Origin: Chloroflexota bacterium
Lineage (GTDB): Bacteria; Chloroflexota; Anaerolineae; UBA4142
Assembly: GCA_023381515.1 (NCBI GenBank)
Contig: JAMCQI010000030.1
Location: forward strand, 1 to 64,000
Direction: 5' to 3'
DNA: 64,000 nt
Shown here: positions 1-64,000 of the stretch, one piece after another
How positions within the stretch are numbered: the first letter of the stretch is position 1
Layout of the letters: each line of letters starts with the position of its first letter
Translations under genes and position numbers: made by a program
Notes under the pieces: generated by a model
Seen by the model: only the letters and a program-made list of their open reading frames with translations
Database searches by the model: none
What the model was told of the DNA's origin: nothing

Positions 1-829
1 ATTCGCCAAACGGCCCTTCGACGAGCTTTTCGTTCGGATAGGCGTAACCTTCCAACACGATCTCGGCGTCCGCCGGGATCGGCAAGCCTGTCACCCGGCC
101 CTTGATGACCTTCATCGGCTCGCCCCGGACTCCGCCCGCCCACGCGTACTCGCTGATGTTAGGGGGCACCTCGGTACACGAGGAGAGGAAAAGCAGCGGA
201 TTGAGCCCGATCGCGACGGCGAGCGGGCAAGGTTGGCCTCTATCGAAATACTTTTCGCGGTGGATCCGCCCGTGCTTGCCGGGCGAGATGTAGAAACCGA
301 CGCGGTTCTTGTCGTGGAGCATCACCCGGTAGGTGCCGAGATTCACCCAGCCCGAATCGGGATCGCGTGTAATGTCCGCGCTCGCGGTGCCGAGATAACG
401 TCCGCCATCCGACTCGTGCCAGACCGGCGTCGGGAACTTCAATACGTCTACTTCGTCGCCCGTGAGCACGTTCTCCAGGATCGGGCCCTGGTCTACCACA
501 ACAGGTTCCAAAGGCTGTGCCGCGCGAATCCGCGCGCTGCTCAGGCTCAGGGTCGTCCAGATGTCCGCATCAGTCGGAAGGCCGAGGGTTAATTCGAGGC
601 GGGGAAGGGAGTAAAAGGAATTCACCAGGACGCGTTCGCCCGGTTTGTGACCTTGGATTTCGTCGACGAGCACTGCGGGCGATCCGCGTGTGTGCCCAAC
701 CACTTCGGTAATCATGCCAATGTCGTTCTGCCATGTCGCACCCTTGACGCACTGTAACTCACCCAGCCGGTCCACCTGCTCGATCCAGTCTCGCAGGTCC
801 TGGTACTGCATGTCCGGCTTGTCGGCCAT
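1..829 (-). CDS. UbiD-family (de)carboxylase, 3' end outside window
   Basis: This is the N-terminal 276 residues of a UbiD-type decarboxylase, running off the left edge. The translation starts MADKPDMQYQDLRDWIEQVD and shows family landmarks: the early Y-x-D-L-R-D-W segment, then the prFMN/metal-binding region around residues 140-175 (DITRDPDSGWVNLGTYR) and the stretch with PCPLAVAIG. UbiD enzymes reversibly decarboxylate aromatic or unsaturated acids using prenylated FMN made by a UbiX partner; no ubiX is visible here. The catalytic E-R-E region cannot be judged because the C-terminal half is missing. The ATG at 827-829 follows AAGGAG closely. It starts 16 bases after the stop of the NMT1-like binding protein, so the two are probably one operon in which the importer supplies the acid substrate. 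The family call is firm; the substrate is unknown. Confidence 0.88.
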   Translation of the reverse strand, partial: MADKPDMQYQDLRDWIEQVDRLGELQCVKGATWQNDIGMITEVVGHTRGSPAVLVDEIQGHKPGERVLVNSFYSLPRLELTLGLPTDADIWTTLSLSSARIRAAQPLEPVVVDQGPILENVLTGDEVDVLKFPTPVWHESDGGRYLGTASADITRDPDSGWVNLGTYRVMLHDKNRVGFYISPGKHGRIHREKYFDRGQPCPLAVAIGLNPLLFLSSCTEVPPNISEYAWAGGVRGEPMKVIKGRVTGLPIPADAEIVLEGYAYPNEKLVEGPFGE

Positions 830-845
830 TTATAGCTCCTTGCTC

Positions 846-1907
846 CTATTTGTAAAGGGAACTGATGAATCCGCTCTTGTTCAATTCCTCAACCCAACTC
901 GCGTCAAAGAACTGGTTCGGGTCCGCCGTCTTGGCCTTGGGGTTCGTGAGAGCCGCCTCGTCCAGCCCGGTCTGGATGGCGTCGAGGCTGGGAATCGGGG
1001 CCTGCGGAAGGACCTTGACAAAAGCGTTGTACGTCCCGTCCAGGACCGTCTGATCGGTCGTCTTGCTGTACTTGCTCAAAACCTTTTCGGCCGTCGCCTT
1101 GTTTTTCTTGATGAGGGCGATCGCTTCCACATAGGCCTTGACAAACTTGCGCACGGTATCGGGATTATCCTTGATCCACGACTTGCGGGCGACCACGGCG
1201 GATTGGTAAAAGGGGAGGTTCAACGTCGAAAAATCGACCAGCTCCTTCAGCCCCGCTTGCTGCGCTTTGAACGTCGTCGGCGGAGAAAGCACGCCCGCAT
1301 CGACCGCGCCGCTTTCGAGGGCGGTGAGAATGTCGGGTACGCCGCCGGTGTTGATGATCGTCACATCCTGCTCCGGCTTGAGATTGTGCTGCGTGAGCAG
1401 CCAGCGCGCCGCAAAATCGGTGGCCGACCCGCGGGCCGTCACCCCCACCTTCTTGCCCTTCAAGTCTTGCACCTGGCTGATATCAGGTTTGGTGTAGAGG
1501 GAAAAGAGCAAATGGTCCGCGCTCGGCGCGAGAATGACAAGGTCGCCCCCCTGCAGACCGGACGAGATTACACCATCTTCTGCTAATTGTGCCATCTGGA
1601 GTTGACCGCTGAGCAGCGCGGCAGTCAACGAGGGGTTGGAGGAAACATATTGGAGCGACGGCACGTCCAGCCCGTTCTGCTTAAAAAGCCCCTCCTCGTA
1701 GGCGACCCACAGAGGCAATTGAGGCGCGGCAATTGCGGAGTAGGCGAGATGCACCGTGACGAGTGGACCAGCCGAAGAAGAGGACGTCGGAGCCGCGCTC
1801 GTCGGTGGGAGGGAAGTGGGCGTGAGGGTAGGCGCGGCCGCCGATGCGCAGCCGGCAAGCGCGAGGGCAAAGAGTGCAAAGAGCATTGCGTAGAGTGTAG
1901 CTTTCAT
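846..1907 (-). CDS. NMT1/THI5-like ABC solute-binding lipoprotein
   Basis: This is a 353-residue lipoprotein of the nitrate/sulfonate/taurine/thiamine-precursor binding family. The start at 1907 (MKATLYAMLFALFALALAGC) is preferred over one 18 codons upstream because it gives a clean signal peptide with lipobox LAGC and has an AAGGAG about 13 bases upstream. A short Pro/Thr/Ser linker follows. The mature part has SBP landmarks: LPLWVAYEEGLFKQNGLDV, then GKKVGVTARGSATDFAARWL, and AGVLSPPTTFKAQQAGLKEL. No permease or ATPase gene is adjacent; the neighbour is the UbiD-family gene 16 bases downstream. A cytoplasmic acid decarboxylase after an SsuA-like binding protein suggests uptake of a carboxylated aromatic or similar substrate, but that is inference. 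Confidence 0.85.
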   Translation of the reverse strand: MKATLYAMLFALFALALAGCASAAAPTLTPTSLPPTSAAPTSSSSAGPLVTVHLAYSAIAAPQLPLWVAYEEGLFKQNGLDVPSLQYVSSNPSLTAALLSGQLQMAQLAEDGVISSGLQGGDLVILAPSADHLLFSLYTKPDISQVQDLKGKKVGVTARGSATDFAARWLLTQHNLKPEQDVTIINTGGVPDILTALESGAVDAGVLSPPTTFKAQQAGLKELVDFSTLNLPFYQSAVVARKSWIKDNPDTVRKFVKAYVEAIALIKKNKATAEKVLSKYSKTTDQTVLDGTYNAFVKVLPQAPIPSLDAIQTGLDEAALTNPKAKTADPNQFFDASWVEELNKSGFISSLYK

Positions 1908-2618
1908 GATTTCTTTTCGGCTCCTTCGAGATTTGTCCGTGAGTTCACGGCAGGATATCACACCTCGCAGCTCCGCATAGAGGCAGGGCAGGCCAGCCTC
2001 CCAACGAGCACGTGTGTGGCGCGCCTAATCGTACTCGATCTGCCATTTCTCTCATCATGCCCAAAAAAGAATCGTGAATTCTCGAACTTGCTGCTGGAGG
2101 AAAGCAAAACGAGACAGACGAATCGTACAGTCTGCCTCGTCGATATCGTAGAATACGGACTGAGCGGAGCGCATGTGCGCTTGCCGGCGCACGAACCGCG
2201 TTTCGCCACGGATGCGCCCTGCAAGGCGCCTGCCGCCCCAACCGGACTGTGACCGGGTGCAACATTGAGTGTTCCTCTTCCCGCCATCCGCGCGGAGACG
2301 ACCAGAACCCGGGCCCATTGGCGCATTCGTCGCGGACGTTCAGACCCTAGGTTCGGCTCAAGCTTTGATCGCGGGTCATTTTATCCCGAGTGGTTACTGC
2401 TTGTCAAGACCCTCGCGGTGCTGCAGAGGGCTGGGTGGGGCGCAGGGGGGCTTGCGGCGGATGAGCGGTAGAGCTACAATACAGTCAAATTAGCTATCGT
2501 CTCTGGCCGATATCCTTGCCGCAGAAACGAAAGGCGCACGAGGATATCGGTTTTTCGATAGGTCCGAGGTCTTTGCAGTTTGAAGAATCGGATTCGCTTC
2601 TTGGAAGGGGGTCAAACT
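1908..2618. other. Intergenic region between divergent genes
   Basis: This stretch of about 700 bases separates the leftward SBP/UbiD operon from the rightward HEAT-repeat gene. Open frames here lack recognisable protein features and mutually overlap on both strands, so none is accepted. The only structured signal noted is a candidate sigma-70 promoter at 2452-2480 in front of the HEAT-repeat gene. The composition resembles the surrounding DNA. Confidence 0.6.
2452..2480 (+). promoter_or_regulatory. Candidate promoter of the HEAT-repeat gene
   Basis: TTGCGG (2452-2457) and TACAAT (2475-2480) are separated by 17 bases and lie about 140 bases before the start codon at 2619. The -10 matches the consensus at five of six positions and the -35 at three, so this is a moderate sigma-70 candidate. 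Confidence 0.4.
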
Positions 2619-3176
2619 ATGAATGAGCATGCCGTGGTTCAGCCCGCGGCGCAAACCACCAGGAAAATATCTACTCCGAATGCTCAGTATATCGGCGACT
2701 TGATCGACGAGCTGACGAGTAATGACATACGAGAACGCCACCAGGCCCGGGAGAGACTTGCCAGGATGGGAGAGGCAGCGGTGCCTTTTCTGATCAAGGC
2801 ATTGGACCGCCGGAATGAGGAACTGCGATGGGAGGCGGCGAAAACGTTGGATGAAATAGCATCGCCATTGGCGATTCCCGCCTGGATCAAGGCGTCGGAG
2901 GATGAAAACTGTGATATTCGATGGTTGGCGGGCCAAGGCTTGATCGATCTGGGTGAGACGGCACTCGTACCATTGCTCCACGCGCTGGAACGCCACTCTG
3001 ACTCCGCCTGGTTTCGAGAATGCGCCCATCGTGTGTTGATTAAGCTGGCACGCGGAGAGTTGGCGCAGATCATCCTGCCGGTGCTGGTAGCGCTCGAAGA
3101 TATCGATCCGGCCGTCGAGGTGCCGCCGGCGGCGTACGCGGCATTGGTCGCGCTTGCAGAGCCGGGGCAATCCTAG
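2619..3176 (+). CDS. HEAT-repeat protein
   Basis: This is a 185-residue soluble protein made almost wholly of paired-helix HEAT repeats. Recognisable repeat cores are DIRERHQARERLARMGEAAV, ELRWEAAKTLDEIASPLAI and CDIRWLAGQGLIDLGETALV, each about 30 residues with the conserved Pro/Asp/Arg pattern of phycobilin-lyase-like HEAT repeats. There is no signal peptide, catalytic motif or extra domain. The ATG at 2619 is chosen because GGAAGGGGG lies immediately upstream; a TTG 13 codons earlier has no such site. The gene stands alone, so no partner is evident. HEAT modules are usually protein-binding scaffolds, and nothing in the sequence identifies the ligand. Confidence 0.75.
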   Translation: MNEHAVVQPAAQTTRKISTPNAQYIGDLIDELTSNDIRERHQARERLARMGEAAVPFLIKALDRRNEELRWEAAKTLDEIASPLAIPAWIKASEDENCDIRWLAGQGLIDLGETALVPLLHALERHSDSAWFRECAHRVLIKLARGELAQIILPVLVALEDIDPAVEVPPAAYAALVALAEPGQS

Positions 3177-3239
3177 TGTCAGTTTTTGCGCGAGGAAAGG
3201 AACGGATCAGCACCCTATCATTATTGAGTAGGCGCAGCC

Positions 3240-3474
3240 CCAGATTGAGTGGGCGTAACCCCAGCCGGGCGTGGCCGCGGCCGAATTCGTCGTGGTCGAC
3301 GATCGCGCAAATGGTCTAGCCACATCCGGCATGCCCGACCGTCTCCGACAACGCCGGCATGTATTGTTGGCGGAGACGGTCGCGGTCTGTCCCCACGCGT
3401 GCCCGCACCGTCAAGAAGGCGGTGCCCGGTTTCCCCACAAGACTAGAGTATCCCACGGTCGTGAACAGCCACAC
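3240..3474 (-). pseudogene. Decayed copy of a short MWLFT...TVRAR-type protein
   Basis: Reading leftwards from a GTG at 3474, the frame encodes VWLFTTVGYSSLVGKPG, then LTVRARVGTDRDRLRQQYMP. This matches my memory of a family of roughly 100-residue proteins that begin MWLFT-x-x-GFFSVV-x-K and contain LTVRAR. An in-frame TAG interrupts it after residue 52. The same frame then continues with AIVDHDEFGRGHARLGL, resembling the family's C-terminal half, before homology fades. I read this as a recently broken gene. A 21-base tandem duplication lies at its distal end (about 3229-3271). The family assignment is from memory, without a search. Confidence 0.5.
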
Positions 3475-3500
3475 CTTGCGAGGCCCCGATGTGATCGCGG

Positions 3501-3983
3501 CTAGTCCTTGCCGGTGGGGGAGACCATATCCTCCGGCATTTGCACGGCCACGACCTCGCCCGTGGCGCACACCTGTCCTTCGGCGGACAGCGTGGAACTC
3601 ACCACGACCTTGCGACCCTTGATCTCCTTGACTTGGCCGCGAATTTCGAGAGTCGGTCCGAGAGGGGTGGGCCGGAGATAGTTCACGTGGAGCGAGGCGG
3701 TCACGAAACGAAAGGAGGGTAAAGTGCCCATCTCACGTCCCGCGGCCCGGTAGGCCGCGGCGGCTGCAGTCCCGGTGCTGTGGCAATCGATGAGCGAAGC
3801 GACCAGCCCTCCGTAGACATAGCCGGGGATGGCCGTATGGTACGGGCGCGGAACGAAATGGGCCACCGATTCCTCTCCGTCCCAATAGCTCTTGATCTGC
3901 AGGCCGTGCTCGTTCAGACGCCCGCACCCGTAGCAATAGCTCGTCTCCTCCGGATAATAGTCTTGAATGGCTTTTTGATTCAT
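3501..3983 (-). CDS. PaaI-like hotdog-fold thioesterase
   Basis: This 160-residue protein has the single hotdog domain of the PaaI/acyl-CoA thioesterase superfamily. It begins MNQKAIQDYYPEETSYCYGC, includes the frequent C-x-G-C-G-R-x-N-x-H-G-L motif near residues 17-27, and has the hotdog helix entry GYVYGGLVASLID with the likely catalytic Asp66. The closing strands (HVNYLRPTPLG, GRKVVVSSTL) are typical. Such enzymes hydrolyse acyl- or aryl-CoA thioesters in the cytoplasm. The start at 3983 has GAGGGG upstream; a longer frame from 4172 would add a repetitive tail encoded by an array of 9-base repeats and is rejected. No neighbouring gene indicates the substrate. Confidence 0.8.
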   Translation of the reverse strand: MNQKAIQDYYPEETSYCYGCGRLNEHGLQIKSYWDGEESVAHFVPRPYHTAIPGYVYGGLVASLIDCHSTGTAAAAAYRAAGREMGTLPSFRFVTASLHVNYLRPTPLGPTLEIRGQVKEIKGRKVVVSSTLSAEGQVCATGEVVAVQMPEDMVSPTGKD

Positions 3984-4105
3984 GGTCCCCTCTTCGCACG
4001 GATTGGCGCCGTACTGTACGCTCTGCTCATTGTGCCTCAAAAAGGCGGGAACTGCAAGCCTGAGCCGGACGCCAGCGCGCACAAGGTCGCCCCCGCGCCC
4101 TTCTG

Positions 4106-4141
4106 CACCCATTTCACCCATTTCACCCATTTCACCCATTT
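4106..4141. repeat. Four perfect tandem copies of a 9-base unit
   Basis: CACCCATTT is repeated four times without change and is followed by GTACGGTGGAGTGCC. Both the CATT-bearing 9-mer and the following GTA-x-GGTGG-x-GTGCC core resemble the composite repeat 110 bases downstream, so this looks like a diverged third member of that family. Confidence 0.75.
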
Positions 4142-4250
4142 GTACGGTGGAGTGCCATTTCTCGGTATCCATACATCCATACCATCCATAGTATCCATAC
4201 TCCCGGCGGGGTCACCGTCCACCGGGGACATCGATGGAGGAGGCTCAGGC

Positions 4251-4314
4251 GCCATTAGTGCCATTTGCGCCATTTGCGCCATTTGTAGGTGGGGGTGCCG
4301 ATATTCGCCGCTTT
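4251..4314 (+). repeat. Composite repeat, copy 1 (9-mer array plus 27-base core)
   Basis: Four 9-base units of the form GCCATT-NNN (variable triplets AGT, TGC, TGC, TGT) run from 4251 to 4286. A core beginning GGTGGGGGTGCCGATA follows to 4314. The 27-base core occurs identically on the opposite strand at 7554-7580, again preceded by four 9-base units. The two copies bracket the SH3 lipoprotein and large membrane protein genes as an inverted pair about 3.3 kb apart. Confidence 0.85.
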
Positions 4315-4340
4315 GCGTATGGATTCAAACGAGATATAAT
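4313..4340 (+). promoter_or_regulatory. Candidate promoter overlapping the annotated start
   Basis: A consensus TATAAT lies at 4335-4340 with a TTGCGT about 16 bases upstream, at the edge of the composite repeat. The -10 overlaps the ATG at 4339. If it is used, transcription would begin downstream of that ATG, implying a later non-ATG start. Confidence 0.4.
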
Positions 4341-4989
4341 GCGGTCAGCCGCACGGTGGCAGCGTCGCCCGCGCGAGTCTTTTGAGGGGCCCTGCGGTCG
4401 CTCAAATCTCATCAAGAGGTGGTCTACGAAACGGTACGGTGTTCCCTTACTAATCCTTCTGTTTTCAAGCGCCTTGCTGGCCTGCCAGATCACAAACCTT
4501 GCCGCAGCCCTGACGAGCGCCAGTCCGACGGCGACTGCACGCCCGACGTTGGTCCGAGAGTCGGCGACGCCAACCGCGATGGTCATCCAGGTGGAAACAC
4601 CTGTTCCGACCTTGGTGGAGGAATCGCCGACGCCCGCCGAGGTGTTCGCGACGACCACGGACAATTTGCGCATCCGGGGCGAGCCCTCGACCAGCGCCGC
4701 GGTCATCGGCCGTCTGACCCAAGGGACGAGGGTCCACGTCCTCGGGCGCACCGCCGCGAACGACTGGCTTGAGATCGCGTCCCCGACAAATCCGAACACG
4801 CTCGGTTGGATCGCCGCCCAGTATACTCAAATCGACGGACCGCTCGACGCGCTCGCGGTGTCCCAGCCCGGCGGAGGGGCGGTCGCCCCCACGAGAGTGC
4901 AGGCGCAGCCTGCGCGCCCGACCAACCCACCACCGGCCCAGCCAACCAGCCCACGGCCGCCAACCCCGCGGCCCTATCCCTATCCGTGA
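4339..4989 (+). CDS. Lipoprotein with bacterial SH3 domain
   Basis: This protein of about 216 residues has a positively charged N-region, a hydrophobic stretch VPLLILLFSSALLAC with lipobox at LLAC, a Pro/Thr/Ala-rich linker, and one SH3_3-type domain from about residue 110 (NLRIRGEPSTSAAVIGRLTQ to LGWIAAQYTQ). The C-terminus is again Pro-rich. SH3 domains of this type bind cell-wall or protein ligands outside the membrane. The start is uncertain: 4339 is the only ATG near the signal sequence, but it coincides with a TATAAT box and has a poor ribosome site. The large membrane protein gene begins 9 bases after the stop, so the pair is probably co-transcribed. Confidence 0.7.
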   Translation: MRSAARWQRRPRESFEGPCGRSNLIKRWSTKRYGVPLLILLFSSALLACQITNLAAALTSASPTATARPTLVRESATPTAMVIQVETPVPTLVEESPTPAEVFATTTDNLRIRGEPSTSAAVIGRLTQGTRVHVLGRTAANDWLEIASPTNPNTLGWIAAQYTQIDGPLDALAVSQPGGGAVAPTRVQAQPARPTNPPPAQPTSPRPPTPRPYPYP

Positions 4990-4998
4990 TGGCGCCGC

Positions 4999-7497
4999 AT
5001 GCGCCGGAGTTGGATTCTCGCCATTTTGATTGGAGTCTCTTTTCTGATCTGGATGGCGTTGGAAACTCGTTCCGACACACCTGACCTCCGAAACATTCAA
5101 GATAACGCCGAGGTCAGTGCCGGCGAGCTGGATTCTGCGAACAGCCTCGGGCAGACTTTTATCTCTCATTCCCCGCGCCTGCATGCCATCCAGGTCCGCT
5201 GGATTGTTTCGCAGGATGTGAACGAGGCTCGCTCGCTCGCATCCAGCGAGGGCAGCGTAACGCTGCACCTCCGGCGACATCCGCAGGACGCACTTGACCT
5301 CGCGTCGGCCTCCATCCCCGTTCGCGCGATTCAACCCGATGGATACACCGCGTTCGATTTTCCTCCGCTGCAAGATTCGCAAGACGGATCGTATTACTTT
5401 TCCATCGACGTCTCCGCGGCGCAGGTCCCACGGGGGACATTGAGCTTGTGGGCGAGTGAAGGGGACGACTATCCGGACGGCGAGTTGTACGTCAACGGGC
5501 GGCCGGCGCCGCGCGATCTTGTCTTTCGCACCTACGATGAGCCCGATCTCGGCATGCTCCTCGGAGAATGGCGTGAGATGCTCGCGCGGGATGGGTGGGG
5601 GATTCTCGGGGCCGTTTGCGTTTTCATCTTCTCCGGAGGCCTCCTGACCAGAGGCATCCTCTCCGGAGACATCCTCCTCATTACACCGGGTACAAGTCGC
5701 GATCACTGGATCGAGTCGCTGGCTCTCGCGAGCGGGGTGGGGCTCGCCGTACTCTCGGCGATCTCCGTTCTATGGCTGTGGCTCGGACCCTTTGACCAAG
5801 CCGCGTTCTGGCTCGCGCTCATCGGCCTCGTCCTCAGCGGGGGACGCCTCTGGAGAGGAAGCCTCTGGAGAGGAAGCCTCTGGTTTTCGCGCCGGCGTGC
5901 GCGTGTCCTTGGTGAAACTCGTCCGGGGACCGCGACGAGCCAAGACCGGGAGAATTCGGCCGCCTCGCCCAGTCATCCGGAGCGACTCGCCTTCGGGGTG
6001 TTAGCCCTTCTCACCCTCCTTGCTGTGAGCGTTGACCTCGTCCAGATCCACGATGTTTCCGTGCCATTGTGGGTCGATTCCGTCTCGCATGCCGGTTACA
6101 TTGCGCATCTCTTGGACGTGGGCCGTCTGCCTGCCGACAATTTCTACCATCTCGGCTATCACGCCACGGTCGCCCTGGTGATGCGGGTGACGGGTATCTC
6201 GCTCGCGCAGGGGATGCTCATTGTAGGACAGCTGTTGATCGTGCAGGCGGGCCTGTCGGTTTTTCTGCTCACGCGTCGTCTAACGCAGGGAGCGACCCCC
6301 GCGCCCTCGGCGAGCGCGCTGGCGGGTCTCACCGCCGCGGTGTGTGTATGGTTTCTTTCTCCCACGCCTTCCTACTTTGTGACGTGGGGGCGTTATCCGC
6401 TCCTGCTCGGCGCGGCCATTTTGCCGCTCGCATTGTGGGCGGCCGTCGTCTTGACGGACGAGCCATCCTGGTCGTCGCTGCTCCTCGCCGCAGTCACTTT
6501 GGCGGGGCTCGCGTTTGCGCAGATCCGGCTCACCGCGTTCTATCTCGTCTTTGTGCTCCTTTACGCGGCGTTTGCGGCCTCCCGCGACCGCGCGTCTGGC
6601 ACGCGAGGCGAAGGCTGGCGGCGGCTGGGCGGGATTGGAGTCCTCATCGCAAGCGGCGCTCTGTTTGGAGGGATATGGCTCGCGGGGCTGGCGCTGCGGG
6701 GGGTGACGGGGAGCGCGATTCTGGCGGAGAACGCGGCCGCGCCGACCATCGACGTCGAGACCGCGCTCGCGGTCTTGAGATCACATCTGGGCACCGGGTT
6801 CTGGGTGATAGCGCTCGTCGGGCTGGTCGCCGGTCTTGTCCGACGCTCCAGGACTGCCTGGATGGCGACGGCGTGGTACGCGATCCTGATGCTCTTGTCC
6901 GTGGTCTCGGCGAGCGTCGCAGGCGGACTCGTGCCCACGTCGCTCGTGCTGCTGATGGCGTTTATTCCGGCGGGACTCGTGATCGGCGACAATGTTGCCG
7001 CGCTCTTTACACGAACGAAAGAGTCAGAGAGACACGCGCCGACCTGGGTGTATGCGGCCGCGTGTCTCGCGCTTGGAGGGATCGCTCTCGTTGCGGCGAG
7101 GAACATGACGACGATCATCAATCCAGCCACAGTCCTGTATTCGACGGCGGACGACGAGGCGATGCAGTTCATCCGGGACAAGATCCCGGCCCATTCCGTC
7201 TTTCTGACAAACTCATTTGCGTGGTTCGGATCAAATTACGTTCCTGCGGACGGAGGGGGTTGGATCCCGTACCTGACGGAAGATAGAATTCTCTATCCGT
7301 CGGGTGAACTCATCCCGGACTCTTCGGGAGTGCTGCAAGGGAACGTCCTCGCCGAGTGGATCAAGGCGCAGGGGATACAGTATGTCTATCTCGGGACGCG
7401 CGCGGGAGTCTTAACGAAATCTGACTTTAGCAGCCATCCTGAACGGTACGAGCGCGTATATGATCGGGGTGGGGTGCAACTCTATCGGGTCGAATAG
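4999..7497 (+). CDS. Large polytopic membrane protein, GT-C-like architecture
   Basis: This 832-residue protein has an N-terminal membrane anchor (WILAILIGVSFLIWMAL), an extracytoplasmic beta-rich region to about residue 180, about a dozen hydrophobic segments from 190 to 690, and a soluble tail containing QFIRDKIPAHSVFLTNSFAW and GIQYVYLGTRAGVL. This order (periplasmic N-part, multi-span core, short C-terminal domain concerned with residues needed for binding) resembles GT-C glycosyltransferase-like proteins of Chloroflexota with no assigned substrate. I see no definite catalytic D-D/E signature in the first loop, so activity is unproven. Residues 289-299 contain a short repeat, LWRGS twice then LWF, from a 15-base DNA duplication at about 5847-5885. 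It probably forms an operon with the SH3 lipoprotein. Confidence 0.7.
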   Translation: MRRSWILAILIGVSFLIWMALETRSDTPDLRNIQDNAEVSAGELDSANSLGQTFISHSPRLHAIQVRWIVSQDVNEARSLASSEGSVTLHLRRHPQDALDLASASIPVRAIQPDGYTAFDFPPLQDSQDGSYYFSIDVSAAQVPRGTLSLWASEGDDYPDGELYVNGRPAPRDLVFRTYDEPDLGMLLGEWREMLARDGWGILGAVCVFIFSGGLLTRGILSGDILLITPGTSRDHWIESLALASGVGLAVLSAISVLWLWLGPFDQAAFWLALIGLVLSGGRLWRGSLWRGSLWFSRRRARVLGETRPGTATSQDRENSAASPSHPERLAFGVLALLTLLAVSVDLVQIHDVSVPLWVDSVSHAGYIAHLLDVGRLPADNFYHLGYHATVALVMRVTGISLAQGMLIVGQLLIVQAGLSVFLLTRRLTQGATPAPSASALAGLTAAVCVWFLSPTPSYFVTWGRYPLLLGAAILPLALWAAVVLTDEPSWSSLLLAAVTLAGLAFAQIRLTAFYLVFVLLYAAFAASRDRASGTRGEGWRRLGGIGVLIASGALFGGIWLAGLALRGVTGSAILAENAAAPTIDVETALAVLRSHLGTGFWVIALVGLVAGLVRRSRTAWMATAWYAILMLLSVVSASVAGGLVPTSLVLLMAFIPAGLVIGDNVAALFTRTKESERHAPTWVYAAACLALGGIALVAARNMTTIINPATVLYSTADDEAMQFIRDKIPAHSVFLTNSFAWFGSNYVPADGGGWIPYLTEDRILYPSGELIPDSSGVLQGNVLAEWIKAQGIQYVYLGTRAGVLTKSDFSSHPERYERVYDRGGVQLYRVE

Positions 7498-7553
7498 TCG
7501 CTGCGGAGAGTTTGATAGTTACGCAGTTGTGTAGTTGGATGGTTGTGGGTGGG

Positions 7554-7617
7554 AAAGCGGCGAATATCGGCACCCCCACCCACAAATGGCACTAATGGCA
7601 CTAATGGCACTAATGGC
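7554..7617 (-). repeat. Composite repeat, copy 2 (inverted)
   Basis: On the minus strand this reads three GCCATTAGT units and one GCCATTTGT, then the same 27-base core as copy 1 ending CGCCGCTTT. Flanks also agree (TCAGG just before the array in both). Unit number is four in both copies, but the variable triplets differ, so the arrays have drifted while the core stayed identical. Confidence 0.85.
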
Positions 7618-7924
7618 ACCTGAAGCTGGGGATGAGGGATGAAAGATGGTGGAAGGGGAAGCGGGAGAGCATTGGCTACAGCACCTCGACCACGGAATGC
7701 AGCTAGCGGGGCGAAGCGGGAGTGACTTGCGGGTGGGCGTCAGGATTTTGGGTGACTGTCTCCGGGCGACTGACCCCGCTGGAGACCGCGGGGCGGGCAT
7801 CACGGCACCTTCGGCAAGGCAATGTCGGCACCGTTGATAGCCCCGGTGTCTGCGACCTGCGCCGACTGAGAAGCCAAAAATGTGACGGGCACCCGTGACT
7901 TGCGCACAACGTGGCGACGAAGAA

Positions 7925-7957
7925 CCGCCCGCTCCGGAGGACCTCCGAAGCGGGCGG
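7925..7957 (-). terminator. Strong hairpin after glnS
   Basis: CCGCCCGCTCCGGAGG pairs with CCTCCGAAGCGGGCGG around a one-base centre, 15 of 16 positions matching. It begins 45 bases past the glnS stop. The following T tract is weak, so it may work as a terminator or as an mRNA end-stabilising hairpin. Confidence 0.55.
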
Positions 7958-8001
7958 CGGCTATCACCGCACGAGTCACCGCGAGGAGTTGGCGCGACCG
8001 A

Positions 8002-9684
8002 CTAACTTTGCTCCGCCTTTTCGATCTTGCCCCAGGTGTCGCGGAGCGAGACGGTCCGGTTAAAGATCGGATGACCCGGTTTCGAGTCGGGGTCCACGCT
8101 AAAGTAGCCGGTCCGCTCAAATTGGTATCGCTCTCCCGGCGTTACGGTGGCGAGCGAAGGCTCGACGTACGTTGTCGTGAGGCGCTCGAGCGAGTTTGGA
8201 TTGATGTGCGCTTTCCAATCCTCGTCCTCGTCCGGCCTCGGCGTCAGGAACAGCGTGTCATACAGACGCGCTTCGGCCGGGACCGCATGCCGGGCGGACA
8301 CCCAGTGAATCGTCCCCTTGACCCGGCGTGCCTCCGCCGCACCGCCGCGGCTCTCCGGATCGTAAGTGCAGCGAAGCTCCACGATCTCTCCTGTCTTTTC
8401 GTCTCGCACGACCCCGGTGCACTTTACAATATACGCATAGCGCAGGCGGACCTCGGCGCCCGGCGACAGCCGAAAGTACTTTTTCGGCGGGTTCTCGCGA
8501 AAGTCGTCCTGGTCGATCCAGATCTCGCGCGTAAAGGGCACATGGCGCGTCCCCATCGCGGCGTCTTCGGGGTTGTTCACCGCCTCCAGCTCTTCGACTT
8601 GGCCGTCGGGGTAGTTTTCGACGATGACCTTGAGCGGGTGCAGCACCGCCATCACACGCGGCGCTCGCCGATTCAGGTCTTCGCGGACGCAGTGCTCCAG
8701 CAGGGCGAGGCCGATCACGTTTTGCTTCTTGGCCACACCCACTCGCTCACAAAACTCGCGAATCGATTCGGGCGTATAGCCGCGGCGGCGCAAGCCCGAA
8801 AGCGTCGGCATGCGCGGGTCATCCCAACCTGCTACGAGGCCGTCGTTCACCAACTGTAACAGCTTGCGCTTGCTCATCACGGTGTGGCTCAGGTTGAGAC
8901 GCGCAAACTCGATCTGCCGTGGATGGTAGATGCCGAGAGCGTCCAAAAACCAATCATAGAGCGGCCGGTGGTCTTCGTATTCCATCGAGCAGAGGGAGTG
9001 CGTCACCCGCTCGATCGAGTCGGATTGGCCGTGCGCCCAATCGTACATCGGGTAGATGCACCATTGATCGCCCGTCCGGTGATGAGCGACTTTGCGGATC
9101 CGATACATGACGGGGTCGCGCAGATTGAGGTTCGGCGAAGCCATGTCGATCTTGGCGCGCAGCGTACGCGTTCCTTCCTCGAACTCGCCCGCGCGCATCC
9201 GGGCAAAGAGGTCGAGGTTCTCGTCTACCGAGCGATTACGATAGGGACTCTCGCGCCCGGGCTCGGTGAGCGTCCCCCGGTACTCGCGCGTTTCGTCGGG
9301 GGTCAAATCGTCGACGTAGGCTTTGCCCGCTTTGATGAGTTGGACAGCCCATTGATACAGCTGCTCGAAATAGTTGGACGCAAAAAACAGATTATCACCC
9401 CAGTCGAACCCCAGCCAGCGGATATCCTCCTTGATCGCCTCGACGTACTCGACTTCTTCCTTGGTCGGGTTCGTATCGTCAAAGCGGAGGTTGCATTTGC
9501 CGCCAAATTCTTGGGCGAGTCCAAAATTCAGGCAGATGGCTTTGGCGTGGCCGATGTGCAGATAGCCGTTCGGTTCCGGGGGGAAACGCGTGACGACGCG
9601 GCCGTCAAAGCGCCCGCTCGCCGTGTCCTCGGTCACGGCGGCGCGCACAAAATCCAACGGCTTGGGCGGTTCAGTACTGCTCAT
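8002..9684 (-). CDS. glnS: Glutaminyl-tRNA synthetase
   Basis: This 560-residue class Ib synthetase charges tRNA-Gln with glutamine in the cytoplasm. The HIGH motif occurs at residues 43-46 within [17 protein letters not shown], and the KMSKS-type loop reads [13 protein letters not shown]. The C-terminal anticodon-binding beta-barrels follow, with [15 protein letters not shown] and the final [12 protein letters not shown] typical of GlnRS rather than GluRS. Length is normal. The ATG at 9684 is chosen over an upstream frame extension because homology begins within a few residues ([18 protein letters not shown]). A good sigma-70 promoter lies at 9734-9761. Having GlnRS suggests direct glutaminylation rather than sole reliance on the GatCAB route. 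Confidence 0.97.
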
Positions 9685-9733
9685 CGTGATAATCCAATCG
9701 TTCTTTGATTTAGCAAGACCATTGCTTCGGAAT

Positions 9734-9761
9734 AGTATATACAAGACGCGGCGCACGTCAA
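9734..9761 (-). promoter_or_regulatory. glnS promoter
   Basis: Read on the minus strand, TTGACG and TATACT are separated by 16 bases and lie 50 bases upstream of the glnS ATG. This is a good sigma-70 match. Confidence 0.6.
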
Positions 9762-9847
9762 TTCACTTCTCGACACGGGCGTAGCTCGCGCTGGGGGAGA
9801 CTCGCCGATTGAAATCGTCCTCTGGAGGCGCCGGCGCGCCGGCCGTT

Positions 9848-9885
9848 CCCCTGCGGGGACGGCATGCTCCCTGTCCCCGCAGGGG
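9848..9885. repeat. GC-rich inverted repeat between divergent promoters
   Basis: CCCCTGCGGGGAC and GTCCCCGCAGGGG form a perfect 13-base stem with a 12-base loop, set within further GCGC-rich flanks. It lies between the divergent glnS and MFS promoters. It could separate them or be a dispersed repeat. Confidence 0.6.
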
Positions 9886-9929
9886 GACAGTCGGCGCGCG
9901 GCCCAAGAGGGGCGACTTGAGTCGCCGCC

Positions 9930-9958
9930 TTGACACGCCACCTTCAAGGCGCTATTAT
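9930..9958 (+). promoter_or_regulatory. MFS exporter promoter
   Basis: A perfect TTGACA is followed after 17 bases by TATTAT, 31 bases before the start at 9989. This is one of the strongest promoter matches in the window. Confidence 0.7.
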
Positions 9959-9988
9959 CACCGGAGTCTCTTCTCAAGGGTCCCCAAA

Positions 9989-11275
9989 ATGACGAGCCTG
10001 CGACAGTTCGGCCAAAACACGTTTTCCTCGCTCAAGATCCGGAACTATCGCCTGTACTATATCGGGCAGGTGATCTCGACATCGGGCACCTTCATGCAGT
10101 CGGTCGCCCAGGCGTGGCTCGTGCTCCAGCTTACGAATTCAGGCACCGAATTGGGGCTGGTCGCTGCCTTGCAGTATTTGCCCATCTTGATCCTCAGTCC
10201 ATTTGCCGGCGTCCTCGCCGACCGCTTTTCCAAACGCAGGTTGTTGCTGGTCACGCAGTCAGCTTTTGGTGTGATCGCCGTGATGCTCGGCCTTTTGGTC
10301 GCCACGGGGCTGGTGCAAATTTGGATGGTCTATGTTTTCGCGGTGTGCTATGGCTTGATCAATACTCTCGACAATCCCACTCGCCAGAGCTTTGTCGTGG
10401 AAATGGTTGGCGAGCGCGAGCTAAAGAATGCGGTCACGCTGTACAGCAGCCTGGTGAATCTATCGCGCGTGATCGGGCCCTCGATTGCAGGCATTTTGAT
10501 CGCAACCGTCGGGCTGGCGCCCTGCTTTATTCTGAATGGGCTCTCGTACGCCGCCGTGGTCATCATGCTCCTGGTGATGAACGTACATGAACTCCGGACG
10601 CCGCCGCCCGCGCCCCGCATGAAAGGTCAGGTCCGCGCGGGGTTTAACTACGTGCGCTCGACGCCGGTGCTCCGCAACGTTCTCTTGATGCTCGCCATCA
10701 TTGGAACACTCACGTTCGAGTTCCAGGTAAGCCTGCCCCTGATTGCCCAATTCACCTTCAACAGCGGCGCACAAGGCTATGCGGCTTTGTCGGCCGCCAT
10801 GGGCATCGGCGCGGTCGCGGGGGGGCTGATTACCGCCGGACAGAAGAACATGTCGTCTCATCTGTTGATCCTTGCGGCGTTTCTCTTCGGTCTGGCAACT
10901 CTAATCGCGGCGATCATGCCGAATCTGGTGCTAGCCATCTTGGGAATGGTCATCGTCGGGGTGTTTTCGATTTACTTTACGGCACTCGGGAACAGCATTC
11001 TGCAAATCGAGAGCGCGCCGCAGATGCGCGGCCGGGTCATGGCCCTTTGGGCGGTCGCTTTCCTCGGGTCGACGACAATCGGCGGGCCCATTGTCGGGTT
11101 GGTGGGAGAGACGATTGGCCCGCGCTGGGGATTGGGGATCGGCGGGATCGCCGCCATCGCCGCCGCCTTGTTGGGATTCGTGACCGTGCGCATGGTGCAA
11201 CCGCCCAAGCGGGTCTCCGAAGCAGCGGTCACCAGCGCCTCATTAACGGCCGAAGAGGACACCCGTGTGCAGTAG
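9989..11275 (+). CDS. MFS transporter of the EntS/DHA3 type
   Basis: This 428-residue inner-membrane protein has about 12 hydrophobic segments and the MFS_3/DHA3 signature set: FSSLKIRNYRLYYIGQVIS at the N-terminus, the loop 2-3 motif GVLADRFSKRRLLLVTQ (motif A variant), and QMRGRVMALWAV in the second half. Members are proton-driven exporters of siderophores, macrolides or other small molecules; the substrate cannot be read from the sequence. The ATG at 9989 has AAGGG upstream and sits directly behind a strong promoter. The PrsW-like gene follows after 56 bases and may be read through. Confidence 0.88.
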   Translation: MTSLRQFGQNTFSSLKIRNYRLYYIGQVISTSGTFMQSVAQAWLVLQLTNSGTELGLVAALQYLPILILSPFAGVLADRFSKRRLLLVTQSAFGVIAVMLGLLVATGLVQIWMVYVFAVCYGLINTLDNPTRQSFVVEMVGERELKNAVTLYSSLVNLSRVIGPSIAGILIATVGLAPCFILNGLSYAAVVIMLLVMNVHELRTPPPAPRMKGQVRAGFNYVRSTPVLRNVLLMLAIIGTLTFEFQVSLPLIAQFTFNSGAQGYAALSAAMGIGAVAGGLITAGQKNMSSHLLILAAFLFGLATLIAAIMPNLVLAILGMVIVGVFSIYFTALGNSILQIESAPQMRGRVMALWAVAFLGSTTIGGPIVGLVGETIGPRWGLGIGGIAAIAAALLGFVTVRMVQPPKRVSEAAVTSASLTAEEDTRVQ

Positions 11276-11331
11276 CGCCATTTGCTATCTTTGCGGAGGC
11301 GTGTAGAATGGCTCGCATCAAAGGAGCCACT

Positions 11332-12564
11332 ATGCAGGATACCTCGCTTGAGCTCAGACACGTCCTGGTCGGATCGCCTTTGCGCCGGCCCGCCGTCGCC
11401 GTGGCCGTCGGCATTTTCTTTGCCGTCATGCTCGGCGCTGGCGCCTACAATCTCATCTGGCCTCTGTACGGCGGAGCTCCCCGCCTTATCGAGGTCTTTG
11501 TTACCGGCTGCATCTTTGCGGCGGTCGCTACCGTTCCTGCCGTCCTGGTCGTTTGGTATCTGGACCGCCGGGAGCATGAATTACCTCTGTTGCTGGCCGG
11601 GGCGGCCATATGGGGCGCCGTGGTAAGCGCCAGTCTCTCCCTGGTGTTCAGCAACACGCTCTACGGCTATCTATTGGACGTTGCCAAACGGTCGGGCGGT
11701 ACCGTCCTGGGGCTGCCGGCTGAGAGGTTTACCTCTGTTTTTGCCTCCCCGACTGTCGAAGAGCTGGTTAAAGGGCTTGCCATTCTCATTCTTTTTTGGC
11801 TCTTGCATGCGGACTTTGACGATCTCCGCGATGGGCTGCTCTACGGCGCCATGGTGGGATTGGGGTTCAACGCCGCGCAGTACGCCATCTTTCTGCTGGA
11901 CGAATTTGCCTACAGCGGGACTCCGCCCTACTGGTCCCTCGGCGCGCTGCAGTTTGTCTTTCTGGGAGTGAACGGGCATTTCATTTACAGCGCCCTCCTC
12001 GGCGCCGGTTTTGGCCTGGCCAGCGAGACACACAATCCGCGCTTGAAATGGCTCGCGCCGCTCGGCGGCCTGGTGCTCGCGATCCTCGCGAACGTCCTGG
12101 CCAACTCGCTCGGGACCAAGGTGATCAACGAGGTCGTGCGGGCGATGACGGGGCAGCGCTTGCTCTTTGCGACAACGCCTCCCCTCATTGTGTGGTTGGC
12201 GACCGCGCTTGGCACGCTGGCCTCTCAGGGCTGGGCGTACATCCTCTTTGGTTATGCGGTCATCAGAAGCGAACTCTGGGAAGTGGATACGATCCGAAAG
12301 GAGCTCGCCGGGGAAGTGAACGGGGCGGTCACCCCGGACGAGTACAAGCTCGTCGAGAAAGAAGAACCTTTCAAGCTGCGCCGTTTGCCCGGCTACCCTC
12401 CCAAGGTCGCCCACGCGATCATGCACGCGCAGAACGAACTGGCCTTTCGCAAATGGCATCTTCAGGAAGAGGGGGGCAAGGTCGAGGAAGACGAACTCGT
12501 GCAAGGTTGGCGCGCGCGGATCGCCCAGCTCCGGGCGAGCGCCGATAGCAAGGCCTCGGCCTAA
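11332..12564 (+). CDS. PrsW-type intramembrane metalloprotease
   Basis: This 410-residue membrane protein has about eight hydrophobic spans. The PrsW/CPBP-like catalytic pattern is present: EExxK in PTVEELVKGL (Glu143, Glu144), GLGFNAAQYAIF after the next loop, and a conserved His (His216) in GVNGHFIYSALLG. PrsW-family proteases cleave membrane substrates such as anti-sigma factors. The second motif has Gln where PrsW often has Glu (GFNAAQ). The C-terminal 80 residues form a charged cytoplasmic tail (DEYKLVEKEEPFKLRRLPG), longer than in Bacillus PrsW. The ATG at 11332 has AAAGGAG five bases upstream; an ATG at 11308 is an alternative. A hairpin terminator follows. Confidence 0.8.
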   Translation: MQDTSLELRHVLVGSPLRRPAVAVAVGIFFAVMLGAGAYNLIWPLYGGAPRLIEVFVTGCIFAAVATVPAVLVVWYLDRREHELPLLLAGAAIWGAVVSASLSLVFSNTLYGYLLDVAKRSGGTVLGLPAERFTSVFASPTVEELVKGLAILILFWLLHADFDDLRDGLLYGAMVGLGFNAAQYAIFLLDEFAYSGTPPYWSLGALQFVFLGVNGHFIYSALLGAGFGLASETHNPRLKWLAPLGGLVLAILANVLANSLGTKVINEVVRAMTGQRLLFATTPPLIVWLATALGTLASQGWAYILFGYAVIRSELWEVDTIRKELAGEVNGAVTPDEYKLVEKEEPFKLRRLPGYPPKVAHAIMHAQNELAFRKWHLQEEGGKVEEDELVQGWRARIAQLRASADSKASA

Positions 12565-12602
12565 AAAGTCGATCCGTGGAATCTAGTCGAAATGTCCTGT
12601 GC

Positions 12603-12628
12603 AGGGGCGACCGGCGGGTCGCCCCTTT
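12603..12628. terminator. Bidirectional terminator between converging genes
   Basis: AGGGGCGACC and GGTCGCCCCT form a perfect 10-base stem with a four-base loop, followed by TTT on the plus strand. It lies between the PrsW stop and the end of the leftward zinc-ribbon gene. Confidence 0.6.
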
Positions 12629-12656
12629 CGCAGGACGATGAGGTGATGCGCTTGCC

Positions 12657-13379
12657 TCACGGCGGAGGAAGGCCACTCTGAGCCGGATTCGGGGGTAATA
12701 GTTCTTGGGGCGTTGCAGCACCGCAATTGGGACACTGGAAATGGTTTTCTTCCGGCACATAGGAGCTGTTGCAGTATGGGCACTGGATCGATTGCGGCTT
12801 GGGGGGCTCGGTGGGAACCTCACGCACGATTTCGCGAGTCACAGTCTGCGTGGGAGAGCCCAATCCGCCTAACCCGCCGATAATCATTGGCACTGGAAAC
12901 CCGCCGTATCCGATGCCCCCTCCGATACCGCCTCCTCCCGAACTGCCAGATCCACGGGAGCGCGACGAACGGGAGGAACCGGAGCCTTGTTCTCCCATCG
13001 CAAACAAGGCCATCGCCAGCACTGCGATGATAAAGACAGCGGCGACTGTGATAAAGACGATAATGGCCGTCAGGCGGACGGCCTTCCACAGGTCGTAAAG
13101 CTCATACCCGTAGCTAAAGAGCATCACTCCGCCGACGTAAAAGGGCGCCAAGAGCGCGATCAGAAGCGTGCCTTGGTCCTGCGGCAGTGTGCCCTTGATC
13201 CAGGTCGAATAAGCCAGCAGGACGATGACCGCAAGGGACGCCAAAGCGATGAGCCCGCCGGGGATCATGAGATACAGCGGCTTGCCCGGCTTTTCATCAT
13301 CATAGTGATGGTTGACGACCTGCCTGGTTTTCGCACCCACGTTCAGTGTATGATAACTTGGTGTAGGTTTGTATGCCAT
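12657..13379 (-). CDS. Membrane protein with C-terminal zinc ribbon
   Basis: This 240-residue protein has three hydrophobic segments in the first half (YLMIPGGLIALASLAVIVLL, LLIALLAPFYVGGVMLF and LTAIIVFITVAAVFIIAVLA), a Ser/Arg then Gly-rich stretch, and a C-terminal zinc ribbon with paired CPYC and CPNC knuckles (IQCPYCNSSYVPEENHFQCP). Soluble zinc ribbons tethered to membrane spans usually mediate protein contacts. The start at 13379 has GGAGGTCAGGT directly upstream. It follows the Lon-like gene on the same strand by about 70 bases. The function is unknown; linkage to Lon suggests, but does not show, a quality-control role. Confidence 0.7.
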   Translation of the reverse strand: MAYKPTPSYHTLNVGAKTRQVVNHHYDDEKPGKPLYLMIPGGLIALASLAVIVLLAYSTWIKGTLPQDQGTLLIALLAPFYVGGVMLFSYGYELYDLWKAVRLTAIIVFITVAAVFIIAVLAMALFAMGEQGSGSSRSSRSRGSGSSGGGGIGGGIGYGGFPVPMIIGGLGGLGSPTQTVTREIVREVPTEPPKPQSIQCPYCNSSYVPEENHFQCPNCGAATPQELLPPNPAQSGLPPP

Positions 13380-13448
13380 ACCTGACCTCCACACTACAAG
13401 CCGCGCTCAAGCCATCCCTCGCGGATGCCGGCGCGGGCTGCGATCCAA

Positions 13449-15896
13449 CTATCGTTCATGTGCGGCACTGGGAACGGACGGCCCCTCGCCGCCGTAAGGC
13501 GACTGGGCAAGGTCTCTCCAGGACTTGACAAACTCTTTCAATCGATTGTCGACGCAGTCGTTCACCGTGCCTCCGGCAAACCGACCCGTCGAGTCCCGTT
13601 CTCCGGCTGGGACGCCGGTGAGTATTCCAATCCCTTCGTCAATCGTCTCGACTCCCCAGACGTGAAACTCGCCCCGTTTCACCGCTTGGACCACATCCTC
13701 ACGGAGCACCAGATTTTGGACATTGCTCTGGGGGATGAGCACGCCTTGCTCGCCCGTCAAGCCGAGGGTCCGGCAAAGGTCGAAAAAGCCTTCGATCTTT
13801 TCATTCACGCCGCCGATCGCCTGGACCTGGCCGTTTTGATTGACCGAGCCGGTGACCGCAATGGACTGCTTGATCGGTAGGCGCGCCAGTGCGGAGAGGA
13901 GCGCGTAGAGTTCTGCCGAGGAAGCGCTATCCCCCTCCACCCCCTCATAACTCTGTTCAAAAACCAGCTGCGCGGCAAGAGTCAGGGGATAATCGGCCGC
14001 GTACTTTTCGCGCAAGTACCCGCCCAAGATCAAAACGCCTTTGCTGTGGAGCGGCCCGCCCAATTCCACTTCCCGTTCGATATCGACAATGCCATCGCGA
14101 CCGGGCCCCAAGCTGGCGGTGATACGACTGGGCCGGCCAAAGTCGTAATCGCCAAGGCTGATGACCGAAAGCCCATTCACCTGACCCACCTTGCCGCCCT
14201 TTGTGTCAATTAAAAAGCTGCCCCGCGCCGTCATTTCCTGAAGGCGAGCTTGAGTCAAACTCGACCGATAAACCTTCTCCTCGAGGGCGCGGTTGATATG
14301 AGAGGCGGCGATGGTGGCCGCCCCTTCTTTTTGCGCCCAGAAATGGGCCTCGCGAATCAAATTTGCCATAGTGCCAAAGTGTGTAGAGAGCTTGGTCTGG
14401 TCCTCGGCCAGGCGAGAGGAATGCTCCAAGAGCCGGATCACCGCGCCCTGGTCGAGATGCTTCAACTGTTCTCGATCACACAGCGTGTGTATCAAGGCCA
14501 TAAAGGCGCGCACGTTCTCCGGGCCGCGGTCCATCTGGCCGTCAAATTCCGCTTTTACCTTGAAGAGCTCTGGAAACTGTTCGTCACTATCGTGGAAAAG
14601 ATAGTAGAGCAAGGGGCTGCCAATCAGCACCACCTTGACGTCGAGCGGAATCGGCCCGGGGCGCAGACTCTTGGTCGTCATGTAACCCAAGCGCTCGCCC
14701 AATTCCTCAATCTGGATCTCGCCGCCGCGCAGCGCCACTTTCAGCGCGTCCCAACTGTAGAGGTTGCGCAAGAGATCTTCCACGGGCAGCACCAGATAAC
14801 CGCCATTCGCGCGGTGGAGCGACCCGCCCTTGATCATCGTCAGATCAGTATAGAGGGCACCGTAATGGGTTTCCTTCTCGATCCGGCCAAAGAGGTTGCT
14901 GTAGCTGGGGTTGGGTTCGACAACGACGGGCGCGCCTTCTTGCTTGCCGTTGTCGACGACCACGTTGACCTGGTACTTGCGGAAGGCAAGCTCTTGCGGC
15001 AAGGGACCGGGCAGCGGGTCCGGGCCGGGTTGCGGGACGCTGGGAGCCGGCCCGCCCTTGAAGCTGTCGATGTTCTCCACCAAGTCCTTTTGTACGGCTT
15101 CGATAAAGCTAGTCACGGCGGGCACGTCCTGATATTTTTCCCGGAGGTCCTCGACCAGCCCGCCGACGGCATACAAAGCGACCTGCCGGTCCAATTGTTG
15201 CAGCTCCTCTTGAGCGGCCCGCTCGCGGGCGCGGAGCTGCTTCATGGCGCTCTGCAGTTCCCGATCGACGGCCTCCCGGCCCTGTTGAATCTCCTCACGC
15301 TCACGCGCCGGCAATGCCTCGAATTCAGCTTCCTTCAGGGGGCGTCCGCGGCGGATGGGAATAATGGCGATCCCCACCGGGGCGACTTGGACGGCAAAGC
15401 CCGCCCGGTTCGCATGCTCGTTGACCTGGAGCATCACGCTTTCGCGCTCCTGGTCGAGTTCGCGCTGAACCTCCCCCCGCTTGGCTGTGTAATCATCGCT
15501 TTCAAAGGCTTTGGGAATTTCACGCCGAGCATGGTCGATCAAGCTGCGCATATCCTGCTGGAATTGCCGGCCGCGACCCGCGGGCAACGCGATAACCTGA
15601 GGCTGATAGGGGTCCTCGAAATTGTTCAGATAGCACCAATCCGAAGGAGTGGGCTTGGCCTTCGCCAGCTTCAGAAGGTAAGACTGCACTGCCGTCATCT
15701 TGCCGGTGCCGGGTGGTCCGGCGACAAAGACATTAAAGCCGCGCTCTTGAATGCCGAGCCCGAATTCAAGGGCGGCGACGGCGCGCGGTTGTCCGATGAT
15801 ACCGCTCAAAGACTGCAAGCTCTCAGTCGTCTCGATACCCAGCGTTGCAGGATCCAAGGTTGGGCGCAGTTCGTCGGCGGATAACTCGTGAATCAT
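13449..15896 (-). CDS. LonB-like ATP-dependent protease
   Basis: This 815-residue protease belongs to the Lon group with an inserted coiled region (AAA_32 type, similar to archaeal LonB but without membrane spans). Walker A is GPPGTGKMTA at residues 60-69. A long coiled coil with many Glu, Arg and Gln follows at about 140-240. The second ATPase segment holds HRANGGYLVLPVEDLLRN. The C-terminal protease domain has the Ser-Lys dyad: Ser657 in EGDSASSAEL and Lys700 in GGVNEKIEGF. These are 43 residues apart, the same spacing as Ser679-Lys722 of E. coli Lon. It should unfold and degrade damaged cytoplasmic proteins. It may share a transcript with the zinc-ribbon protein downstream. Confidence 0.93.
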   Translation of the reverse strand: MIHELSADELRPTLDPATLGIETTESLQSLSGIIGQPRAVAALEFGLGIQERGFNVFVAGPPGTGKMTAVQSYLLKLAKAKPTPSDWCYLNNFEDPYQPQVIALPAGRGRQFQQDMRSLIDHARREIPKAFESDDYTAKRGEVQRELDQERESVMLQVNEHANRAGFAVQVAPVGIAIIPIRRGRPLKEAEFEALPAREREEIQQGREAVDRELQSAMKQLRARERAAQEELQQLDRQVALYAVGGLVEDLREKYQDVPAVTSFIEAVQKDLVENIDSFKGGPAPSVPQPGPDPLPGPLPQELAFRKYQVNVVVDNGKQEGAPVVVEPNPSYSNLFGRIEKETHYGALYTDLTMIKGGSLHRANGGYLVLPVEDLLRNLYSWDALKVALRGGEIQIEELGERLGYMTTKSLRPGPIPLDVKVVLIGSPLLYYLFHDSDEQFPELFKVKAEFDGQMDRGPENVRAFMALIHTLCDREQLKHLDQGAVIRLLEHSSRLAEDQTKLSTHFGTMANLIREAHFWAQKEGAATIAASHINRALEEKVYRSSLTQARLQEMTARGSFLIDTKGGKVGQVNGLSVISLGDYDFGRPSRITASLGPGRDGIVDIEREVELGGPLHSKGVLILGGYLREKYAADYPLTLAAQLVFEQSYEGVEGDSASSAELYALLSALARLPIKQSIAVTGSVNQNGQVQAIGGVNEKIEGFFDLCRTLGLTGEQGVLIPQSNVQNLVLREDVVQAVKRGEFHVWGVETIDEGIGILTGVPAGERDSTGRFAGGTVNDCVDNRLKEFVKSWRDLAQSPYGGEGPSVPSAAHER

Positions 15897-15925
15897 GGCA
15901 GCCTCCCGATCAATCCGACTTTGGA

Positions 15926-16777
15926 TTACGTGACGACGCGCGGATAGAGCCGACCGCCGATCAAGACGAGAATCGTGGTCGCAATGACTAGAACGGCGAG
16001 ATCCAAGCCAATCCCGAATGCGCTCGAGCTGCCTTTCAGCATGAGCGCACGCAGAGCATCCACCTCATAGGTCAGCGGATTCACGTGCGAGATGACCTGC
16101 AGCCAGGCGGGCATGATCGAGATCGGGTAGATCGCATTGCTCGCAAAAAAGAGCGGCATCGTCAGCACCTGGCCGATGCCCATGAATCGCTCGCGGGTCT
16201 TGACCAGGCACGCGATGATGAGCGAAAAGGTCGAGAAAAAGGCGGCGCTCAAAACCACCACCAACAGCACCCCGAGCAGGGCCAGCGGGTTCCAATTGAT
16301 CGCCACCCCCAGGAGCCACGCCAGCGCATAGATGATCACCGCCTGGGAGAGCGCCCGGATGCCCGCCGAGAGGGCTTTGCCCAGCACCAGCGCGGCGCGG
16401 GGGGTGGGACTGGCCAGGAACTTGTGGACGATGCCCAGGTCGCGTTCCCAGATGATCGCAATGCCGTAAAAGATGGCGATGAAGAGGACACTCTGGGCCA
16501 GAATGCCGGGGGCCATGAAATCCAGGTAGCGCAAGTTGCCAGTTGGGATGGCCCGCACCTGTGTAAACACTTCGCCAAAGACGAGCAGCCACAGGGCCGG
16601 CTGCACCGCGCGGGTAATCAGATCGGTCGCGTCGTGACGGAGCTTGCGTATTTCGAGCTCGGCAATGACGAGCGTCTTGTCAATGAAATTGAAGGTTGCG
16701 AGGAGCAGGTTCGTTTGTCCCAATAGAGGCGGGTTAACCCAGCCGTCGCGCAACACGCCTTGTTCTTGTTGTCTCAC
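15926..16777 (-). CDS. ABC-2 type exporter permease (DrrB-like)
   Basis: This 283-residue membrane protein of the ABC-2 family has six hydrophobic segments and the DrrB-type signatures LRYLDFMAPGILAQSVLFIA, ERDLGIVHKFLASPTPR and FASNAIYPISIMPAWLQVIS. It pairs with the upstream ATPase to export a hydrophobic compound such as an antibiotic or lipid. The start is taken as GTG at 16777 because GGAGGAAG lies eight bases upstream. This makes the gene overlap the ATPase gene by 44 bases, implying translational coupling. A longer upstream frame lacks a ribosome site. Confidence 0.85.
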   Translation of the reverse strand: MRQQEQGVLRDGWVNPPLLGQTNLLLATFNFIDKTLVIAELEIRKLRHDATDLITRAVQPALWLLVFGEVFTQVRAIPTGNLRYLDFMAPGILAQSVLFIAIFYGIAIIWERDLGIVHKFLASPTPRAALVLGKALSAGIRALSQAVIIYALAWLLGVAINWNPLALLGVLLVVVLSAAFFSTFSLIIACLVKTRERFMGIGQVLTMPLFFASNAIYPISIMPAWLQVISHVNPLTYEVDALRALMLKGSSSAFGIGLDLAVLVIATTILVLIGGRLYPRVVT

Positions 16778-17531
16778 GATAACTTCCTCCAGATTCCAGC
16801 TCCACGCCCGCGTAATGGGTAAACACATCGTCGAGCGTTGCGCCATTTCCTCCGATAGACGCTTTGAGTTCCGCGGGCGTCCCCAGCGCCGCGACTTTGC
16901 CCAAGTGCATGACGGCGAGACGGCCGCAGAGCTTGTCGGCCTCGTCCATATAGTGCGTCGTTAGAAGGATCGTCGTCCCATACTCGCGCCGGAGTTGGTC
17001 TATGTGCTCCCACACAGCTTGGCGCGCCACCGGATCCAGCCCGACGGTGGGCTCGTCGAGAAAGAGCACGCGCGGTCGGTGCAACATGGATTGGGCGATT
17101 TCCAGTCTGCGGATCATTCCCCCGGAATAGTCACGAACCAGTTTATCCGCCACTTCGGCCAGCCCCATAAAGGCCAGTGCGTCGCGGACGCTCTCTTCGC
17201 GCTGGGCCCGGGGCAAATCGTAGAGTTTGGCAAAGATGAGAAGGTTCTCGTAGCCCGTCAAAGTACCGTCGGCCGAGAGGAGCTGGGGAACGTAGCCAAT
17301 GAGGCGCCGCACTTGGGCAGCATGGTGGGCAATGTCAAATCCGGCGATCCGGGCATTCCCCGAGGTGGGGGGAAGCAGGGTCGTCAACATTTTCAGCGTC
17401 GTCGTTTTGCCCGCGCCATTCGGTCCCACCAATCCAAAGACTTCACATTCTTCGACGGAGATCGTGAGCGCGTCCACGGCGGTGAACGAACCAAAGCGGC
17501 GAGTGAGCGATTGTGTTTCCAGTATTGGCAT
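16734..17531 (-). CDS. ABC exporter ATPase (DrrA-like)
   Basis: This 265-residue ATP-binding subunit has Walker A GPNGAGKTTTL near residue 37, Q-loop in GYVPQLLSAD, signature YSGGMIRRLEIAQ, Walker B RVLFLDEPTVGLDP, and H-loop LLTTHYMDEADKL. The C-terminal extension LDDVFTHYAGVELE is typical of DrrA-like subunits. The signature motif is YSGGM rather than LSGGQ, a common DrrA variant. The start at 17531 (MPILETQSLTRRFGSFTAVD) is set by homology. The permease gene overlaps its 3' end, and a winged-helix gene lies 444 bases upstream on the same strand and may regulate the exporter. Confidence 0.9.
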   Translation of the reverse strand: MPILETQSLTRRFGSFTAVDALTISVEECEVFGLVGPNGAGKTTTLKMLTTLLPPTSGNARIAGFDIAHHAAQVRRLIGYVPQLLSADGTLTGYENLLIFAKLYDLPRAQREESVRDALAFMGLAEVADKLVRDYSGGMIRRLEIAQSMLHRPRVLFLDEPTVGLDPVARQAVWEHIDQLRREYGTTILLTTHYMDEADKLCGRLAVMHLGKVAALGTPAELKASIGGNGATLDDVFTHYAGVELESGGSYRETTRTRRVARRLG

Positions 17532-17975
17532 GATATTTGTCTCTCTCTTGCAGAGAATGCGTCTCTGGGCGGTCAAATGTTCATCTACAATGAAAGAGGC
17601 CTTGACTGGATCGTCGCAGCGACCCAGCCAAAGGCCTTCTTGACCTCCCTTGCAGCGGGACGCGCCTCGGCCAGAATGTCCTCGAATGAGGAAGAGGCGC
17701 GAGTTTCGGCAATCCGTCGGCCGATTTTCGACGATCCGGTGGATCGCAATGTCGAGTCGCTCTGATCTCCGTACGATGCCTAGATTACTGATACCACCGG
17801 AGGCGAGACGGGTCAATAGGGTATTCCCCTACTTTTCGTCAACCCCAGACCCACTCTTCGCCCGACCCGCTTTCAGGCCAACTCTTGAACACCGGGCCAG
17901 TCTCTCGCGTTCGCTTCGACCTTCCGCCGTCTCATCCTTGAGCAAACGGAGCAGAGGAAAGCTGGGTTGATGAGA
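17532..17975. other. Leader region of the exporter genes
   Basis: The 444 bases between the winged-helix gene and the exporter ATPase contain no believable gene on either strand. On the minus strand an imperfect hairpin built on GGCCTT/AAGGCC repeats (about 17605-17640) lies shortly upstream of the ATPase start and could be a leader structure. Confidence 0.45.
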
Positions 17976-18368
17976 TCAACCCTTGCCATCGAGCACGAGC
18001 CGAATCCGAGCGAGGCGCGCGTGCCAGCGCTCTTGCCAGTCACGCAGGTCCTGCAGAACATGTTGTCTTTCGCGGTCCCTCGTGATGCCGAACAGACCGC
18101 ATCCCGCAACCTCTACCTCGCGGACCAGGCCAAGGTCCTCCAAGGCACGGAGCCCCCTATCCACAGAGGCCTGCGGTTCGCTCAAGTGGTACGCAATGTC
18201 GTCGACAGTGTAGAGCGTATTCGCATTCGCGTCAAGAAAATGCAAGAGAGTCCATCCGTTTTCAATCGATTGAATTTGGATGAACAATGCTTGCGAATCA
18301 ATCCCCAGGTCGGCGAGAATAATCTCGCCGACCATTTGCTCGTGATCAAACTGTTCGATTTGCGTCAT
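17976..18368 (-). CDS. Winged-helix transcriptional regulator
   Basis: This 130-residue protein has a MarR/TrmB-like winged helix in its middle: NTLYTVDDIAYHLSEPQASV (helix-turn-helix) and DRGLRALEDLGLVREVEV (recognition helix and wing). A basic helical C-terminus, QHVLQDLRDWQERWHARLAR, could dimerise. There is no effector domain. It is transcribed towards the DrrAB-like exporter genes 444 bases downstream, the arrangement expected for a local regulator, though no operator was identified. Homology is by pattern only. Confidence 0.65.
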   Translation of the reverse strand: MTQIEQFDHEQMVGEIILADLGIDSQALFIQIQSIENGWTLLHFLDANANTLYTVDDIAYHLSEPQASVDRGLRALEDLGLVREVEVAGCGLFGITRDRERQHVLQDLRDWQERWHARLARIRLVLDGKG

Positions 18369-18461
18369 AGTTCAGCCCGTACGGCGACTAAGGCCGGCGC
18401 TACACGCCGGGTTCCTCGAGCATGATTATATCATGAGATTGAAACTTGCTGGCCTCCATTG

Positions 18462-19940
18462 TTAATGACGGTGGGACCGAGTCGGTGCCGTGGTTGGTGT
18501 CAGTGTTGGCGTCGGAGTCAGCGTTGGCGTGCGCGTAGGCGTCGGTGTTAGCGTTGGCGTGTTTGTTGGCGTCGGAGTCAGCGTTGGTGTGCGCGTAGGC
18601 GTCGGTGTTAGCGTTGGCGTGTTTGTGGGCGTTGGGGGCACCGGCGTTGCAGTGGGCGGGACTGCCGTCGGTGTGGCCGTCGGCGGGATCGCCGTCGGTG
18701 TGGCTGTCGGCGGGACTGCTGTAGGCGTGGCCGTCGGCGGGATTGCCGTCGGCGTGGCCGTCGGCGGGATTGCCGTCGGCGTGGCCGTGGGCGAGACTAC
18801 CGAGATAGTGACTTGGGCCGTCGTGCTGGTCGCCCCGCAGAGACCGGTGAGTGTATAGGTCGTCGTCGACGACGGGCTGACGGTGGTACTGCCGGGGGTC
18901 GCGACCCCTCCGATGCCATTGTCAATAGTGGCGATGTCCGCATTGCCGACCAATCCCCAGCTAAGTGTGGACGACTGTCCCGGCTCGATGGTGGTCGGAG
19001 ATGCGGCGAACGACTCTATGACCGGCGTACCGGAGCACGTGGAACTGACGTCGACCGTTACTTGTGCCGTCGTCGTCGCGGTGCCACACGTCGCGGTGAG
19101 AGTGTAGGTAGTTGTCGAGGACGGAGTCACCGTAATGCTGCCGGGCGTCGCGACACCGCCGATGCCATTATCAAGGACGGCCGATTGCGCATTCCCGACG
19201 AGGCCCCAACTCAATGTGATCGATTGTCCTTGACTGATGCTCGTGGAAGAGGCTGTGAACGAGGAAATCACCGGAGCGCCTGAGCATGTCGCCACCGTCG
19301 GGGCGGGGGCCAGAGCAGGCACGTTAATGAGCACGTCCACCTCTTCGCCAAAGTAGGTGCCGTCCGGAGTCCTCAGGCGCCACAAGCCCTCGTACCTGCC
19401 CGGGGTTGTCGGTGCCTGCATGGCGACGAGAAGATCGACGGTGGCGCCAGAGGCCGTCGCGGGAACCGCGACATCTTGGGGCGCTCCCATGAGGTCGCCA
19501 CCTACAAACACGAAGGTGTAGCCTGCTCCCCATGTGCAGGTGCCCGTATTCTGCAGGCGCCAGATCTTGTTAAAGTCCTGTCCCGGGGCCCAGGGCGTTC
19601 CATCGGGCACGGTAACATCGGCGACAAAGGTCGCGTTATTCTCACACGCACTCGGAGCGGTGGTCGCGGTGGGAGATGGTGCGACCGTCAACGAAGGCGC
19701 GGGCGCAGGTGTGATCCCTTCTGGTGTGGGGGACGACTCGGGAGTCGGCGTTTCCGTGCCGGTCACCGCCGGGAGAGTGGGGGTGGCTGCGACTGTGGAA
19801 GGTACCGCAATCGCGGTGGGTGAAGACTGGACAGTGGGCGCGGGCGGCGCGGGTGATGAAGCGCAGCCCAGCACACCCAACGTCAAAAGGAGCAATGCCA
19901 TGGGTAGCATGACCAATAAACGTATATTACGCGTATTCAT
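18462..19940 (-). CDS. Lipoprotein with NBR1-like domain, two Ig-like repeats and Pro/Thr tail
   Basis: This 492-residue surface lipoprotein has signal peptide and lipobox VLGC, a Pro/Thr linker, and at about 100-210 an NBR1 central-domain-like Ig fold with VPDGTPWAPGQDFNKIWRLQ, NTGTCTWG and TPGRYEGLWRLRTPDGTYFG. Two tandem Ig-like repeats of about 90 residues follow, each starting C-S-G-x-PVI-x-SF and holding SWGLVGNA and DNGIGGVATPGS. The last 110 residues are TPTAIPPTA and TPTPTR-type repeats. Such proteins are common in Chloroflexota and are thought to be surface binding or scaffold proteins; NBR1-like folds have no catalytic role. The start at 19940 gives the complete signal peptide. Confidence 0.75.
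   Translation of the reverse strand: MNTRNIRLLVMLPMALLLLTLGVLGCASSPAPPAPTVQSSPTAIAVPSTVAATPTLPAVTGTETPTPESSPTPEGITPAPAPSLTVAPSPTATTAPSACENNATFVADVTVPDGTPWAPGQDFNKIWRLQNTGTCTWGAGYTFVFVGGDLMGAPQDVAVPATASGATVDLLVAMQAPTTPGRYEGLWRLRTPDGTYFGEEVDVLINVPALAPAPTVATCSGAPVISSFTASSTSISQGQSITLSWGLVGNAQSAVLDNGIGGVATPGSITVTPSSTTTYTLTATCGTATTTAQVTVDVSSTCSGTPVIESFAASPTTIEPGQSSTLSWGLVGNADIATIDNGIGGVATPGSTTVSPSSTTTYTLTGLCGATSTTAQVTISVVSPTATPTAIPPTATPTAIPPTATPTAVPPTATPTAIPPTATPTAVPPTATPVPPTPTNTPTLTPTPTRTPTLTPTPTNTPTLTPTPTRTPTLTPTPTLTPTTAPTRSHRH
18490..18800. repeat. Tandem repeats encoding the Pro/Thr tail
   Basis: Two arrays adjoin. One has a period of about 60 bases around GTTGGCGTCGGAGTCAGCG (about 18500-18625), built from smaller submotifs. 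The other has a 27-base period coding for the nonapeptide TAIPPTATP (about 18650-18800). Copies differ by few bases, so the arrays are young and likely length-variable. Confidence 0.8.
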
Positions 19941-20033
19941 CGGACTTGCCTTTCAAAGTACTAAACGCTACATCGCAACAATCCGCACTATGGTTGCCAG
20001 ACACTTTGCATTATGCATCACGGTGAGCGCTTG

Positions 20034-20062
20034 GGCGACACCTACACTTTGTAGGTGTCGCC
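20034..20062. terminator. Perfect hairpin upstream of the NBR1-like lipoprotein gene
   Basis: GGCGACACCTACA and TGTAGGTGTCGCC form a 13-base perfect stem with a three-base loop. Lying between two leftward genes, it can back up the terminator at 20075-20110. Confidence 0.5.
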
Positions 20063-20074
20063 TCACTATTGTTA

Positions 20075-20110
20075 AACGCCTGGGAGATGGAATTAGTGTC
20101 TCCAGGCGTT
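20075..20110 (-). terminator. Terminator of the duplicated-domain secreted protein gene
   Basis: On the minus strand, AACGCCTGGAGA pairs with TCTCCCAGGCGTT and is followed by TTTAAC. It starts seven bases after the stop codon at 20117. Confidence 0.65.
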
Positions 20111-20116
20111 CAAGAT

Positions 20117-21052
20117 TTACTGAATGGTCAGGGTGACGTTGGCGGGAGCGGTGTTGCCGTTAATGACCCGGACATAGTAGGTGCCGGGCGCTCCAAAGGA
20201 ACCACTCCAAGTCAAATCTGGCGCTTGGCAACCTCCCTGCCCGGAGATCTCTCCGGTCGTGCAGTCCACAGTCGCCGCCGTGCCTTGTCCAGTGGGCGTG
20301 TTGTTCCACCAACTGCCATTCAGGCTGTCGGGTGACCAGACCTGGAAACTCACTCCACTGTTCGTCCCGTTCTTGAGGGTGATCGTTTGCACCGGCCGGG
20401 TGCCATCTTCATTCAAGTTGTAGCTGAAGCTGTACCACACCGCCGAACCCGCCGGAATGCTGTGCGAGGCATTGTCGATCACCGTCGCCTTCGCCGGATC
20501 ATCGGTGTTGACCGAAGGCAGGGCGGGAGCTGCGGCTGGGGCGCTCGGCGCCGAGGCGAGCTGCGTGCCCAGGCTCACCCCGCTCCCCTGGATCAGCAGT
20601 TGATAGTTCATTGCGTTGTTCATGCTATTCGTGACCAGCACATAGTAGGAGTTGCTCTCGCCAAATGCTCCGCTCCAGGTCAGATCGGGCGACTGGCAGC
20701 CTCCCTGGCCGGAGATCTCTCCGGTCGTGCAATCCACTGTCGCCGCCGTCCCTTGCCCAACAGGCTTGTTGTCCGCCATGTCATTCACGGTGTCCGGCGT
20801 CCAGACCTGAAAGCCCAGCCCGCTATTCGTCCCGTTGACGAGCGTGATGGTCGTCACCGGGCGGATGTTGTTGAGAGTGTCGACCGCATAGTCAAAGCGG
20901 AAGAGCTGGCTCGCATTCGGCCCGATGGTGTGCGATTGGTTATCCAGGTAGGCCACGCTCGTTGGTCCTTGAGCGGCGGCGGTCAGAGCGCCGACGCTGA
21001 GCAGGGCAGCGAGGGCGAGTAGCACGGCGCTGGAAAGTTTGAGTATCTTCAT
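20117..21052 (-). CDS. Secreted protein with two near-identical beta domains
   Basis: This 311-residue exported protein has signal peptide MKILKLSSAVLLALAALLSV ending at ALTAAAQ. The mature protein is two copies of a domain of about 125 residues joined by an Ala/Pro linker. Each copy holds TITL-x-NGTNSG, FQVW-x-PD, the 19-residue block TAATVDCTTGEISGQGGCQ, then PDLTWSG and YYV-x-V-x-N. Two cysteines per domain (in DCTTG and GGCQ) may form a disulfide. The fold resembles pre-peptidase C-terminal (PPC-like) beta sandwiches, but no enzymatic domain is attached. The function is unknown. The start at 21052 has AAGGAG nine bases upstream, and a terminator follows. Confidence 0.7.
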   Translation of the reverse strand: MKILKLSSAVLLALAALLSVGALTAAAQGPTSVAYLDNQSHTIGPNASQLFRFDYAVDTLNNIRPVTTITLVNGTNSGLGFQVWTPDTVNDMADNKPVGQGTAATVDCTTGEISGQGGCQSPDLTWSGAFGESNSYYVLVTNSMNNAMNYQLLIQGSGVSLGTQLASAPSAPAAAPALPSVNTDDPAKATVIDNASHSIPAGSAVWYSFSYNLNEDGTRPVQTITLKNGTNSGVSFQVWSPDSLNGSWWNNTPTGQGTAATVDCTTGEISGQGGCQAPDLTWSGSFGAPGTYYVRVINGNTAPANVTLTIQ

Positions 21053-21570
21053 GACATTGCTCCTTCGTAATTGAATTCATGAGGCTCCCGAGACTCTAGT
21101 CCACAAGCTTTCTCCACTCGATGGGAAGTGAGCTGTGCGGAACCTTTTGACCGTCCTCTCTCGGGAGAGGGCGGCGGTACAATTATGTTGTATAACAATT
21201 GATGTTTCACCTCGTTCTAGTGGGTCGGCTGAGCCTGTACCTGTTATGTTTGTTTGGTGCACTTGGCTCGTGAGAACGATACGCTCACACTGCGGGCCAG
21301 CCCCTTGTAACCACGAACCAAATGGCGGTGAGTTTCGAACTCTGAGAAAAGTCTCAGCCAACCCACCCAGACTCCCTCTGCTGTCCCCATGCAAGGATTG
21401 GATTCACCAACATCCAGCGCGGGGCCCCACTGGGGATGAAGATTAGGCAAAATAGTCCGTGCCAATTCCTACGTGAGAAGCAAGAACATAAAACCCGACT
21501 CTAATCGATGCAGATGCTGATACCTGGGATTCTGTCGATCTTGCTTGTTACCCGTGGTCTGTCTCCAAGC
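21053..21570. other. Long untranslated region upstream of the two-domain secreted gene
   Basis: About 500 bases without a credible gene. An AT-rich imperfect palindrome at 21178-21201 (CAATTATGTTG with TATAACAATTG) contains minus-strand CATAAT and stands out against the GC-rich surroundings. It is a possible promoter-operator for the secreted-protein gene. Confidence 0.4.
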
Positions 21571-21607
21571 AAAAGGCTCTCGCCATAGGTGAGCTATGGC
21601 GAGAGCC
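21571..21607 (-). terminator. Intrinsic terminator
   Basis: GGCTCTCGCCATAG and CTATGGCGAGAGCC form a perfect 14-base stem with a five-base loop, followed on the minus strand by TTTT. It is the second of two terminators downstream of the small secreted protein gene. Confidence 0.75.
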
Positions 21608-21820
21608 CTAATCACCCGGGTCGGACTAGAAGCTGCTTTGACTTTAATTCAACGCTCGACGGTGTTCATTTTTACCGACGACAGCATAACACAAGATGGC
21701 TTCGCTTGTCCTTACGTGAACTGGATGGCAAGTTTAAGACAATCTTAAGGGCGCCTGAAAGCAAAAGACGACTTGTCCGGCATAGCATTCCTTCTGACTC
21801 CGCGCCCGCTAGCGCCGAAC
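21608..21820 (-). ncRNA. Possible small RNA bounded by two terminators
   Basis: About 210 bases lie between two minus-strand intrinsic terminators, with no plausible reading frame inside. A perfect inverted repeat TTAAGA-CAA-TCTTAA sits at 21734-21748. A separately terminated interval of this kind could encode a small RNA, but no strong promoter was found. This is a weak proposal. Confidence 0.25.
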
Positions 21821-21823
21821 AAA

Positions 21824-21855
21824 CAAAAAACCATCTGCCCTCGCGACAGATGGTT
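21824..21855 (-). terminator. Intrinsic terminator of the 22-23 kb operon
   Basis: On the minus strand, AACCATCTG and CAGATGGTT form a nine-base stem followed by a run of T (AAAAAA on the plus strand at 21825-21830). It begins 25 bases past the stop of the 94-residue gene. Confidence 0.8.
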
Positions 21856-21879
21856 CTACCGGGAATGCGCCAGGAAAAC

Positions 21880-22164
21880 CTATTTCACGATTAACGGCAT
21901 GTACACGGGGCCCCCGAGAAGCGTGCCGTACCAATAGCCTAGTCCGACGCCAAAATTAGTACTGGTGGATTTGACGATCGCCGTTTGGCCGACGGTCAGA
22001 TCCACGGCATAGTGGGTCGAACTGGCCTTTCCTCCCCCTCCGCTCGTCCCGGGCACAAACCAGTCCAGCTTGTAATTAGTCGAGGACATGGCGAACGCAC
22101 TGCTAGTCAGTAGGAGGAAGCACAGGAGGGTGACGACGAATGTCACCATTCTCATTTTTCTCAT
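21880..22164 (-). CDS. Small secreted protein ending in PVYMPLIVK
   Basis: This 94-residue protein has a signal peptide (MRKMRMVTFVVTLLCFLLLT, cleavage after AFA) and a mature region of about 70 residues with two similar halves: SSTNYKLDWFVPGTSGGGGK, and SSTHYAVDLTVGQTA followed by STNFGVGLGYWYG. The end, PVYMPLIVK, resembles the short PLPLIV/L-K/R tails often seen on secreted Chloroflexota proteins. No known enzyme domain is present. The ATG at 22164 has AGGAG eight bases upstream. It lies 22 bases after the preceding gene and in front of a strong terminator, so it is the last gene of that operon. Confidence 0.65.
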   Translation of the reverse strand: MRKMRMVTFVVTLLCFLLLTSSAFAMSSTNYKLDWFVPGTSGGGGKASSTHYAVDLTVGQTAIVKSTSTNFGVGLGYWYGTLLGGPVYMPLIVK

Positions 22165-22186
22165 CTGTTCATCTCCTCTCTGCCGG

Positions 22187-22957
22187 CTAGTAGACGATCA
22201 CGATCATGGTGCCGTTGGACGCTGTTCCGTCATGATCCCAGCGGTAGCAGTTCAATCCGTTAGGAGCGACGTTGCTACAGGTTCCCATGCGAGCTCCATT
22301 CGTTGGCACGGCCACACTCCAGAAGCGATCGTTCACCTGAAACCCGAAATCGATAGTGCATGTTCCGGCGGTTGCCCCGTCGCTTACGGAAATAGTGCCT
22401 CCCACATTGTTAAAGTATCGAACGAGGGATGAGTTCGTCCCGGAGCAGTTCACGTACGCGGCGGCCTTAACCAGCCCATCACCGGTCCGGATCTGCTTGA
22501 TGTCGCCGCCAATGACGGCACCGGGTCGCAGACTCCATGCATACGGGACGCCGTTCAGAACTTGACGGGGTGTCATCTCCGGATCTGATTCCACTTTGAT
22601 GCCCAGGTATAGCTTGTCACCGTTGATATCATTGGAAGTGCAGAAATCCATGTCCATGAAGAACAACCCGTTTGTCACCGTCACCGTGTCCGTATCTGTG
22701 CAGCGTGCAGTCCCTCCCGTGGCGACATCGTAGATGCTCGCTTTAATGAGATAGTTCCCGTTGAGCGGGCTGCCCCCCGCATCCGTCAGGCGCCCCTGGA
22801 TGGGGATTCTGGCGTCCATCGGCCCGTCTGGAGCATTGGGGGCTTGGTCTTGAGGCGAAAGAACGGGGGGCTGGACCTGAGCTTGGCCCAATTGCACTCC
22901 GAGGGCAAGCATCAGAGCCAATGCCAAAATCGCGATCAGGATTCGTTCGACTTTCAT
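22187..22957 (-). CDS. Secreted protein of unknown function
   Basis: This 256-residue protein has a signal peptide MKVERILIAILALALMLALG and a mature N-part rich in Pro and Gln. The segment IPIQGRLTDAGGSPLNGNYL, then NGLFFMDMDF and TPRQVLNGVPYAW, matches the head region frequently found on large surface fibre proteins of environmental bacteria. The C-terminal 90 residues are beta-rich with several cysteines (VNCSG, TCTID, TCSN, NCYRW). Here the fibre itself is absent, so the protein may be a small stand-alone surface subunit. The start at 22957 has GGAGGTGGGAG directly before it. It is co-transcribed with the 94-residue secreted protein. Confidence 0.65.
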   Translation of the reverse strand: MKVERILIAILALALMLALGVQLGQAQVQPPVLSPQDQAPNAPDGPMDARIPIQGRLTDAGGSPLNGNYLIKASIYDVATGGTARCTDTDTVTVTNGLFFMDMDFCTSNDINGDKLYLGIKVESDPEMTPRQVLNGVPYAWSLRPGAVIGGDIKQIRTGDGLVKAAAYVNCSGTNSSLVRYFNNVGGTISVSDGATAGTCTIDFGFQVNDRFWSVAVPTNGARMGTCSNVAPNGLNCYRWDHDGTASNGTMIVIVY

Positions 22958-23094
22958 CTCCCACCTCCGTCGATTGCAGATCGTTACTTGTGCCGGTTCG
23001 CAGAGCTTCCGCGGCTTGACAGGCCTTGAGCTTCTTTCGTTTACTCTTATCTTCTCCTCGTCAGGCCTTCCTCCTTTCCGGGATTCCCATTCGC

Positions 23095-23448
23095 TCACTT
23101 CCAGGCGCACACGGCCTCGAGATCCAAATCGTCTTTGGAGATAAAATCCTCGGCGCCGGCTTGGCGCGCGGCGGTCTGATACATCTCCGTGTGGTCGCGA
23201 TACGCGCTGATCAGGATCACGCGCAAATCAGGTGCAATTCTCGTAAGGCGTGAGATGCCTTCCAGTCCGTTGATGCCTGGCAGCATCAGGTCGACAATCG
23301 CGAGATCCGGATGGGTAGCCCGCACGCACTCTTCGGCCTCGGGGATAGCCTGGGCCTCGCCGACGACCTCCAGCCCCGCGTACGAAAGCAAAGCACGCAG
23401 TTGCCGACGAAAACTGGACTGGTCGTCGACAATCAAGACGCGCACCAT
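23095..23448 (-). CDS. Single-domain response regulator
   Basis: This 117-residue CheY-like receiver has no output domain. Key residues are DD at positions 8-9 (VLIVDDQ), phosphoacceptor Asp53 in LAIVDLMLPG, Ser in ILISAY and Lys in FISKDDL. It ends at the last receiver helix. The start at 23448 is set by the first beta strand. It lies 227 bases downstream of the histidine kinase gene on the same strand, so it is a likely third member of this system, acting by phosphotransfer or protein contact rather than by binding DNA. Confidence 0.85.
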   Translation of the reverse strand: MVRVLIVDDQSSFRRQLRALLSYAGLEVVGEAQAIPEAEECVRATHPDLAIVDLMLPGINGLEGISRLTRIAPDLRVILISAYRDHTEMYQTAARQAGAEDFISKDDLDLEAVCAWK

Positions 23449-23675
23449 AATGCATTCCGTTACCTTGTGATCAAAGGTGGACACAGTAAGAGATGTTGGG
23501 TGTGTTGGACACGCAAACGGCACCCCGACCATCATCCGGCCCCTTGGGGACGGCGGTTTGGGTCGGTAACAGAATAACACGCACGGCTGAGGGTGTCTTG
23601 AGTTGGTGGTACTCTTTTCGGGGAAGCAGGCAGTACTGGGGTACCGGATTTGGAGGGAAGGCGGACGGGAAGCGC

Positions 23676-25670
23676 TTAGACGACGATGCGGACAGTCGTT
23701 CCCTGGCCCGGGGATGAGTAGACGCTCCACTGCGCGCCGATGAGGGCGGCGCGTTCCTGCATGCCGAGCAAGCCAAAGTGCCCTTTAGCAGCCAGCGCAT
23801 GGGGCGTCGCAGGAACGCTAAAGCCGCGCCCATCGTCGCGGATCGTGAGGACGAGGCAAGAGTCCTTCCACTGTAATTGAATACTTGCGGTCTGCGCTGC
23901 GGCGTGGCGGGCGACGTTCATCAGCGCTTCCTGAACGAGTCGGTAGAGATTGACCGCGATCTCGGGGGAAAGTGCGCGCAACGAAGCATCGGCCGCAAGG
24001 TCGAGCGTCACAGCCACCGCCGACTGCGATGACCAATCGCCGGCCAGAACGCGCAGTGCGGCTCCTAGCCCCATCGTATCCAACATCGGAGGACGCAGTT
24101 CCGAGCACACCTGACGGAGCGCCGCCAAGAGAGTTCGCACCTCGGTGCGCATCTCGCCGAGCGCCGGGGCGATTTGCCCGTCTCCATTCGCGAGCAGGAG
24201 ACCCAACTGCATATTCAATCCGACCAGGTCCTGGAGGGGGCCGTCGTGCAGGTCGCGCGCGAGCCGCGCCCGTTCCTCCTCCCGCGAGCGCATGAGTTGG
24301 CGCTGCGCCTGAGTGAGGGTCTCCCGGCTGGCGCGGATTTCATCGAGTTGCCCGCGCAGCATTTCAACGAGGAGCACGTTGCTCAAGCTCACTTCCGCCT
24401 GGCGCGCGAGCGTGTTCAGAATGCGTTGGTCGGAGGCCGTGAAACCCTCTCCATCACGGTGACCGCGGACGATCCAGACAGCGCGGGGCTCTCCTTGAAA
24501 GGCAAGGGGAAATCGCAGGTGAGGAGTGGTCGCGGGCAATGAACAGGCTTTCCCGTTGCCCATCAAGAGTTGGCCCGGTTCGAGCTGCATCAGCCGAGGC
24601 ACCTGGCGGGTCAAGACGTGGGTGTAACTGGCACGCTCGATGCTGCGGGCAAGCGCATCGCTGATCGTTTCCACGACGCCCGGATAGTCATACCAGCCGC
24701 CGTAGAAAAGCCGGTCGACCCACTTTTGGACGCGCCCGCGCGTCCAGTCAAAGCCCAAGCCGACAAAAAGTGTCATTCCCGCCACGACAAAAAGCTCTGC
24801 CAGCCAATCCCCGGGCAAGAGCGAATAGATCAAAAGCATTGGACCCGTATAGAGCAGGAGAATCCCAAAGGAGAGGATCGCATAAACGAGCGTGCGATTG
24901 AGCACGCGATCGATGTCGAACAGGTGCTGCCGTACAATTGCGAGGACATAGCTGAGCGGGGCGATAATGATGAACGGCCCCACCATCCAGTCGGGCATCC
25001 GGTCCGCCGAGCCGGCGATCGTAGGAACGAGGTAGAAGAGAAAAAGCGGGGTCGCGGACCCCAGGCTGCCCAAGACGACCAGGCGGAGCCGCCGCCGTCC
25101 GTCAGGTGTCGCGTGACGCAAATAGGCGTGGACCAGGATCGAAATCGCGCCGACCACCTCGACGGCGTTGTAGAAAAAGGTCAGACGCAGGCCGAGGTCG
25201 GTCGAGGACAACTGGCAGGCGAGAGCCGCCAGCATGAGGCCATACGCAGGGACCAGCACCCCGCGTCGCCGGTTCGGGCTGCCCAAGGAGACCGGGAATG
25301 TGAGATGGTAATGAACAAGCAACGGGCCAGAAACGTGAAAACCGACGCTGCTCACGACTCCCATCCAGTAGGGGCGCGCCGCAAGATCTGGAAAGGGCAG
25401 AAAGAACAGCAGACCGACTGCGACCGATTGGACCAACAAGAAAAACAGCCGCCCCTCAAATTGCTGAAAGCGCCGCCAAATTAGGAATGTCCCCAAGCCG
25501 GAAAATGTCAGTGCAACGACAAGGGCGCTAAGCAGGTGGGGTAGATACAAGAGCCTCGGAGTGCTGAGCTGAAAATAGAGGAGATATCCCGCGAGCAGCG
25601 GGACCATGAGGGCAACCAAGTAAAAAAGAAAGAGGACAAGCCGGTTCGATCCCCTGGCGTCGAATCCCAT
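23676..25670 (-). CDS. Membrane sensor histidine kinase, NarX/DegS type
   Basis: This 664-residue kinase has about eight membrane segments in residues 10-310, a degenerate GAF-like region at about 330-440 (FTASDQRILNTLARQAEVSL), and a HisKA_3 dimerisation helix with phosphoacceptor His475 in ARLARDLHDGPLQDLVG. The HATPase_c domain follows, with N-box LVQEALMNVARHA, G1 TIRDDGRGF, and GHFGLLGMQERA. The His-Asp-x-P pattern is typical of NarL-partnered kinases. Its ATG directly follows the stop codon of the NarL-type regulator (TAG then ATG), so translation is coupled. The ligand is unknown; the many membrane spans suggest sensing of a membrane state or hydrophobic cue. Confidence 0.92.
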   Translation of the reverse strand: MGFDARGSNRLVLFLFYLVALMVPLLAGYLLYFQLSTPRLLYLPHLLSALVVALTFSGLGTFLIWRRFQQFEGRLFFLLVQSVAVGLLFFLPFPDLAARPYWMGVVSSVGFHVSGPLLVHYHLTFPVSLGSPNRRRGVLVPAYGLMLAALACQLSSTDLGLRLTFFYNAVEVVGAISILVHAYLRHATPDGRRRLRLVVLGSLGSATPLFLFYLVPTIAGSADRMPDWMVGPFIIIAPLSYVLAIVRQHLFDIDRVLNRTLVYAILSFGILLLYTGPMLLIYSLLPGDWLAELFVVAGMTLFVGLGFDWTRGRVQKWVDRLFYGGWYDYPGVVETISDALARSIERASYTHVLTRQVPRLMQLEPGQLLMGNGKACSLPATTPHLRFPLAFQGEPRAVWIVRGHRDGEGFTASDQRILNTLARQAEVSLSNVLLVEMLRGQLDEIRASRETLTQAQRQLMRSREEERARLARDLHDGPLQDLVGLNMQLGLLLANGDGQIAPALGEMRTEVRTLLAALRQVCSELRPPMLDTMGLGAALRVLAGDWSSQSAVAVTLDLAADASLRALSPEIAVNLYRLVQEALMNVARHAAAQTASIQLQWKDSCLVLTIRDDGRGFSVPATPHALAAKGHFGLLGMQERAALIGAQWSVYSSPGQGTTVRIVV

Positions 25671-26333
25671 CTAGGTCTCACCTGCCGCAGCAACCTGGAC
25701 CAGCCCGTGGCGTATCGCGAACAGGGCGGCCTCGGTTCGAGACGTGACGCCCAGCTTGCTGTAGATCGTGCTGACGTGATTCTGGACGGTCCGCGTGGTG
25801 AGGACGAGGCTCTGGGCGATCGCCGCATTATCAAGGCCCTGCGCGAGGAGACACAGAACCTCCATCTCCCGAGGGGTGAGCGGGACGGCCGGAGGTTCGG
25901 CGGGTGTCCCGCCGTGTCGGGAAAGGCGGCGAACGACGTGGCCGGCGATGCCCGGGCTGAGCCAAATCTCGCCGCGCGCAACGGCGCGGACGGCGCTGGC
26001 GACCGTCTCGAGCGCGTCGTCTTTGAGTATGTAGCCGGTCGCGCCGCTGTCCAGCAGGCCAAACAGCGTTTCCTGATCATTGTGGACGGTGAGAATGAGA
26101 ATGGGGGTTGACGTACCTAGAGCTCGCAGCTCGCGGGTGACCTGCACCCCGCTCTTGTCAGGTAGGTTCACGTCGAGGATCAGCACATCGGGGTGATGCG
26201 CTTCGACCAAACGCAGTGCATCCGCGCCGCACGTGCCTTCGGCGAGGACCGCGATGTCACCTGCCGCGGTGAGGATCGTTCGCATGCCCGCGCGGACGAT
26301 GGGATGATCATCGACGATGACGACGGTCGCCAT
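25671..26333 (-). CDS. NarL/FixJ-family response regulator
   Basis: This 220-residue DNA-binding regulator has a receiver domain with acidic pair VVIVDDHPIVRAGM, phosphoacceptor Asp54 in VLILDVNLPD, and conserved Thr and Lys in ILTVH and ILKDD. A LuxR-type helix-turn-helix follows at about 150-205: LTPREMEVLCLLAQGLDNAA and TTRTVQNHVSTIYSKLGV. It is the first gene of the operon and cognate to the kinase whose start codon abuts its stop. A good promoter at 26480-26508 drives both. Targets may include the divergent peptide-importer operon, but that is only positional inference. Confidence 0.93.
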   Translation of the reverse strand: MATVVIVDDHPIVRAGMRTILTAAGDIAVLAEGTCGADALRLVEAHHPDVLILDVNLPDKSGVQVTRELRALGTSTPILILTVHNDQETLFGLLDSGATGYILKDDALETVASAVRAVARGEIWLSPGIAGHVVRRLSRHGGTPAEPPAVPLTPREMEVLCLLAQGLDNAAIAQSLVLTTRTVQNHVSTIYSKLGVTSRTEAALFAIRHGLVQVAAAGET

Positions 26334-26479
26334 AGAGACACCTGATGGAGCTCAAGCCGACGAGGCGAGAGACGCGGGCGGGATCTCCACGAGGCAGGAG
26401 ACTCCGCCTGTTATTCCGTCTGTTGTTTACTGCGATCCGTCTTTGCAGCAAGAGCCGGCGCGCGGCGGTCTGCAAATCT

Positions 26480-26508
26480 ATCCTAACACGCTCTAGTTCT
26501 AAAGTCAA
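26480..26508 (-). promoter_or_regulatory. Promoter of the two-component operon
   Basis: On the minus strand, TTGACT, 17 bases, then TAGGAT, about 145 bases before the regulator start. It diverges from the SBP promoter only 34 bases away, so one bound protein could affect both. Confidence 0.55.
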
Positions 26509-26541
26509 AGTTCGCAAGAGGCCAGTCCAAGCGTTGGTCGG

Positions 26542-26569
26542 TTGACATTTGTCTCTTTGGTAATATAAT
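26542..26569 (+). promoter_or_regulatory. Promoter of the permuted-SBP operon
   Basis: A perfect TTGACA and perfect TATAAT are separated by 16 bases, about 140 bases before the ATG at 26712. This is a near-consensus sigma-70 promoter implying strong expression. Confidence 0.75.
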
Positions 26570-26609
26570 GCCGTTCCATAAGCACGCGAATGCATACTCG
26601 GTTTTCTTC

Positions 26610-26620
26610 AAGGAGGTGAT
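26610..26620 (+). promoter_or_regulatory. Extended Shine-Dalgarno-like leader element
   Basis: AAGGAGGTGAT is a perfect complement of the 16S rRNA 3' tail, but no usual start codon follows at proper spacing, and the real start lies 92 bases downstream with its own GGAGGAG. Equivalent elements precede three other secreted-protein genes in this window. Confidence 0.45.
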
Positions 26621-26711
26621 TTCAGACCAGACCGTTTTTACGATCGCAAAGGCACTTTACGGATGACCCCGCCCGACCATCGGTCAATGTTTCTCTGTTG
26701 GAGGAGAAGAA

Positions 26712-28490
26712 ATGAAAGCGTCGAATGCCAGGTTCATCGTCTTCCTAGCGCTCGCCTCCCTGCTCGTCGTTTTGGGAGCGTGTGCCCCAGCCCCCGCCGC
26801 CCCGCCTCCGGCCGCCACGAGCGCCCCCGCCGCCACGAGCGCCCCGGCCGCGACTACGGCACCAACCAGTGCGCCGACAGCCGCCGCCACCAAGGCAGCC
26901 ACGACGGCGCCCACCACGGCCTCAACCGCCAGTCTCTTGAAATTCTCAGCCCCGAACTGCAGCTACACGGACAAATCCAAGAACGTCGCCGAGCTGAAAT
27001 CTATCGAGGCGACTGACCCCAACACGGTCGTGTTTACGCTTTGCCACCCCGACCCCGATTTCCTGTACAAGGTTACGTTCGGCGCCTTTGGCATCGAGCC
27101 CAAGGCGTACCTGGACAAGACCGCAGGGGACACGACCAAAGTGGGCGACAAGCCCATCGGCACTGGACCTTACGTCGTGTCTGAATGGGTGCGCGGTGAT
27201 CATATCACCTTCACGGCCAATCCCAACTACTGGGGGCCCGCACCCAAGACCAAGACGGTCATTCTCAAGTGGTCAACCGATGCCTCGCAGCGCCTCATCG
27301 AACTTCAGTCCGGCCAAGCCGACGGCATGGACAATGTCGCTACCGAAGATATGGCAGCGGTTCAGAAGAACCCGAGCCTGAAGCTCATGCCGCGCCAACC
27401 CGAGACCATTGTTTACCTCGGCATGAACAACAAGTTCAAGCCCTTTGACAACGAAAAGGTGCGCCAGGCGATCGCCATGGCGATCGACAAAAAGCGCCTT
27501 GTCACCAACTTTTATCCGACCGGTTCGACGGTCGCGGACCAATTCTTGACTCCCGATATCAAGCCGGGCTACACGGACAATTTCAAGGCGACGGCGTATG
27601 ACCCAACCGCGGCCAAAAAGCTGCTCGCGGATGCCGGGTACCCCAACGGCTTTGATGTCAAGCTCTCCTACCGCCCCACCGTGCGTCAATATCTACCCTC
27701 GCCCGATAAGGTGGCCCAAGACCTCCAGGCTCAGTTGAAGCAAATCGGCGTCAACGTCACAGTGAACCCGATGGAATCGGGCGCCTTCCTCGACCAGACC
27801 GAATCCGGGAACACACCTTTCTTCCTTCTCGGCTGGATCGACGATTACGCGGGCGCGACCGATATCATCGACCCGAATATCGGTTCGGGGTCGAAGCAAT
27901 TCGGCAATCCCTATGCCGATCTCAACGCCGAGATTTCCGCGGCCGGCTCTGTGGTCGATGCGACGGTTCGCCAACAGCACTATGACAAGGTGAATCAGTT
28001 GTTGCAGCAGCTGGTGCCCGAAGTCCCGTTGGTCCATGGAACTTCGGCCTGTGCCTATGTGGCCAAAGACACCGGCGACCAGTGCAGCCCATTCAGCGAC
28101 GAATACTTCCAGTACATCGGCAATGGGACGAACCAGGTCGTCTGGGTGCAGAACGCAGAGCCCCTGAGCCTGTGGTGCGCCGATGAAGAAGACGGCGAGA
28201 CCTTCCGCGCCTGCATCCAGGTCTACGATGCGCTCTACAACTTTGAGCAGAACGGCGTCAAGCCGGTTCCCGCTCTGGCGACGAGCTACCAGGCCAGTCC
28301 GGACGCGACCGTGTGGACCTTCCATCTGCGACAAGGCGTCAAGTTCAGCGACGGAAGCGCTTTCACAGCCAACGACGTCGTCGCCAACTATGATGCCTGG
28401 TGGGATGCCAAGAACCCGGATCACAAGGGTCGCACCGGTAACTGGACGTACTTTACCAGTTTCTTTGGCGCTCAACTCAACAACCAGTAG
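26712..28490 (+). CDS. Circularly permuted peptide-type solute-binding lipoprotein
   Basis: This 592-residue lipoprotein (lipobox LGAC, Cys24) has a 50-residue Ala/Pro/Thr linker and a family 5 (SBP_bac_5, DppA/OppA) fold in permuted order. After the linker the mature part opens with what is normally the middle of the protein: NVAELKSIEATDPNTVVFTL (residues 91-110), PIGTGPYVVSEWVRGDHITF and PNYWG. It runs to the usual C-terminal end at FSDEYFQYI (about 461-469). It then continues at about 474 with the normal N-terminal part: VVWVQNAEPLSLWC, CIQVYDALYNFEQNGVKPVP, ALATSYQASPDATVWTFHLR and QGVKFSDGSAFTANDVVANY, ending at 592. Joining the end to the beginning restores a complete canonical sequence. 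It is followed by two permease genes and two hydrolase-like genes, with a hairpin after the stop. Ligand unknown; peptide-like is likely. Confidence 0.88.
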   Translation: MKASNARFIVFLALASLLVVLGACAPAPAAPPPAATSAPAATSAPAATTAPTSAPTAAATKAATTAPTTASTASLLKFSAPNCSYTDKSKNVAELKSIEATDPNTVVFTLCHPDPDFLYKVTFGAFGIEPKAYLDKTAGDTTKVGDKPIGTGPYVVSEWVRGDHITFTANPNYWGPAPKTKTVILKWSTDASQRLIELQSGQADGMDNVATEDMAAVQKNPSLKLMPRQPETIVYLGMNNKFKPFDNEKVRQAIAMAIDKKRLVTNFYPTGSTVADQFLTPDIKPGYTDNFKATAYDPTAAKKLLADAGYPNGFDVKLSYRPTVRQYLPSPDKVAQDLQAQLKQIGVNVTVNPMESGAFLDQTESGNTPFFLLGWIDDYAGATDIIDPNIGSGSKQFGNPYADLNAEISAAGSVVDATVRQQHYDKVNQLLQQLVPEVPLVHGTSACAYVAKDTGDQCSPFSDEYFQYIGNGTNQVVWVQNAEPLSLWCADEEDGETFRACIQVYDALYNFEQNGVKPVPALATSYQASPDATVWTFHLRQGVKFSDGSAFTANDVVANYDAWWDAKNPDHKGRTGNWTYFTSFFGAQLNNQ

Positions 28491-28536
28491 GGGATCCTTG
28501 GCCCGGGACAACCCGAAAGTGGAACGATGTGAGATT

Positions 28537-28563
28537 GGAGCGGGTGGCGAGACCACCCGCTCC
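28537..28563 (+). terminator. Hairpin between SBP and permease genes
   Basis: GGAGCGGGTGG and CCACCCGCTCC form a perfect 11-base stem with a CGAGA loop and no T tract. In this position it probably stabilises the SBP mRNA 3' end or partly terminates, lowering permease expression relative to the binding protein. Confidence 0.6.
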
Positions 28564-28579
28564 TTGGGTCAGCCTGAAA

Positions 28580-29656
28580 ATGCTACAATTCCTGATTCGT
28601 AGAATTATCCTGTTGATTCCCGTGCTGCTCGGGATCCTCTTTGTGACCTTCGCCATGAGCCGCATGATCCCCGGCGACGCGTGCGCCGTCATGCTCGGCG
28701 AAAGATACACGCCCGAAAAGTGCACCGCGTTCCGGCAGCAGTATGGCTTGAACGATAATATCGTCGTCCAGTTTGGGCGCTACTTGCTGACGCTGGGTGA
28801 GGGCAACCTGGGCGATTCCATTCGCGATGGCCGGCCGGTCACGACGATCATCTCAGAACGATTGCCGATGACGGCTGAGCTGACCTTTGGCGCGATGCTC
28901 TTTGCGGCGACCTTTGGCATTCTCCTTGGCACCATCTCTGCCCTTCGCCACAACAGCGGCGTGGATGTCGCGACGATGGTGGGCGCCAATGTCGGCGTCT
29001 CGATGCCCGTCTTTTGGCTCGGGTTGATGCTGGCGTTCCTGTTCGCCGTCCTCCTCAAAGGGACGCCGCTCTGGCTTCCCCCTTCTTCACGCTTGACGGC
29101 CGGCGTCAGCATGCCGCCGCTTGACCAGGCCTGGCACCTGCAGAATCTGGCGCCCCTGCCGCATTTCTTCTTGGATCTGGTTTCCAATTCAGTCGTTCTG
29201 CACAGCGTTCTCATCGGCGAGTTCGGCGTCACCTGGGATGCGATCCAACACCTGATCCTTCCTTCGGCTGCTCTCGGCACGATTCCGCTCGCCATCATCG
29301 CGCGTCTGACGCGGTCCAGTCTTCTCGACGTACTCGGGCAGGATTACGTTCGGACTGCACGGGCCAAGGGCTTGCGCGAGCGTATGATCTTGATGCGTCA
29401 CGCGATGCGCAACGCGCTCATCCCCATCATCACCATTATTGGATTGCAGGTGGGTCTCTTGCTGTCGGGAGCCGTCCTGACGGAGACAGTCTTTTTGCTC
29501 CCTGGTGTCGGAACGCAGTTGGTGACTTCCATCTTTGCCCGGGATTATCCGGTCATCCAAGGATTTGTCGTGGTGATAGCCTTGCTATTCGCCTCTGTCA
29601 ATATACTCGTGGACCTTTCGTACTCATTCCTGGACCCGCGCGTCCGCGCGAACTAG
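28580..29656 (+). CDS. Peptide ABC importer permease, DppB type
   Basis: This 358-residue inner-membrane permease of the BPD_transp_1 family has about six spans. The N-terminus LQFLIRRIILLIPVLLGILF is characteristic of DppB/OppB, and the EAA loop reads YVRTARAKGLRERMILMRHA followed by MRNALIPIITIIGLQ. The ending SYSFLDPRVR is typical. The N-terminal periplasmic loop contains PGDACAVMLGERYTPEKC. The start at 28580 (MLQFL) is set by homology; the ribosome site is weak, consistent with lower expression than the SBP. It partners with the next gene. No ATPase gene is found in the operon. Confidence 0.92.
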   Translation: MLQFLIRRIILLIPVLLGILFVTFAMSRMIPGDACAVMLGERYTPEKCTAFRQQYGLNDNIVVQFGRYLLTLGEGNLGDSIRDGRPVTTIISERLPMTAELTFGAMLFAATFGILLGTISALRHNSGVDVATMVGANVGVSMPVFWLGLMLAFLFAVLLKGTPLWLPPSSRLTAGVSMPPLDQAWHLQNLAPLPHFFLDLVSNSVVLHSVLIGEFGVTWDAIQHLILPSAALGTIPLAIIARLTRSSLLDVLGQDYVRTARAKGLRERMILMRHAMRNALIPIITIIGLQVGLLLSGAVLTETVFLLPGVGTQLVTSIFARDYPVIQGFVVVIALLFASVNILVDLSYSFLDPRVRAN

Positions 29657-29668
29657 GTAGCTGATACG

Positions 29669-30607
29669 ATGACGGCTAGATCCGATTCGCTCGCCACCTC
29701 CTCGCAAGCCAGCCCGATCCCTGTCATACAGCGCTCGCCTCTCTCCCAGATGATTCGCAGGTTGACCCGTCATCGCTCTTTCCAGGCTGGCGTCGTTCTG
29801 CTCGCGATCATCGTATTCGTGGCAATCTTTGCGGGTGTCCTGTCCCCTTACGATCCCACCTTGCCGCTGGACAACGTGACGCCCCGGGAATCGCCTTGTA
29901 TTCACCTGCTCGGTTGTACGGAAAAGTCGGGTGACCACATCTTTGGGACGGACAGCAACAGCCGCGACGAGTTTTCGCGTATCCTCTTTGGGGCGCGGTT
30001 GTCGTTGGAGATCGGCTTTCTCACAACCGGTGTCGCGATCATCATCGGCTCCATCCTGGGCGCGATCTCCGGTTACGCGGAAAGCTGGACCGACACTCTC
30101 ATCATGCGCGCCATGGACATACTCCTGGCCTTCCCGAGCCTGCTGCTGGCAATTGCCATTGTCGCCATTCTGGGTCCGGGATTAATGAATGCCCTGATCG
30201 CGATCGCCATTGTCAACATTCCCATCTATGCACGCCTCTTTCGCGCGAGCGTTCTCTCCGTCAAAGACCTGGAATACGTCACCGCCGCGCGCGCGGTAGG
30301 GGCTTCCGCCCGCCGGATATTGAGCCGGGAGATCTTTCCGAACGCGTTGACGCCTACTCTTGTCCAGGGAACGCTGGGCATCGCGACGACCATCCTTGAC
30401 GCCGCCGGTCTCTCCTTCCTCGGGCTAGGCGCCCAGCCGCCCACACCGGAATGGGGCTCGATGCTCAGCGCCGAGCGAAATGCCATTTTCACTGCACCGT
30501 TCTTGGTTTTTGTTCCCGGCATCGCGATCATGGTGACCGTTCTTTCTTTCAATCTCATCGGCGATGCCCTGCGCGACGCGCTCGATCCGCGTTTGCGCAT
30601 CGGTTAG
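29669..30607 (+). CDS. Peptide ABC importer permease, DppC type
   Basis: This 312-residue permease is the partner of the DppB-type subunit 12 bases upstream. The N-terminal OppC_N segment (SPLSQMIRRLTRHRSFQAGV) is followed by about five spans. The EAA loop reads DLEYVTAARAVGASARRILS then REIFPNALTPTLVQ, and LSFLGLGAQPPTPEWGSML with GDALRDALDPRLR closes the protein, all typical of DppC/OppC. Like the rest of the importer it needs an ATPase pair (DppD/F type) that is not encoded nearby. Confidence 0.93.
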   Translation: MTARSDSLATSSQASPIPVIQRSPLSQMIRRLTRHRSFQAGVVLLAIIVFVAIFAGVLSPYDPTLPLDNVTPRESPCIHLLGCTEKSGDHIFGTDSNSRDEFSRILFGARLSLEIGFLTTGVAIIIGSILGAISGYAESWTDTLIMRAMDILLAFPSLLLAIAIVAILGPGLMNALIAIAIVNIPIYARLFRASVLSVKDLEYVTAARAVGASARRILSREIFPNALTPTLVQGTLGIATTILDAAGLSFLGLGAQPPTPEWGSMLSAERNAIFTAPFLVFVPGIAIMVTVLSFNLIGDALRDALDPRLRIG

Positions 30608-30639
30608 TACGTTCGGGAAAAATCCAGCATCCCCTCCCC

Positions 30640-30668
30640 CGCCCCTCCCCACTTTGTGGGGAGGGGCG
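30640..30668. repeat. G/C-rich hairpin in the importer operon
   Basis: CGCCCCTCCCCAC and GTGGGGAGGGGCG form a perfect 13-base stem around TTT, next to GGGGGTTAGGGGTGAGGGGG. Its strand asymmetry (C-rich then G-rich) resembles dispersed intergenic repeats of Chloroflexota genomes. It separates permease and hydrolase genes. Confidence 0.55.
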
Positions 30669-30714
30669 TAGTACGGGGGTTAGGGGTGAGGGGGACTGTC
30701 GAAAGGGGTATTAC

Positions 30715-31668
30715 ATGGCAGGAGAAATTAGAGTAGGTACGTTATCTGCCGCACGCGGGCAGAAGGTGACCGGCATCCAGACGCTCACGCTGCAGGGGCA
30801 TCAGACCGAGCTGCCGGTCTTTGTCATCAACGGTCAATCCAATGGTCCGACGCTCGCCGTGACGGGTGGCGTTCACGGCGCCGAATACGCGAGTATCGAG
30901 GCAGCGCTGCGATTGGGTCGCACGCTGCAGCCGGAGACGCTCCATGGGTGTGTGATCATCGTCCCCGTGGTCGATATGCCAGCCTTCAAGGCGCGCGCGA
31001 TCTACGTTTGTCCCATCGACGGCAAGAATCCAAACCGTTTCTTTCCCGGTAATCCCAACGGGACCGCCGTCGAGCAATTGGACGATTGGATATACCGGAA
31101 TGTGATCTCGCAAGGGAATTACTACGTCGACCTGCACGGCGGAGATTTGAACGAGGCCTTGGTGCCATTCACGCTCTTTCAGAAATTCGGAAAAAAGGAA
31201 TTGGACCAAAAATCGCTCGAGATGGCGCAAGTCTTTGGCATTCGCTACCTGGTCAGCAGCGAAGTCGCCGGTTCCACGACTTCGGCCGCGGCCGCGGCCG
31301 GTGTGCCCGGCATCCTGGCCGAGGCAGGTGGGCAAGGCGTCTGGCGGGAAGAGCACATCACCGCGCACACAAACGGGCTCAATCGCCTGATGCGGCATCT
31401 CGGAATGCTGGAAGGCCCCGCACCCGAGCCGCTGCCCACGCAGGTCATGGACCGGTTCGTCTGGCTGCGCAGCGAGCACGACGGGTACTATTATGCACAA
31501 GTGGACGTCGGAGCCACGGTCCGCCAAGGCCAAGATTTGGGAAGGGTAGCGGACTTTCGGGGTAACACGCTCCAGGCGATCACGGCGCCGCTAAACGGAA
31601 CCGTTCTCTTCCTCGTCTCCTCACTCGCCATGAACCAAGGAGATCCGCTCCTGGCCATCGGCGCATGA
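30715..31668 (+). CDS. Aspartoacylase/succinylglutamate desuccinylase-like deacylase
   Basis: This 317-residue zinc-dependent amidohydrolase belongs to the AstE/AspA family. Metal ligands are visible as His54 and Glu57 in GGVHGAEYAS and His141 in VDLHGGDLNE; the likely catalytic Glu is in ILAEAGGQG. The C-terminal part, GYYYAQVDVGATVRQGQDLG and GTVLFLV, is the usual barrel-like tail. The family removes acyl groups from N-acyl amino acids or opens related amides in the cytoplasm. The start at 30715 has GAAAGGGG upstream. It follows the importer permeases and overlaps the next gene by four bases (ATGA), so it likely processes the imported compound. Confidence 0.85.
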   Translation: MAGEIRVGTLSAARGQKVTGIQTLTLQGHQTELPVFVINGQSNGPTLAVTGGVHGAEYASIEAALRLGRTLQPETLHGCVIIVPVVDMPAFKARAIYVCPIDGKNPNRFFPGNPNGTAVEQLDDWIYRNVISQGNYYVDLHGGDLNEALVPFTLFQKFGKKELDQKSLEMAQVFGIRYLVSSEVAGSTTSAAAAAGVPGILAEAGGQGVWREEHITAHTNGLNRLMRHLGMLEGPAPEPLPTQVMDRFVWLRSEHDGYYYAQVDVGATVRQGQDLGRVADFRGNTLQAITAPLNGTVLFLVSSLAMNQGDPLLAIGA

Positions 31669-33395
31669 GTTCTCCCGCTCAAATTACGGAAGCCGAATTG
31701 CTCCAGCAGGTCTCGCGCGAACATCTGCTCGAGACGAACGGCAAGATCGCACAGGGGGTGCGCCTCTCCGGCAGCCCGGAGGAGCGGGCGGCCTTTCAAT
31801 ACGTCCAGGCGCAATTGGCAAGCTACGGTCTGCGCACCACCTGGCTGGAGCATCCCGCTCTTATCAGCTATCCCCTGCAAGCTTCCCTCCATGTCGTCGA
31901 CGCCCACGCGAATGCTCTCGCCGATTTTGCCTGCTTGACTCACTCGTTCGGCGCCTCCGTCGAGAGCCTCGAAGCAGAGATCGTCGATCTTGGCTTTGGC
32001 GCGCCTTCCGATTACGCGCGGCAAGATGTGCACGGCAAGGTCGTGCTCCTCAACGGACTGGCGAGCCCTACCTCCGTCTATCAAGCAGAGCAGGCGGGCG
32101 CCGCCGGCGAAGTGTTCATCAACGACGAACACCTGCACAATATGATCGTGAGCACTATCTGGGGCGCGCCGACGCCGGAATCGGTCAAACGAACTCCCCG
32201 GACTCCTGTCGTGTCCGTGGTGAAAGCGGATGGACTGGATCTGCGTAAGCGTATCGCGGCCGGCGAGACACGCGTGCGCCTTCGGACACGCGTCTTTAAG
32301 GGCTGGCAATCGACGCCGATCGTCGTCGGCGAACTGGAAGGAACGGCGAGCCATGATTTCGTGATACTGAGCGGCCACCTCGACAGCTGGGACTATGGCG
32401 CGATGGACAATGCCAGCGCGAATGCAACAATGCTTGAGGTCGCGCGCTTGCTGGCGGTGGCGAAGGGAGCACTGTATCGCGGGTTGCGCGTCGTCTTTTG
32501 GTCGGGGCACAGCCACGGGCGCTATTCCGGCTCAACCTGGTACGCGGACCACCATTGGGAGGAGCTGTACGACCGCTGCGTCGCTCATGTCAACGTGGAC
32601 TCGACGGGGGCGCGGGGAGCCACCTTTTACGGCGCCTTCCAGACGCATACGGAGCTCGCGGAGCTGGGCGCACGAATCATCCAGGAGCAGACGGGGCAGC
32701 CGGCGCGACCATTCCGGATGAGCCGCGCGGGGGATATGAGTTTCAACGGCATCGGCATTCCTTCTCTCTTTATGGAACTGAGCCAGGTGCCATTGACCGG
32801 TGCGAACGATAACTATGTCACGCGGTCCCTAGGGACAGAGATGGGCAGCACGATGCCGTGGTGGTGGCATACCTCGGAAGACACGCTGGACAAGGTGGAA
32901 GCGAGCGTTCTTGAGCTCGACACCCGCATCTACCTGAGCGCTGTGTGGCGGCTCGCGACCCAAGCAGTGCTGCCGATGAATCTTGTCTCTGTTGTCGCCG
33001 AGATTCAAAAGGAGCTTGAGGATTTACAGCGAGCGGCAGGGGATCGCTTTAGCTTGGGCGCCGCCCGGGAGCATGCCGCCGCGCTCGCCAAGCGGGTTGA
33101 GGATCTGACTCGCGAAATTCAGACGGCCCGAACACCGCCCCAAATTTCTGCTGTAAACCGAAAGATAAAGGGCGTTTCCCGGGCGCTCATCCCCATCACC
33201 TATACAGAGGCCGGCCAATTTGACCAGGACCCCGCCTGGAGCATCCCGTTCCTGCCCGGCTTGCAGCCGACCCGCCAATTGAAAGAGCTGGATCCTCGGA
33301 GCGAAAAATACCACTTGCTCGAGACCCAGGTCACGCGCAATCTCAACGCTCTGTCATTTGCCCTCCGTCAAGCCATCCAAGCCGTCGGAGACTAG
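31665..33395 (+). CDS. M28-like protein with altered active-site motif
   Basis: This 576-residue protein has a PA-type insert (about 100-200) followed by a zinc-peptidase M28 domain. Metal-ligand motifs look retained: LSGHLDSWDYGAMDNASANA (His238, Asp240, Asp248) and VNVDSTGARG, with a C-terminal His in WWWHTSEDTLDKV. Where M28 enzymes have the catalytic and ligand Glu-Glu pair (FWGxEExGLxGS), this reads FWSGHSHGRYSGS (residues 278-290), so Glu-Glu is replaced by His-Ser-His. It may be a divergent subfamily with altered metal chemistry, or inactive. There is no signal peptide, so it acts in the cytoplasm. Its start overlaps the deacylase stop. Confidence 0.75.
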   Translation: MSSPAQITEAELLQQVSREHLLETNGKIAQGVRLSGSPEERAAFQYVQAQLASYGLRTTWLEHPALISYPLQASLHVVDAHANALADFACLTHSFGASVESLEAEIVDLGFGAPSDYARQDVHGKVVLLNGLASPTSVYQAEQAGAAGEVFINDEHLHNMIVSTIWGAPTPESVKRTPRTPVVSVVKADGLDLRKRIAAGETRVRLRTRVFKGWQSTPIVVGELEGTASHDFVILSGHLDSWDYGAMDNASANATMLEVARLLAVAKGALYRGLRVVFWSGHSHGRYSGSTWYADHHWEELYDRCVAHVNVDSTGARGATFYGAFQTHTELAELGARIIQEQTGQPARPFRMSRAGDMSFNGIGIPSLFMELSQVPLTGANDNYVTRSLGTEMGSTMPWWWHTSEDTLDKVEASVLELDTRIYLSAVWRLATQAVLPMNLVSVVAEIQKELEDLQRAAGDRFSLGAAREHAAALAKRVEDLTREIQTARTPPQISAVNRKIKGVSRALIPITYTEAGQFDQDPAWSIPFLPGLQPTRQLKELDPRSEKYHLLETQVTRNLNALSFALRQAIQAVGD

Positions 33396-33524
33396 AACCA
33401 GGGCGGAGGGGAGACGACCCTGCTCCATCACGCCTTGGCAAGGTGGTCCAGCACGGCCTTGAAAGTGGGCGTCAACCGATTCGTCGGTGCCAAATTCATG
33501 TGAGACCCAATTGGGCCCAGAGAT

Positions 33525-33553
33525 TTGACACCCAGCGGCTTTTCTGCTATCTT
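33525..33553 (+). promoter_or_regulatory. Promoter of the DAO oxidoreductase gene
   Basis: TTGACA (33525-33530), 17 bases, TATCTT (33548-33553) with an upstream TGC giving an extended -10. It lies about 180 bases before the start at 33732, leaving a leader without a recognisable gene. Confidence 0.6.
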
Positions 33554-33731
33554 TTCTGCCGCTGTTGACCGATGAGCGGTCCTGGCAACGAATGCCGCGT
33601 GACTGAAGCGGGCAATCCAACTCGATTTCGAATTTTCAGGCCCCCGCGTTCGATGCACCGCCAACCTAGCGCCGCATCGGCGTGGGTGTTTTTGCTTATC
33701 AGTTCGCCGCATAGGCCCACAGGAGGAAGAA

Positions 33732-34916
33732 ATGCCAACGAGTACGGACGCCGTCGTGATCGGAGGTGGCGTACATGGTGCGAGTGTTGCGTATCACCTC
33801 GCCAAGAAAGGAATGCGCGTGATCCTGATCGAAAAGAGGTTTCTGGCCGCCGGGGGGACGGGCAAGTCCACCGCCGTCGTCCGGATGCATTACGATAACA
33901 GGGTCGAATCCCAACTGGCTTTCGAATCGTTCAAGTACTTTGGCCACTGGGCGGACCTGGTCGGAGGCGATGCGGGATTCGTCAAGACCGGCTTTGTGAG
34001 GATCGTGATCCCCTCCGAGGCCGAGGCGCTCAAGGCAAACATCGGGATGCTCCAAGAGGTTGGGATCAATACTCGGCTCGTCACGCGCGAGGAATTCCAC
34101 GACATCGAGCCGTCCTGGAATCTCTCCAACATGCAGATTGGCGCGTACGAGCCGGATTCCGGCTATGCCGACCCGCAGGCGACGACCCTCTCCTTTGCCG
34201 AACAGGCGCGTGAACTGGGCGCGCGCATTCTCCAAGAGACGGCCGTCTTGCAGATCCACGCGAGTGACAGCCGTGTAACCGGGGTGCAGACCGACCGCGC
34301 GGGAGAGATCGCGGCGCCCGTCGTCGTCGTGGCAGCAGGCCCCTGGTCGCCTCGATTGGTCAAACCTCTCGGCATTGATTTGCCCATTGCCTGCGAGCGC
34401 CACCAAGTGGCCTCTTTCATCCGCCCGAATGAAATTGCGGCGGCCCACGTCACATGTATCGACGGCGCCAACGAAATGTACTTTCGACCTGAAGGCAAGA
34501 CGCTCACCCTGGTCGGCTGCGGAGTGGGCGGGAAAAATGCGGACCCCGACAACTATAAAGAAGGGATCGACGACGAACACATCGCGTATAGCGGCGAACG
34601 GCTGGCCCGCCGCATCCCCAAGATCGCGGATGCGCTCTCGCAGGGCGGGTGGTCCGGCTTTTACGACATGACGCCGGATGAAAAGTGCTTGCTCGGCGCC
34701 TTGCCGGTGGAAGGATTATACGTCAACGCCGGGCACAGCGGCACGGGTTTCAAAATCGCCCCGGCGGTCGGGTTATGCCTGAGCGAATTGATTCACGACG
34801 GCGCCGCCGAGACGGTGGACATTTCCCCGTTCCGCTGGTCGCGCTTTAAGGAAGGCAAGCCGCTCCACGGCGACCATCCCTATTCGACCTCCTGGCATAC
34901 GGGCCTGACCCAGTAA
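33732..34916 (+). CDS. FAD-dependent oxidoreductase, DAO/sarcosine-oxidase type
   Basis: This 394-residue flavoenzyme of the D-amino-acid-oxidase superfamily has the N-terminal dinucleotide fold DAVVIGGGVHGASVAYHLAK with the Glu at the end of strand 2 (VILIEKR). A substrate domain follows and the protein closes with the FAD-contacting GLYVNAGHSGTGFKIAPAVG. The family oxidises N-methyl or secondary amines such as sarcosine, glycine derivatives or proline-like compounds. The start at 33732 has AGGAGG six bases upstream. It has its own promoter and terminator, so it is monocistronic. A related enzyme occurs at 58171-59328. Confidence 0.9.
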   Translation: MPTSTDAVVIGGGVHGASVAYHLAKKGMRVILIEKRFLAAGGTGKSTAVVRMHYDNRVESQLAFESFKYFGHWADLVGGDAGFVKTGFVRIVIPSEAEALKANIGMLQEVGINTRLVTREEFHDIEPSWNLSNMQIGAYEPDSGYADPQATTLSFAEQARELGARILQETAVLQIHASDSRVTGVQTDRAGEIAAPVVVVAAGPWSPRLVKPLGIDLPIACERHQVASFIRPNEIAAAHVTCIDGANEMYFRPEGKTLTLVGCGVGGKNADPDNYKEGIDDEHIAYSGERLARRIPKIADALSQGGWSGFYDMTPDEKCLLGALPVEGLYVNAGHSGTGFKIAPAVGLCLSELIHDGAAETVDISPFRWSRFKEGKPLHGDHPYSTSWHTGLTQ

Positions 34917-35012
34917 CGCTCCCTCGGAAGATTTCGATTCGGCCTTTTTCTCTGCGGACGAGAGCCCTTTTTGGCCGGATCATGATTCTAGTCTTGGCTT
35001 CATGACAAGTGT

Positions 35013-35050
35013 AACCGACCGTTGCAGCCCAACGGTCGGTTTCTTGTTTT
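35013..35050 (+). terminator. Intrinsic terminator of the DAO gene
   Basis: AACCGACCGTT and AACGGTCGGTT form a perfect 11-base stem with a seven-base loop followed by TTCTTGTTTT. Confidence 0.85.
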
Positions 35051-35119
35051 CGGGCAGGTTGAGATAACGTTGCATTTCTGGCATTCAAGCGACAGGATCG
35101 GCCATGCATACGATACTTG

Positions 35120-35128
35120 TGATATAAT
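35120..35128 (+). promoter_or_regulatory. Extended -10 promoter of the sugar importer
   Basis: TGATATAAT gives a TG-n-TATAAT extended -10 about 80 bases before the SBP start at 35208; no good -35 box is seen, which is normal for this promoter class. Confidence 0.5.
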
Positions 35129-35207
35129 GGCGGGCGTGCTGGATCGATCAGACCGCCGTTGGCCCATCGACCAGACTGCATGGCAATCTACTAAAAGGAG
35201 TAGGTTT

Positions 35208-36572
35208 ATGCTTGGAAGAATTCCCCTTGCACGCCACCGTTGGATCGGCCTCTCTGCTCTCGTCATGTTGCTCGTTCTAGCCGCGTGCGCGGCCCCCACG
35301 CCGTCGGCGACAGCGCCCGCTCCGACGGCCCCGTCGGCCGCGTCTACCCAGGCGCCCGCCGCCGGCAATGTCACATTGACCTTCTATTACCCGGTCGCCG
35401 TGCCGGGCCCGATTACCCAGATCATCGACGGGTATATCACCAAGTTCGAGCAACAGAATCCCAACATCAAGGTGAATGCCGTCCTTTCCGGCGGCTACCC
35501 CGACACGCTGACCAAGATTCAGACGACGATCAAAGGGGGCGGCACACCACCGGACGTCGCCGTTCTCCTTTCCACCGATCTCTACTCGCTCGTGGATTCG
35601 AATGCGGTTCAACTGCTGGACGACTATATCAAGGCGGCGGGCGGCGATTCCTTCACGTCGGATTTCTATCCGGCGTTTCTCGCCAACTCGAATTATCAGG
35701 GGCACATCTGGAGTCTCCCCTTCCAACGCTCGACGCCGGTTCTGTACTACAACAAGGACTTGTTCAAAGCCGCAGGGCTCGACCCCAACAAACCACCGGC
35801 GAATTATCAGGAAATGGTGGACGATGCCAAAAAGCTGACCAAGCCGGATGGCAGCCAATGGGGGATCGAGATCTCGTCGGACGGCATCCCCTATTGGCTG
35901 TTCCAATCGTTCGTGATCGGGAACGGGGCGAACGTCGTCGGGAGCGCCCCCAACAAGGTCACCTTTGATACCCCGGCGGTCATTTCGGCCTTGCAAGATT
36001 TTTACGACCTGTCGGCCAAGGACAAGGTAATGCCGAGCGGTATTCTGTTGTGGGCGAATATGCCCAACGACTTTGTGAACGGCAAAGCCGCCATGATCTG
36101 GCATTCGAGCGGCTCGCTTACAAGCATTCTCAAGCAGGCCAAGTTCGGCGTCGGCGTCGGCTACACCGTGGGCGAGAAAGGATACGGCGCGCCGACCGGC
36201 GGCGGCAACATCTACATGCTCAAGGGCATTCCCGCTGACCACCAGGCAGCCGCGTGGAAGTTTATCCAGTTCATGACCTCGGCGGATATTCAGGCCGATT
36301 GGAGTATCAACACCGGTTACATCCCAGGGCGCAAATCCTCGATGACGACGACGGCGATGAAAGACTATATCGCCAAGACGCCGCAAGCCGCGGTCGCGCC
36401 GAACGGACTGCAATACGCGGGGGCTGAGCTCGCGGCGCACGACAATGCTCAGATCCAAAAAGCCCTCGGCGATGCGGTCCAGGCCGTCCTCACCGGAAAG
36501 AGCAATCCCGCCGATGCACTGAAAGCGGCGCAGCAGCAAGCTGATCAGATCCTCGCTCCCTTTAAGAACTAG
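35208..36572 (+). CDS. Sugar ABC importer solute-binding lipoprotein
   Basis: This 454-residue binding protein of the SBP_bac_1 family (UgpB/MalE-like) has signal peptide and lipobox LAAC, a short Ala/Pro/Thr linker, then GNVTLTFYYPVAVPGP and FEQQNPNIKVNAVLSGGYPD. Further family signatures are LPFQRSTPVLYYNKDLFKAA and FVNGKAAMIWHSSGS. Ligands for the family include di- and oligosaccharides and glycerol phosphates; the exact sugar is not readable. The start at 35208 has AAAAGGAG upstream. The permease gene begins immediately after the stop (TAG then ATG), with no hairpin, unlike the other importers in this window. Confidence 0.9.
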   Translation: MLGRIPLARHRWIGLSALVMLLVLAACAAPTPSATAPAPTAPSAASTQAPAAGNVTLTFYYPVAVPGPITQIIDGYITKFEQQNPNIKVNAVLSGGYPDTLTKIQTTIKGGGTPPDVAVLLSTDLYSLVDSNAVQLLDDYIKAAGGDSFTSDFYPAFLANSNYQGHIWSLPFQRSTPVLYYNKDLFKAAGLDPNKPPANYQEMVDDAKKLTKPDGSQWGIEISSDGIPYWLFQSFVIGNGANVVGSAPNKVTFDTPAVISALQDFYDLSAKDKVMPSGILLWANMPNDFVNGKAAMIWHSSGSLTSILKQAKFGVGVGYTVGEKGYGAPTGGGNIYMLKGIPADHQAAAWKFIQFMTSADIQADWSINTGYIPGRKSSMTTTAMKDYIAKTPQAAVAPNGLQYAGAELAAHDNAQIQKALGDAVQAVLTGKSNPADALKAAQQQADQILAPFKN

Positions 36573-37490
36573 ATGGCCGTCCGGTCACGCGCCCTCACGC
36601 TCAGCACGGAGCGGCGGCTCCACATCGGAGCCGCCGCTCTACCCTACCTGCTACTTTTCCCGACCTTGCTGTTCGTGACCGTCTTTACGCTGTGGCCCGC
36701 CGTACGGGTCTTGTATGACAGCCTGTTCTTCCAGAATCAAGCCGTCCAGACGCCGCAATTTGCGGGAATCGGGAATTACACCGCGCTGCTCGCGGACCAA
36801 GGTTTCCACGACGTCCTTCTCAACACCTTTATCTACGTGCTGGTCACCGTACCGATCAGCGTTTTCCTCGCGCTCGTGCTTGCGTTAGCGCTCAATCGCA
36901 AATTCCGCGCTCTCGGACTCTACCGCCTCGCGTTTTTCTACCCCACCGTCCTGCCGATGGTCAGCGCAGCTACCATTTGGCTCTTTATGTACACGCCGGG
37001 CTATGGACTCGTCAACGTCTTTCTGGAAACACTTCACATTCCCAGCCAGAACTGGCTCGGAAGCTCCAACCTGGCTCTCATTGCCCTGATGATTGTCGGC
37101 ATCTGGAAACAGACCGGCTATTTCATGATCTTTTATCTCGCCGGGCTGCAGGGTCTGCCGCATGAGATCTTTGAGGCTGCCGAGCTGGACGGCGCGTCGA
37201 CGATTCAAACGTCGCGCTATTTGACGATTCCGCTGCTGATGGGTACGACGCTGTTCGTCACCACGATTGCCGTCGTCAACGCCTTTGAAACCGTGGATCT
37301 GATCTATATCATGACCGGCGGCGGCCCCGTCAACTCGACCAATATGCTTCTCTTTGACCTGTGGCAAACGCTCTTTAGCTACCTCGACGTCGGCAAAGCG
37401 AGTGCCATCAGCGTGATCCTGATCCTCGTACTTTTGGCGTTTACCGTTCTCAATTTCGTCCATACGGAGCGGCGCGTCACGTATGAATGA
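36573..37490 (+). CDS. Sugar ABC importer permease, MalF/UgpA type
   Basis: This 305-residue permease has six membrane segments. Typical stretches are YLLLFPTLLFVTVFTLWPAV, LYDSLFFQN, and the EAA loop LPHEIFEAAELDGASTIQT followed by PLLMGTTLFV. The ending TVLNFVHTERRVTYE fits the family. Its start abuts the SBP stop, and its last bases overlap the next permease by eight bases, so the three genes form one tightly coupled operon. Confidence 0.93.
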   Translation: MAVRSRALTLSTERRLHIGAAALPYLLLFPTLLFVTVFTLWPAVRVLYDSLFFQNQAVQTPQFAGIGNYTALLADQGFHDVLLNTFIYVLVTVPISVFLALVLALALNRKFRALGLYRLAFFYPTVLPMVSAATIWLFMYTPGYGLVNVFLETLHIPSQNWLGSSNLALIALMIVGIWKQTGYFMIFYLAGLQGLPHEIFEAAELDGASTIQTSRYLTIPLLMGTTLFVTTIAVVNAFETVDLIYIMTGGGPVNSTNMLLFDLWQTLFSYLDVGKASAISVILILVLLAFTVLNFVHTERRVTYE

Positions 37491-38355
37491 TTCAGCCCGG
37501 CCCGGCAGGGTGCACCCACCGGTGAGGCTCAAAACGAAATCCATCGTCGATACGCTGGGCTTGATCGTGCTCGGCGTCATCGGGATTGGTTGGGCTGTCC
37601 CGATGCTTTGGACGTTCGCCGTTTCCGTACATCCGCCGGATGAGCCGCTCAGCGCGGCGAACCTGTGGTTTGGCAGCCATCCGACTCTCGCCAATTATGC
37701 CCTGGCATTTCAGATCGCGCCCTTCGTGCAATACTATTTCAACACCCTCATCATCGTCTTTGGCATTCTGGTCGTCCAACTGGTGACGATCAGCCTCGCC
37801 GGCTATGCGCTGGCGCGGTTCCGCTTTCGCGGGGAGAACCTGCTCTTTTTCTTGATTCTGCTTCAACTAATGGTGCCGTCGAGTGCGCTCATCGTCCCGA
37901 ACTATGCCACCATTCGACAGCTCCATCTGTTTGACACACTCCTGGCCGTGATGCTCCCCTTCTTCGGCTCGGCATTTGGCGCGTTCCTGATGCGGCAGAC
38001 GTTCAAAACCATCCCGCGCGATTTGGACGACGCGGCGACCATGGACGGGGCGAACTGGCTACAGACCTTGTGGTATGTCTATATTCCGCCCGCGCGCCCG
38101 GCGCTGATCGCCTTTGCCCTCTCGTCCATCAGTTTCCACTGGAACGATTTCTTGTGGCCTCTCGTCGTAACCAACAGCCCCTCAAGCCGGCCGCTCACGG
38201 TCGGTCTCGCCGTATTTACGCAGCTAGGCGAAATCGGCGCCCAGTGGCCGCTCGTGACCGCTGGCACCGTGATTGTCGTCGGCCCCCTCCTTTTGCTCTT
38301 CCTCATTTTCCAGCGCCAGTTCATCGAGAGTTTCCTTCACTCGGGCTTGAAATGA
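37483..38355 (+). CDS. Sugar ABC importer permease, MalG/UgpE type
   Basis: This 290-residue second permease subunit has AVSVHPPDEPLS-like loop 1, then FLILLQLMVPSSALIVPNYA, the EAA loop IPRDLDDAATMDGANWLQTL followed by PPARPALIAFALSS, and FHWNDFLWPLVV, all typical of MalG/UgpE. It overlaps the previous gene (ATGAATGA). No ATPase gene follows; a shared MsiK/UgpC-type ATPase encoded elsewhere is presumed. The next gene converges from the opposite strand. Confidence 0.93.
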   Translation: MNDSARPGRVHPPVRLKTKSIVDTLGLIVLGVIGIGWAVPMLWTFAVSVHPPDEPLSAANLWFGSHPTLANYALAFQIAPFVQYYFNTLIIVFGILVVQLVTISLAGYALARFRFRGENLLFFLILLQLMVPSSALIVPNYATIRQLHLFDTLLAVMLPFFGSAFGAFLMRQTFKTIPRDLDDAATMDGANWLQTLWYVYIPPARPALIAFALSSISFHWNDFLWPLVVTNSPSSRPLTVGLAVFTQLGEIGAQWPLVTAGTVIVVGPLLLLFLIFQRQFIESFLHSGLK

Positions 38356-38428
38356 TCGGGTACACTGTCGCTTGGCTAAGCAAACCCCACTTGCTTTGCG
38401 CGACGCGTTCTTGTGTTGCGAAATCGAT

Positions 38429-39565
38429 TCAAAGTAGGACATCCGAGCTCCCGCCGGCTTGCCCTTTTGAATCGCACACCCGGCGCGTCAAGGCCTCGAC
38501 GAAATAGTAATCCCCGTAAATCAATCCATGGTCCATGCTTCCGTGCGGCTTGCTGCGCGTCGCGTGAAGCAGGATGCATGGCTCGCCCGTGCCACGGCTG
38601 CTGTAATTCCTCCACAACGATTCGAGAATCGACATCGCTTCGCGCCGCCAGCGCCCCGCGTTGGTGCCATCCTGCTCCCCGAGAAGCAACAACCCTGACG
38701 CGAGGATCGCGCCAGCGGAACTGTCTCGCGTATCATTGGGAATCAGCGGCGAATCGTAATCCCAGAACGGAACGTGATCGGCAGGCGCGCGTCGCAGCGC
38801 GTACTCGGCAAGATGACGCGACGCAGCCAGGAATTTCGAGTCACCGGTATGTCGATAGCACTCGGCAAAACCGTATACGGCCCATGCCTGCCCGCGCGAC
38901 CAGCACGAGGTCGCGTTCAGCCCCTGGTGCGTTTCCTGCCTGAGAAACGCGCCGGTGTCCGGGTCGAAATCCATCACGTGCGCGGTCGACCCATCTTCCC
39001 GAATCTGGTGCGCGAGCGCGGTGTAGGCGTGCGCCGTCGCCACGTCAGCAAACGCGCAATCGCCGGTTTCCCGCGCGGCCCAGAAGAGCAAGTCCAAATT
39101 CATCAGCGCGTCGACGATCGAACGCCCGCGCAGGTATTCCGCGTCGAGCGCGCCCCACGCGCGGATGAATCTGCCTCTTTCGTTGTAGCGTCGGCTAAGC
39201 GACCGCGCGGCTTGCAGCGCGGGCTGCACGAGCGATGGGTCGCCGGTCAGTCGCGCGCCGAGAACGTGCGACAACATGAAGATAAAACCAAGGTCGTGAG
39301 TGGTGGTGTCGTATTGGCGCGGGGCGAGTTTCGCGGTCCATTCCCGCGCCGCTTGTTCAAGCCGGGGGTCGCGTGTGCGCGAAAACGCGAGCCAGAGCAA
39401 GCCGGTCCAAAAGCCGCCCACCCATCCGCCGCCCGCACGCGTATAATCCCACACGCCATCCTTGGCCAGTTCCGGAAAATCCATAACGCGTTCCGCATTT
39501 GCGCGCGTGCGCTCGATGCTGAACGCGAGGGCGTCCTGCACCCAATCGGTCTTGTCATTTGTCAT
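38429..39565 (-). CDS. GH88-family unsaturated glucuronyl hydrolase
   Basis: This 378-residue cytoplasmic enzyme has an (alpha/alpha)6 barrel. Both catalytic acids of Bacillus UGL (Asp88 and Asp149) have counterparts at the same spacing: Asp91 in TTTHDLGFIF and Asp152 in SIVDALMNLDLL. The later motifs SCWSRGQAWAVYGFAECYRH and DSSAGAILASGLL are diagnostic of GH88. It removes the unsaturated uronic acid produced by polysaccharide lyases. It is the last gene of the LacI-headed operon and overlaps the PL gene stop by four bases (ATGA). Together with the lyase it implies catabolism of uronate-containing glycans. Confidence 0.93.
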   Translation of the reverse strand: MTNDKTDWVQDALAFSIERTRANAERVMDFPELAKDGVWDYTRAGGGWVGGFWTGLLWLAFSRTRDPRLEQAAREWTAKLAPRQYDTTTHDLGFIFMLSHVLGARLTGDPSLVQPALQAARSLSRRYNERGRFIRAWGALDAEYLRGRSIVDALMNLDLLFWAARETGDCAFADVATAHAYTALAHQIREDGSTAHVMDFDPDTGAFLRQETHQGLNATSCWSRGQAWAVYGFAECYRHTGDSKFLAASRHLAEYALRRAPADHVPFWDYDSPLIPNDTRDSSAGAILASGLLLLGEQDGTNAGRWRREAMSILESLWRNYSSRGTGEPCILLHATRSKPHGSMDHGLIYGDYYFVEALTRRVCDSKGQAGGSSDVLL

Positions 39566-40785
39566 TTGGAATTCGTCGTCGTCTTTGTTGGTAGTAGTAG
39601 GTTGATGCGAGCGCTCGCCGAGTCTACGGCCATGACACGGTCGCTCAGTTGCCGATAAGGCGGCGCGTGGTAATGAGTCGCGGCTTGACGCAGGAGGTCA
39701 TAGACCTCAGCCCAGTTACGATCACAGCTGCACGAGTGAGGCCACGGCTCGTCCCCGATAAATCGCACCATATAGTCCAGGGCTTGTCGGATGCTTCGCC
39801 CGTCTGGCGTAGAATAATTCCACAGATCAACTCTTACACGGTCGCCCAGGGTCGCCAGCGCGAAGAATGCCTGGAGGTTAAACACGGTATAGTGCCACCC
39901 ATCGGCGCGGCTCGTTTCAAGCGGCTGTTCGCCATTCGGCTCAATCTGCGAGGCGATCCGTTTGAGCTTGCTTTCCTCCAAGATCATTGTCGCTTTCACG
40001 GTTTGACCAATGAACAGCAGGAAGGTGACGAATTGAACATCAAACCAAGTTCCGTGGTTGTTGGTCGCCGCCTGCTCCTCCTTGGCGATCGGATCGGTTG
40101 TCATCCATACGACATAATCGGTGTACCATTTCACCATGGTTTGCTGGTCGGCCGGTGTCCAACCTTCGTAATCCGCCAGCATGCCGATAGCATCCACGAC
40201 TTGAACCAACACTCGCGTCTCAATAACCCCCTGCGCGCGTCCGTCCGTCACGCCGCGAACCGCCTGCCCGTACCTCAGGTTCGGGTTCATTTTGCTATCG
40301 GGACTCAAAAACCACACGCGCACCAATTCAGCCGCGTGCTCAGCATAGCGTTCATCCCCCTTCAAATAGTACGCCAACGCCAACGTGTACACGTTGGCCG
40401 ACATTCCGTCCAGATGGTCTTTGTCGGGCACGGTATGCAATTCCGGATTGATCTGCCCGTCCTTGCGAATGTACGGCAAGCCATCGGGCGTCGCTCCATC
40501 GGGCCACCAATATGGCGCCAAACTCATATAGTCATGCTTGTCGCCGCTCGGCGCTACACGGCGTTTCGCCATCACCGAAACCGGCTCGAAGCGCAGCGCC
40601 CGGTCGGCTTGGTAAATGAGGCAATCGAAAGCGTCGGCGGCCGCCAAGTTGCCGGCGGCGATGCTTGCTCTTACATTGGCGAGCGCATGCGGATCGGACG
40701 AAAATATGCGGGGTAGTTTCATCCTACTCGCTGTGGCCCCGGGGTCACACGAGGCGGTGCCTACACGGACCGCGGCAACTTTCAT
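39562..40785 (-). CDS. Alginate-lyase-like polysaccharide lyase (PL5 type)
   Basis: This 407-residue all-helical protein matches the alginate lyase family. KHDYMSLAPYWWPDG lies at about residue 83, the catalytic NNHGTWFDVQ at 242-250 (Asn243, His244), and SRADGWHYTVFNLQAFF supplies Arg293 and Tyr299. Spacing approximates A1-III (Asn191, His192, Arg239, Tyr246). Lyases of this fold cleave uronic-acid polymers by beta-elimination. No signal peptide is visible with either possible start (40785, chosen for AAAAGG upstream, or MKLPRIF at 40722), so it probably acts on imported oligosaccharides, ahead of the GH88 enzyme. Confidence 0.85.
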   Translation of the reverse strand: MKVAAVRVGTASCDPGATASRMKLPRIFSSDPHALANVRASIAAGNLAAADAFDCLIYQADRALRFEPVSVMAKRRVAPSGDKHDYMSLAPYWWPDGATPDGLPYIRKDGQINPELHTVPDKDHLDGMSANVYTLALAYYLKGDERYAEHAAELVRVWFLSPDSKMNPNLRYGQAVRGVTDGRAQGVIETRVLVQVVDAIGMLADYEGWTPADQQTMVKWYTDYVVWMTTDPIAKEEQAATNNHGTWFDVQFVTFLLFIGQTVKATMILEESKLKRIASQIEPNGEQPLETSRADGWHYTVFNLQAFFALATLGDRVRVDLWNYSTPDGRSIRQALDYMVRFIGDEPWPHSCSCDRNWAEVYDLLRQAATHYHAPPYRQLSDRVMAVDSASARINLLLPTKTTTNSK

Positions 40786-40814
40786 CTCGGTGCCTTTTAA
40801 TAGCAGCCCAACAA

Positions 40815-42545
40815 TTAGTATGATTGAGTCGAATCAAAATTCAATGGTATGGCGGCCCGGTTGCCGCATAACGCGTCCGCCACGGCGCGCATCGATACCG
40901 CGAACGCGGAAAAGGTGACGATGACCGTTTGCATCTCCGGTGAGACGATCAGCTCGTACGGGTTGTTCGTGACAAAGATAGTCGGCTTGCCGAGCGAAAG
41001 GAATCGCGCATGGAGTTGTTTCGCGTTGGCGCCGGCGCGTTCGTAAAAGCCGGTGTGGACAATCACATTCGCTTTCTCCGCGCGGGCTTGAGCCATGCTC
41101 CACGCCTGCTCGAAGGACGCCGCGTCGAAATCCACGTACGTCGCGTCGATGCCGCGCGCACACAGCGCGTGATACAGCGCGCCGGGATACGCGGCCGGAT
41201 CGTTCAACCGCCGCATCAAAGCGCTGACCTCCTCGACGACGAGGACACGCGCCCCGGCGCGGAGCGGCAAAATCCCATCCTGTCGACGCAGCACGACGAC
41301 GGATTTCTCCGCTGCTTCGTTGGCGACCCGCGCGTGCTCTGGGTCAAACAGATCCTCGTCGACGCGATCCAGGTTCACCATGCCGTGCGCGCCGTCGAGC
41401 AAACCGATGCGCGCTTTGGCCGTTAGCACGCGCCGCACCGCCTGCTCCACCCGGTCTTCACTCAAGTGCTTTGTCCGGACGGCCTCGATCAAGCCGCGGT
41501 ATACCTCGCCGCGCAGCGCGTTTTCATCTTTCAGCAAAATGAGATCCACGCCGGATACGATCGCGCGCACGGCAGCGTCCGGGATTTCGTATCTGTTTGC
41601 CAAACCGCCCATCGTAAACGAATCGGTCATCACGACGCCGTCAAAGCCTAGCTCTTGCCGCAGGACGCCGGTGATGATGGGCTGGGAGATCGTCGCTACT
41701 TGCATTGAGGGATCGAGCGTCGGAAAGATCGAATGCGCGAGCATGATCGCCGGCAAGCCGGCCTGGATCAACGTCCGATACGGAGCGAGGTGCACCCGGT
41801 TCATTCGCTCGCGTGATTCGCCGATGACGGCGACGTCGAAATGCGCGTCCTGCGACGATGCCCCGCGTCCCGGAAAATGCTTGCCGGTCGCTATGAGGTT
41901 GGCGTCGGCGAAACCCAACGCACTCTGCAGACCGTATGCCGCGACGATTTGTGGGTCGGGCGAGTAGCTGCGCGTGTTGATCTCCGGATTCCGCGGGTCA
42001 GTGTTTACGTCGAGGTCGGGCGAGTGAATCCAGTTGATGCCGACCGCGGCCAGCTGGTGGCCAATCTCACGCGCGACGCGGCGGGCGAGCGTCGGGTCTC
42101 CAGATTGCGTCAAGCCCATCGGGTGCGGAAAGCCGGACATGCCGGGCGCGTAGTAATCGATGCTCTGGTTGCCCTCAAAGTCCAGCGCGAAATAGACCGG
42201 GATACGCGCGCCCGTGTCCAGCGAACGCTGGCGCAGGGTGTTCAAGACGCGCGCGTATTCGACCGGAGGCACATGCGGCGCCGAAATGTTGGCAGCATAC
42301 ACGCGCTCGTCCGGCTCGGGCGCGCGCCGCACACGTTGTTCCCCCGGACTGCCCTCCTTGAGCTCGCGAATGAATTTGCGCGACGAAGGAGTCACCCGAA
42401 AACCGGCCACATGATATTGCTCGATCATCCGCAAGATGTCCGGATGCGGGTAGACGCCGGAAAATCCGAACGCCAGCATCTGACCGATGCGTTGTTCAAG
42501 CGTCATGCGATCAAGCAATTCATCGACGTATTTGCTGCTGGTCAT
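40815..42545 (-). CDS. GH3 beta-N-acetylhexosaminidase-like glycosidase
   Basis: This 576-residue cytoplasmic enzyme has the NagZ-type GH3 barrel: LEQRIGQMLAFGFSGVYP, then FALDFEGNQSI, KHFPGRGASSQDAHFDVAVI (222-240) and the nucleophile Asp308 in VVMTDSFTMGG. The Asp-x-His acid/base pair (Asp233, His235) is kept, but the usual KHFPGHG reads KHFPGRG, with Arg227 replacing His. A second alpha/beta domain follows (AAEKSVVVLRRQDGILPL). It should remove terminal N-acetylhexosamine or a related sugar from oligosaccharides. It lies between the importer and the PL/GH88 genes in the LacI operon. Confidence 0.9.
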   Translation of the reverse strand: MTSSKYVDELLDRMTLEQRIGQMLAFGFSGVYPHPDILRMIEQYHVAGFRVTPSSRKFIRELKEGSPGEQRVRRAPEPDERVYAANISAPHVPPVEYARVLNTLRQRSLDTGARIPVYFALDFEGNQSIDYYAPGMSGFPHPMGLTQSGDPTLARRVAREIGHQLAAVGINWIHSPDLDVNTDPRNPEINTRSYSPDPQIVAAYGLQSALGFADANLIATGKHFPGRGASSQDAHFDVAVIGESRERMNRVHLAPYRTLIQAGLPAIMLAHSIFPTLDPSMQVATISQPIITGVLRQELGFDGVVMTDSFTMGGLANRYEIPDAAVRAIVSGVDLILLKDENALRGEVYRGLIEAVRTKHLSEDRVEQAVRRVLTAKARIGLLDGAHGMVNLDRVDEDLFDPEHARVANEAAEKSVVVLRRQDGILPLRAGARVLVVEEVSALMRRLNDPAAYPGALYHALCARGIDATYVDFDAASFEQAWSMAQARAEKANVIVHTGFYERAGANAKQLHARFLSLGKPTIFVTNNPYELIVSPEMQTVIVTFSAFAVSMRAVADALCGNRAAIPLNFDSTQSY

Positions 42546-42573
42546 TTCTGCCCCTTGGCTTTTGCCCCTGGCC

Positions 42574-43461
42574 TTATTCTTTTACCGCCCCGATCATCAC
42601 GCCTTTGACAAAGTACCTTTGCACGAACGGATAGACGAAGAGGATGGGCACCGTCGCCACGATAATCGTCGCATACTTGATCGTCTCGCCGATCGGCATC
42701 ACGTCGGCGGCCGACGCGCCGGAACTCATCGTCGCCGTGCTGTTGCTGATAAGAATTTCGCGCAAGACGAGCTGCAACGGATACCAGTCGCGGTGACGGA
42801 GGAAGATCATCGCGTCGAACCAGGCGTTCCAGTGCCCCACGGCGTAGAACAGGGTAATGACCGCGAGCGACGGCAGCGACGTCGGAATAATGACATGCCA
42901 CAGGATTTGGAGATCGTTGGCGCCGTCCATGCGCGCCGCCTCTTCCAATGCCACAGGGACCGACTCGAACGCCGTTCGCAGGATGATGAGATTGAGCGTG
43001 CCGATCGCGCCCGGCAGAATCAGGGCCAGGGGGCTATCCTCCAAGTTCAGGGTTTGACTGACGAGCAAGTAGCGCGGGATCAATCCGCCGCTAAAGAACA
43101 TCGTGAAGACGATGCCGAGCATGATCCAGTCCTTGAACAGGACGTTTTTGCGCGACAAGGCATACGCCCCCAACGTCGTCATGACCAGGTTCAAGAGCGT
43201 TCCCGCGATCACGTAGAAAAGTGTATTCCGATATCCCAGCAGGATGTTCGGATTATCCATGACCGCCTGGTAGGCGGCCGACGAAATGCCGCCGACCGGC
43301 GCCAAGATCGCACCGCGCGTCGTCATGAGATCGGCGGGGTTGCTGAGCGAGGCAAAGAGGACGTACAAGAACGGGTACAGCATTACCACCATCATCAAGA
43401 TCATGAACAGGATGATGATGGCATAGACGACCTTTTCGCGAAAAGTCCGTTTTATGACCAT
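42574..43461 (-). CDS. Oligosaccharide ABC importer permease, LplC type
   Basis: This 295-residue permease of the LplC/YtcP group has LYPFLYVLFASLSNPADLMT, a periplasmic loop PVGGISSAAYQAVMDNPNIL and GYRNTLFYVIAGTLLNLVMT. The EAA loop reads VPVALEEAARMDGANDLQIL then HVIIPTSLPSLAVITLFYAV, and it ends FVQRYFVKGVMIGAVKE. These are diagnostic of LplC-type subunits, which pair with LplB and take up complex oligosaccharides, often from lyase-degraded polymers. It is followed after 28 bases by the GH3 gene. Confidence 0.93.
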   Translation of the reverse strand: MVIKRTFREKVVYAIIILFMILMMVVMLYPFLYVLFASLSNPADLMTTRGAILAPVGGISSAAYQAVMDNPNILLGYRNTLFYVIAGTLLNLVMTTLGAYALSRKNVLFKDWIMLGIVFTMFFSGGLIPRYLLVSQTLNLEDSPLALILPGAIGTLNLIILRTAFESVPVALEEAARMDGANDLQILWHVIIPTSLPSLAVITLFYAVGHWNAWFDAMIFLRHRDWYPLQLVLREILISNSTATMSSGASAADVMPIGETIKYATIIVATVPILFVYPFVQRYFVKGVMIGAVKE

Positions 43462-43526
43462 GGAGGCACCTGGAAGTTAAAAGTTGGAAGAGGTGGATCT
43501 AATCTCCCATTCCGGGTTTCAGATTT

Positions 43527-44486
43527 CTAAAAGAGACTCGTCTCGCTCAGGCGCTTGCTGAACCGGTTGGCCGCGATGAGCAGCCCAAAGTTGATAATCG
43601 AATTGAACAAACCGACCGCCGCGCTAAAGCCATAGTCCGCCTGCAGGATGCCCTGACGATAGACGTAGCTATTGATGACATCTGCCGTTTCATACGTCAT
43701 CGGGTTGTACATCAGAATCGTTTTTTCGTAGCCCACGCTCATCATATTGCCGATGCGGAGGATCAGCATGATGATGATGATCGGCATGATGCCGGGCAGC
43801 GTAATGTGCCACATCTGCTTCCAGCGGCTCGCGCCATCCACGACGGCGGCTTCGTACAGGGTGGGGTCCACGTTGGTGATGGCGGCAAGATAGATGATCG
43901 AGCCCCAGCCGACGCCCTGCCAGATTCCGGAGCCGACAAAGAGCCACCAATACCAATCAGATTGCTGCAAAAAGGCCGTGGGCGGGAGGCCGAGCGGGGT
44001 GAGGAGGCTATTGATCAAACCGTCGCGCGCGAAAAAGTCCACCATCATGCCGACGACCACGACGAGCGAGATAAAGTGAGGCAAGTAGGTGATCGTCTGC
44101 ACCGTTCCCTTGAACCACGGCGACGTGAGTTCGTTCAGCAACAGGGCGAAGAGGATGGGCGCGGGAAAGCCCAGAAAGAGATCAATGACGTTGATCGCGA
44201 ACGTGTTGCGGAGAAGACGGAAAAAGTAGATGCTTTTGAAAAAGTCGGCAAAGTTTTGCAGGCCGACCCAGGGGCTGCCCCAGATTCCCTTGGCGAGGTT
44301 GAAATCCTGAAACGCCATCAGCGCGCCGTACATCGGACCGTAATGAAAGACGAGATAGTACAGCACGACGGGGACGAGCATCAGGTAGATATAGCGATTC
44401 CGCGCGATATCTTTGGCGACGCGCTGCAAAAAACCAAGGCGGGGGACGGCAATGGGACGAGCCCGGACGCGTTGGGCGATGGCCAT
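43527..44486 (-). CDS. Oligosaccharide ABC importer permease, LplB type
   Basis: This 319-residue first permease subunit has ARNRYIYLMLVPVVLYYLVF, YGPMYGALMAFQDFNLAKGI, IWQGVGWGSIIYLAAITNVD, EAA loop YEAAVVDGASRWKQMWHITL and SYVYRQGILQADYGFSAAVG. All are LplB signatures. It is separated from the SBP gene by 60 bases holding a 13-base-stem hairpin and from LplC by 65 bases. No ATPase is encoded in the operon. Confidence 0.93.
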   Translation of the reverse strand: MAIAQRVRARPIAVPRLGFLQRVAKDIARNRYIYLMLVPVVLYYLVFHYGPMYGALMAFQDFNLAKGIWGSPWVGLQNFADFFKSIYFFRLLRNTFAINVIDLFLGFPAPILFALLLNELTSPWFKGTVQTITYLPHFISLVVVVGMMVDFFARDGLINSLLTPLGLPPTAFLQQSDWYWWLFVGSGIWQGVGWGSIIYLAAITNVDPTLYEAAVVDGASRWKQMWHITLPGIMPIIIIMLILRIGNMMSVGYEKTILMYNPMTYETADVINSYVYRQGILQADYGFSAAVGLFNSIINFGLLIAANRFSKRLSETSLF

Positions 44487-44499
44487 GGGTGCTCCTTGC

Positions 44500-44539
44500 A
44501 GACCTGACAGGTTTCGCCGAAGGCGGACCTGTCAGGTCT
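44500..44539 (-). terminator. Hairpin between LplA-type SBP and LplB genes
   Basis: AGACCTGACAGGT and ACCTGTCAGGTCT form a perfect 13-base stem enclosing a 14-base loop that can pair further (CGCC with GGCG). There is no T tract. It probably tunes the ratio of SBP to permease, as at the other two junctions. Confidence 0.65.
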
Positions 44540-44546
44540 CGATGCG

Positions 44547-46265
44547 TTAGGCGCGCTTGTTGTACCGGTCCAGGGCGGCTTGCTGAATCTTGATCGCGTC
44601 GTCAATGCCCATGCCTTTGGCGTCTTTGACAAACTGATCCCAGGCGTCCAGCGGCAATGCGCCCGTCACGACTTTGTGGAAAATCTCTTCGTAGCGCGTC
44701 ATGACATCTTGCATCACCGTGGCGAATTTCTTGCTTTCATCCTGCGTCGGCGTGATGGGCGGGAGACGGCCTTCGTTCGTCGGCTGCGCCCAAAGGGTGA
44801 GCGATTGCTTTTGCTCGGGCAGCGGCGAGTACTGTTCGATGTAGGCTTTGTCTTGGACGAACGGACCGTTGTAATGGGCGCGAATGTACAGCGACATGGT
44901 CGAAGCCATCGGCAGCTTGGGGTCCTTCGTAATGGCATCGGTAAACGTCGGGTAGCCGTTTACCATCTTGTACGACACCCCTTCGATCCCAAAGTTGTAG
45001 AGCATGTGTCCCTGATCGCTGTAACCAAAGTCGAGCCACTTGACCGCTTCCTTGACGTTCTTGCACGAGGTAGTGATGGCCGCGTCGCCGGCGCCGCCGC
45101 GATACACCTGGTCGCGCTGACCGAAGAGTGGCTTGTCGCCCCTCTTCAACGTGGGATAGGGGGCAGGAGCCAGGCTGACTTGAGGATTCTTCGACGTCAT
45201 CACCGGCATGTACTTGCCGATGCCCCCGCCGGTGTTCATCGAGGTCGAGCCCAGCAAATTGCCGGTGATCTTGGCGTCAATGCTTTTTTGGTCCGCGGAA
45301 ACGTAATCGGGATCGATCAAGCCTTCTTTGTACCATTGAACGAGTACCTTGAGCGCGTCCTTGAACGCCGGTTCCAGCGCGCCGAACTTGACGACGCCCT
45401 TCTCCTGAAACCACTCCATCAGGATGCCGTACGCGCCGAAGAGGAAACCGCGGTACCAGGCCGATCGCGCGCTGCGCGTCCCTTCGCTGTACCACGGACC
45501 GTAGGGAATCTCGTCCGCTTTGCCGTTTCCGTTGGGGTCTTTGGTCTTGAACGCCACGAGCATGTCGTGCCATTCGTCCACGGTCGTCGGCACCGGCAGA
45601 CCGAGTTTGTCGAGCCAGTCCTTGCGAACGGTGGGACCGCTAAAGACCAGCAGCGCCGGGTCGCCGCGCAGGAACGGGAAAGAATAAATGTCGCCTGCGT
45701 CGGTGATCATTTGCCGGCGCCAATCGGGGTGGGCGGCCAGCACTTTGCTGAAATTGGGCGCGTACCGTTCAATCAGATCGTTGAGCCGAAGGATGACCCC
45801 ATCTTTGATCGCTTTCGCAGGTCCGCCGGGAAAATTGGCCCAACCGCTGTTCGCCTCGATAATGTCCGGGTACTTGCCGGAGGCAATCATCAGGTTGAAT
45901 TGCTCGGCGGCCTGCGCGGTGGAGGGTTGCTGAAAGTCCATGTGGATGCCGGTGACTTTCTCGATTTCTTTGTAGCAACCCACTTCGTTGTACGATTTGA
46001 CGACCGTCGCCGGGTTTGTTTCGAGCTGGCACCAATACGACAGGGTGAGCGGCTGTTTGACGATGGGCAGTGTGAGCGCTTCGGGTCCCGCGGCGACCGT
46101 CGGCGCGGTCGTGGCCGCGGAAGCCTGGCTCCCGACCGGTGCGGTTGCCGCCGGGGGGGGCACACCGGGCGTGGGTGTGACCTGCGGTCCGCACGCGGCG
46201 AGCATCGCCGCCGTCGAACTCATACCCATGTAGCGCAGGAACTCGCGACGAGTAAGCTTGACCAT
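44547..46265 (-). CDS. LplA-type oligosaccharide-binding lipoprotein, Tat-like signal
   Basis: This 572-residue solute-binding protein of the LplA/SBP_bac_8-like group starts MVKLTRREFLRYMGMSSTAA, with TRREFLRYMG fitting a twin-arginine signal, and has lipobox LAAC (followed by GPQVTPTPG). The mature protein has the long form typical of LplA (YNEVGCYKEIEKVTGIHMDF, YPDIIEANSGWANFPGGP and VPTTVDEWHDMLVAFKTKDP with the calcium-site-like NGNGKADEI). Ligands are likely large oligosaccharides derived from uronic-acid polymers, given the operon. The start at 46265 has AAAGGAGG upstream. A 24-base palindrome lies 40-63 bases before the start, at the lacI stop. Confidence 0.9.
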   Translation of the reverse strand: MVKLTRREFLRYMGMSSTAAMLAACGPQVTPTPGVPPPAATAPVGSQASAATTAPTVAAGPEALTLPIVKQPLTLSYWCQLETNPATVVKSYNEVGCYKEIEKVTGIHMDFQQPSTAQAAEQFNLMIASGKYPDIIEANSGWANFPGGPAKAIKDGVILRLNDLIERYAPNFSKVLAAHPDWRRQMITDAGDIYSFPFLRGDPALLVFSGPTVRKDWLDKLGLPVPTTVDEWHDMLVAFKTKDPNGNGKADEIPYGPWYSEGTRSARSAWYRGFLFGAYGILMEWFQEKGVVKFGALEPAFKDALKVLVQWYKEGLIDPDYVSADQKSIDAKITGNLLGSTSMNTGGGIGKYMPVMTSKNPQVSLAPAPYPTLKRGDKPLFGQRDQVYRGGAGDAAITTSCKNVKEAVKWLDFGYSDQGHMLYNFGIEGVSYKMVNGYPTFTDAITKDPKLPMASTMSLYIRAHYNGPFVQDKAYIEQYSPLPEQKQSLTLWAQPTNEGRLPPITPTQDESKKFATVMQDVMTRYEEIFHKVVTGALPLDAWDQFVKDAKGMGIDDAIKIQQAALDRYNKRA

Positions 46266-46304
46266 CGGGCTTGTCCTCCTTTGGATTCTGAGATTTATGC
46301 CTGC

Positions 46305-46328
46305 GATCGGTTCACCGGTGAACCGATC
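46305..46328. promoter_or_regulatory. Perfect 24-base palindrome at the lacI/lplA junction
   Basis: Half-site GATCGGTTCACC is followed immediately by its exact complement with no loop, centred on CCGG. It overlaps the first two bases of the lacI stop codon. The lack of a loop and the LacI-like inner GGTTCACCGGTGAACC favour a protein-binding operator over a hairpin, though it differs in sequence from the tandem operators upstream of lacI. Confidence 0.55.
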
Positions 46329-47421
46329 AGGTAGCCGCCGGGGCACTCTCGCGAACAATCAACTCGTGTGGGAATATGGCCGGCTCCCGTGGGCGCTCGC
46401 CATTGAGCTGCTCGATCAGCATTTCGACCGCGCGCTTGCCGATGCGATAACGGGGAATGCGCTGAGTAGTCAGCGTGGGCGTTACCTGGATCGCGAGGGG
46501 AATGTCATTACAACCGATCACCGCCACGTCGTCGGGGACGCGCCGACCGAGTCGCGCGCAGGCCTGCAGCACGCCAAAAGCCAATTGGTCATCGAAGCAC
46601 ACGATCGCATCCACCTCGCGCTGTTGGGACAAGAGCGCGTGGGCGCCGCGTGAACCCAGCGTCGCGCGCCGTTCGTTCCATTCCGCCGAGCCTACGTCGG
46701 CCGAGTCGAACCATTCCCAATCCGAGTGGTATTCCTCGCCGTAGTTGATTTCATACGGCACGATCAACTCAGGGCGGACGGGGAGATCGAAGCGTTCCAT
46801 GGCGGCTCGATATCCACGCAAACGTTCTGCCGCGGTGTACGAATTTTGGGGTCCTGCCATGAAGGCAATCACCCGGCGATGACCACGAACCAGGTGTTCG
46901 ACCGCCATGGCCATTCCCTTGGCTTGCTCCGAGACAATGATGCCGCCGCGGCGAGAGGAAATGGGGTGATTGATGGAAACGAAGGCGGGAAAATGCGCGA
47001 GCGCGCGGACGAGGGTGGCATTGGGGAGACGTGCGCCTGCCATGATGATCCCATCGACGCGCGTTTGGTGCAAGAAATCGAGGATGCGTTTCTCCTGCTC
47101 GAGACTGCCGCTTGTGTTGGTGACGATGAGATGATAGCCGGCCGGGGTGGATGCGTTTTCAACCCCCAGCGCAATCTCGGCGAAGTAAACAGAGGCAATG
47201 TTGGGGACGACCAAACCGATCGCCTTCGTGCGCCCACTCGCCAGGCTGCTGGCGATCCGATTCGGCACATAGCCCAGCTTTTTCGCTGCGCGCTCGACGG
47301 CCGCGCGGGTGGGGGCGCTCGCGTAACCGTTGCCGGACAAGACACGCGAGACGGTAATGGCGGATACCTCCGCGGCGCGTGCGACATCGTGGATCGTGGT
47401 CTTGCGTCTCGAGGAATCCAT
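46327..47421 (-). CDS. LacI-family transcriptional regulator
   Basis: This 364-residue repressor has the N-terminal helix-turn-helix TTIHDVARAAEVSAITVSRV followed by hinge helix NRIASSLASGRT, and a periplasmic-binding-protein-like effector domain (AIGLVVPNIASVYFAEIALG, VDGIIMAGARLP, VDAIVCFDDQLAFGVLQACA and PTLTTQRIPRYRIG). It is the first gene of a seven-gene leftward unit with lplABC, GH3, PL and GH88. Two tandem palindromes overlap its promoter (47444-47476), so autoregulation and sugar-responsive control of the whole unit are expected. The ATG at 47421 lies rather far (13 bases) from its AGGAG. Confidence 0.93.
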   Translation of the reverse strand: MDSSRRKTTIHDVARAAEVSAITVSRVLSGNGYASAPTRAAVERAAKKLGYVPNRIASSLASGRTKAIGLVVPNIASVYFAEIALGVENASTPAGYHLIVTNTSGSLEQEKRILDFLHQTRVDGIIMAGARLPNATLVRALAHFPAFVSINHPISSRRGGIIVSEQAKGMAMAVEHLVRGHRRVIAFMAGPQNSYTAAERLRGYRAAMERFDLPVRPELIVPYEINYGEEYHSDWEWFDSADVGSAEWNERRATLGSRGAHALLSQQREVDAIVCFDDQLAFGVLQACARLGRRVPDDVAVIGCNDIPLAIQVTPTLTTQRIPRYRIGKRAVEMLIEQLNGERPREPAIFPHELIVRESAPAAT

Positions 47422-47443
47422 CGGAGCTTGGGTTTCTCCTGTT

Positions 47444-47476
47444 ATGGTAGCGGTACCATTATGGTAGCGCTACCAT
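47444..47476 (-). promoter_or_regulatory. Two tandem LacI-type operators
   Basis: ATGGTAGCGGTACCAT (47444-47459) and the perfect palindrome ATGGTAGCGCTACCAT (47461-47476) are 17 bases apart centre to centre. The distal one directly overlaps the -10 box of the lacI promoter; the proximal one covers the likely transcription start. Repression by steric occlusion is the obvious reading. Confidence 0.8.
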
Positions 47477-47503
47477 AATACCACGCTTCGCCTCGCTTGT
47501 CAA
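47475..47503 (-). promoter_or_regulatory. Promoter of the lacI-lplABC-GH3-PL-GH88 unit
   Basis: On the minus strand, TTGACA, 17 bases, then TATTAT. It is a near-perfect sigma-70 promoter placed immediately upstream of and overlapping the operators. Confidence 0.8.
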
Positions 47504-47579
47504 TGGCGGCGGGAGGCAAGGGCAGGGGCCTGTCAAAGTTGGCCGAAGCCGTGCGCAAGTCCAGTGGAGTACATGACGA

Positions 47580-47625
47580 AGGGTGAGATTGCCACGCCGC
47601 CCTTGGGGCGGCTCGCAATGACGAG
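47580..47625. repeat. REP-like intergenic repeat
   Basis: A GCCGCCC/GGGCGGC hairpin (47596-47612) is flanked by GTGAGATTGCCAC and CTCGCAATGACGAG, the general form of dispersed palindromic repeats common between bacterial genes. It lies between the divergent lacI and beta-propeller promoters. Confidence 0.45.
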
Positions 47626-47668
47626 TTGCCCCCAATCTGAACTGCACTGGCGCTGCCTCGCCAAGGCA

Positions 47669-47696
47669 TTGACATTCCGCTGCTCCGTTATATAAT
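47669..47696 (+). promoter_or_regulatory. Promoter of the first beta-propeller exoprotein
   Basis: A perfect TTGACA and perfect TATAAT with 16 bases between them. The start codon lies 345 bases downstream, so the mRNA has an unusually long leader. Confidence 0.75.
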
Positions 47697-47830
47697 GTTC
47701 ATAGGTTGATCGCGGTTTCTTGGTTGTAGTGCTTGCTCATTACGGACAAGTCGTGTGAAGAATCACAAGCATGAGAGCGCGAAGAAGCGCGAAAGTCTAG
47801 GATTTCGTTACAAGAGGTCAATCCGGGCCC

Positions 47831-47874
47831 AGCACCCGATGCCTACGCGTGCGCACGCGTGGGGGTCGGGTGCT
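47831..47874 (+). promoter_or_regulatory. Leader hairpin of the beta-propeller mRNA
   Basis: AGCACCCGA and TCGGGTGCT form the outer stem of a long hairpin whose inner part pairs ACGCGT with ACGCGT. It lies in the 345-base leader, about 80 bases before the AAAGGAGGTGAC element (47951-47962). A short ORF of 14 codons (ATG at 47946) overlaps that element. Confidence 0.5.
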
Positions 47875-48040
47875 TGTCATTTCGAATGGGTGCAATCGGG
47901 TAGGAAAGGCGGGTGCGAGCACTCTACCTCGTTCTCTGCGATCTATGAGGAAAGGAGGTGACGCTTCTCGGGCGACCCGCGTCCGGTAAGACTCGCTACT
48001 GGGACCATGAACACATGAATAGAACTCTCCAGGAGGAAGC

Positions 48041-49846
48041 ATGAAAGCCCACAAGTTGGTTCTTTTGCTCTTGGCTCTAGCCGCACTGACTGGTGTCTTG
48101 GGAACGACGGGCGCCAGCGCCGCGGGGCCGAGGTATAATATCAACACCCTCGCAGGCAAAGTCGCCTCCGTCAACGGTACGGCCGGATTACAGATACGTT
48201 TCTCCGCTTTCATCGAGCAAGAGGCTCAAGAGAACTCGGTGCCGCCGTCGAGCAGTCTCATCACGCCGGTATATGTGCTTTCGAGCCCTCTCGATGCAAC
48301 CCTTATCGCCGCCCCGGACGTCACCGTGAACCAGGATACGGCGGCGGCGCCACAAAACGAGACGGCGATTGCTGTGGATCCCAACAACCACGATCGCATC
48401 GTCGCCGCAGCGAACGACTATGTCTCTCGCACATGGGCCTGCACTGTCAACGGCGTGCCCTGCAGTGCGCTCGGCGATGGCTACTCGGGCACCTATTTTT
48501 CGAATGACGGCGGTCAGACCTGGTCCGGCAAATCAACCGACCCTTCCCATCTCGGTACGCTGATTCCGGGCGTCGAACGGCTGACCGGCGGCCCCTATGA
48601 CGCAGGGGGAGACCCGGCACTGGCTTTCGACAGCCAGGGCCACGTTTTTTACGCCGGCCTCGGGTTTGACCGCACGGCTCCACCCAACACGGTGACTGCC
48701 AGCAAGGGAACTTTTGACGGCAGCGGAAACCTAACGTGGGGACCGCCGACCTTCATTAATCCTACCAAAGCGCCGGCGGTCTTTAACGACAAGGAATGGA
48801 TCGCGGCAGACGCGCATGCCTCCAGTCCTTTTCGAGACCGCGTCTATGTGACCTGGACCCGCTTTATCTTCAATGCCAAGACGGGCGCCTATGTCCAGTC
48901 TCCGATCAGCCTTGCCTTTTCGACCGATGGCGGCAAGACGTTTAGCACTCCACAGCTCATCAGCGGCAAAGTGCTTTACGGCCAGGGCTCGCGCCCGGTC
49001 GTGGGTCCCGACGGCACCGTCTATGTCTTTTGGGATGGCGCGACGCGCCTTGCCGCTTTGGATAGCACCTACATGGTCAAATCCAAGGATGGCGGCGTGA
49101 CCTGGAGCAAACCGGTTCAGGTCTCCCCGTTACAGGAGGTCGTGCCGCCCGCGAACACCGTCTTTCGTGTGAACAGCTTCCCCGCCGCGGACGTCGCTCC
49201 GAACGGCGACGTGTACGTCGCCTGGTCCTCGCAGATGAAGGACTCGGGCGGCCTATGCGCCACCATGACCAACAACGGCTGTCACCTAACGGCTGTGTAC
49301 AGCAAGTCGACAGATGGTGGCGCTACATGGTCTACACCCGCTCCGATCTTTGCGGGGCTCGATGCCTCGTTCCGGACGGCTGACGGGTACACCGGTGGCC
49401 TAACGGCCCCGGCTTCTCGCCGCGTTGATACCTTCTGGCCCGGCGTTGCAATCTCTCCTTCCGGCCGCGTCTACATGTCGGCCTACGCCGCGGATGTGGT
49501 CTCGCCCTGGCAGACCTGCGCCAACGCGGCTTCCCTGCCCGAGGGTCGCATCAATTGCCTAAGCCTCGATGGCTACATTAACAACGCTCGCCTCGACTAC
49601 CATGTCGCGGATCTCACGACGGGTGTGATCCAAAAGGTGACTACCAACCCGATCAACACTCGTTACGGTTTTGGCGGCGGCTTTATCGGCGACTATACCG
49701 ATATTGCCGTCGGATCCGATGACGTCTTCCACGCCTTCTGGACCGACACGAACAACGTGCAGGACGTCGTGTGGTTCTACGGGCTGCAATTCGTTCCCAC
49801 CCCGATTCACCAGCAGGATGTCGCGACGGCTTCGGGAAGTTTCTAG
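48041..49846 (+). CDS. Secreted BNR/Asp-box beta-propeller (sialidase-like fold)
   Basis: This 601-residue exported protein has signal peptide MKAHKLVLLLLALAALTGVL ending near SAAG. At least four Asp boxes of sialidase-type propellers are present: SNDGGQTWSG, STDGGKTFST, SKDGGVTWSK and STDGGATWST. The N-terminal part includes NETAIAVDPNNHDRIVAAAN. The FRIP motif and arginine triad of true sialidases are not recognisable, so enzymatic activity is doubtful; it is better described as a sialidase-like propeller. A related protein is encoded at 61185-62969. It has a long leader with a strong promoter and ends in a strong terminator, suggesting abundant monocistronic expression. Confidence 0.75.
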   Translation: MKAHKLVLLLLALAALTGVLGTTGASAAGPRYNINTLAGKVASVNGTAGLQIRFSAFIEQEAQENSVPPSSSLITPVYVLSSPLDATLIAAPDVTVNQDTAAAPQNETAIAVDPNNHDRIVAAANDYVSRTWACTVNGVPCSALGDGYSGTYFSNDGGQTWSGKSTDPSHLGTLIPGVERLTGGPYDAGGDPALAFDSQGHVFYAGLGFDRTAPPNTVTASKGTFDGSGNLTWGPPTFINPTKAPAVFNDKEWIAADAHASSPFRDRVYVTWTRFIFNAKTGAYVQSPISLAFSTDGGKTFSTPQLISGKVLYGQGSRPVVGPDGTVYVFWDGATRLAALDSTYMVKSKDGGVTWSKPVQVSPLQEVVPPANTVFRVNSFPAADVAPNGDVYVAWSSQMKDSGGLCATMTNNGCHLTAVYSKSTDGGATWSTPAPIFAGLDASFRTADGYTGGLTAPASRRVDTFWPGVAISPSGRVYMSAYAADVVSPWQTCANAASLPEGRINCLSLDGYINNARLDYHVADLTTGVIQKVTTNPINTRYGFGGGFIGDYTDIAVGSDDVFHAFWTDTNNVQDVVWFYGLQFVPTPIHQQDVATASGSF

Positions 49847-49877
49847 ACCAGAGCCGCGATTAGAAAGCAGAAAGAGG

Positions 49878-49910
49878 AGCGCCGAGGGAGAAATCTCCCT
49901 CGGCGCTTTT
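49878..49910 (+). terminator. Intrinsic terminator
   Basis: AGCGCCGAGGGAGA and TCTCCCTCGGCGCT form a stem of 13-14 bases followed by TTTT, just after the beta-propeller gene. Confidence 0.85.
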
Positions 49911-50035
49911 GGCATGCCCCAGCGAAAGCGGGCGGTTTACGCCAAGACGAAGCTCATCCGTCCGCAAATGAACTGCTTGACGCCAATCCATTGGCACCGC
50001 CAAGGTCTACCCAGTTGCTCCCGCCAGACTAGAAA

Positions 50036-50064
50036 TTGCACAATGACCGCTTTCATGTTAGAAT
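50036..50064 (+). promoter_or_regulatory. Promoter of the second peptide importer
   Basis: TTGCAC, 17 bases, then TGTTAGAAT (extended -10). The transcript would begin near a CCTCCTT sequence able to pair with the AAGGAGG before the SBP start, about 150 bases on. Confidence 0.55.
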
Positions 50065-50150
50065 CCTCCTTGCCTACCGAACAGGCGCATCTAATTTTCT
50101 CCACACGCCGACCATTCCACCGATTCCGCTGTCAGCGATATATAACTGAC

Positions 50151-50188
50151 GGAAGGGGGTGATGACGCCCAAAACTAGCTACGGCTGA
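50151..50188 (+). promoter_or_regulatory. Leader element with possible 8-codon ORF
   Basis: GGAAGGGGGTGATG places a strong ribosome-binding sequence just before ATG 50162, which opens an 8-residue frame (MTPKTSYG, stop at 50188). The SBP start is 42 bases further with its own AAAGGAGGAG. It could be a leader peptide or a ribosome standby site. Confidence 0.4.
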
Positions 50189-50230
50189 ACGTACGAACGA
50201 CGTCGCGCTCGTCATTTAAAGGAGGAGATT

Positions 50231-52009
50231 ATGCGCCCCGCGTGTAGAAACAGCCGGAATGCACTTGTATTCCTCACGGTCGTCCTTTTCGCCTTCGTCG
50301 CAGTCGCGTGCGCACCGGCAGCGCCCCCCGCTGCGACTGCTCCCCCGGCTACCGCAGCCCCGGCAGCCACCCAAGCATCTTCTGCGAGCTCCACTTCAAA
50401 GACCGCCCCAACCGGCGCCGCCGGTACTCCCAAGAGCGGCGGCACCATCACGATGGTCGTCTGGCAAGAGCCGGAGAACCTCAACGTCGAACTGGTCTCG
50501 CAAACCGTCGCATTCCACATCGCCGACCTTTTCGAGGAAGGTTTGCTCAACGTCAACGAAAAGGGGCAATGGTTCCCCGTGCTTGCGACCGAGGTTCCCA
50601 CCACGGCGAACGGCGGAGTCAGCGCCGACGGCAAGACGATTACGTATCATCTCCGCAAAGGCGTCAAATGGCAGGATGGCACCGATTTTACCTGCGAGGA
50701 CATCAAGTTCACGCAGCAAGTCATCACGACACCCAATATCGGCGCTCTCGATGCCTCGGCATTCGCCAATCTGACCGTGACGTGTCCCGATCCGAACACG
50801 GCGGTGCTTACCTTTAAAGATTTCAAGGCGGATTGGATCCGGCTCTTTAACGGAAACGGAATGGCCTACGTTTTCCCCAAGGACGCCGGCAAGCCCGAGG
50901 ATATGAAGACTTGGGCCTACAATCGCAAGCCCATCGGCACAGGCCCATTCAAGGTGGACGAGTTCGTCACCGGCGATCACATCACCCTTTCCAAGAATCC
51001 CAATTATTGGCAGCCGGGCAAACCGTATCTCGACAAGATCATCGTCCGCGTCGTTCCTTCCTCCGAAGTGGGGATGCAGATGATGAAAAGCGGCGAAGCC
51101 GATGTGATGTGGAACAATACGGAGGCGGACCTTCCGGCCCTCGCCCAAATGTCGAACGTCAAGATCTTTGACGCCCCTCAGGCCGGCGGCGAACGCTTGA
51201 TCCTCAACCTGACCGAGAATGCCGATCCCTCTGACAACAAGACCCCGCACCCCATCCTCGGCGACGTCAAGGTGCGAGAGGCGATTGCGCTGGGCATTGA
51301 CAAGCAGACGATCATCGACAAACTGCTGAACGGCAAGGCCCTGCCGGGGTCGGGCGAGTTGAACGTGGACCCCTACAACTGCGGCATCAAGCCGGTTCCG
51401 TACGACCCTGCCAAAGCCAAGCAACTGCTCGACGCCGCGGGCTGGGTCCCGGGCTCGGATGGGATCCGCGTCAAGAATGGGACCCGCCTGAGTTTAAAGT
51501 ACCAGACGACGACGGGGAACAAGCTGCGTGAGGACAGCCAGGTGCTCATCGTCGAGAACATGAAAGCCATCGGCGTCGAGTTCAGGATCGAGAACCAGCC
51601 TTCCTCGGTCTTGATCGGTTCGTGGTCCGCCGGCAGCCCTCGCAAGCACGGCAATTTCGACATCATCATGTACACGACGAACGCGAGCATCGACCCGGGC
51701 AGCCAGATGTACAATTACTTTGACAGCAAGTCCATTCCCTCCCCCACGAATCAGGGTGGGATCAATTACAGCCGCTGGAACGACCCGCAGACCGACCAGC
51801 TGATCGAAAAAGCGGGCACCATTCCTGACTGGAACCAGCGCAAGGACTTGTACTGCCAGGCTGCGCAACGGATCGTGGACGGCTACAGCCACATCTATCT
51901 CTACCAGCGCTTTAATCTCCACAGTTTCAACACCCGCGTGCAGGGCTGGATTCCGACGCCCTGGCTTGGCCCCCTGTGGAACGCGGCGGACATCTGGGTC
52001 ACCAAGTAG
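50231..52009 (+). CDS. Peptide-type solute-binding lipoprotein, canonical order
   Basis: This 592-residue family 5 SBP has lipobox VAC, an Ala/Pro/Thr linker to about residue 68, then the usual order: GGTITMVVWQEPENLNVELV, FPVLATEVPT, TITYHLRKGVKWQDGTDF, PDPNTAVLTFKDF, PIGTGPFKVDEFVTGDHITL, NPNYW, VREAIALGIDKQTI and the C-terminal FNTRVQGWIPTPW. It binds di- or oligopeptides or related compounds and delivers them to the DppBC-type permeases that follow. It is a useful reference for the permuted protein at 26712, to which it is homologous segment by segment but in different order. Confidence 0.93.
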   Translation: MRPACRNSRNALVFLTVVLFAFVAVACAPAAPPAATAPPATAAPAATQASSASSTSKTAPTGAAGTPKSGGTITMVVWQEPENLNVELVSQTVAFHIADLFEEGLLNVNEKGQWFPVLATEVPTTANGGVSADGKTITYHLRKGVKWQDGTDFTCEDIKFTQQVITTPNIGALDASAFANLTVTCPDPNTAVLTFKDFKADWIRLFNGNGMAYVFPKDAGKPEDMKTWAYNRKPIGTGPFKVDEFVTGDHITLSKNPNYWQPGKPYLDKIIVRVVPSSEVGMQMMKSGEADVMWNNTEADLPALAQMSNVKIFDAPQAGGERLILNLTENADPSDNKTPHPILGDVKVREAIALGIDKQTIIDKLLNGKALPGSGELNVDPYNCGIKPVPYDPAKAKQLLDAAGWVPGSDGIRVKNGTRLSLKYQTTTGNKLREDSQVLIVENMKAIGVEFRIENQPSSVLIGSWSAGSPRKHGNFDIIMYTTNASIDPGSQMYNYFDSKSIPSPTNQGGINYSRWNDPQTDQLIEKAGTIPDWNQRKDLYCQAAQRIVDGYSHIYLYQRFNLHSFNTRVQGWIPTPWLGPLWNAADIWVTK

Positions 52010-52033
52010 GTCAGTAGTTAAATGGTTTGATCG

Positions 52034-52074
52034 TTGGGTAGTTGGATGGTTCGAGCAATCATCCAACTACCCAA
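52034..52074 (+). terminator. Hairpin between SBP and permease genes
   Basis: TTGGGTAGTTGGATG and CATCCAACTACCCAA form a perfect 15-base stem with an 11-base loop and no T tract, in the 83-base gap between SBP and DppB-type genes. TAGTTGGATGGTT also occurs at about 7532, so this is probably a recruited dispersed repeat. Confidence 0.65.
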
Positions 52075-52092
52075 TGATGCAACGATGCAACC

Positions 52093-53100
52093 ATGACGCG
52101 ATATATCATCCGTCGTCTGCTTGAATCCATCCCGCTGCTCTTTGTGATCAGCGTCATCGTGTTTGCGCTGATCCAGATCATGCCCAACAATCCGCTTTCA
52201 GAGCTTCAAAACAATCCCAACATCTCGCCCGCAGACTTGCTTCGGCTGGAAAATGAATACGGGTTGAACGATCCGGTCCCGCTCAAGTACACCAAATGGC
52301 TGGGGCAGACCTTGACCGGCAATTGGGGCGACTCTTTCGTCACGCATCGCCCCGTGCTGACCGAGATTTCCGAACGGTTTCCCAACACGTTGATCCTCTC
52401 AGGGCTAGCCTTTCTGGTCGCGCTCGTCGTCGCCATTCCGGTCGGCATGATTTCCGCCGTCCGCCAGTATTCGCTCTTCGATCATGTCGTCACGACGATC
52501 GCCTTTATGGGCCAATCGATTCCCATTTTTTGGTTCGGGCTCGTTCTGATTATTGTTTTCTCGGTGAACATTCAGAATCCCTGGGCCGGCACCCCGCTCT
52601 TTCCTCATCCCCCGCCGCTGCCCCTTTTTCCGGGCGGCGGGATGACGACCCTCGGCAGCTATCCGCCCGAACCCCTCGTCGATCGGATCTGGCACCTCGT
52701 TCTGCCGGTGACCATGCTCGCCATTTTCCAACTCGCCGCGACGGTTCGCTATATGCGCGCGGGCATGTTGGATGTGCTGCAGATGGACTATATCCGCACC
52801 GCGACGGCCAAAGGACTGAGATCCCGCGCCGTCATCCTCCGCCATGCCTTTAAGAACGCCGCGATCCCGGTCGTGACCATCATTGCCCTCCAAATCCCCG
52901 GGCTTTTCAACGGCGCGTTATTCACGGAAACCATTTTCTCGTGGCCCGGCATGGGCCGCCTTTTTTTCGACAGCGCCGAGCGCGGGGATTATCCGGTTCT
53001 CATGGGTATCCTGATGATCAGTGCCGCCCTGATAATTTTCTTCAACCTCGTCGCCGACGTCGCCTACGCGGTTCTCGATCCACGCATCCATTACAATTAG
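52093..53100 (+). CDS. Peptide ABC importer permease, DppB type
   Basis: This 335-residue permease has N-terminus YIIRRLLESIPLLFVISVIV, loop YGLNDPVPLKYTKWLGQTLT, EAA loop YIRTATAKGLRSRAVILRHA then FKNAAIPVVTIIALQ, GALFTETIFSWPGMGRLFFD and ending AYAVLDPRIHYN. All are DppB/OppB signatures. The start at 52093 follows the hairpin. The gene for its partner starts directly after its stop (TAG then ATG). Confidence 0.94.
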   Translation: MTRYIIRRLLESIPLLFVISVIVFALIQIMPNNPLSELQNNPNISPADLLRLENEYGLNDPVPLKYTKWLGQTLTGNWGDSFVTHRPVLTEISERFPNTLILSGLAFLVALVVAIPVGMISAVRQYSLFDHVVTTIAFMGQSIPIFWFGLVLIIVFSVNIQNPWAGTPLFPHPPPLPLFPGGGMTTLGSYPPEPLVDRIWHLVLPVTMLAIFQLAATVRYMRAGMLDVLQMDYIRTATAKGLRSRAVILRHAFKNAAIPVVTIIALQIPGLFNGALFTETIFSWPGMGRLFFDSAERGDYPVLMGILMISAALIIFFNLVADVAYAVLDPRIHYN

Positions 53101-54030
53101 ATGACCCAAGCCAACATCGCGCTGGATTCCTCGGGCGCCATCTCGACTCTAGGTCGGAAGCAAGAGACGATGCTCTCGCTGACCTGGCGCCATTTTCGCA
53201 AGCACCGGCTCGCCTTGATGGGTATGGCCGTCCTAACCGTGCTCGTGCTCGGCGTCATTTTGGTGCCCACCCTCACGAATTATGATCCCGGCACCACGCA
53301 CATTCTGGACAAGTACGAGGCGCCTTCACTCGCCCATCCGATGGGGACGGATGGTCTCGGCCGCGACATGCTGCTTCGCTCGATGGACGGCGGGCGCATC
53401 TCGTTGATGATCGCCTTTCTCGCCATGCTCCTCGCCATCGGCATCGGGACGCTCGTCGGCGCGATCGCCGGTTTCTATGGCGGGCTGGCCGACAATCTCC
53501 TCATGCGCCTTGCGGACATGATGCTCACCATGCCCACGCTGTTCGTCGCCATCCTGCTCACCCAATTGCTGCGCGCGGGAGTGGTCCCCTTTCTCAGCGC
53601 GGGCATTACGCCCATCATCCTGGTCATCGCGGCCACCGCGTGGATGCCCGTGGCCCGTCTCGTCCGCGCGTCGTTTCTATCCCTCAAGGAAAAAGAGTTC
53701 GTAGAAGCGGCGCGCGCGGGGGGCGCGAAGAATGTCCGCATTATGGTGCGGCACATCCTCCCGAATGCGACGAGCCCGATCATTGTCGCCGCAACCCTGA
53801 GCGTGGGCGCGGCCATCATTACCGAATCGGGCTTGAGCTACCTGGGCTTTGGGGTGCAGCCTCCTATTCCCACCTGGGGCAACATGCTGCAGAACGCGCA
53901 GGCCGAAATGGATTATGCTCCCTGGACGGCCATCTTCCCCGGTATCTTGATCTTTATCACGGTGATCTCCGTTAACTATATCGGCGACGGCTTGCGCGAC
54001 GCCCTCGACCCGCATCATATCGCCCGTTGA
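53101..54030 (+). CDS. Peptide ABC importer permease, DppC type
   Basis: This 309-residue permease has SLTWRHFRKHRLALMGMAVL near the N-terminus, HPMGTDGLGRDMLLRSMDGG, and EAA loop KEFVEAARAGGAKNVRIMVR then HILPNATSPIIVAATLS. It ends LSYLGFGVQPPIPTWGNMLQ and GDGLRDALDPHHI. It couples with the DppB-type subunit and is followed after 19 bases by an M20 amidohydrolase. As in the other operons, no ATPase gene is present. Confidence 0.94.
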   Translation: MTQANIALDSSGAISTLGRKQETMLSLTWRHFRKHRLALMGMAVLTVLVLGVILVPTLTNYDPGTTHILDKYEAPSLAHPMGTDGLGRDMLLRSMDGGRISLMIAFLAMLLAIGIGTLVGAIAGFYGGLADNLLMRLADMMLTMPTLFVAILLTQLLRAGVVPFLSAGITPIILVIAATAWMPVARLVRASFLSLKEKEFVEAARAGGAKNVRIMVRHILPNATSPIIVAATLSVGAAIITESGLSYLGFGVQPPIPTWGNMLQNAQAEMDYAPWTAIFPGILIFITVISVNYIGDGLRDALDPHHIAR

Positions 54031-54049
54031 GCGAGAAGGAGACAAGACT

Positions 54050-55234
54050 TTGACTGATCGTTCGCAGTTGAAGCAATCGGTGATCGCCGCCGTGGATGCC
54101 ATGCGCGACAACCTCATCCAGACCAGCCTGACGCTCCACGCCAACCCCGAGATCGCGTTTCAGGAGCGCAAGGCGGCCGCGCTGCTTGGCGACACATTGG
54201 AGAAGCAAGGTTTTGTCGTCGAGCGCGGCGTCGGCGACCTGGAGACGGCGTTCCGGGCGGAGGCAAGAGGCAACGGCGAGGGACCGGCGATCGCGATCCT
54301 GGCCGAGTACGACGCCCTGCCCCAGATCGGGCACGCGTGCGGGCACAACATCATCGGCACCGCCGCGATGGCAGCCGGCCTCGCCGTGCGAACGGTCCTC
54401 GATCAAGTGCCCGGTCGCGTGGTCGTCATCGGCACGCCTGCCGAAGAGGGGGGCGGCGGGAAAATCAAGCTGCTCGAACGGGGGGTCTTTCGCGGGATCG
54501 ACGCGGCGATGATGGTCCACCCCTCCGGCTACACCATGACCAACCGCGGCTCGCTCGCGTCGAACCGGCTTAAAATCGAGTTCACGGGTAAGGCTTCCCA
54601 TGCCGCCGGTTCGCCGGAAGATGGGATTAATGCCCTCGAAGCCGTGATCCTGACTTTTAACAACATCAACGCGCTGCGACTCCACTTGAAACCGGACGCT
54701 CGCGTTCACGGCATTGTCACGCATGGAGGGACGGCAGTTAACATCATTCCCGACTACGCGGCAGCGGAATTCAGCGTGCGCGCCCGGAAGCAAGGTTATG
54801 CCGATGAAATCCTCCAGCGCGTGATCCGCTGTGCGGAAGGGGGCGCCGCGGCCACCGGCGCCCGGCTCCAGTATACCGTCGCGGCCGGTTACGCCGATAT
54901 GGTCCCGAACGGGGTTATGGCCCGGCTCTTTGCAGAGAACTGGCGGGCGATCGGAGTGGAGGTTCACGAGCCGCGTCCGAACGAGCGCATCGGCTCGACC
55001 GATATGGGGAACGTCAGCCACGCGCTGCCGGCGATCCATCCCTACATCGCGATCGCCCCGGACGGCACGCCCGGCCATTCGATGCAATTTCGCGAGGCGG
55101 CGATCTCGCCGGAAGGACACGCGGGGTTATTGGACGCGGCCAAGGGCATGGCGATGACGACCGTGGACCTGTTGAGCGATCCGGAGCTGATGCAGCAGGT
55201 CAGGCAAGAATTCGCCAAGTCGGCGGAGAAATAA
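54050..55234 (+). CDS. M20-family amidohydrolase (AbgB/PM20D2-like)
   Basis: This 394-residue cytoplasmic zinc hydrolase has IAILAEYDALPQIGHACGHN (residues 81-100; His95, Cys97, His99), the catalytic Glu pair in GTPAEEGGGGKIKLLE, the dimerisation domain opening LKIEFTGKASHAAGSPEDGI, and NIIPDYAAAEFSVRA. The GHACGHN form points to the aminobenzoyl-glutamate hydrolase/PM20D2 branch of M20D, which cleaves N-acyl or dipeptide-like amides. The start is TTG at 54050, with GAAGGAG eight bases upstream. Placement at the end of a peptide-importer operon implies hydrolysis of the imported substrate. A terminator follows. Confidence 0.9.
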   Translation: MTDRSQLKQSVIAAVDAMRDNLIQTSLTLHANPEIAFQERKAAALLGDTLEKQGFVVERGVGDLETAFRAEARGNGEGPAIAILAEYDALPQIGHACGHNIIGTAAMAAGLAVRTVLDQVPGRVVVIGTPAEEGGGGKIKLLERGVFRGIDAAMMVHPSGYTMTNRGSLASNRLKIEFTGKASHAAGSPEDGINALEAVILTFNNINALRLHLKPDARVHGIVTHGGTAVNIIPDYAAAEFSVRARKQGYADEILQRVIRCAEGGAAATGARLQYTVAAGYADMVPNGVMARLFAENWRAIGVEVHEPRPNERIGSTDMGNVSHALPAIHPYIAIAPDGTPGHSMQFREAAISPEGHAGLLDAAKGMAMTTVDLLSDPELMQQVRQEFAKSAEK

Positions 55235-55238
55235 CAAC

Positions 55239-55272
55239 ACGGGGCCGCCCAGGAATTGGGCGGCCCCGTTTG
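55239..55272. terminator. Terminator of the importer/amidohydrolase operon
   Basis: ACGGGGCCGCCC and GGGCGGCCCCGT form a perfect 12-base stem with a seven-base loop, five bases after the stop. A short TTT follows on the plus strand. It can also serve the converging leftward gene. Confidence 0.75.
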
Positions 55273-55340
55273 GAGCAACGCCTTGCAAGAGAGCGGCTGG
55301 TCGATGCGGCCCATCGCGCCGCCGAGCCGAAGTCTGACGC

Positions 55341-55823
55341 TTACTTGCTTTGCGGTGCCGTTCCGGTCTGCGCCTCCACGACCGCCTGGCGGCGCTTTTG
55401 CTTCCACGTCTCGTACTCTTGATCAAAGTGGATCTTGTTCTCTTTATAAAAGCTGTCAAAACCGTTATAGGCGTCCTGGATCATTTGCTCAAAACGCGGC
55501 CGCGTAATGAGCTTTTTGACCTCCTCCAGGTCAATGTCCCCTACGTGCTCCGGCAGCACATCGTACACGCTGTCGGCAATCCCCTTCTTGTCAGAGCCCT
55601 CGAGCAGAGGATAACCGTCGTTGGTCGCCCGTTCCGTCGTCCGAAAGCCGGCGGAGATGCCGTAAAAAACCAGCGGCAGCAATGCGCGGTCTACGTCCTT
55701 GGCGATTCCCTCGGTGCTCGGCCCGCGCTCCACCAAGCGAGGATAGAAAAAGATCAAAAGGGCAAAAATCGCCGCACTAATTGCAATCCCTGCGAAAAAC
55801 AAAATGAGCGACGTCACGTCCAT
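55341..55823 (-). CDS. Small protein with N-terminal membrane anchor
   Basis: This 160-residue protein has one N-terminal membrane helix (LILFFAGIAISAAIFALLIF) and a charged, mostly helical soluble part rich in Glu, Lys and Asp (DLEEVKKLITRPRFEQMIQD). The layout resembles superfamily 6 phage-type holin (LLH) relatives, which are often chromosomal and not phage-linked, but no specific motif proves that. No phage genes are nearby. The ATG at 55823 gives the membrane helix at the extreme N-terminus and GTGGAGGTGGGGC lies just upstream. The function is unknown. Confidence 0.55.
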   Translation of the reverse strand: MDVTSLILFFAGIAISAAIFALLIFFYPRLVERGPSTEGIAKDVDRALLPLVFYGISAGFRTTERATNDGYPLLEGSDKKGIADSVYDVLPEHVGDIDLEEVKKLITRPRFEQMIQDAYNGFDSFYKENKIHFDQEYETWKQKRRQAVVEAQTGTAPQSK

Positions 55824-55839
55824 GCCCCACCTCCACTAG

Positions 55840-55970
55840 TAAAGGATGAAGGCAGAGGGTTGAAGGATGAAAAAGCCCAGGTGCCCTTGGTTTTGATTCA
55901 TCCTTCCGCCTTCTGACTTTTGCCTTTAGTTCATCCTTCATCCTTCATCCTTCCGCCTTCTGCCTTGAGC
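55840..55970. repeat. Intergenic repeat of GGATGAAGG-type units
   Basis: Units such as GGATGAAGGCAGAGGG and the opposite-strand TCATCCTTC (three in a row at 55931-55954) and CCTTCCGCCTTCTG occur in both orientations. The array runs into the 3' end of the cinA frame and encodes its last dozen residues. Weaker relatives occur near 7625-7645. Confidence 0.7.
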
Positions 55971-57172
55971 ATCGCTCGGCGCACCAGGTCCAGCGCTCGA
56001 ATCACCACCCACGCCTGCCCCTGCTCGGCAATGCCGCCAATGGTGTAGGACCGCTGCAACGTTTGGTCCGCCGTGGCTACCGCCATCGCACTCTTGCCCG
56101 TGTCCTCGCCGTACATGTCCTGCCCTGACTGGGTCGTCCCCAGGATGACGAGTGAGATATCCGCTCCGGTCACATTGCGATACTGCTGCGCGATCGTCGC
56201 CGCATTCTGCTCCGAGAGCTCGGTCACGTTGTCGAGCAGCATCGCCGCTCTGATGATGCGTGCCCCCTCCGGCCGCGCGCGCAGGCGCTCGGCGATCTTG
56301 CCGCCCGTGTTCGTTTCCGCCACCGCCAGGCGCCAGTTCTGCGCGGCGAGGAGACGCGCCACGACTTCGTCTACCGTTTCGTCCGCCTCGCCATAGATCC
56401 AATCGCCCAGCCGCTCGCGCACCTTGGCTTCCATTTCGCGGATCATACTCTCGGCTTCCGCGCGTGTCTTGCCCTTGGCCGTCACGCGCACATCCGTCTG
56501 GCCGGGGTGCGCGAGCAGGCCCACCGTCGGATTGGTCGACGTTTCCAAATCCGCCAGCCGGGCATCGACCAGGCTTTCGCCGATCGCGCATGTTCGCAGC
56601 GTCTTGCTCAAAATGATCCGTTCGTCGCCGGTCTTTTCCCGCAGCCAGGGCAGGATCCGCGTTTCCATGAGATATTTCATCTCGCGTGGAACGCCCGGGA
56701 GGGAAATGACATAGTGATCGGAGGACCCGCCGGCCAACGCCGGGTCCTGGACATCGACGATAAAGCACGGCGCCGTGCCCACCGGGTTTTCAATGGGCAC
56801 CGCCCCGCGGGGAATGTACGCCTGCCGGACATTGTTTTCGCTCATCGGCGTGCCCCACTTGCCAAACCGCTCGCGAATCTGAGCGAGCAAGCCCTCGTCG
56901 AGGACGAGGTCGCGATTCGTCGCCCGTGCGACCGCCTCGCGCGTCATATCGTCCACGGTAGGACCCAGCCCGCCGGTCGTGATGATGACGTCCGCCCGCG
57001 TCAGCGCATGGCGGATCGCGTCGACGATGCGGCCCACATTGTCCCCGACCGTCGTGCGAAAATAAAGGTCCACGCCGACCTCGGCGAGGCGCTCGGCAAT
57101 CCACACCGCATTCGTATCCGTGATTTCGCCGAGGAGCAGTTCCGTCCCGATGGAAATCGTCTCAGCTCTCAT
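55931..57172 (-). CDS. cinA: CinA-like protein with degenerate C-terminal domain
   Basis: This 413-residue protein has an N-terminal MoCF/COG1058 domain (AETISIGTELLLGEITDTNA, ADVIITTGGLGPTVDDMTRE, YVISLPGVPREMKYLMETRI) associated with ADP-ribose or NMN pyrophosphatase activity in nucleotide repair. It is joined to a CinA/PncC-type domain. In PncC the nucleophile motif is AESCTGG; here it reads AETNTGGKIAERLRA (residues 290-304), and the following lysine-containing segment is not recognisable, so NMN deamidase activity is probably lost. The tail LKAEGGRMKDEG is encoded by the intergenic repeat. It starts 18 bases after the proline dehydrogenase stop and probably shares its transcript. Confidence 0.85.
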   Translation of the reverse strand: MRAETISIGTELLLGEITDTNAVWIAERLAEVGVDLYFRTTVGDNVGRIVDAIRHALTRADVIITTGGLGPTVDDMTREAVARATNRDLVLDEGLLAQIRERFGKWGTPMSENNVRQAYIPRGAVPIENPVGTAPCFIVDVQDPALAGGSSDHYVISLPGVPREMKYLMETRILPWLREKTGDERIILSKTLRTCAIGESLVDARLADLETSTNPTVGLLAHPGQTDVRVTAKGKTRAEAESMIREMEAKVRERLGDWIYGEADETVDEVVARLLAAQNWRLAVAETNTGGKIAERLRARPEGARIIRAAMLLDNVTELSEQNAATIAQQYRNVTGADISLVILGTTQSGQDMYGEDTGKSAMAVATADQTLQRSYTIGGIAEQGQAWVVIRALDLVRRAMLKAEGGRMKDEG

Positions 57173-57190
57173 AGAGCTCGTGCCGCCTCT

Positions 57191-58120
57191 CTACTTGAAA
57201 AGGTTGCTGATGAGAAAGATAACATTTGCGGGCCGCTCGGCCAGGCGCCGCATAAAATACGGATACCAATGCGTCCCGTAGGGGACATAGATGCGCATCG
57301 TATACCCTTCGGCGACCAATTGGCGCTGCAGGTCCGGCCGGATTCCGTACAACATCTGAAACTCGAACCGCTTCCGGTCGATGTGGTGCTCGGCCGTGTA
57401 CTCTTTGGCCCAACGGATGATCTTTTCATCGTGCGAAGCGACCGCCAGGTGCGGCGCGTGCTCATGCCCATCGGCGTCGAGAAAGATGCGAGCCAGCTTG
57501 AGATAGTTGGCATCCACATCCTTCTTTGCCGGAAAAGCCACGCTGGCCGGTTCCTTGTACGCCCCCTTGCACAGCCGCACGCTCGCGCCCAGAGCGGCCA
57601 GCGCCTGCATATCCGCCTCGCTCCGGTAGAGATAGCTTTGAATGACCGTGCCGACATTCTCATACTCTTCGCGGAGCGTCTTGAACACGTTCAGTGTGGC
57701 CTGTGTCCGAGCGGAATCCTCCATGTCGATCCGTACAAACGTCCCCACCTGCTGAGCTCTGCCGACGATCTGCCGCATGTTGTCCAGGCACAAATCCGTA
57801 TTCAGGTCGAGCCCCATCTGCGTCAGCTTGACCGAAACGTGCGACGAGACATGATTTTCCGCAATCGCATCGAGAGCTTGCAGGTAGCCGTCTTTGGCCT
57901 CCCGAGCTTCGGACTCTTGGGTGACGCTCTCCCCTAATTGGTCAAACGTCACCTGCATGCCCTGCTGGTTCAACTTCCTGACGACCTCAATCGCTTGCTC
58001 AAGCGTTTCCCCGGCGACAAAGCGACGTGAAACTCGACGCGACAGCGGGAAACGAATTACAAACTCGCGCACGACGCCATTCGTTGACAAAGCTAGGAAA
58101 GCATCACGTAGCACTGGCAT
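57191..58120 (-). CDS. Monofunctional proline dehydrogenase
   Basis: This 309-residue FAD enzyme oxidises proline to pyrroline-5-carboxylate at the membrane face. Family signatures are SVKLTQMGLDLNTDLC, VRIDMEDSARTQATL, QSYLYRSEADMQAL, RLCKGAYKEPASVAF, FEFQMLYGIRPDLQRQL and the proline-binding YGTHWYPYFMRRLAERPAN. It is a PRODH-only (PutB-like) form without the aldehyde dehydrogenase domain, and no P5C dehydrogenase gene is adjacent. It lies 50 bases after the DAO-type oxidoreductase and before cinA, all leftward. Confidence 0.95.
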   Translation of the reverse strand: MPVLRDAFLALSTNGVVREFVIRFPLSRRVSRRFVAGETLEQAIEVVRKLNQQGMQVTFDQLGESVTQESEAREAKDGYLQALDAIAENHVSSHVSVKLTQMGLDLNTDLCLDNMRQIVGRAQQVGTFVRIDMEDSARTQATLNVFKTLREEYENVGTVIQSYLYRSEADMQALAALGASVRLCKGAYKEPASVAFPAKKDVDANYLKLARIFLDADGHEHAPHLAVASHDEKIIRWAKEYTAEHHIDRKRFEFQMLYGIRPDLQRQLVAEGYTMRIYVPYGTHWYPYFMRRLAERPANVIFLISNLFK

Positions 58121-58170
58121 GGTTCAACCCCCTTGGGTCCTGCTTGCGGACGACTTTGTCCGCCTCGCGC

Positions 58171-59328
58171 TTAAACGACGTTGACCTCCTGGACAAGTCT
58201 GTTTTCTTCGAACCGTTCAAGGTCAAGCATCGAAACGTCGACGATCTTGCTCGCGCCGTCGAGAATGATTTCGCTCATGACGCGGCCGGTGGCGGGAGAG
58301 TGTTGAAAACCGTGCCCCGAAAAGCCCGCCGCGATGTAGAATCCCGGCACCCGCCGCGCCAGTCCGATGATCGGATGGGCATCGGGCGTCGTCTCATAAA
58401 GGCCGGCCATCTGCCGGGCAACCCGGGCATGTTCCAACAGCGGCAGGCGATACACCGCCCGCTCCAGCGTCTTGAGATGGAACTCTTCGTCGATGGCATA
58501 GGTCTCGCCCGGCTTTTCCTCGGCGTTCGACATGCCGACGAGGAGGCCCGGGCCTTCGGGGTGAAAATAGAGCGAGGTGCAAAATTCGATCGTAAAGACC
58601 TGATCGTGGGGCACCGCGGGGAGCGCATCCGTCACGAAGAATTGGCGCCGCAGGGGAACAATCGGAATATCCAGTCCGACCATCTTGCCGAGCGACGCGG
58701 CCCACGGCCCGGCACAATTCACGACCGTGCGCGTCGCCACCTCGCCCCGGTCCGTCACTACCGCCGCGACGCGGCCGCCCTCCGTTCGGATGCCGGTCAC
58801 GTTCGTCTCCGTCTCGATTTTCGCGCCCGATCGTAAGGCGGCTTGGGCAAACGCCTGGGTCACCGTGTTTGGGTCGGCGAGGCCATCGCGCGGGCAAAAT
58901 GTCCCGCCGATCACCCCTTCCAGGTTGACGAGCGGGGCATGGCGTGCGATCTCTCCCGGCTCCAGATAGCGGACCCAGGGGACGCCGAGGCGGTGCTGCA
59001 TCTCGACACTTGCCTTAAAGGTTGCCGCCTCGCCCGGCGACGTCAGAAGAAACAAATAACCGATGGGACGATAGTCTGCTGAAACGCCAAAGAGCTCTTG
59101 AAAGTGGGAAATGATGTCGAGGCTGTAGATCGAAAGACGAACGTTCACTTCCGTCGAGAACTGGTAGCGGACGCCGCCTGCATTGCGGCCCGTGGACCCC
59201 ATGCCGAGGAATTTTTCGCGTTCGAGGAGGACAACTTGACCTGCACCGCGTTGGGCTAAATGGTTTGCTGTGCTCGCGCCCATGCATCCGCCGCCAATCA
59301 CGACGACATCCGCCGTCTTGGGCAACAT
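58171..59328 (-). CDS. FAD-dependent oxidoreductase, sarcosine-oxidase-beta-like
   Basis: This 385-residue DAO-family flavoprotein starts with the dinucleotide fold ADVVVIGGGCMGASTANHLA and VVLLEREKFLGMGSTGRNAG, where S-T-x-R-N-A-G is typical of soluble sarcosine/dimethylglycine oxidase-like enzymes. GGVRYQFSTEVNVRLS, LRRQFFVTDALP and the closing FYIAAGFSGHGFQHSPATGR fit this. Being first in a unit with proline dehydrogenase suggests oxidation of proline, hydroxyproline or N-methyl amino acids. A 16-base inverted repeat, CTGACC-AAAA-GGTCAG, lies 28 bases upstream and may be its operator. Confidence 0.88.
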   Translation of the reverse strand: MLPKTADVVVIGGGCMGASTANHLAQRGAGQVVLLEREKFLGMGSTGRNAGGVRYQFSTEVNVRLSIYSLDIISHFQELFGVSADYRPIGYLFLLTSPGEAATFKASVEMQHRLGVPWVRYLEPGEIARHAPLVNLEGVIGGTFCPRDGLADPNTVTQAFAQAALRSGAKIETETNVTGIRTEGGRVAAVVTDRGEVATRTVVNCAGPWAASLGKMVGLDIPIVPLRRQFFVTDALPAVPHDQVFTIEFCTSLYFHPEGPGLLVGMSNAEEKPGETYAIDEEFHLKTLERAVYRLPLLEHARVARQMAGLYETTPDAHPIIGLARRVPGFYIAAGFSGHGFQHSPATGRVMSEIILDGASKIVDVSMLDLERFEENRLVQEVNVV

Positions 59329-59355
59329 TTTTCAGGACTCCACGATGAGATTAAA

Positions 59356-59371
59356 CTGACCAAAAGGTCAG
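59356..59371. promoter_or_regulatory. Candidate operator of the DAO/PRODH/cinA unit
   Basis: CTGACCAAAAGGTCAG is a perfect 6-4-6 inverted repeat, similar in form to GntR-family sites, 28 bases before the DAO start. No regulator gene is adjacent. Confidence 0.45.
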
Positions 59372-59409
59372 CTCTTTTTCCAATATACTCTTGAAGAACG
59401 AAATAGTCA

Positions 59410-59503
59410 ATTGGATTGCGTTGTGAACGAGTAGCGGATGGCGCAGATACCGGAAGGGGCCTTGCGTGACGAGCTCGTGCCCCTCTTGAATCGTGACTTG
59501 CAC
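59410..59503 (-). pseudogene. Fragment of an isoprenylcysteine methyltransferase-like gene
   Basis: On the minus strand the frame reads VQVTIQEGHELVTQGPFRYL then RHPLLVHNAI. This matches the diagnostic ICMT-family box (GH-x-LVT-x-GPYR-x-VRHP-x-Y). Only this box survives; the frame before and after is unrelated and membrane spans are missing, so it is a gene relic. Confidence 0.5.
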
Positions 59504-59509
59504 GCTGAA

Positions 59510-59690
59510 TTATTCTCCGAGGGATGCTTCCGCTCCCGTAAAGCGCAAGTCCTCCGCCCCCATTTCCAGGAGTTCATTCCGCACGTCTAGTCGCGCGGGC
59601 GCGAGGGACGGATCTGAGCGCGTGATGAGGACGAGATGCATACAGGGAGGCATGTGGTCGAGCATAAAGGCGAGCGCCTTGTGAATCGGC
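59510..59690 (-). pseudogene. Fragment of a MalT/LAL-type LuxR regulator
   Basis: The frame IHKALAFMLDHMPPCMHLVL followed by ITRSDPSLAPARLDVRNEL and LEMGAEDLRFTGAEASL is unmistakably the STAND-ATPase region after Walker B in large MalT-like regulators (LDHLPP-x-HLVI-x-TR-x-DP-x-LPLARLRARGQL-x-ELRA-x-DLRF). Full proteins are about 900 residues; only about 60 remain, without helix-turn-helix or Walker A. It lies beside the ICMT relic, marking a deletion scar. Confidence 0.65.
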
Positions 59691-59738
59691 TGGGAATGGA
59701 TTGTGCTGGGCATCGCAGTAGGCCCTCTCTGCGTGCCT

Positions 59739-60251
59739 CTATATCCCATAAAACAGCCAGCCGGCGCCGGCGGCCAAAATGAGGATGACGATGACCGGCA
59801 CCTTTTTCGAAAGCGCCAAGGCCAGCGCGCCCAGCACGACGAGAACCCCGCGCCAGTCCGCGACCGTCGAGCCGACCAGACTTAACGCGACGGCCAGGGT
59901 CAGCCCGACCACTCCCAGCGCCAGCCCCCTTGTAAAGTTCTGGACGATCACCTGATGCTCGATGCGATTGTAAGACGCGGCGACGACCAGAATAAGGAGC
60001 GGCGGCAGGGTGAGCGCGACGAGGGCCAAGACCGCGCCGAGCCAGCCAAACGTCAAATAGCCGAGGCTCACACTCCACAGCCCGGTCGGGCCGGGGCTTA
60101 CATTTCCGACGGCAATCGCCGTCACGAAATCGCCAGGTTTGGCCCATCCCAGCCCCAACAAATCGTCATTCAAGAACGGCAGGTTTCCGAGGCCGCCCGT
60201 GGAGAGGAGCGTGGCTTTAAGAAAGAGCAAGAAATAGCTCAGCGGACTCAT
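59739..60251 (-). CDS. Chromate transporter, second half (short-chain CHR)
   Basis: This 170-residue membrane protein is one CHR domain: FLKATLLSTGGLGNLPFLND, then AVGNVSPGPTGLWSVSLGYL and hydrophobic segments to the end at GAGWLFYGI. It starts 7 bases after the stop of a homologous single-domain gene; such paired short-chain CHR proteins work together as an antiparallel heterodimer, exporting chromate or related oxyanions. The 3' end adjoins the MalT fragment. Confidence 0.85.
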   Translation of the reverse strand: MSPLSYFLLFLKATLLSTGGLGNLPFLNDDLLGLGWAKPGDFVTAIAVGNVSPGPTGLWSVSLGYLTFGWLGAVLALVALTLPPLLILVVAASYNRIEHQVIVQNFTRGLALGVVGLTLAVALSLVGSTVADWRGVLVVLGALALALSKKVPVIVILILAAGAGWLFYGI

Positions 60252-60258
60252 CGCGGAT

Positions 60259-60876
60259 TCATCCGTCGCCCTTCTCCCTCCGCGGTTCCGGCTTGGCCGG
60301 AATCAGAGCCAGTAACCCCGCCGCCGCCGCCCCGGCCAGCAGCAGGACTACCACGGGTGAGATGCCGCTCAGGGCAAAGAGCAACGCGGCGCCTAACAGA
60401 ATCAAGAGGTGCACCCCCACCCGCACATGCCCTTCCCCGCGGGCGCGCGCAAAGAGCGGCTGGGCCATCTGTGCCCCCATCGCCAGAGACAGACCAATGG
60501 CGGCGGGGAGGATGCCCTTCAACATTGCCTGGACGAGAGGTATGTTGCGGATCGTTTCAAACCCTGCCGTCATCACGACGGTGACCGCAGCGCTCGGCAG
60601 CATCAAGCCGGCTACCGCCGCGGCGAGGCCCGGCCAGCCCCGCAGCTCATAGGCGACCATCACCGTCAACTTGATCAGATTGATCCCGGGGGCAATCTGC
60701 GCCAGCGCCCATGCGCGCACAAACTCTTCTTCGTCCAGCCAGCCTCGCTCGATGCAGGCTTGGTGAATCAAGTAAAAGGTTGAGGACCCGCCTCCGAAGG
60801 ACTGAATCCCAATAACAGACCAGGTCGCGAATATTTCGCCCAGGCTGGGCTGGACTTGTTCTAGTGCGCTTTCCAA
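60259..60876 (-). CDS. Chromate transporter, first half (short-chain CHR)
   Basis: This protein of about 205 residues has one CHR domain. It has FATWSVIGIQSFGGGSSTFY, then LAQIAPGINLIKLTVMVAYE and several hydrophobic helices, ending with a charged tail (KPEPRREKGDG). The start is taken as TTG at 60876 because AAGGAG lies eight bases upstream and homology begins there; the ATG at 60972 has no support. It is the first gene of the two-gene transporter unit. Confidence 0.85.
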   Translation of the reverse strand: MESALEQVQPSLGEIFATWSVIGIQSFGGGSSTFYLIHQACIERGWLDEEEFVRAWALAQIAPGINLIKLTVMVAYELRGWPGLAAAVAGLMLPSAAVTVVMTAGFETIRNIPLVQAMLKGILPAAIGLSLAMGAQMAQPLFARARGEGHVRVGVHLLILLGAALLFALSGISPVVVLLLAGAAAAGLLALIPAKPEPRREKGDG

Positions 60877-61017
60877 CGCGTGGCTCCTTGATGGATTGAG
60901 AACAATAGATAGTGCTTCGAGAAGCGAGAGAGGGGTGTTTTCGCTCCGCGAGGTTTGTGGATTATAGCACAAAGATCATGTCACGGAGAAATTCTTGCCT
61001 CCTGGAGGGGAACTTGA

Positions 61018-61054
61018 GGGGCGGCTGGGATGTCTTCGGCATTCCAACCGCCCC
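61018..61054. terminator. Hairpin between the propeller and chromate transporter genes
   Basis: GGGGCGGCTGG pairs with CCAACCGCCCC (10 of 11) around a 15-base loop. On the plus strand CTATTCTTCTTTC follows. It lies about 130 bases past the end of the leftward propeller gene and may block readthrough. Confidence 0.5.
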
Positions 61055-61184
61055 CTATTCTTCTTTCTCCTCTCCCTCCCTTAAGAACCGCACGCCGGCG
61101 TACACGAGCGTTAGTACTTGATATGGGAGAGAAGGATTAGAGAAAAGTAACAGGACGAGTAAGATCTTGTCACATGGCCATCGT

Positions 61185-62969
61185 TCACGGCGTCGGATCG
61201 AGGAAAGAGCCTCCGTAGATATCCGAGTTGCCGAAGGTGGCGGGACAATCCTGCTGTGGCGCAGGACGTGTTGGCACGGCCGTCCCGTTCTGCACGGCCA
61301 ACTGAGCTGCCGCGCGCCACGCGTCGATCGCCGGGCAATCAGCCGCGTTGCGTGTGTCATTCCAGACCGCGGCGCCATACGTGTTCGTCGCGACCGCATA
61401 CACATAGTCCCCGAGGAACTCGAGCCACAGATTGTTCTGCGACGAGCCGCGCGGGTCTCCGTTCGGAGAACGCATCAGCTCGCCCCACCCACCCGGCACT
61501 CCTCCGGTGATATCGGCATGTTTGACGACCCCCACTAAGGTGCGCGAGCTGGTCGTGTCAGTGCGGAAGGGAGTCGTAAAGGCATTGTAGACGAGATAGG
61601 CATCGGTGCCGCTCGGCGAGATGGCGACCGCCGAATAGTACCCGCGATCTCCTGCCGATTGCACGGCCGCCGGCGCCGACCAGGTCTTGCCGCTGTCGGT
61701 CGAGTAACTCAGGAACACAGGCACATTGTTGACGCCATTCCGTCCGTCTACCCAGGTGCGGAGGATCTCGTTCGTCGCTCCGGTTCCCGTCGGCGCGCCA
61801 TTCGCGATATCGATGCTCGGAGCGGAGGACAGATCATCGCGTGCTCCCGCAACGCCGTCCATGACGCAGCGGTAGCCGCTGCCGTCGAAGGCAACGGCGA
61901 AGCAGGTATCCACCGCGAGGCCGATATTTACAGGTCGGGTCCAGGTCTTGCCGCCGTCGAAAGACTTGACCATGACGTGGGCGCCATGCCCGGGCGTGCC
62001 GACGGCAAACTGATTGGCTAGAACATAGACTACACCGTGACTGTCGGTACGGATCGTGCAGCCCGAGCGTCCAAAGCCCTGCTTTGTATTGAACGGGTTG
62101 TTGCTCGCGGACGTCACCTGCTTCTGTGTCCAGGTCGAGCCGCCATCCGTCGACGTCGCGACCATCAGTGGCTGCGGCGAGGCCATGCCGCCGCTGAGGC
62201 TGCGGAAAGAGGCCCAACACAGGTACACGTTGCCAAAGTATGGACTGCTTGCGGCGTTATCCGCCCAGATCTGCTCCTTGTCGCTAAAGGTCGTCGCAGA
62301 CTGCTTGCTGACGAGCACGGGAGCCTTCCAGGCGGCCTTATCGCTGGCGGCTGCCGCCGCCACATTGTCGGTGCGCGAGACCGCAATGGCTTCGTACCCT
62401 TTAAAGGTCTCGTTTCGCTTTGAGTTCAAATTCGACGTCAGATTCGAATAATAGAGACGCGACCCGTTCGCCCAGCTGAAATGGCCGTTGGCATCGGGTT
62501 GGGGTCCGAACGCGAGACCCGGATCACCGTCCGAGACCAAGCCGTTTTCGTAATAGTACGGTAGCGTGCCGATGGGGCCCACCTGAGGTGTGCAGCCCGG
62601 GTCCGTATTGCCTACCACACCCAGACAGCTGCGCGCGCTTAGGCCTGTATAGGTTGGCTGGGTCCAAGTTGTGCCGCCATCGAAGGAAAAATAGACGCCC
62701 GAGACGCCCACGCCGGGAGTGAACGGGCAAGTATTGTCTGTACCCGCGTTGCAGGCTTCCATGTCAATATTGTCATTTGAGCCTGCCGCCAGAATATTCG
62801 GGTGATTCGCGTCGACGGCCACCGCAGGCTCGTTTTGCTTGTTCTGCGAGAACGGCGAAGAGGGACTGCCGACAGTGACGAGGGTGTCGGGGTTGTAAGC
62901 AGAAGCGACCAGGGTTGTAACTGCGAGCAAGATTACGATCAAGCTGGTTAGGAGCGCAAGCTTTTTCAT
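61185..62969 (-). CDS. Secreted BNR/Asp-box beta-propeller, second paralogue
   Basis: This 594-residue exported protein has signal peptide MKKLALLTSLIVILLAVTTL ending at ASA. It begins NEPAVAVDANHPNILAAGSN, the same opening as the propeller at 48041. Asp boxes include SFDGGTTWTQ, STDGGSTWTQ, SFDGGKTWTR and STDSGKTWSA. As in the paralogue, the FRIP box and arginine triad of true sialidases are not seen. Several cysteine pairs (EACNAGTDNTC, SCLGVVGNTDPGC) suggest disulfides. The two share leader features, including a G-rich ribosome-binding-like element some 90 bases before the start. Role unknown. Confidence 0.75.
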   Translation of the reverse strand: MKKLALLTSLIVILLAVTTLVASAYNPDTLVTVGSPSSPFSQNKQNEPAVAVDANHPNILAAGSNDNIDMEACNAGTDNTCPFTPGVGVSGVYFSFDGGTTWTQPTYTGLSARSCLGVVGNTDPGCTPQVGPIGTLPYYYENGLVSDGDPGLAFGPQPDANGHFSWANGSRLYYSNLTSNLNSKRNETFKGYEAIAVSRTDNVAAAAASDKAAWKAPVLVSKQSATTFSDKEQIWADNAASSPYFGNVYLCWASFRSLSGGMASPQPLMVATSTDGGSTWTQKQVTSASNNPFNTKQGFGRSGCTIRTDSHGVVYVLANQFAVGTPGHGAHVMVKSFDGGKTWTRPVNIGLAVDTCFAVAFDGSGYRCVMDGVAGARDDLSSAPSIDIANGAPTGTGATNEILRTWVDGRNGVNNVPVFLSYSTDSGKTWSAPAAVQSAGDRGYYSAVAISPSGTDAYLVYNAFTTPFRTDTTSSRTLVGVVKHADITGGVPGGWGELMRSPNGDPRGSSQNNLWLEFLGDYVYAVATNTYGAAVWNDTRNAADCPAIDAWRAAAQLAVQNGTAVPTRPAPQQDCPATFGNSDIYGGSFLDPTP

Positions 62970-63020
62970 TCTGTGTTCCTCACTTTCCGAGCAGGGATGA
63001 TATCCCCAGACTTGGTGATC

Positions 63021-63066
63021 CTATTCGCAAGACGTCGTTGGTGGTCGGTCGATGGGCATCACCTCC
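63021..63066 (-). promoter_or_regulatory. Leader element with possible 12-codon ORF
   Basis: On the minus strand, GAGGAGGTGATG opens a 12-residue frame (MPIDRPPTTSCE) 90 bases before the propeller start. An 8-base-stem hairpin (GCACCCCG with CGGGGTGC) precedes it. It parallels the leaders at 26610, 47951 and 50151. Confidence 0.4.
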
Positions 63067-63147
63067 TCGCTCGCGCACCCCGATGATCGAGTCCTCACGG
63101 ATCCGGCGGGGTGCTGTAATGGGAAACAAAAACCGCGGCACACGAAA

Positions 63148-63176
63148 ATCATGCCACGGTCGGCTATGACCGTAAA
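63148..63176 (-). promoter_or_regulatory. Candidate promoter of the second beta-propeller gene
   Basis: On the minus strand, TTTACG, 17 bases, then CATGAT. A CGGTC...GACCG inverted repeat fills the spacer, suggesting control by a bound protein. Confidence 0.35.
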
Positions 63177-63226
63177 CGAAACGGTCGGTTACGACCGACC
63201 TCAAATAGCACGGTCGGTTACGCCAC
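63156..63226. repeat. Three direct repeats of ACGGTCGG-YTAYG
   Basis: Copies begin at 63156, 63181 and 63210 (ACGGTCGGCTATGACCG, ACGGTCGGTTACGACCG, ACGGTCGGTTACGCC). The first two contain CGGTC/GACCG dyads. They lie around and upstream of the candidate promoter of the propeller gene and look like multiple binding sites for one regulator. Confidence 0.6.
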
Positions 63227-63295
63227 TCGCTCCACCCGGTCAAAAGCGTCCAGAAGAGGGACGGGGGTTCTTCGCACCCGTTCATAACGCCGATT

Positions 63296-63783
63296 CTAAC
63301 CCACCCTGGATTCTCCGTCAAGGGCCCCCGTTGCCAAGCCCAGGGAAATTTGGTTGGCCTCGAATACGTTGAGGTAGACAGAGCTAGGGCAAGCCCTCAC
63401 CGGAGTCGATGCAAAAAGATACTGCATGGTCTGTGGGTCGAAGTAGAGTATCCTCGTCACTACAGTCACGGTGCCGCGGAGCGTTTGGTAGCAATCATTG
63501 GGCAGCACCACCAGGGCGCCCGCCGCAAGCTGATCAAACACGGAGGCAATGGCGGCCATGCCTGACGCGAACGCTACGGCCTTGCCGGACTCTAGCCCGC
63601 CGACGACTTTTCGAGTGCTTCCCAGGTCGGAGTCCCATCATCGCGCGAGTACTCGCGCCCACTGCCGATGATAAAGTTCGATGCGGGGACCAGTGGTACG
63701 TTCAGCGGAGCGCCGGGCTCGGAAGCGCGACCGGCCGAGATGAGCCACGATTCCGGTTAGAGTCCGGACGGGTGCTTGTCCAT
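63296..63783 (-). pseudogene. Broken cystathionine gamma-synthase-type PLP enzyme gene
   Basis: On the minus strand, ATG at 63783 is followed by an early TAA. The frame then reads APLNVPLVPASNFIIG and YSRDDGTPTWEALEK, the N-terminal signature of Cys/Met-metabolism PLP enzymes. A one-base loss in an A run (T run at 63608-63611) shifts the frame. The next frame continues ESGKAVAFASGMAAIASVFD and VVLPNDCYQT, again clear family sequence. Homology stops after about 110 residues; the lysine-containing PLP site and the rest are missing. An in-frame stop, a frameshift and a truncation together make it a certain pseudogene. Confidence 0.75.
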
Positions 63784-63866
63784 TCTTTCGAATACCCCCA
63801 GAGCAGAAGAATAATGGTGCGAAACTGTCAGATCACGTGCGAAATCTGCCGCGTCCGATTTGCAGA

Positions 63867-63920
63867 GCCTAAGACAAAGTTCAGCTCCATCCCGCCAGTC
63901 AGGTGCACGCTTTGTTGGGC
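63867..63920. repeat. Possible attC-like imperfect palindrome
   Basis: The 54-base segment begins GCCTAAGACAAAG and ends CTTTGTTGGGC. The ends are complementary apart from two extra bases, and the right end matches the GTTRRRY core of integron attC sites. The left core is disrupted, and no integrase or neighbouring attC is visible. Low confidence. Confidence 0.25.
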
Positions 63921-64000
63921 AGTGGCGGGTTGCAGGCCAGTCGTCGACTAGCAGTCGAACACCGACCAGCAGATGTCGTTTCGCAGTCGCTCATCATCCA
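63921..64000. other. Right edge of window, no gene recognised
   Basis: Neither strand shows a credible gene between the PLP-enzyme pseudogene and the window edge apart from the possible attC-like segment. A plus-strand frame covering 63409-63951 is only the shadow of the pseudogene. Confidence 0.5.

Follow-up and report, generated by a model that had tools for sequence, protein, structure and literature searches.

The product of the gene at positions 26712-28490 of the 64,000-nucleotide stretch of DNA analysed here (the window) is very probably the tethered subunit with which a Dpp/Opp-type importer binds peptides, and its chain would be a naturally circularly permuted version of the family 5 fold. 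We named the segments of this fold N (about DppA residues 1-117), E (about 118-274) and T (the rest), the canonical order being N-E-T. The protein in question carries them in the order E-T-N, after a lipoprotein signal and a flexible tether. The features referred to below are as follows.

26542..26569, + strand: putative promoter-like site of sigma-70 type, TTGACA-16-TATAAT (consensus match, 12/12 consensus bases)
26712..28490, + strand: family 5 substrate-binding lipoprotein of 592 aa, read as circularly permuted (Pfam, phmmer against the PDB, order classification)
26712..26942, + strand: signal peptide (lipobox-like Cys24) and tether rich in Ala, Pro and Thr, residues 1 to ~77 (sequence)
26943..27440, + strand: segment E, residues 78-243, equivalent to about DppA 118-274 (alignment to solved structures)
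27441..28127, + strand: segment T, residues 244-472, equivalent to DppA ~275 to the end, containing R325 and D378 (alignment)
28119..28133, + strand: junction at which the old C- and N-termini are fused, residues about 470-474 (alignment to solved structures and relatives)
28128..28487, + strand: segment N, residues 473-592, corresponding to DppA 1 to ~117 (alignment)
28580..29656, + strand: next gene, DppB-type permease (BPD_transp_1)
29669..30607, + strand: DppC-type permease (BPD_transp_1, OppC_N)
50231..52009, + strand: comparator SBP_bac_5 protein of canonical order (Pfam, order classification)

The gene is one uninterrupted reading frame, open throughout its 592 codons, as the initial annotation of this DNA had described it; the sequence motifs cited there lie at the positions given, and the comparator that it took to be normally ordered is canonical. 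The promoter that it had called strong matches the consensus fully and is retained as a promoter-like site only. SBP_bac_5 (PF00496) is the sole Pfam family matched by the protein, in two stretches (307 bits against a cut-off of 32.4), the larger of which places residues 80-392 on model positions 61-363. With phmmer, residues 473-582 aligned with positions 7-123 and residues 94-461 with positions 130-502 of HbpA (3TPA; whole-sequence E 6e-56), and residues 495-583 aligned with 22-117 and 96-445 with 125-480 of DppA (1DPE; whole-sequence E 2e-54). The two blocks therefore come in reversed order against both structures, which bears out the swapped segment order claimed earlier. A Pfam search for partial hits in reverse model order had been proposed as a check, and this pattern was found in nine permuted copies from eight other genomes, where the match runs from model position 56/62 to 364/367 and then, downstream, from 1/2 to 52/57. 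In an alignment of relatives (A1), A23 and C24 of the lipobox are nearly invariant. On the strength of these alignments, we read the protein as a probable natural circular permutant of family 5.

An E-T-N order could also be produced artificially, by the fusion of neighbouring binding-protein genes or by a chimeric contig, but we give this explanation a negligible probability, as independent genomes have already refuted it. The same order was found in all 120 of the best 120 of 2111 homologues of the window protein, which came from several sources. Among the best 80 of 577 confirmed genome loci, 61 were permuted (60 E-T-N and L053, described below), 18 were canonical and one was truncated; a truncated locus (L059) and one split over two ORFs (L060) were left out as complete examples. 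Permuted loci occur in the isolates Leptolinea tardivitalis, Leptolinea sp. HRD-7, Bellilinea caldifistulae and Devosia sp. FKR38. Purifying selection acts on the relatives of the window gene, with dN/dS values of 0.016-0.30 overall in nine pairs of relatives (a set that does not include the window gene) and of at most 0.38 by segment in relatives' pairs, one value not being computable. The earlier statement that the gene is neither a frameshift nor fused neighbours agrees with the E-T-N order of hundreds of homologues.

The permuted E-T-N form, which we call CP1, is mainly a Chloroflexota form that occurs also in a few Acidimicrobiia MAGs and in Devosia, with hundreds of relatives. To survey genomes, we used a joint profile (A2; 34 sequences, 171 positions) that spans the fused T-N joint and that does not separate E-T-N from T-N-E proteins; a match was counted as full-length if it started at position 3 or earlier and ended at position 164 or later. 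Of 400 genomes sampled from the Leptolinea phylum, at least 56 contained a full-length match (up to eight candidates scored per genome). The phylum of an Acidimicrobiia MAG contributed 4 such genomes among 198, and the Devosia class contributed 1 among 190. No full-length match was found at E <= 1e-33 in 539 genomes of four control groups (146, 143, 149 and 101 genomes), of which 45 (1, 0, 23 and 21) gave matches to the N part that began at position 36 or later, as expected of canonical proteins. The Gammaproteobacteria control yielded no A2 match of any kind at E <= 1e-33 and hence shows little alone; its centre genome had eight A2 matches at E <= 1e-15, all starting at position 43 or later. 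Two more full-length matches came from MAGs labelled Pleurocapsa (L019) and Bacteroidetes (L016), labels that could be mistaken. Transfer out of Chloroflexota is suggested by the permuted genes of Devosia and of Acidimicrobiia-labelled MAGs, which are those at L033 and L034 and at L008, L010, L029, L030 and L054. Database names for these proteins, where given, are those of ordinary substrate-binding proteins, so the permuted order is easily overlooked.

With regard to function, R355 of DppA, which we take to contact the dipeptide end, and D408 of DppA align with R325 and D378 of the window protein. R325 is kept in 314 of 321 E-T-N rows and D378 in 316 of 321, and both equivalents are present in all 18 re-permuted (T-N-E) rows. 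In DppA, D408 forms a salt bridge with the amino end of the peptide (PMC3295651). The two permease genes listed above come directly after the permuted gene, and further downstream lie genes for an AstE/AspA-type deacylase, an M28 peptidase and a DAO-type oxidase. Where a row includes 1.1 kb or more of downstream sequence (overlapping loci unmerged), a dppB/C-like gene follows in 72 of 85 cases for E-T-N and in all six for T-N-E, the latter representing five genes; in 13 of the 85 E-T-N rows, neither a permease nor an ATPase relative lies within reach. The operon is best read as encoding a peptide importer. No close DppD/DppF-type ATPase gene was found in the 64 kb window, the best match being a 32%-identical stretch at 16866-17507, so the ATPases must be encoded elsewhere if the importer works. 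Such ATPase genes are present behind L053 and L033, among others. The second dpp-like operon of the window, near 50-54 kb, also lacks DppD/F-type ATPase genes, and the two permease pairs perhaps share ATPases encoded elsewhere. Each of the dppBC-like pairs (28580-30607 and 52093-54030) stands behind an SBP_bac_5 gene. Divergent from the permuted gene, at 23676-26333, are genes for a histidine kinase and a LuxR-type response regulator, a pair that possibly regulates its operon. The window also holds a match to the c-di-GMP-II-GAG riboswitch at 63203-63288 (- strand; 43.9 bits, cut-off 40).

In the structure that we propose, the old C-terminus would run directly into the old N-terminal strand, and the new ends would lie in the stretch equivalent to about DppA 118-124, which would thus be where the lipid anchor and flexible tether are attached. 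Both old chain ends presumably lie in one lobe of the fold. The permuted chain would fold as an ordinary two-lobed binder, bind short peptides by their charged ends and pass them to DppBC. It is improbable, in our estimate, that segment N instead completes the fold of a second chain in an obligate, domain-swapped dimer. Nothing points directly to such a swap, although the tandem permuted genes at L011, L128 and L129 would be compatible with it. The T-N joint, however, is short in aligned relatives, as for a strand that returns to its own sheet, and binding proteins are normally monomers.

In one branch, the CP1 permutation was followed by another. L053 (1134-2927; Thermoflexales MAG) encodes in one frame, behind a signal and tether, a chain of the order T-N-E (residues equivalent to 244-589, then 71-244), with relatives of dppB, dppC, dppD and dppF behind the gene. 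Among the best 120 of 6428 matches to L053 were 17 T-N-E proteins from several sources, one of them on an 88 kb Anaerolineae contig, and 103 E-T-N proteins with identities of up to 80%. We take the CP1 break to be in domain II and the second one to be at the hinge. The new joint in L053 reads FLEVPPATATDTKYEAPNCDYGG, while its E-T-N kin end in FLNPPPATP or FLNAPP and have heads such as TATDTMYAAKDCSYGG; the joint thus still seems to contain the tail of one copy followed by a second copy's head linker. A tandem fusion that was then trimmed anew would be expected to leave such a scar (GLNNDVKP / EAVRQAI). Judging by segment order and joint, one branch of CP1 (L053 and the 17 proteins) is permuted again to T-N-E with a head-to-tail scar.

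A second set of T-N-E genes, encoding proteins of ~700 aa, was found in four genomes (L122:1145-3271, L123:1205-3316, L124:1256-3295 and L132:1495-3591), and these chains are broken almost exactly where L053 is. L122 shares 68% identity over the fold with its nearest canonical protein and 32% with its nearest E-T-N protein, and the four proteins are placed inside the canonical rows of a tree of 86 rows (support 99, quick search). By identity and tree position, this SBP_bac_5 subfamily is one that was permuted independently of CP1. In a survey with L122, 14 of 251 genomes matched and the T-N-E order was present in two, the query's own and G255, the latter with a canonical relative ~6 kb away on the same contig; the remaining genomes of this type came from the Leptolinea-phylum survey. 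Asn replaces R325 in all four proteins, so that their ligand probably differs. The fold seems, from these orders, to tolerate relocation of its ends more than once.

The number of origins was assessed with trees. The first comprised 86 rows, selected from 437 classified ones by thinning on identity and on filled columns (51 canonical, 27 E-T-N and 8 T-N-E; LG+C20 mixture, quick search). In it, 26 E-T-N and four T-N-E rows formed one clade (SH-aLRT 100), so the permuted form of the window falls in a single clade, a point that the initial annotation had proposed to settle by homologues and a tree. The 27th E-T-N row, L055, stood beside canonical L121 (99). As an independent origin of the E-T-N order, L055 was not upheld, since an AU test does not reject one origin (p 0.33). 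For a follow-up, 43 further permuted proteins were collected; after thinning, seven rows of the L055 branch and 17 of the main clade were kept in a tree of 43 rows. Here the L055 branch is a grade between the main CP1 clade and canonical proteins, P0244 still standing beside the latter (95), and one origin was again not rejected (p 0.35). We therefore count CP1 as one origin, while two would also be compatible with these trees. L118-L120, on a long branch (1.1-1.2 changes per column), fall within the E-T-N clade in both the FastTree and the mixture-model tree, so no extra permutation event is claimed for them. For the CP1-derived T-N-E group, a tree of 18 T-N-E, 58 of the 103 E-T-N and three outgroup rows was built. 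Two origins, as in a quick tree, were discarded because the log-likelihood is 47 higher when the group is held together; a single origin fits these sequences best.

Some relatives carry further binding domains before the permuted fold: SBP_bac_3 in L012, L041, L055, P0240 and P0244, two Peripla_BP_6 stretches in L013, and SBP_bac_3 together with Peripla_BP_6 in P0261. The chains with such domains, of amino-acid-binding type, strung in front for which we give locus coordinates are:

L013: 3544-7587
L012: 5161-7536
L041: 462-2927
L055: 5002-7488

Other N-terminal additions, without a Pfam match, precede the permuted fold in L061 (5713-7530) and P0185. In the set of proteins listed around L055, at least 150 aa precede the fold in 24 of 43 permuted and in 0 of 77 canonical proteins, and all 24 match PF00497 (SBP_bac_3). 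Elsewhere, fronts of this length were rarer: they were seen in 6 of 224 E-T-N proteins in the homologue lists of the window protein and L053, in 5 of 97 E-T-N and 6 of 92 canonical proteins among genome loci, and in 0 of 23 T-N-E proteins. Front domains are mainly a trait of the L055 branch, whose rows are related. By a rough lipobox pattern test and with overlapping loci unmerged, canonical Chloroflexota tethers are also long, with a median of ~42 residues (44 of 62 with a recognised lipobox), against a median of 6 residues in other named groups (7 of 23). We suggest that, given a long tether, the place at which the chain starts may become nearly neutral.

With regard to the origin of CP1, we propose an in-frame fusion of tandem copies followed by trimming, a course to which the scar in the T-N-E descendants points; in the case of the window gene it is inferred, the direct sequence support being found only in a twice-permuted relative. 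It is less likely, but a real possibility, that fission and fusion made the order, in which case an upstream SBP_bac_3 gene may have donated the signal and N-terminus in the L055 branch. The long PF00497-bearing fronts of that branch would be consistent with such a donation, as would the fact that no fused tandem intermediate was found among the sequences classified. However, the tail plus head linker at the re-closed site of the T-N-E proteins is predicted by duplication, which we prefer. Tandem pairs of permuted binding-protein genes, of the kind seen at L011, L128 and L129, are raw material for permutation by duplication.

Like DppA and HbpA (GbpA) of family 5 (SBP_bac_5, cluster C), to which it is homologous over three segments, the window protein has dppBC-type neighbours and the R355/D408 equivalents; unlike them, it has the order E-T-N, its anchor attached elsewhere and its old ends fused. 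A permuted binding protein of another class is already known. TpMglB-2 (Tp0684) is a circularly permuted glucose-binding protein of solved structure, for which the names Type Ic and Cluster Bc have been proposed and whose topology goes with tethered proteins according to its authors (PMC4990184). TpMglB-2 is likewise a naturally permuted, tethered ABC binding protein conserved in a bacterial group, but it is a type I, cluster B protein with a sugar ligand, whereas the present case concerns family 5 and was both permuted again and repeated independently. The tail-to-head joint is as the model of permutation by duplication predicts, similar to saposin/swaposin and DNA methyltransferases (PMC3320104); our case differs from these in its two successive rounds in one lineage and in that no tandem intermediate is among the sequences classified. 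Among the open-access titles that our literature searches yielded, none describes a family 5 binding protein with a permuted chain, or binding proteins that were permuted repeatedly.

Many biosensors are built on binding proteins, and suitable sites for permutation and insertion are looked for by design or with libraries; in this fold, nature has used two sites. One fold offers a widespread permutation, a second one whose joint is still readable and an independent case with unpermuted kin up to 68% identical, so that the mechanism and cost of circular permutation can be tested on living intermediates. Tentatively, and with chances that we put at slightly under even, the family 5 binding proteins of Chloroflexota may be a lineage of serial natural circular permutation, in which CP1 became widespread, one of its branches was re-permuted with a visible scar, and a further subfamily independently acquired a break at almost the same position. 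Long tethers would make the start of the chain nearly neutral, and the moved N-terminus may let SBP_bac_3 and Peripla_BP_6 domains be added in front, so that a single importer would be served by multi-ligand receptors.
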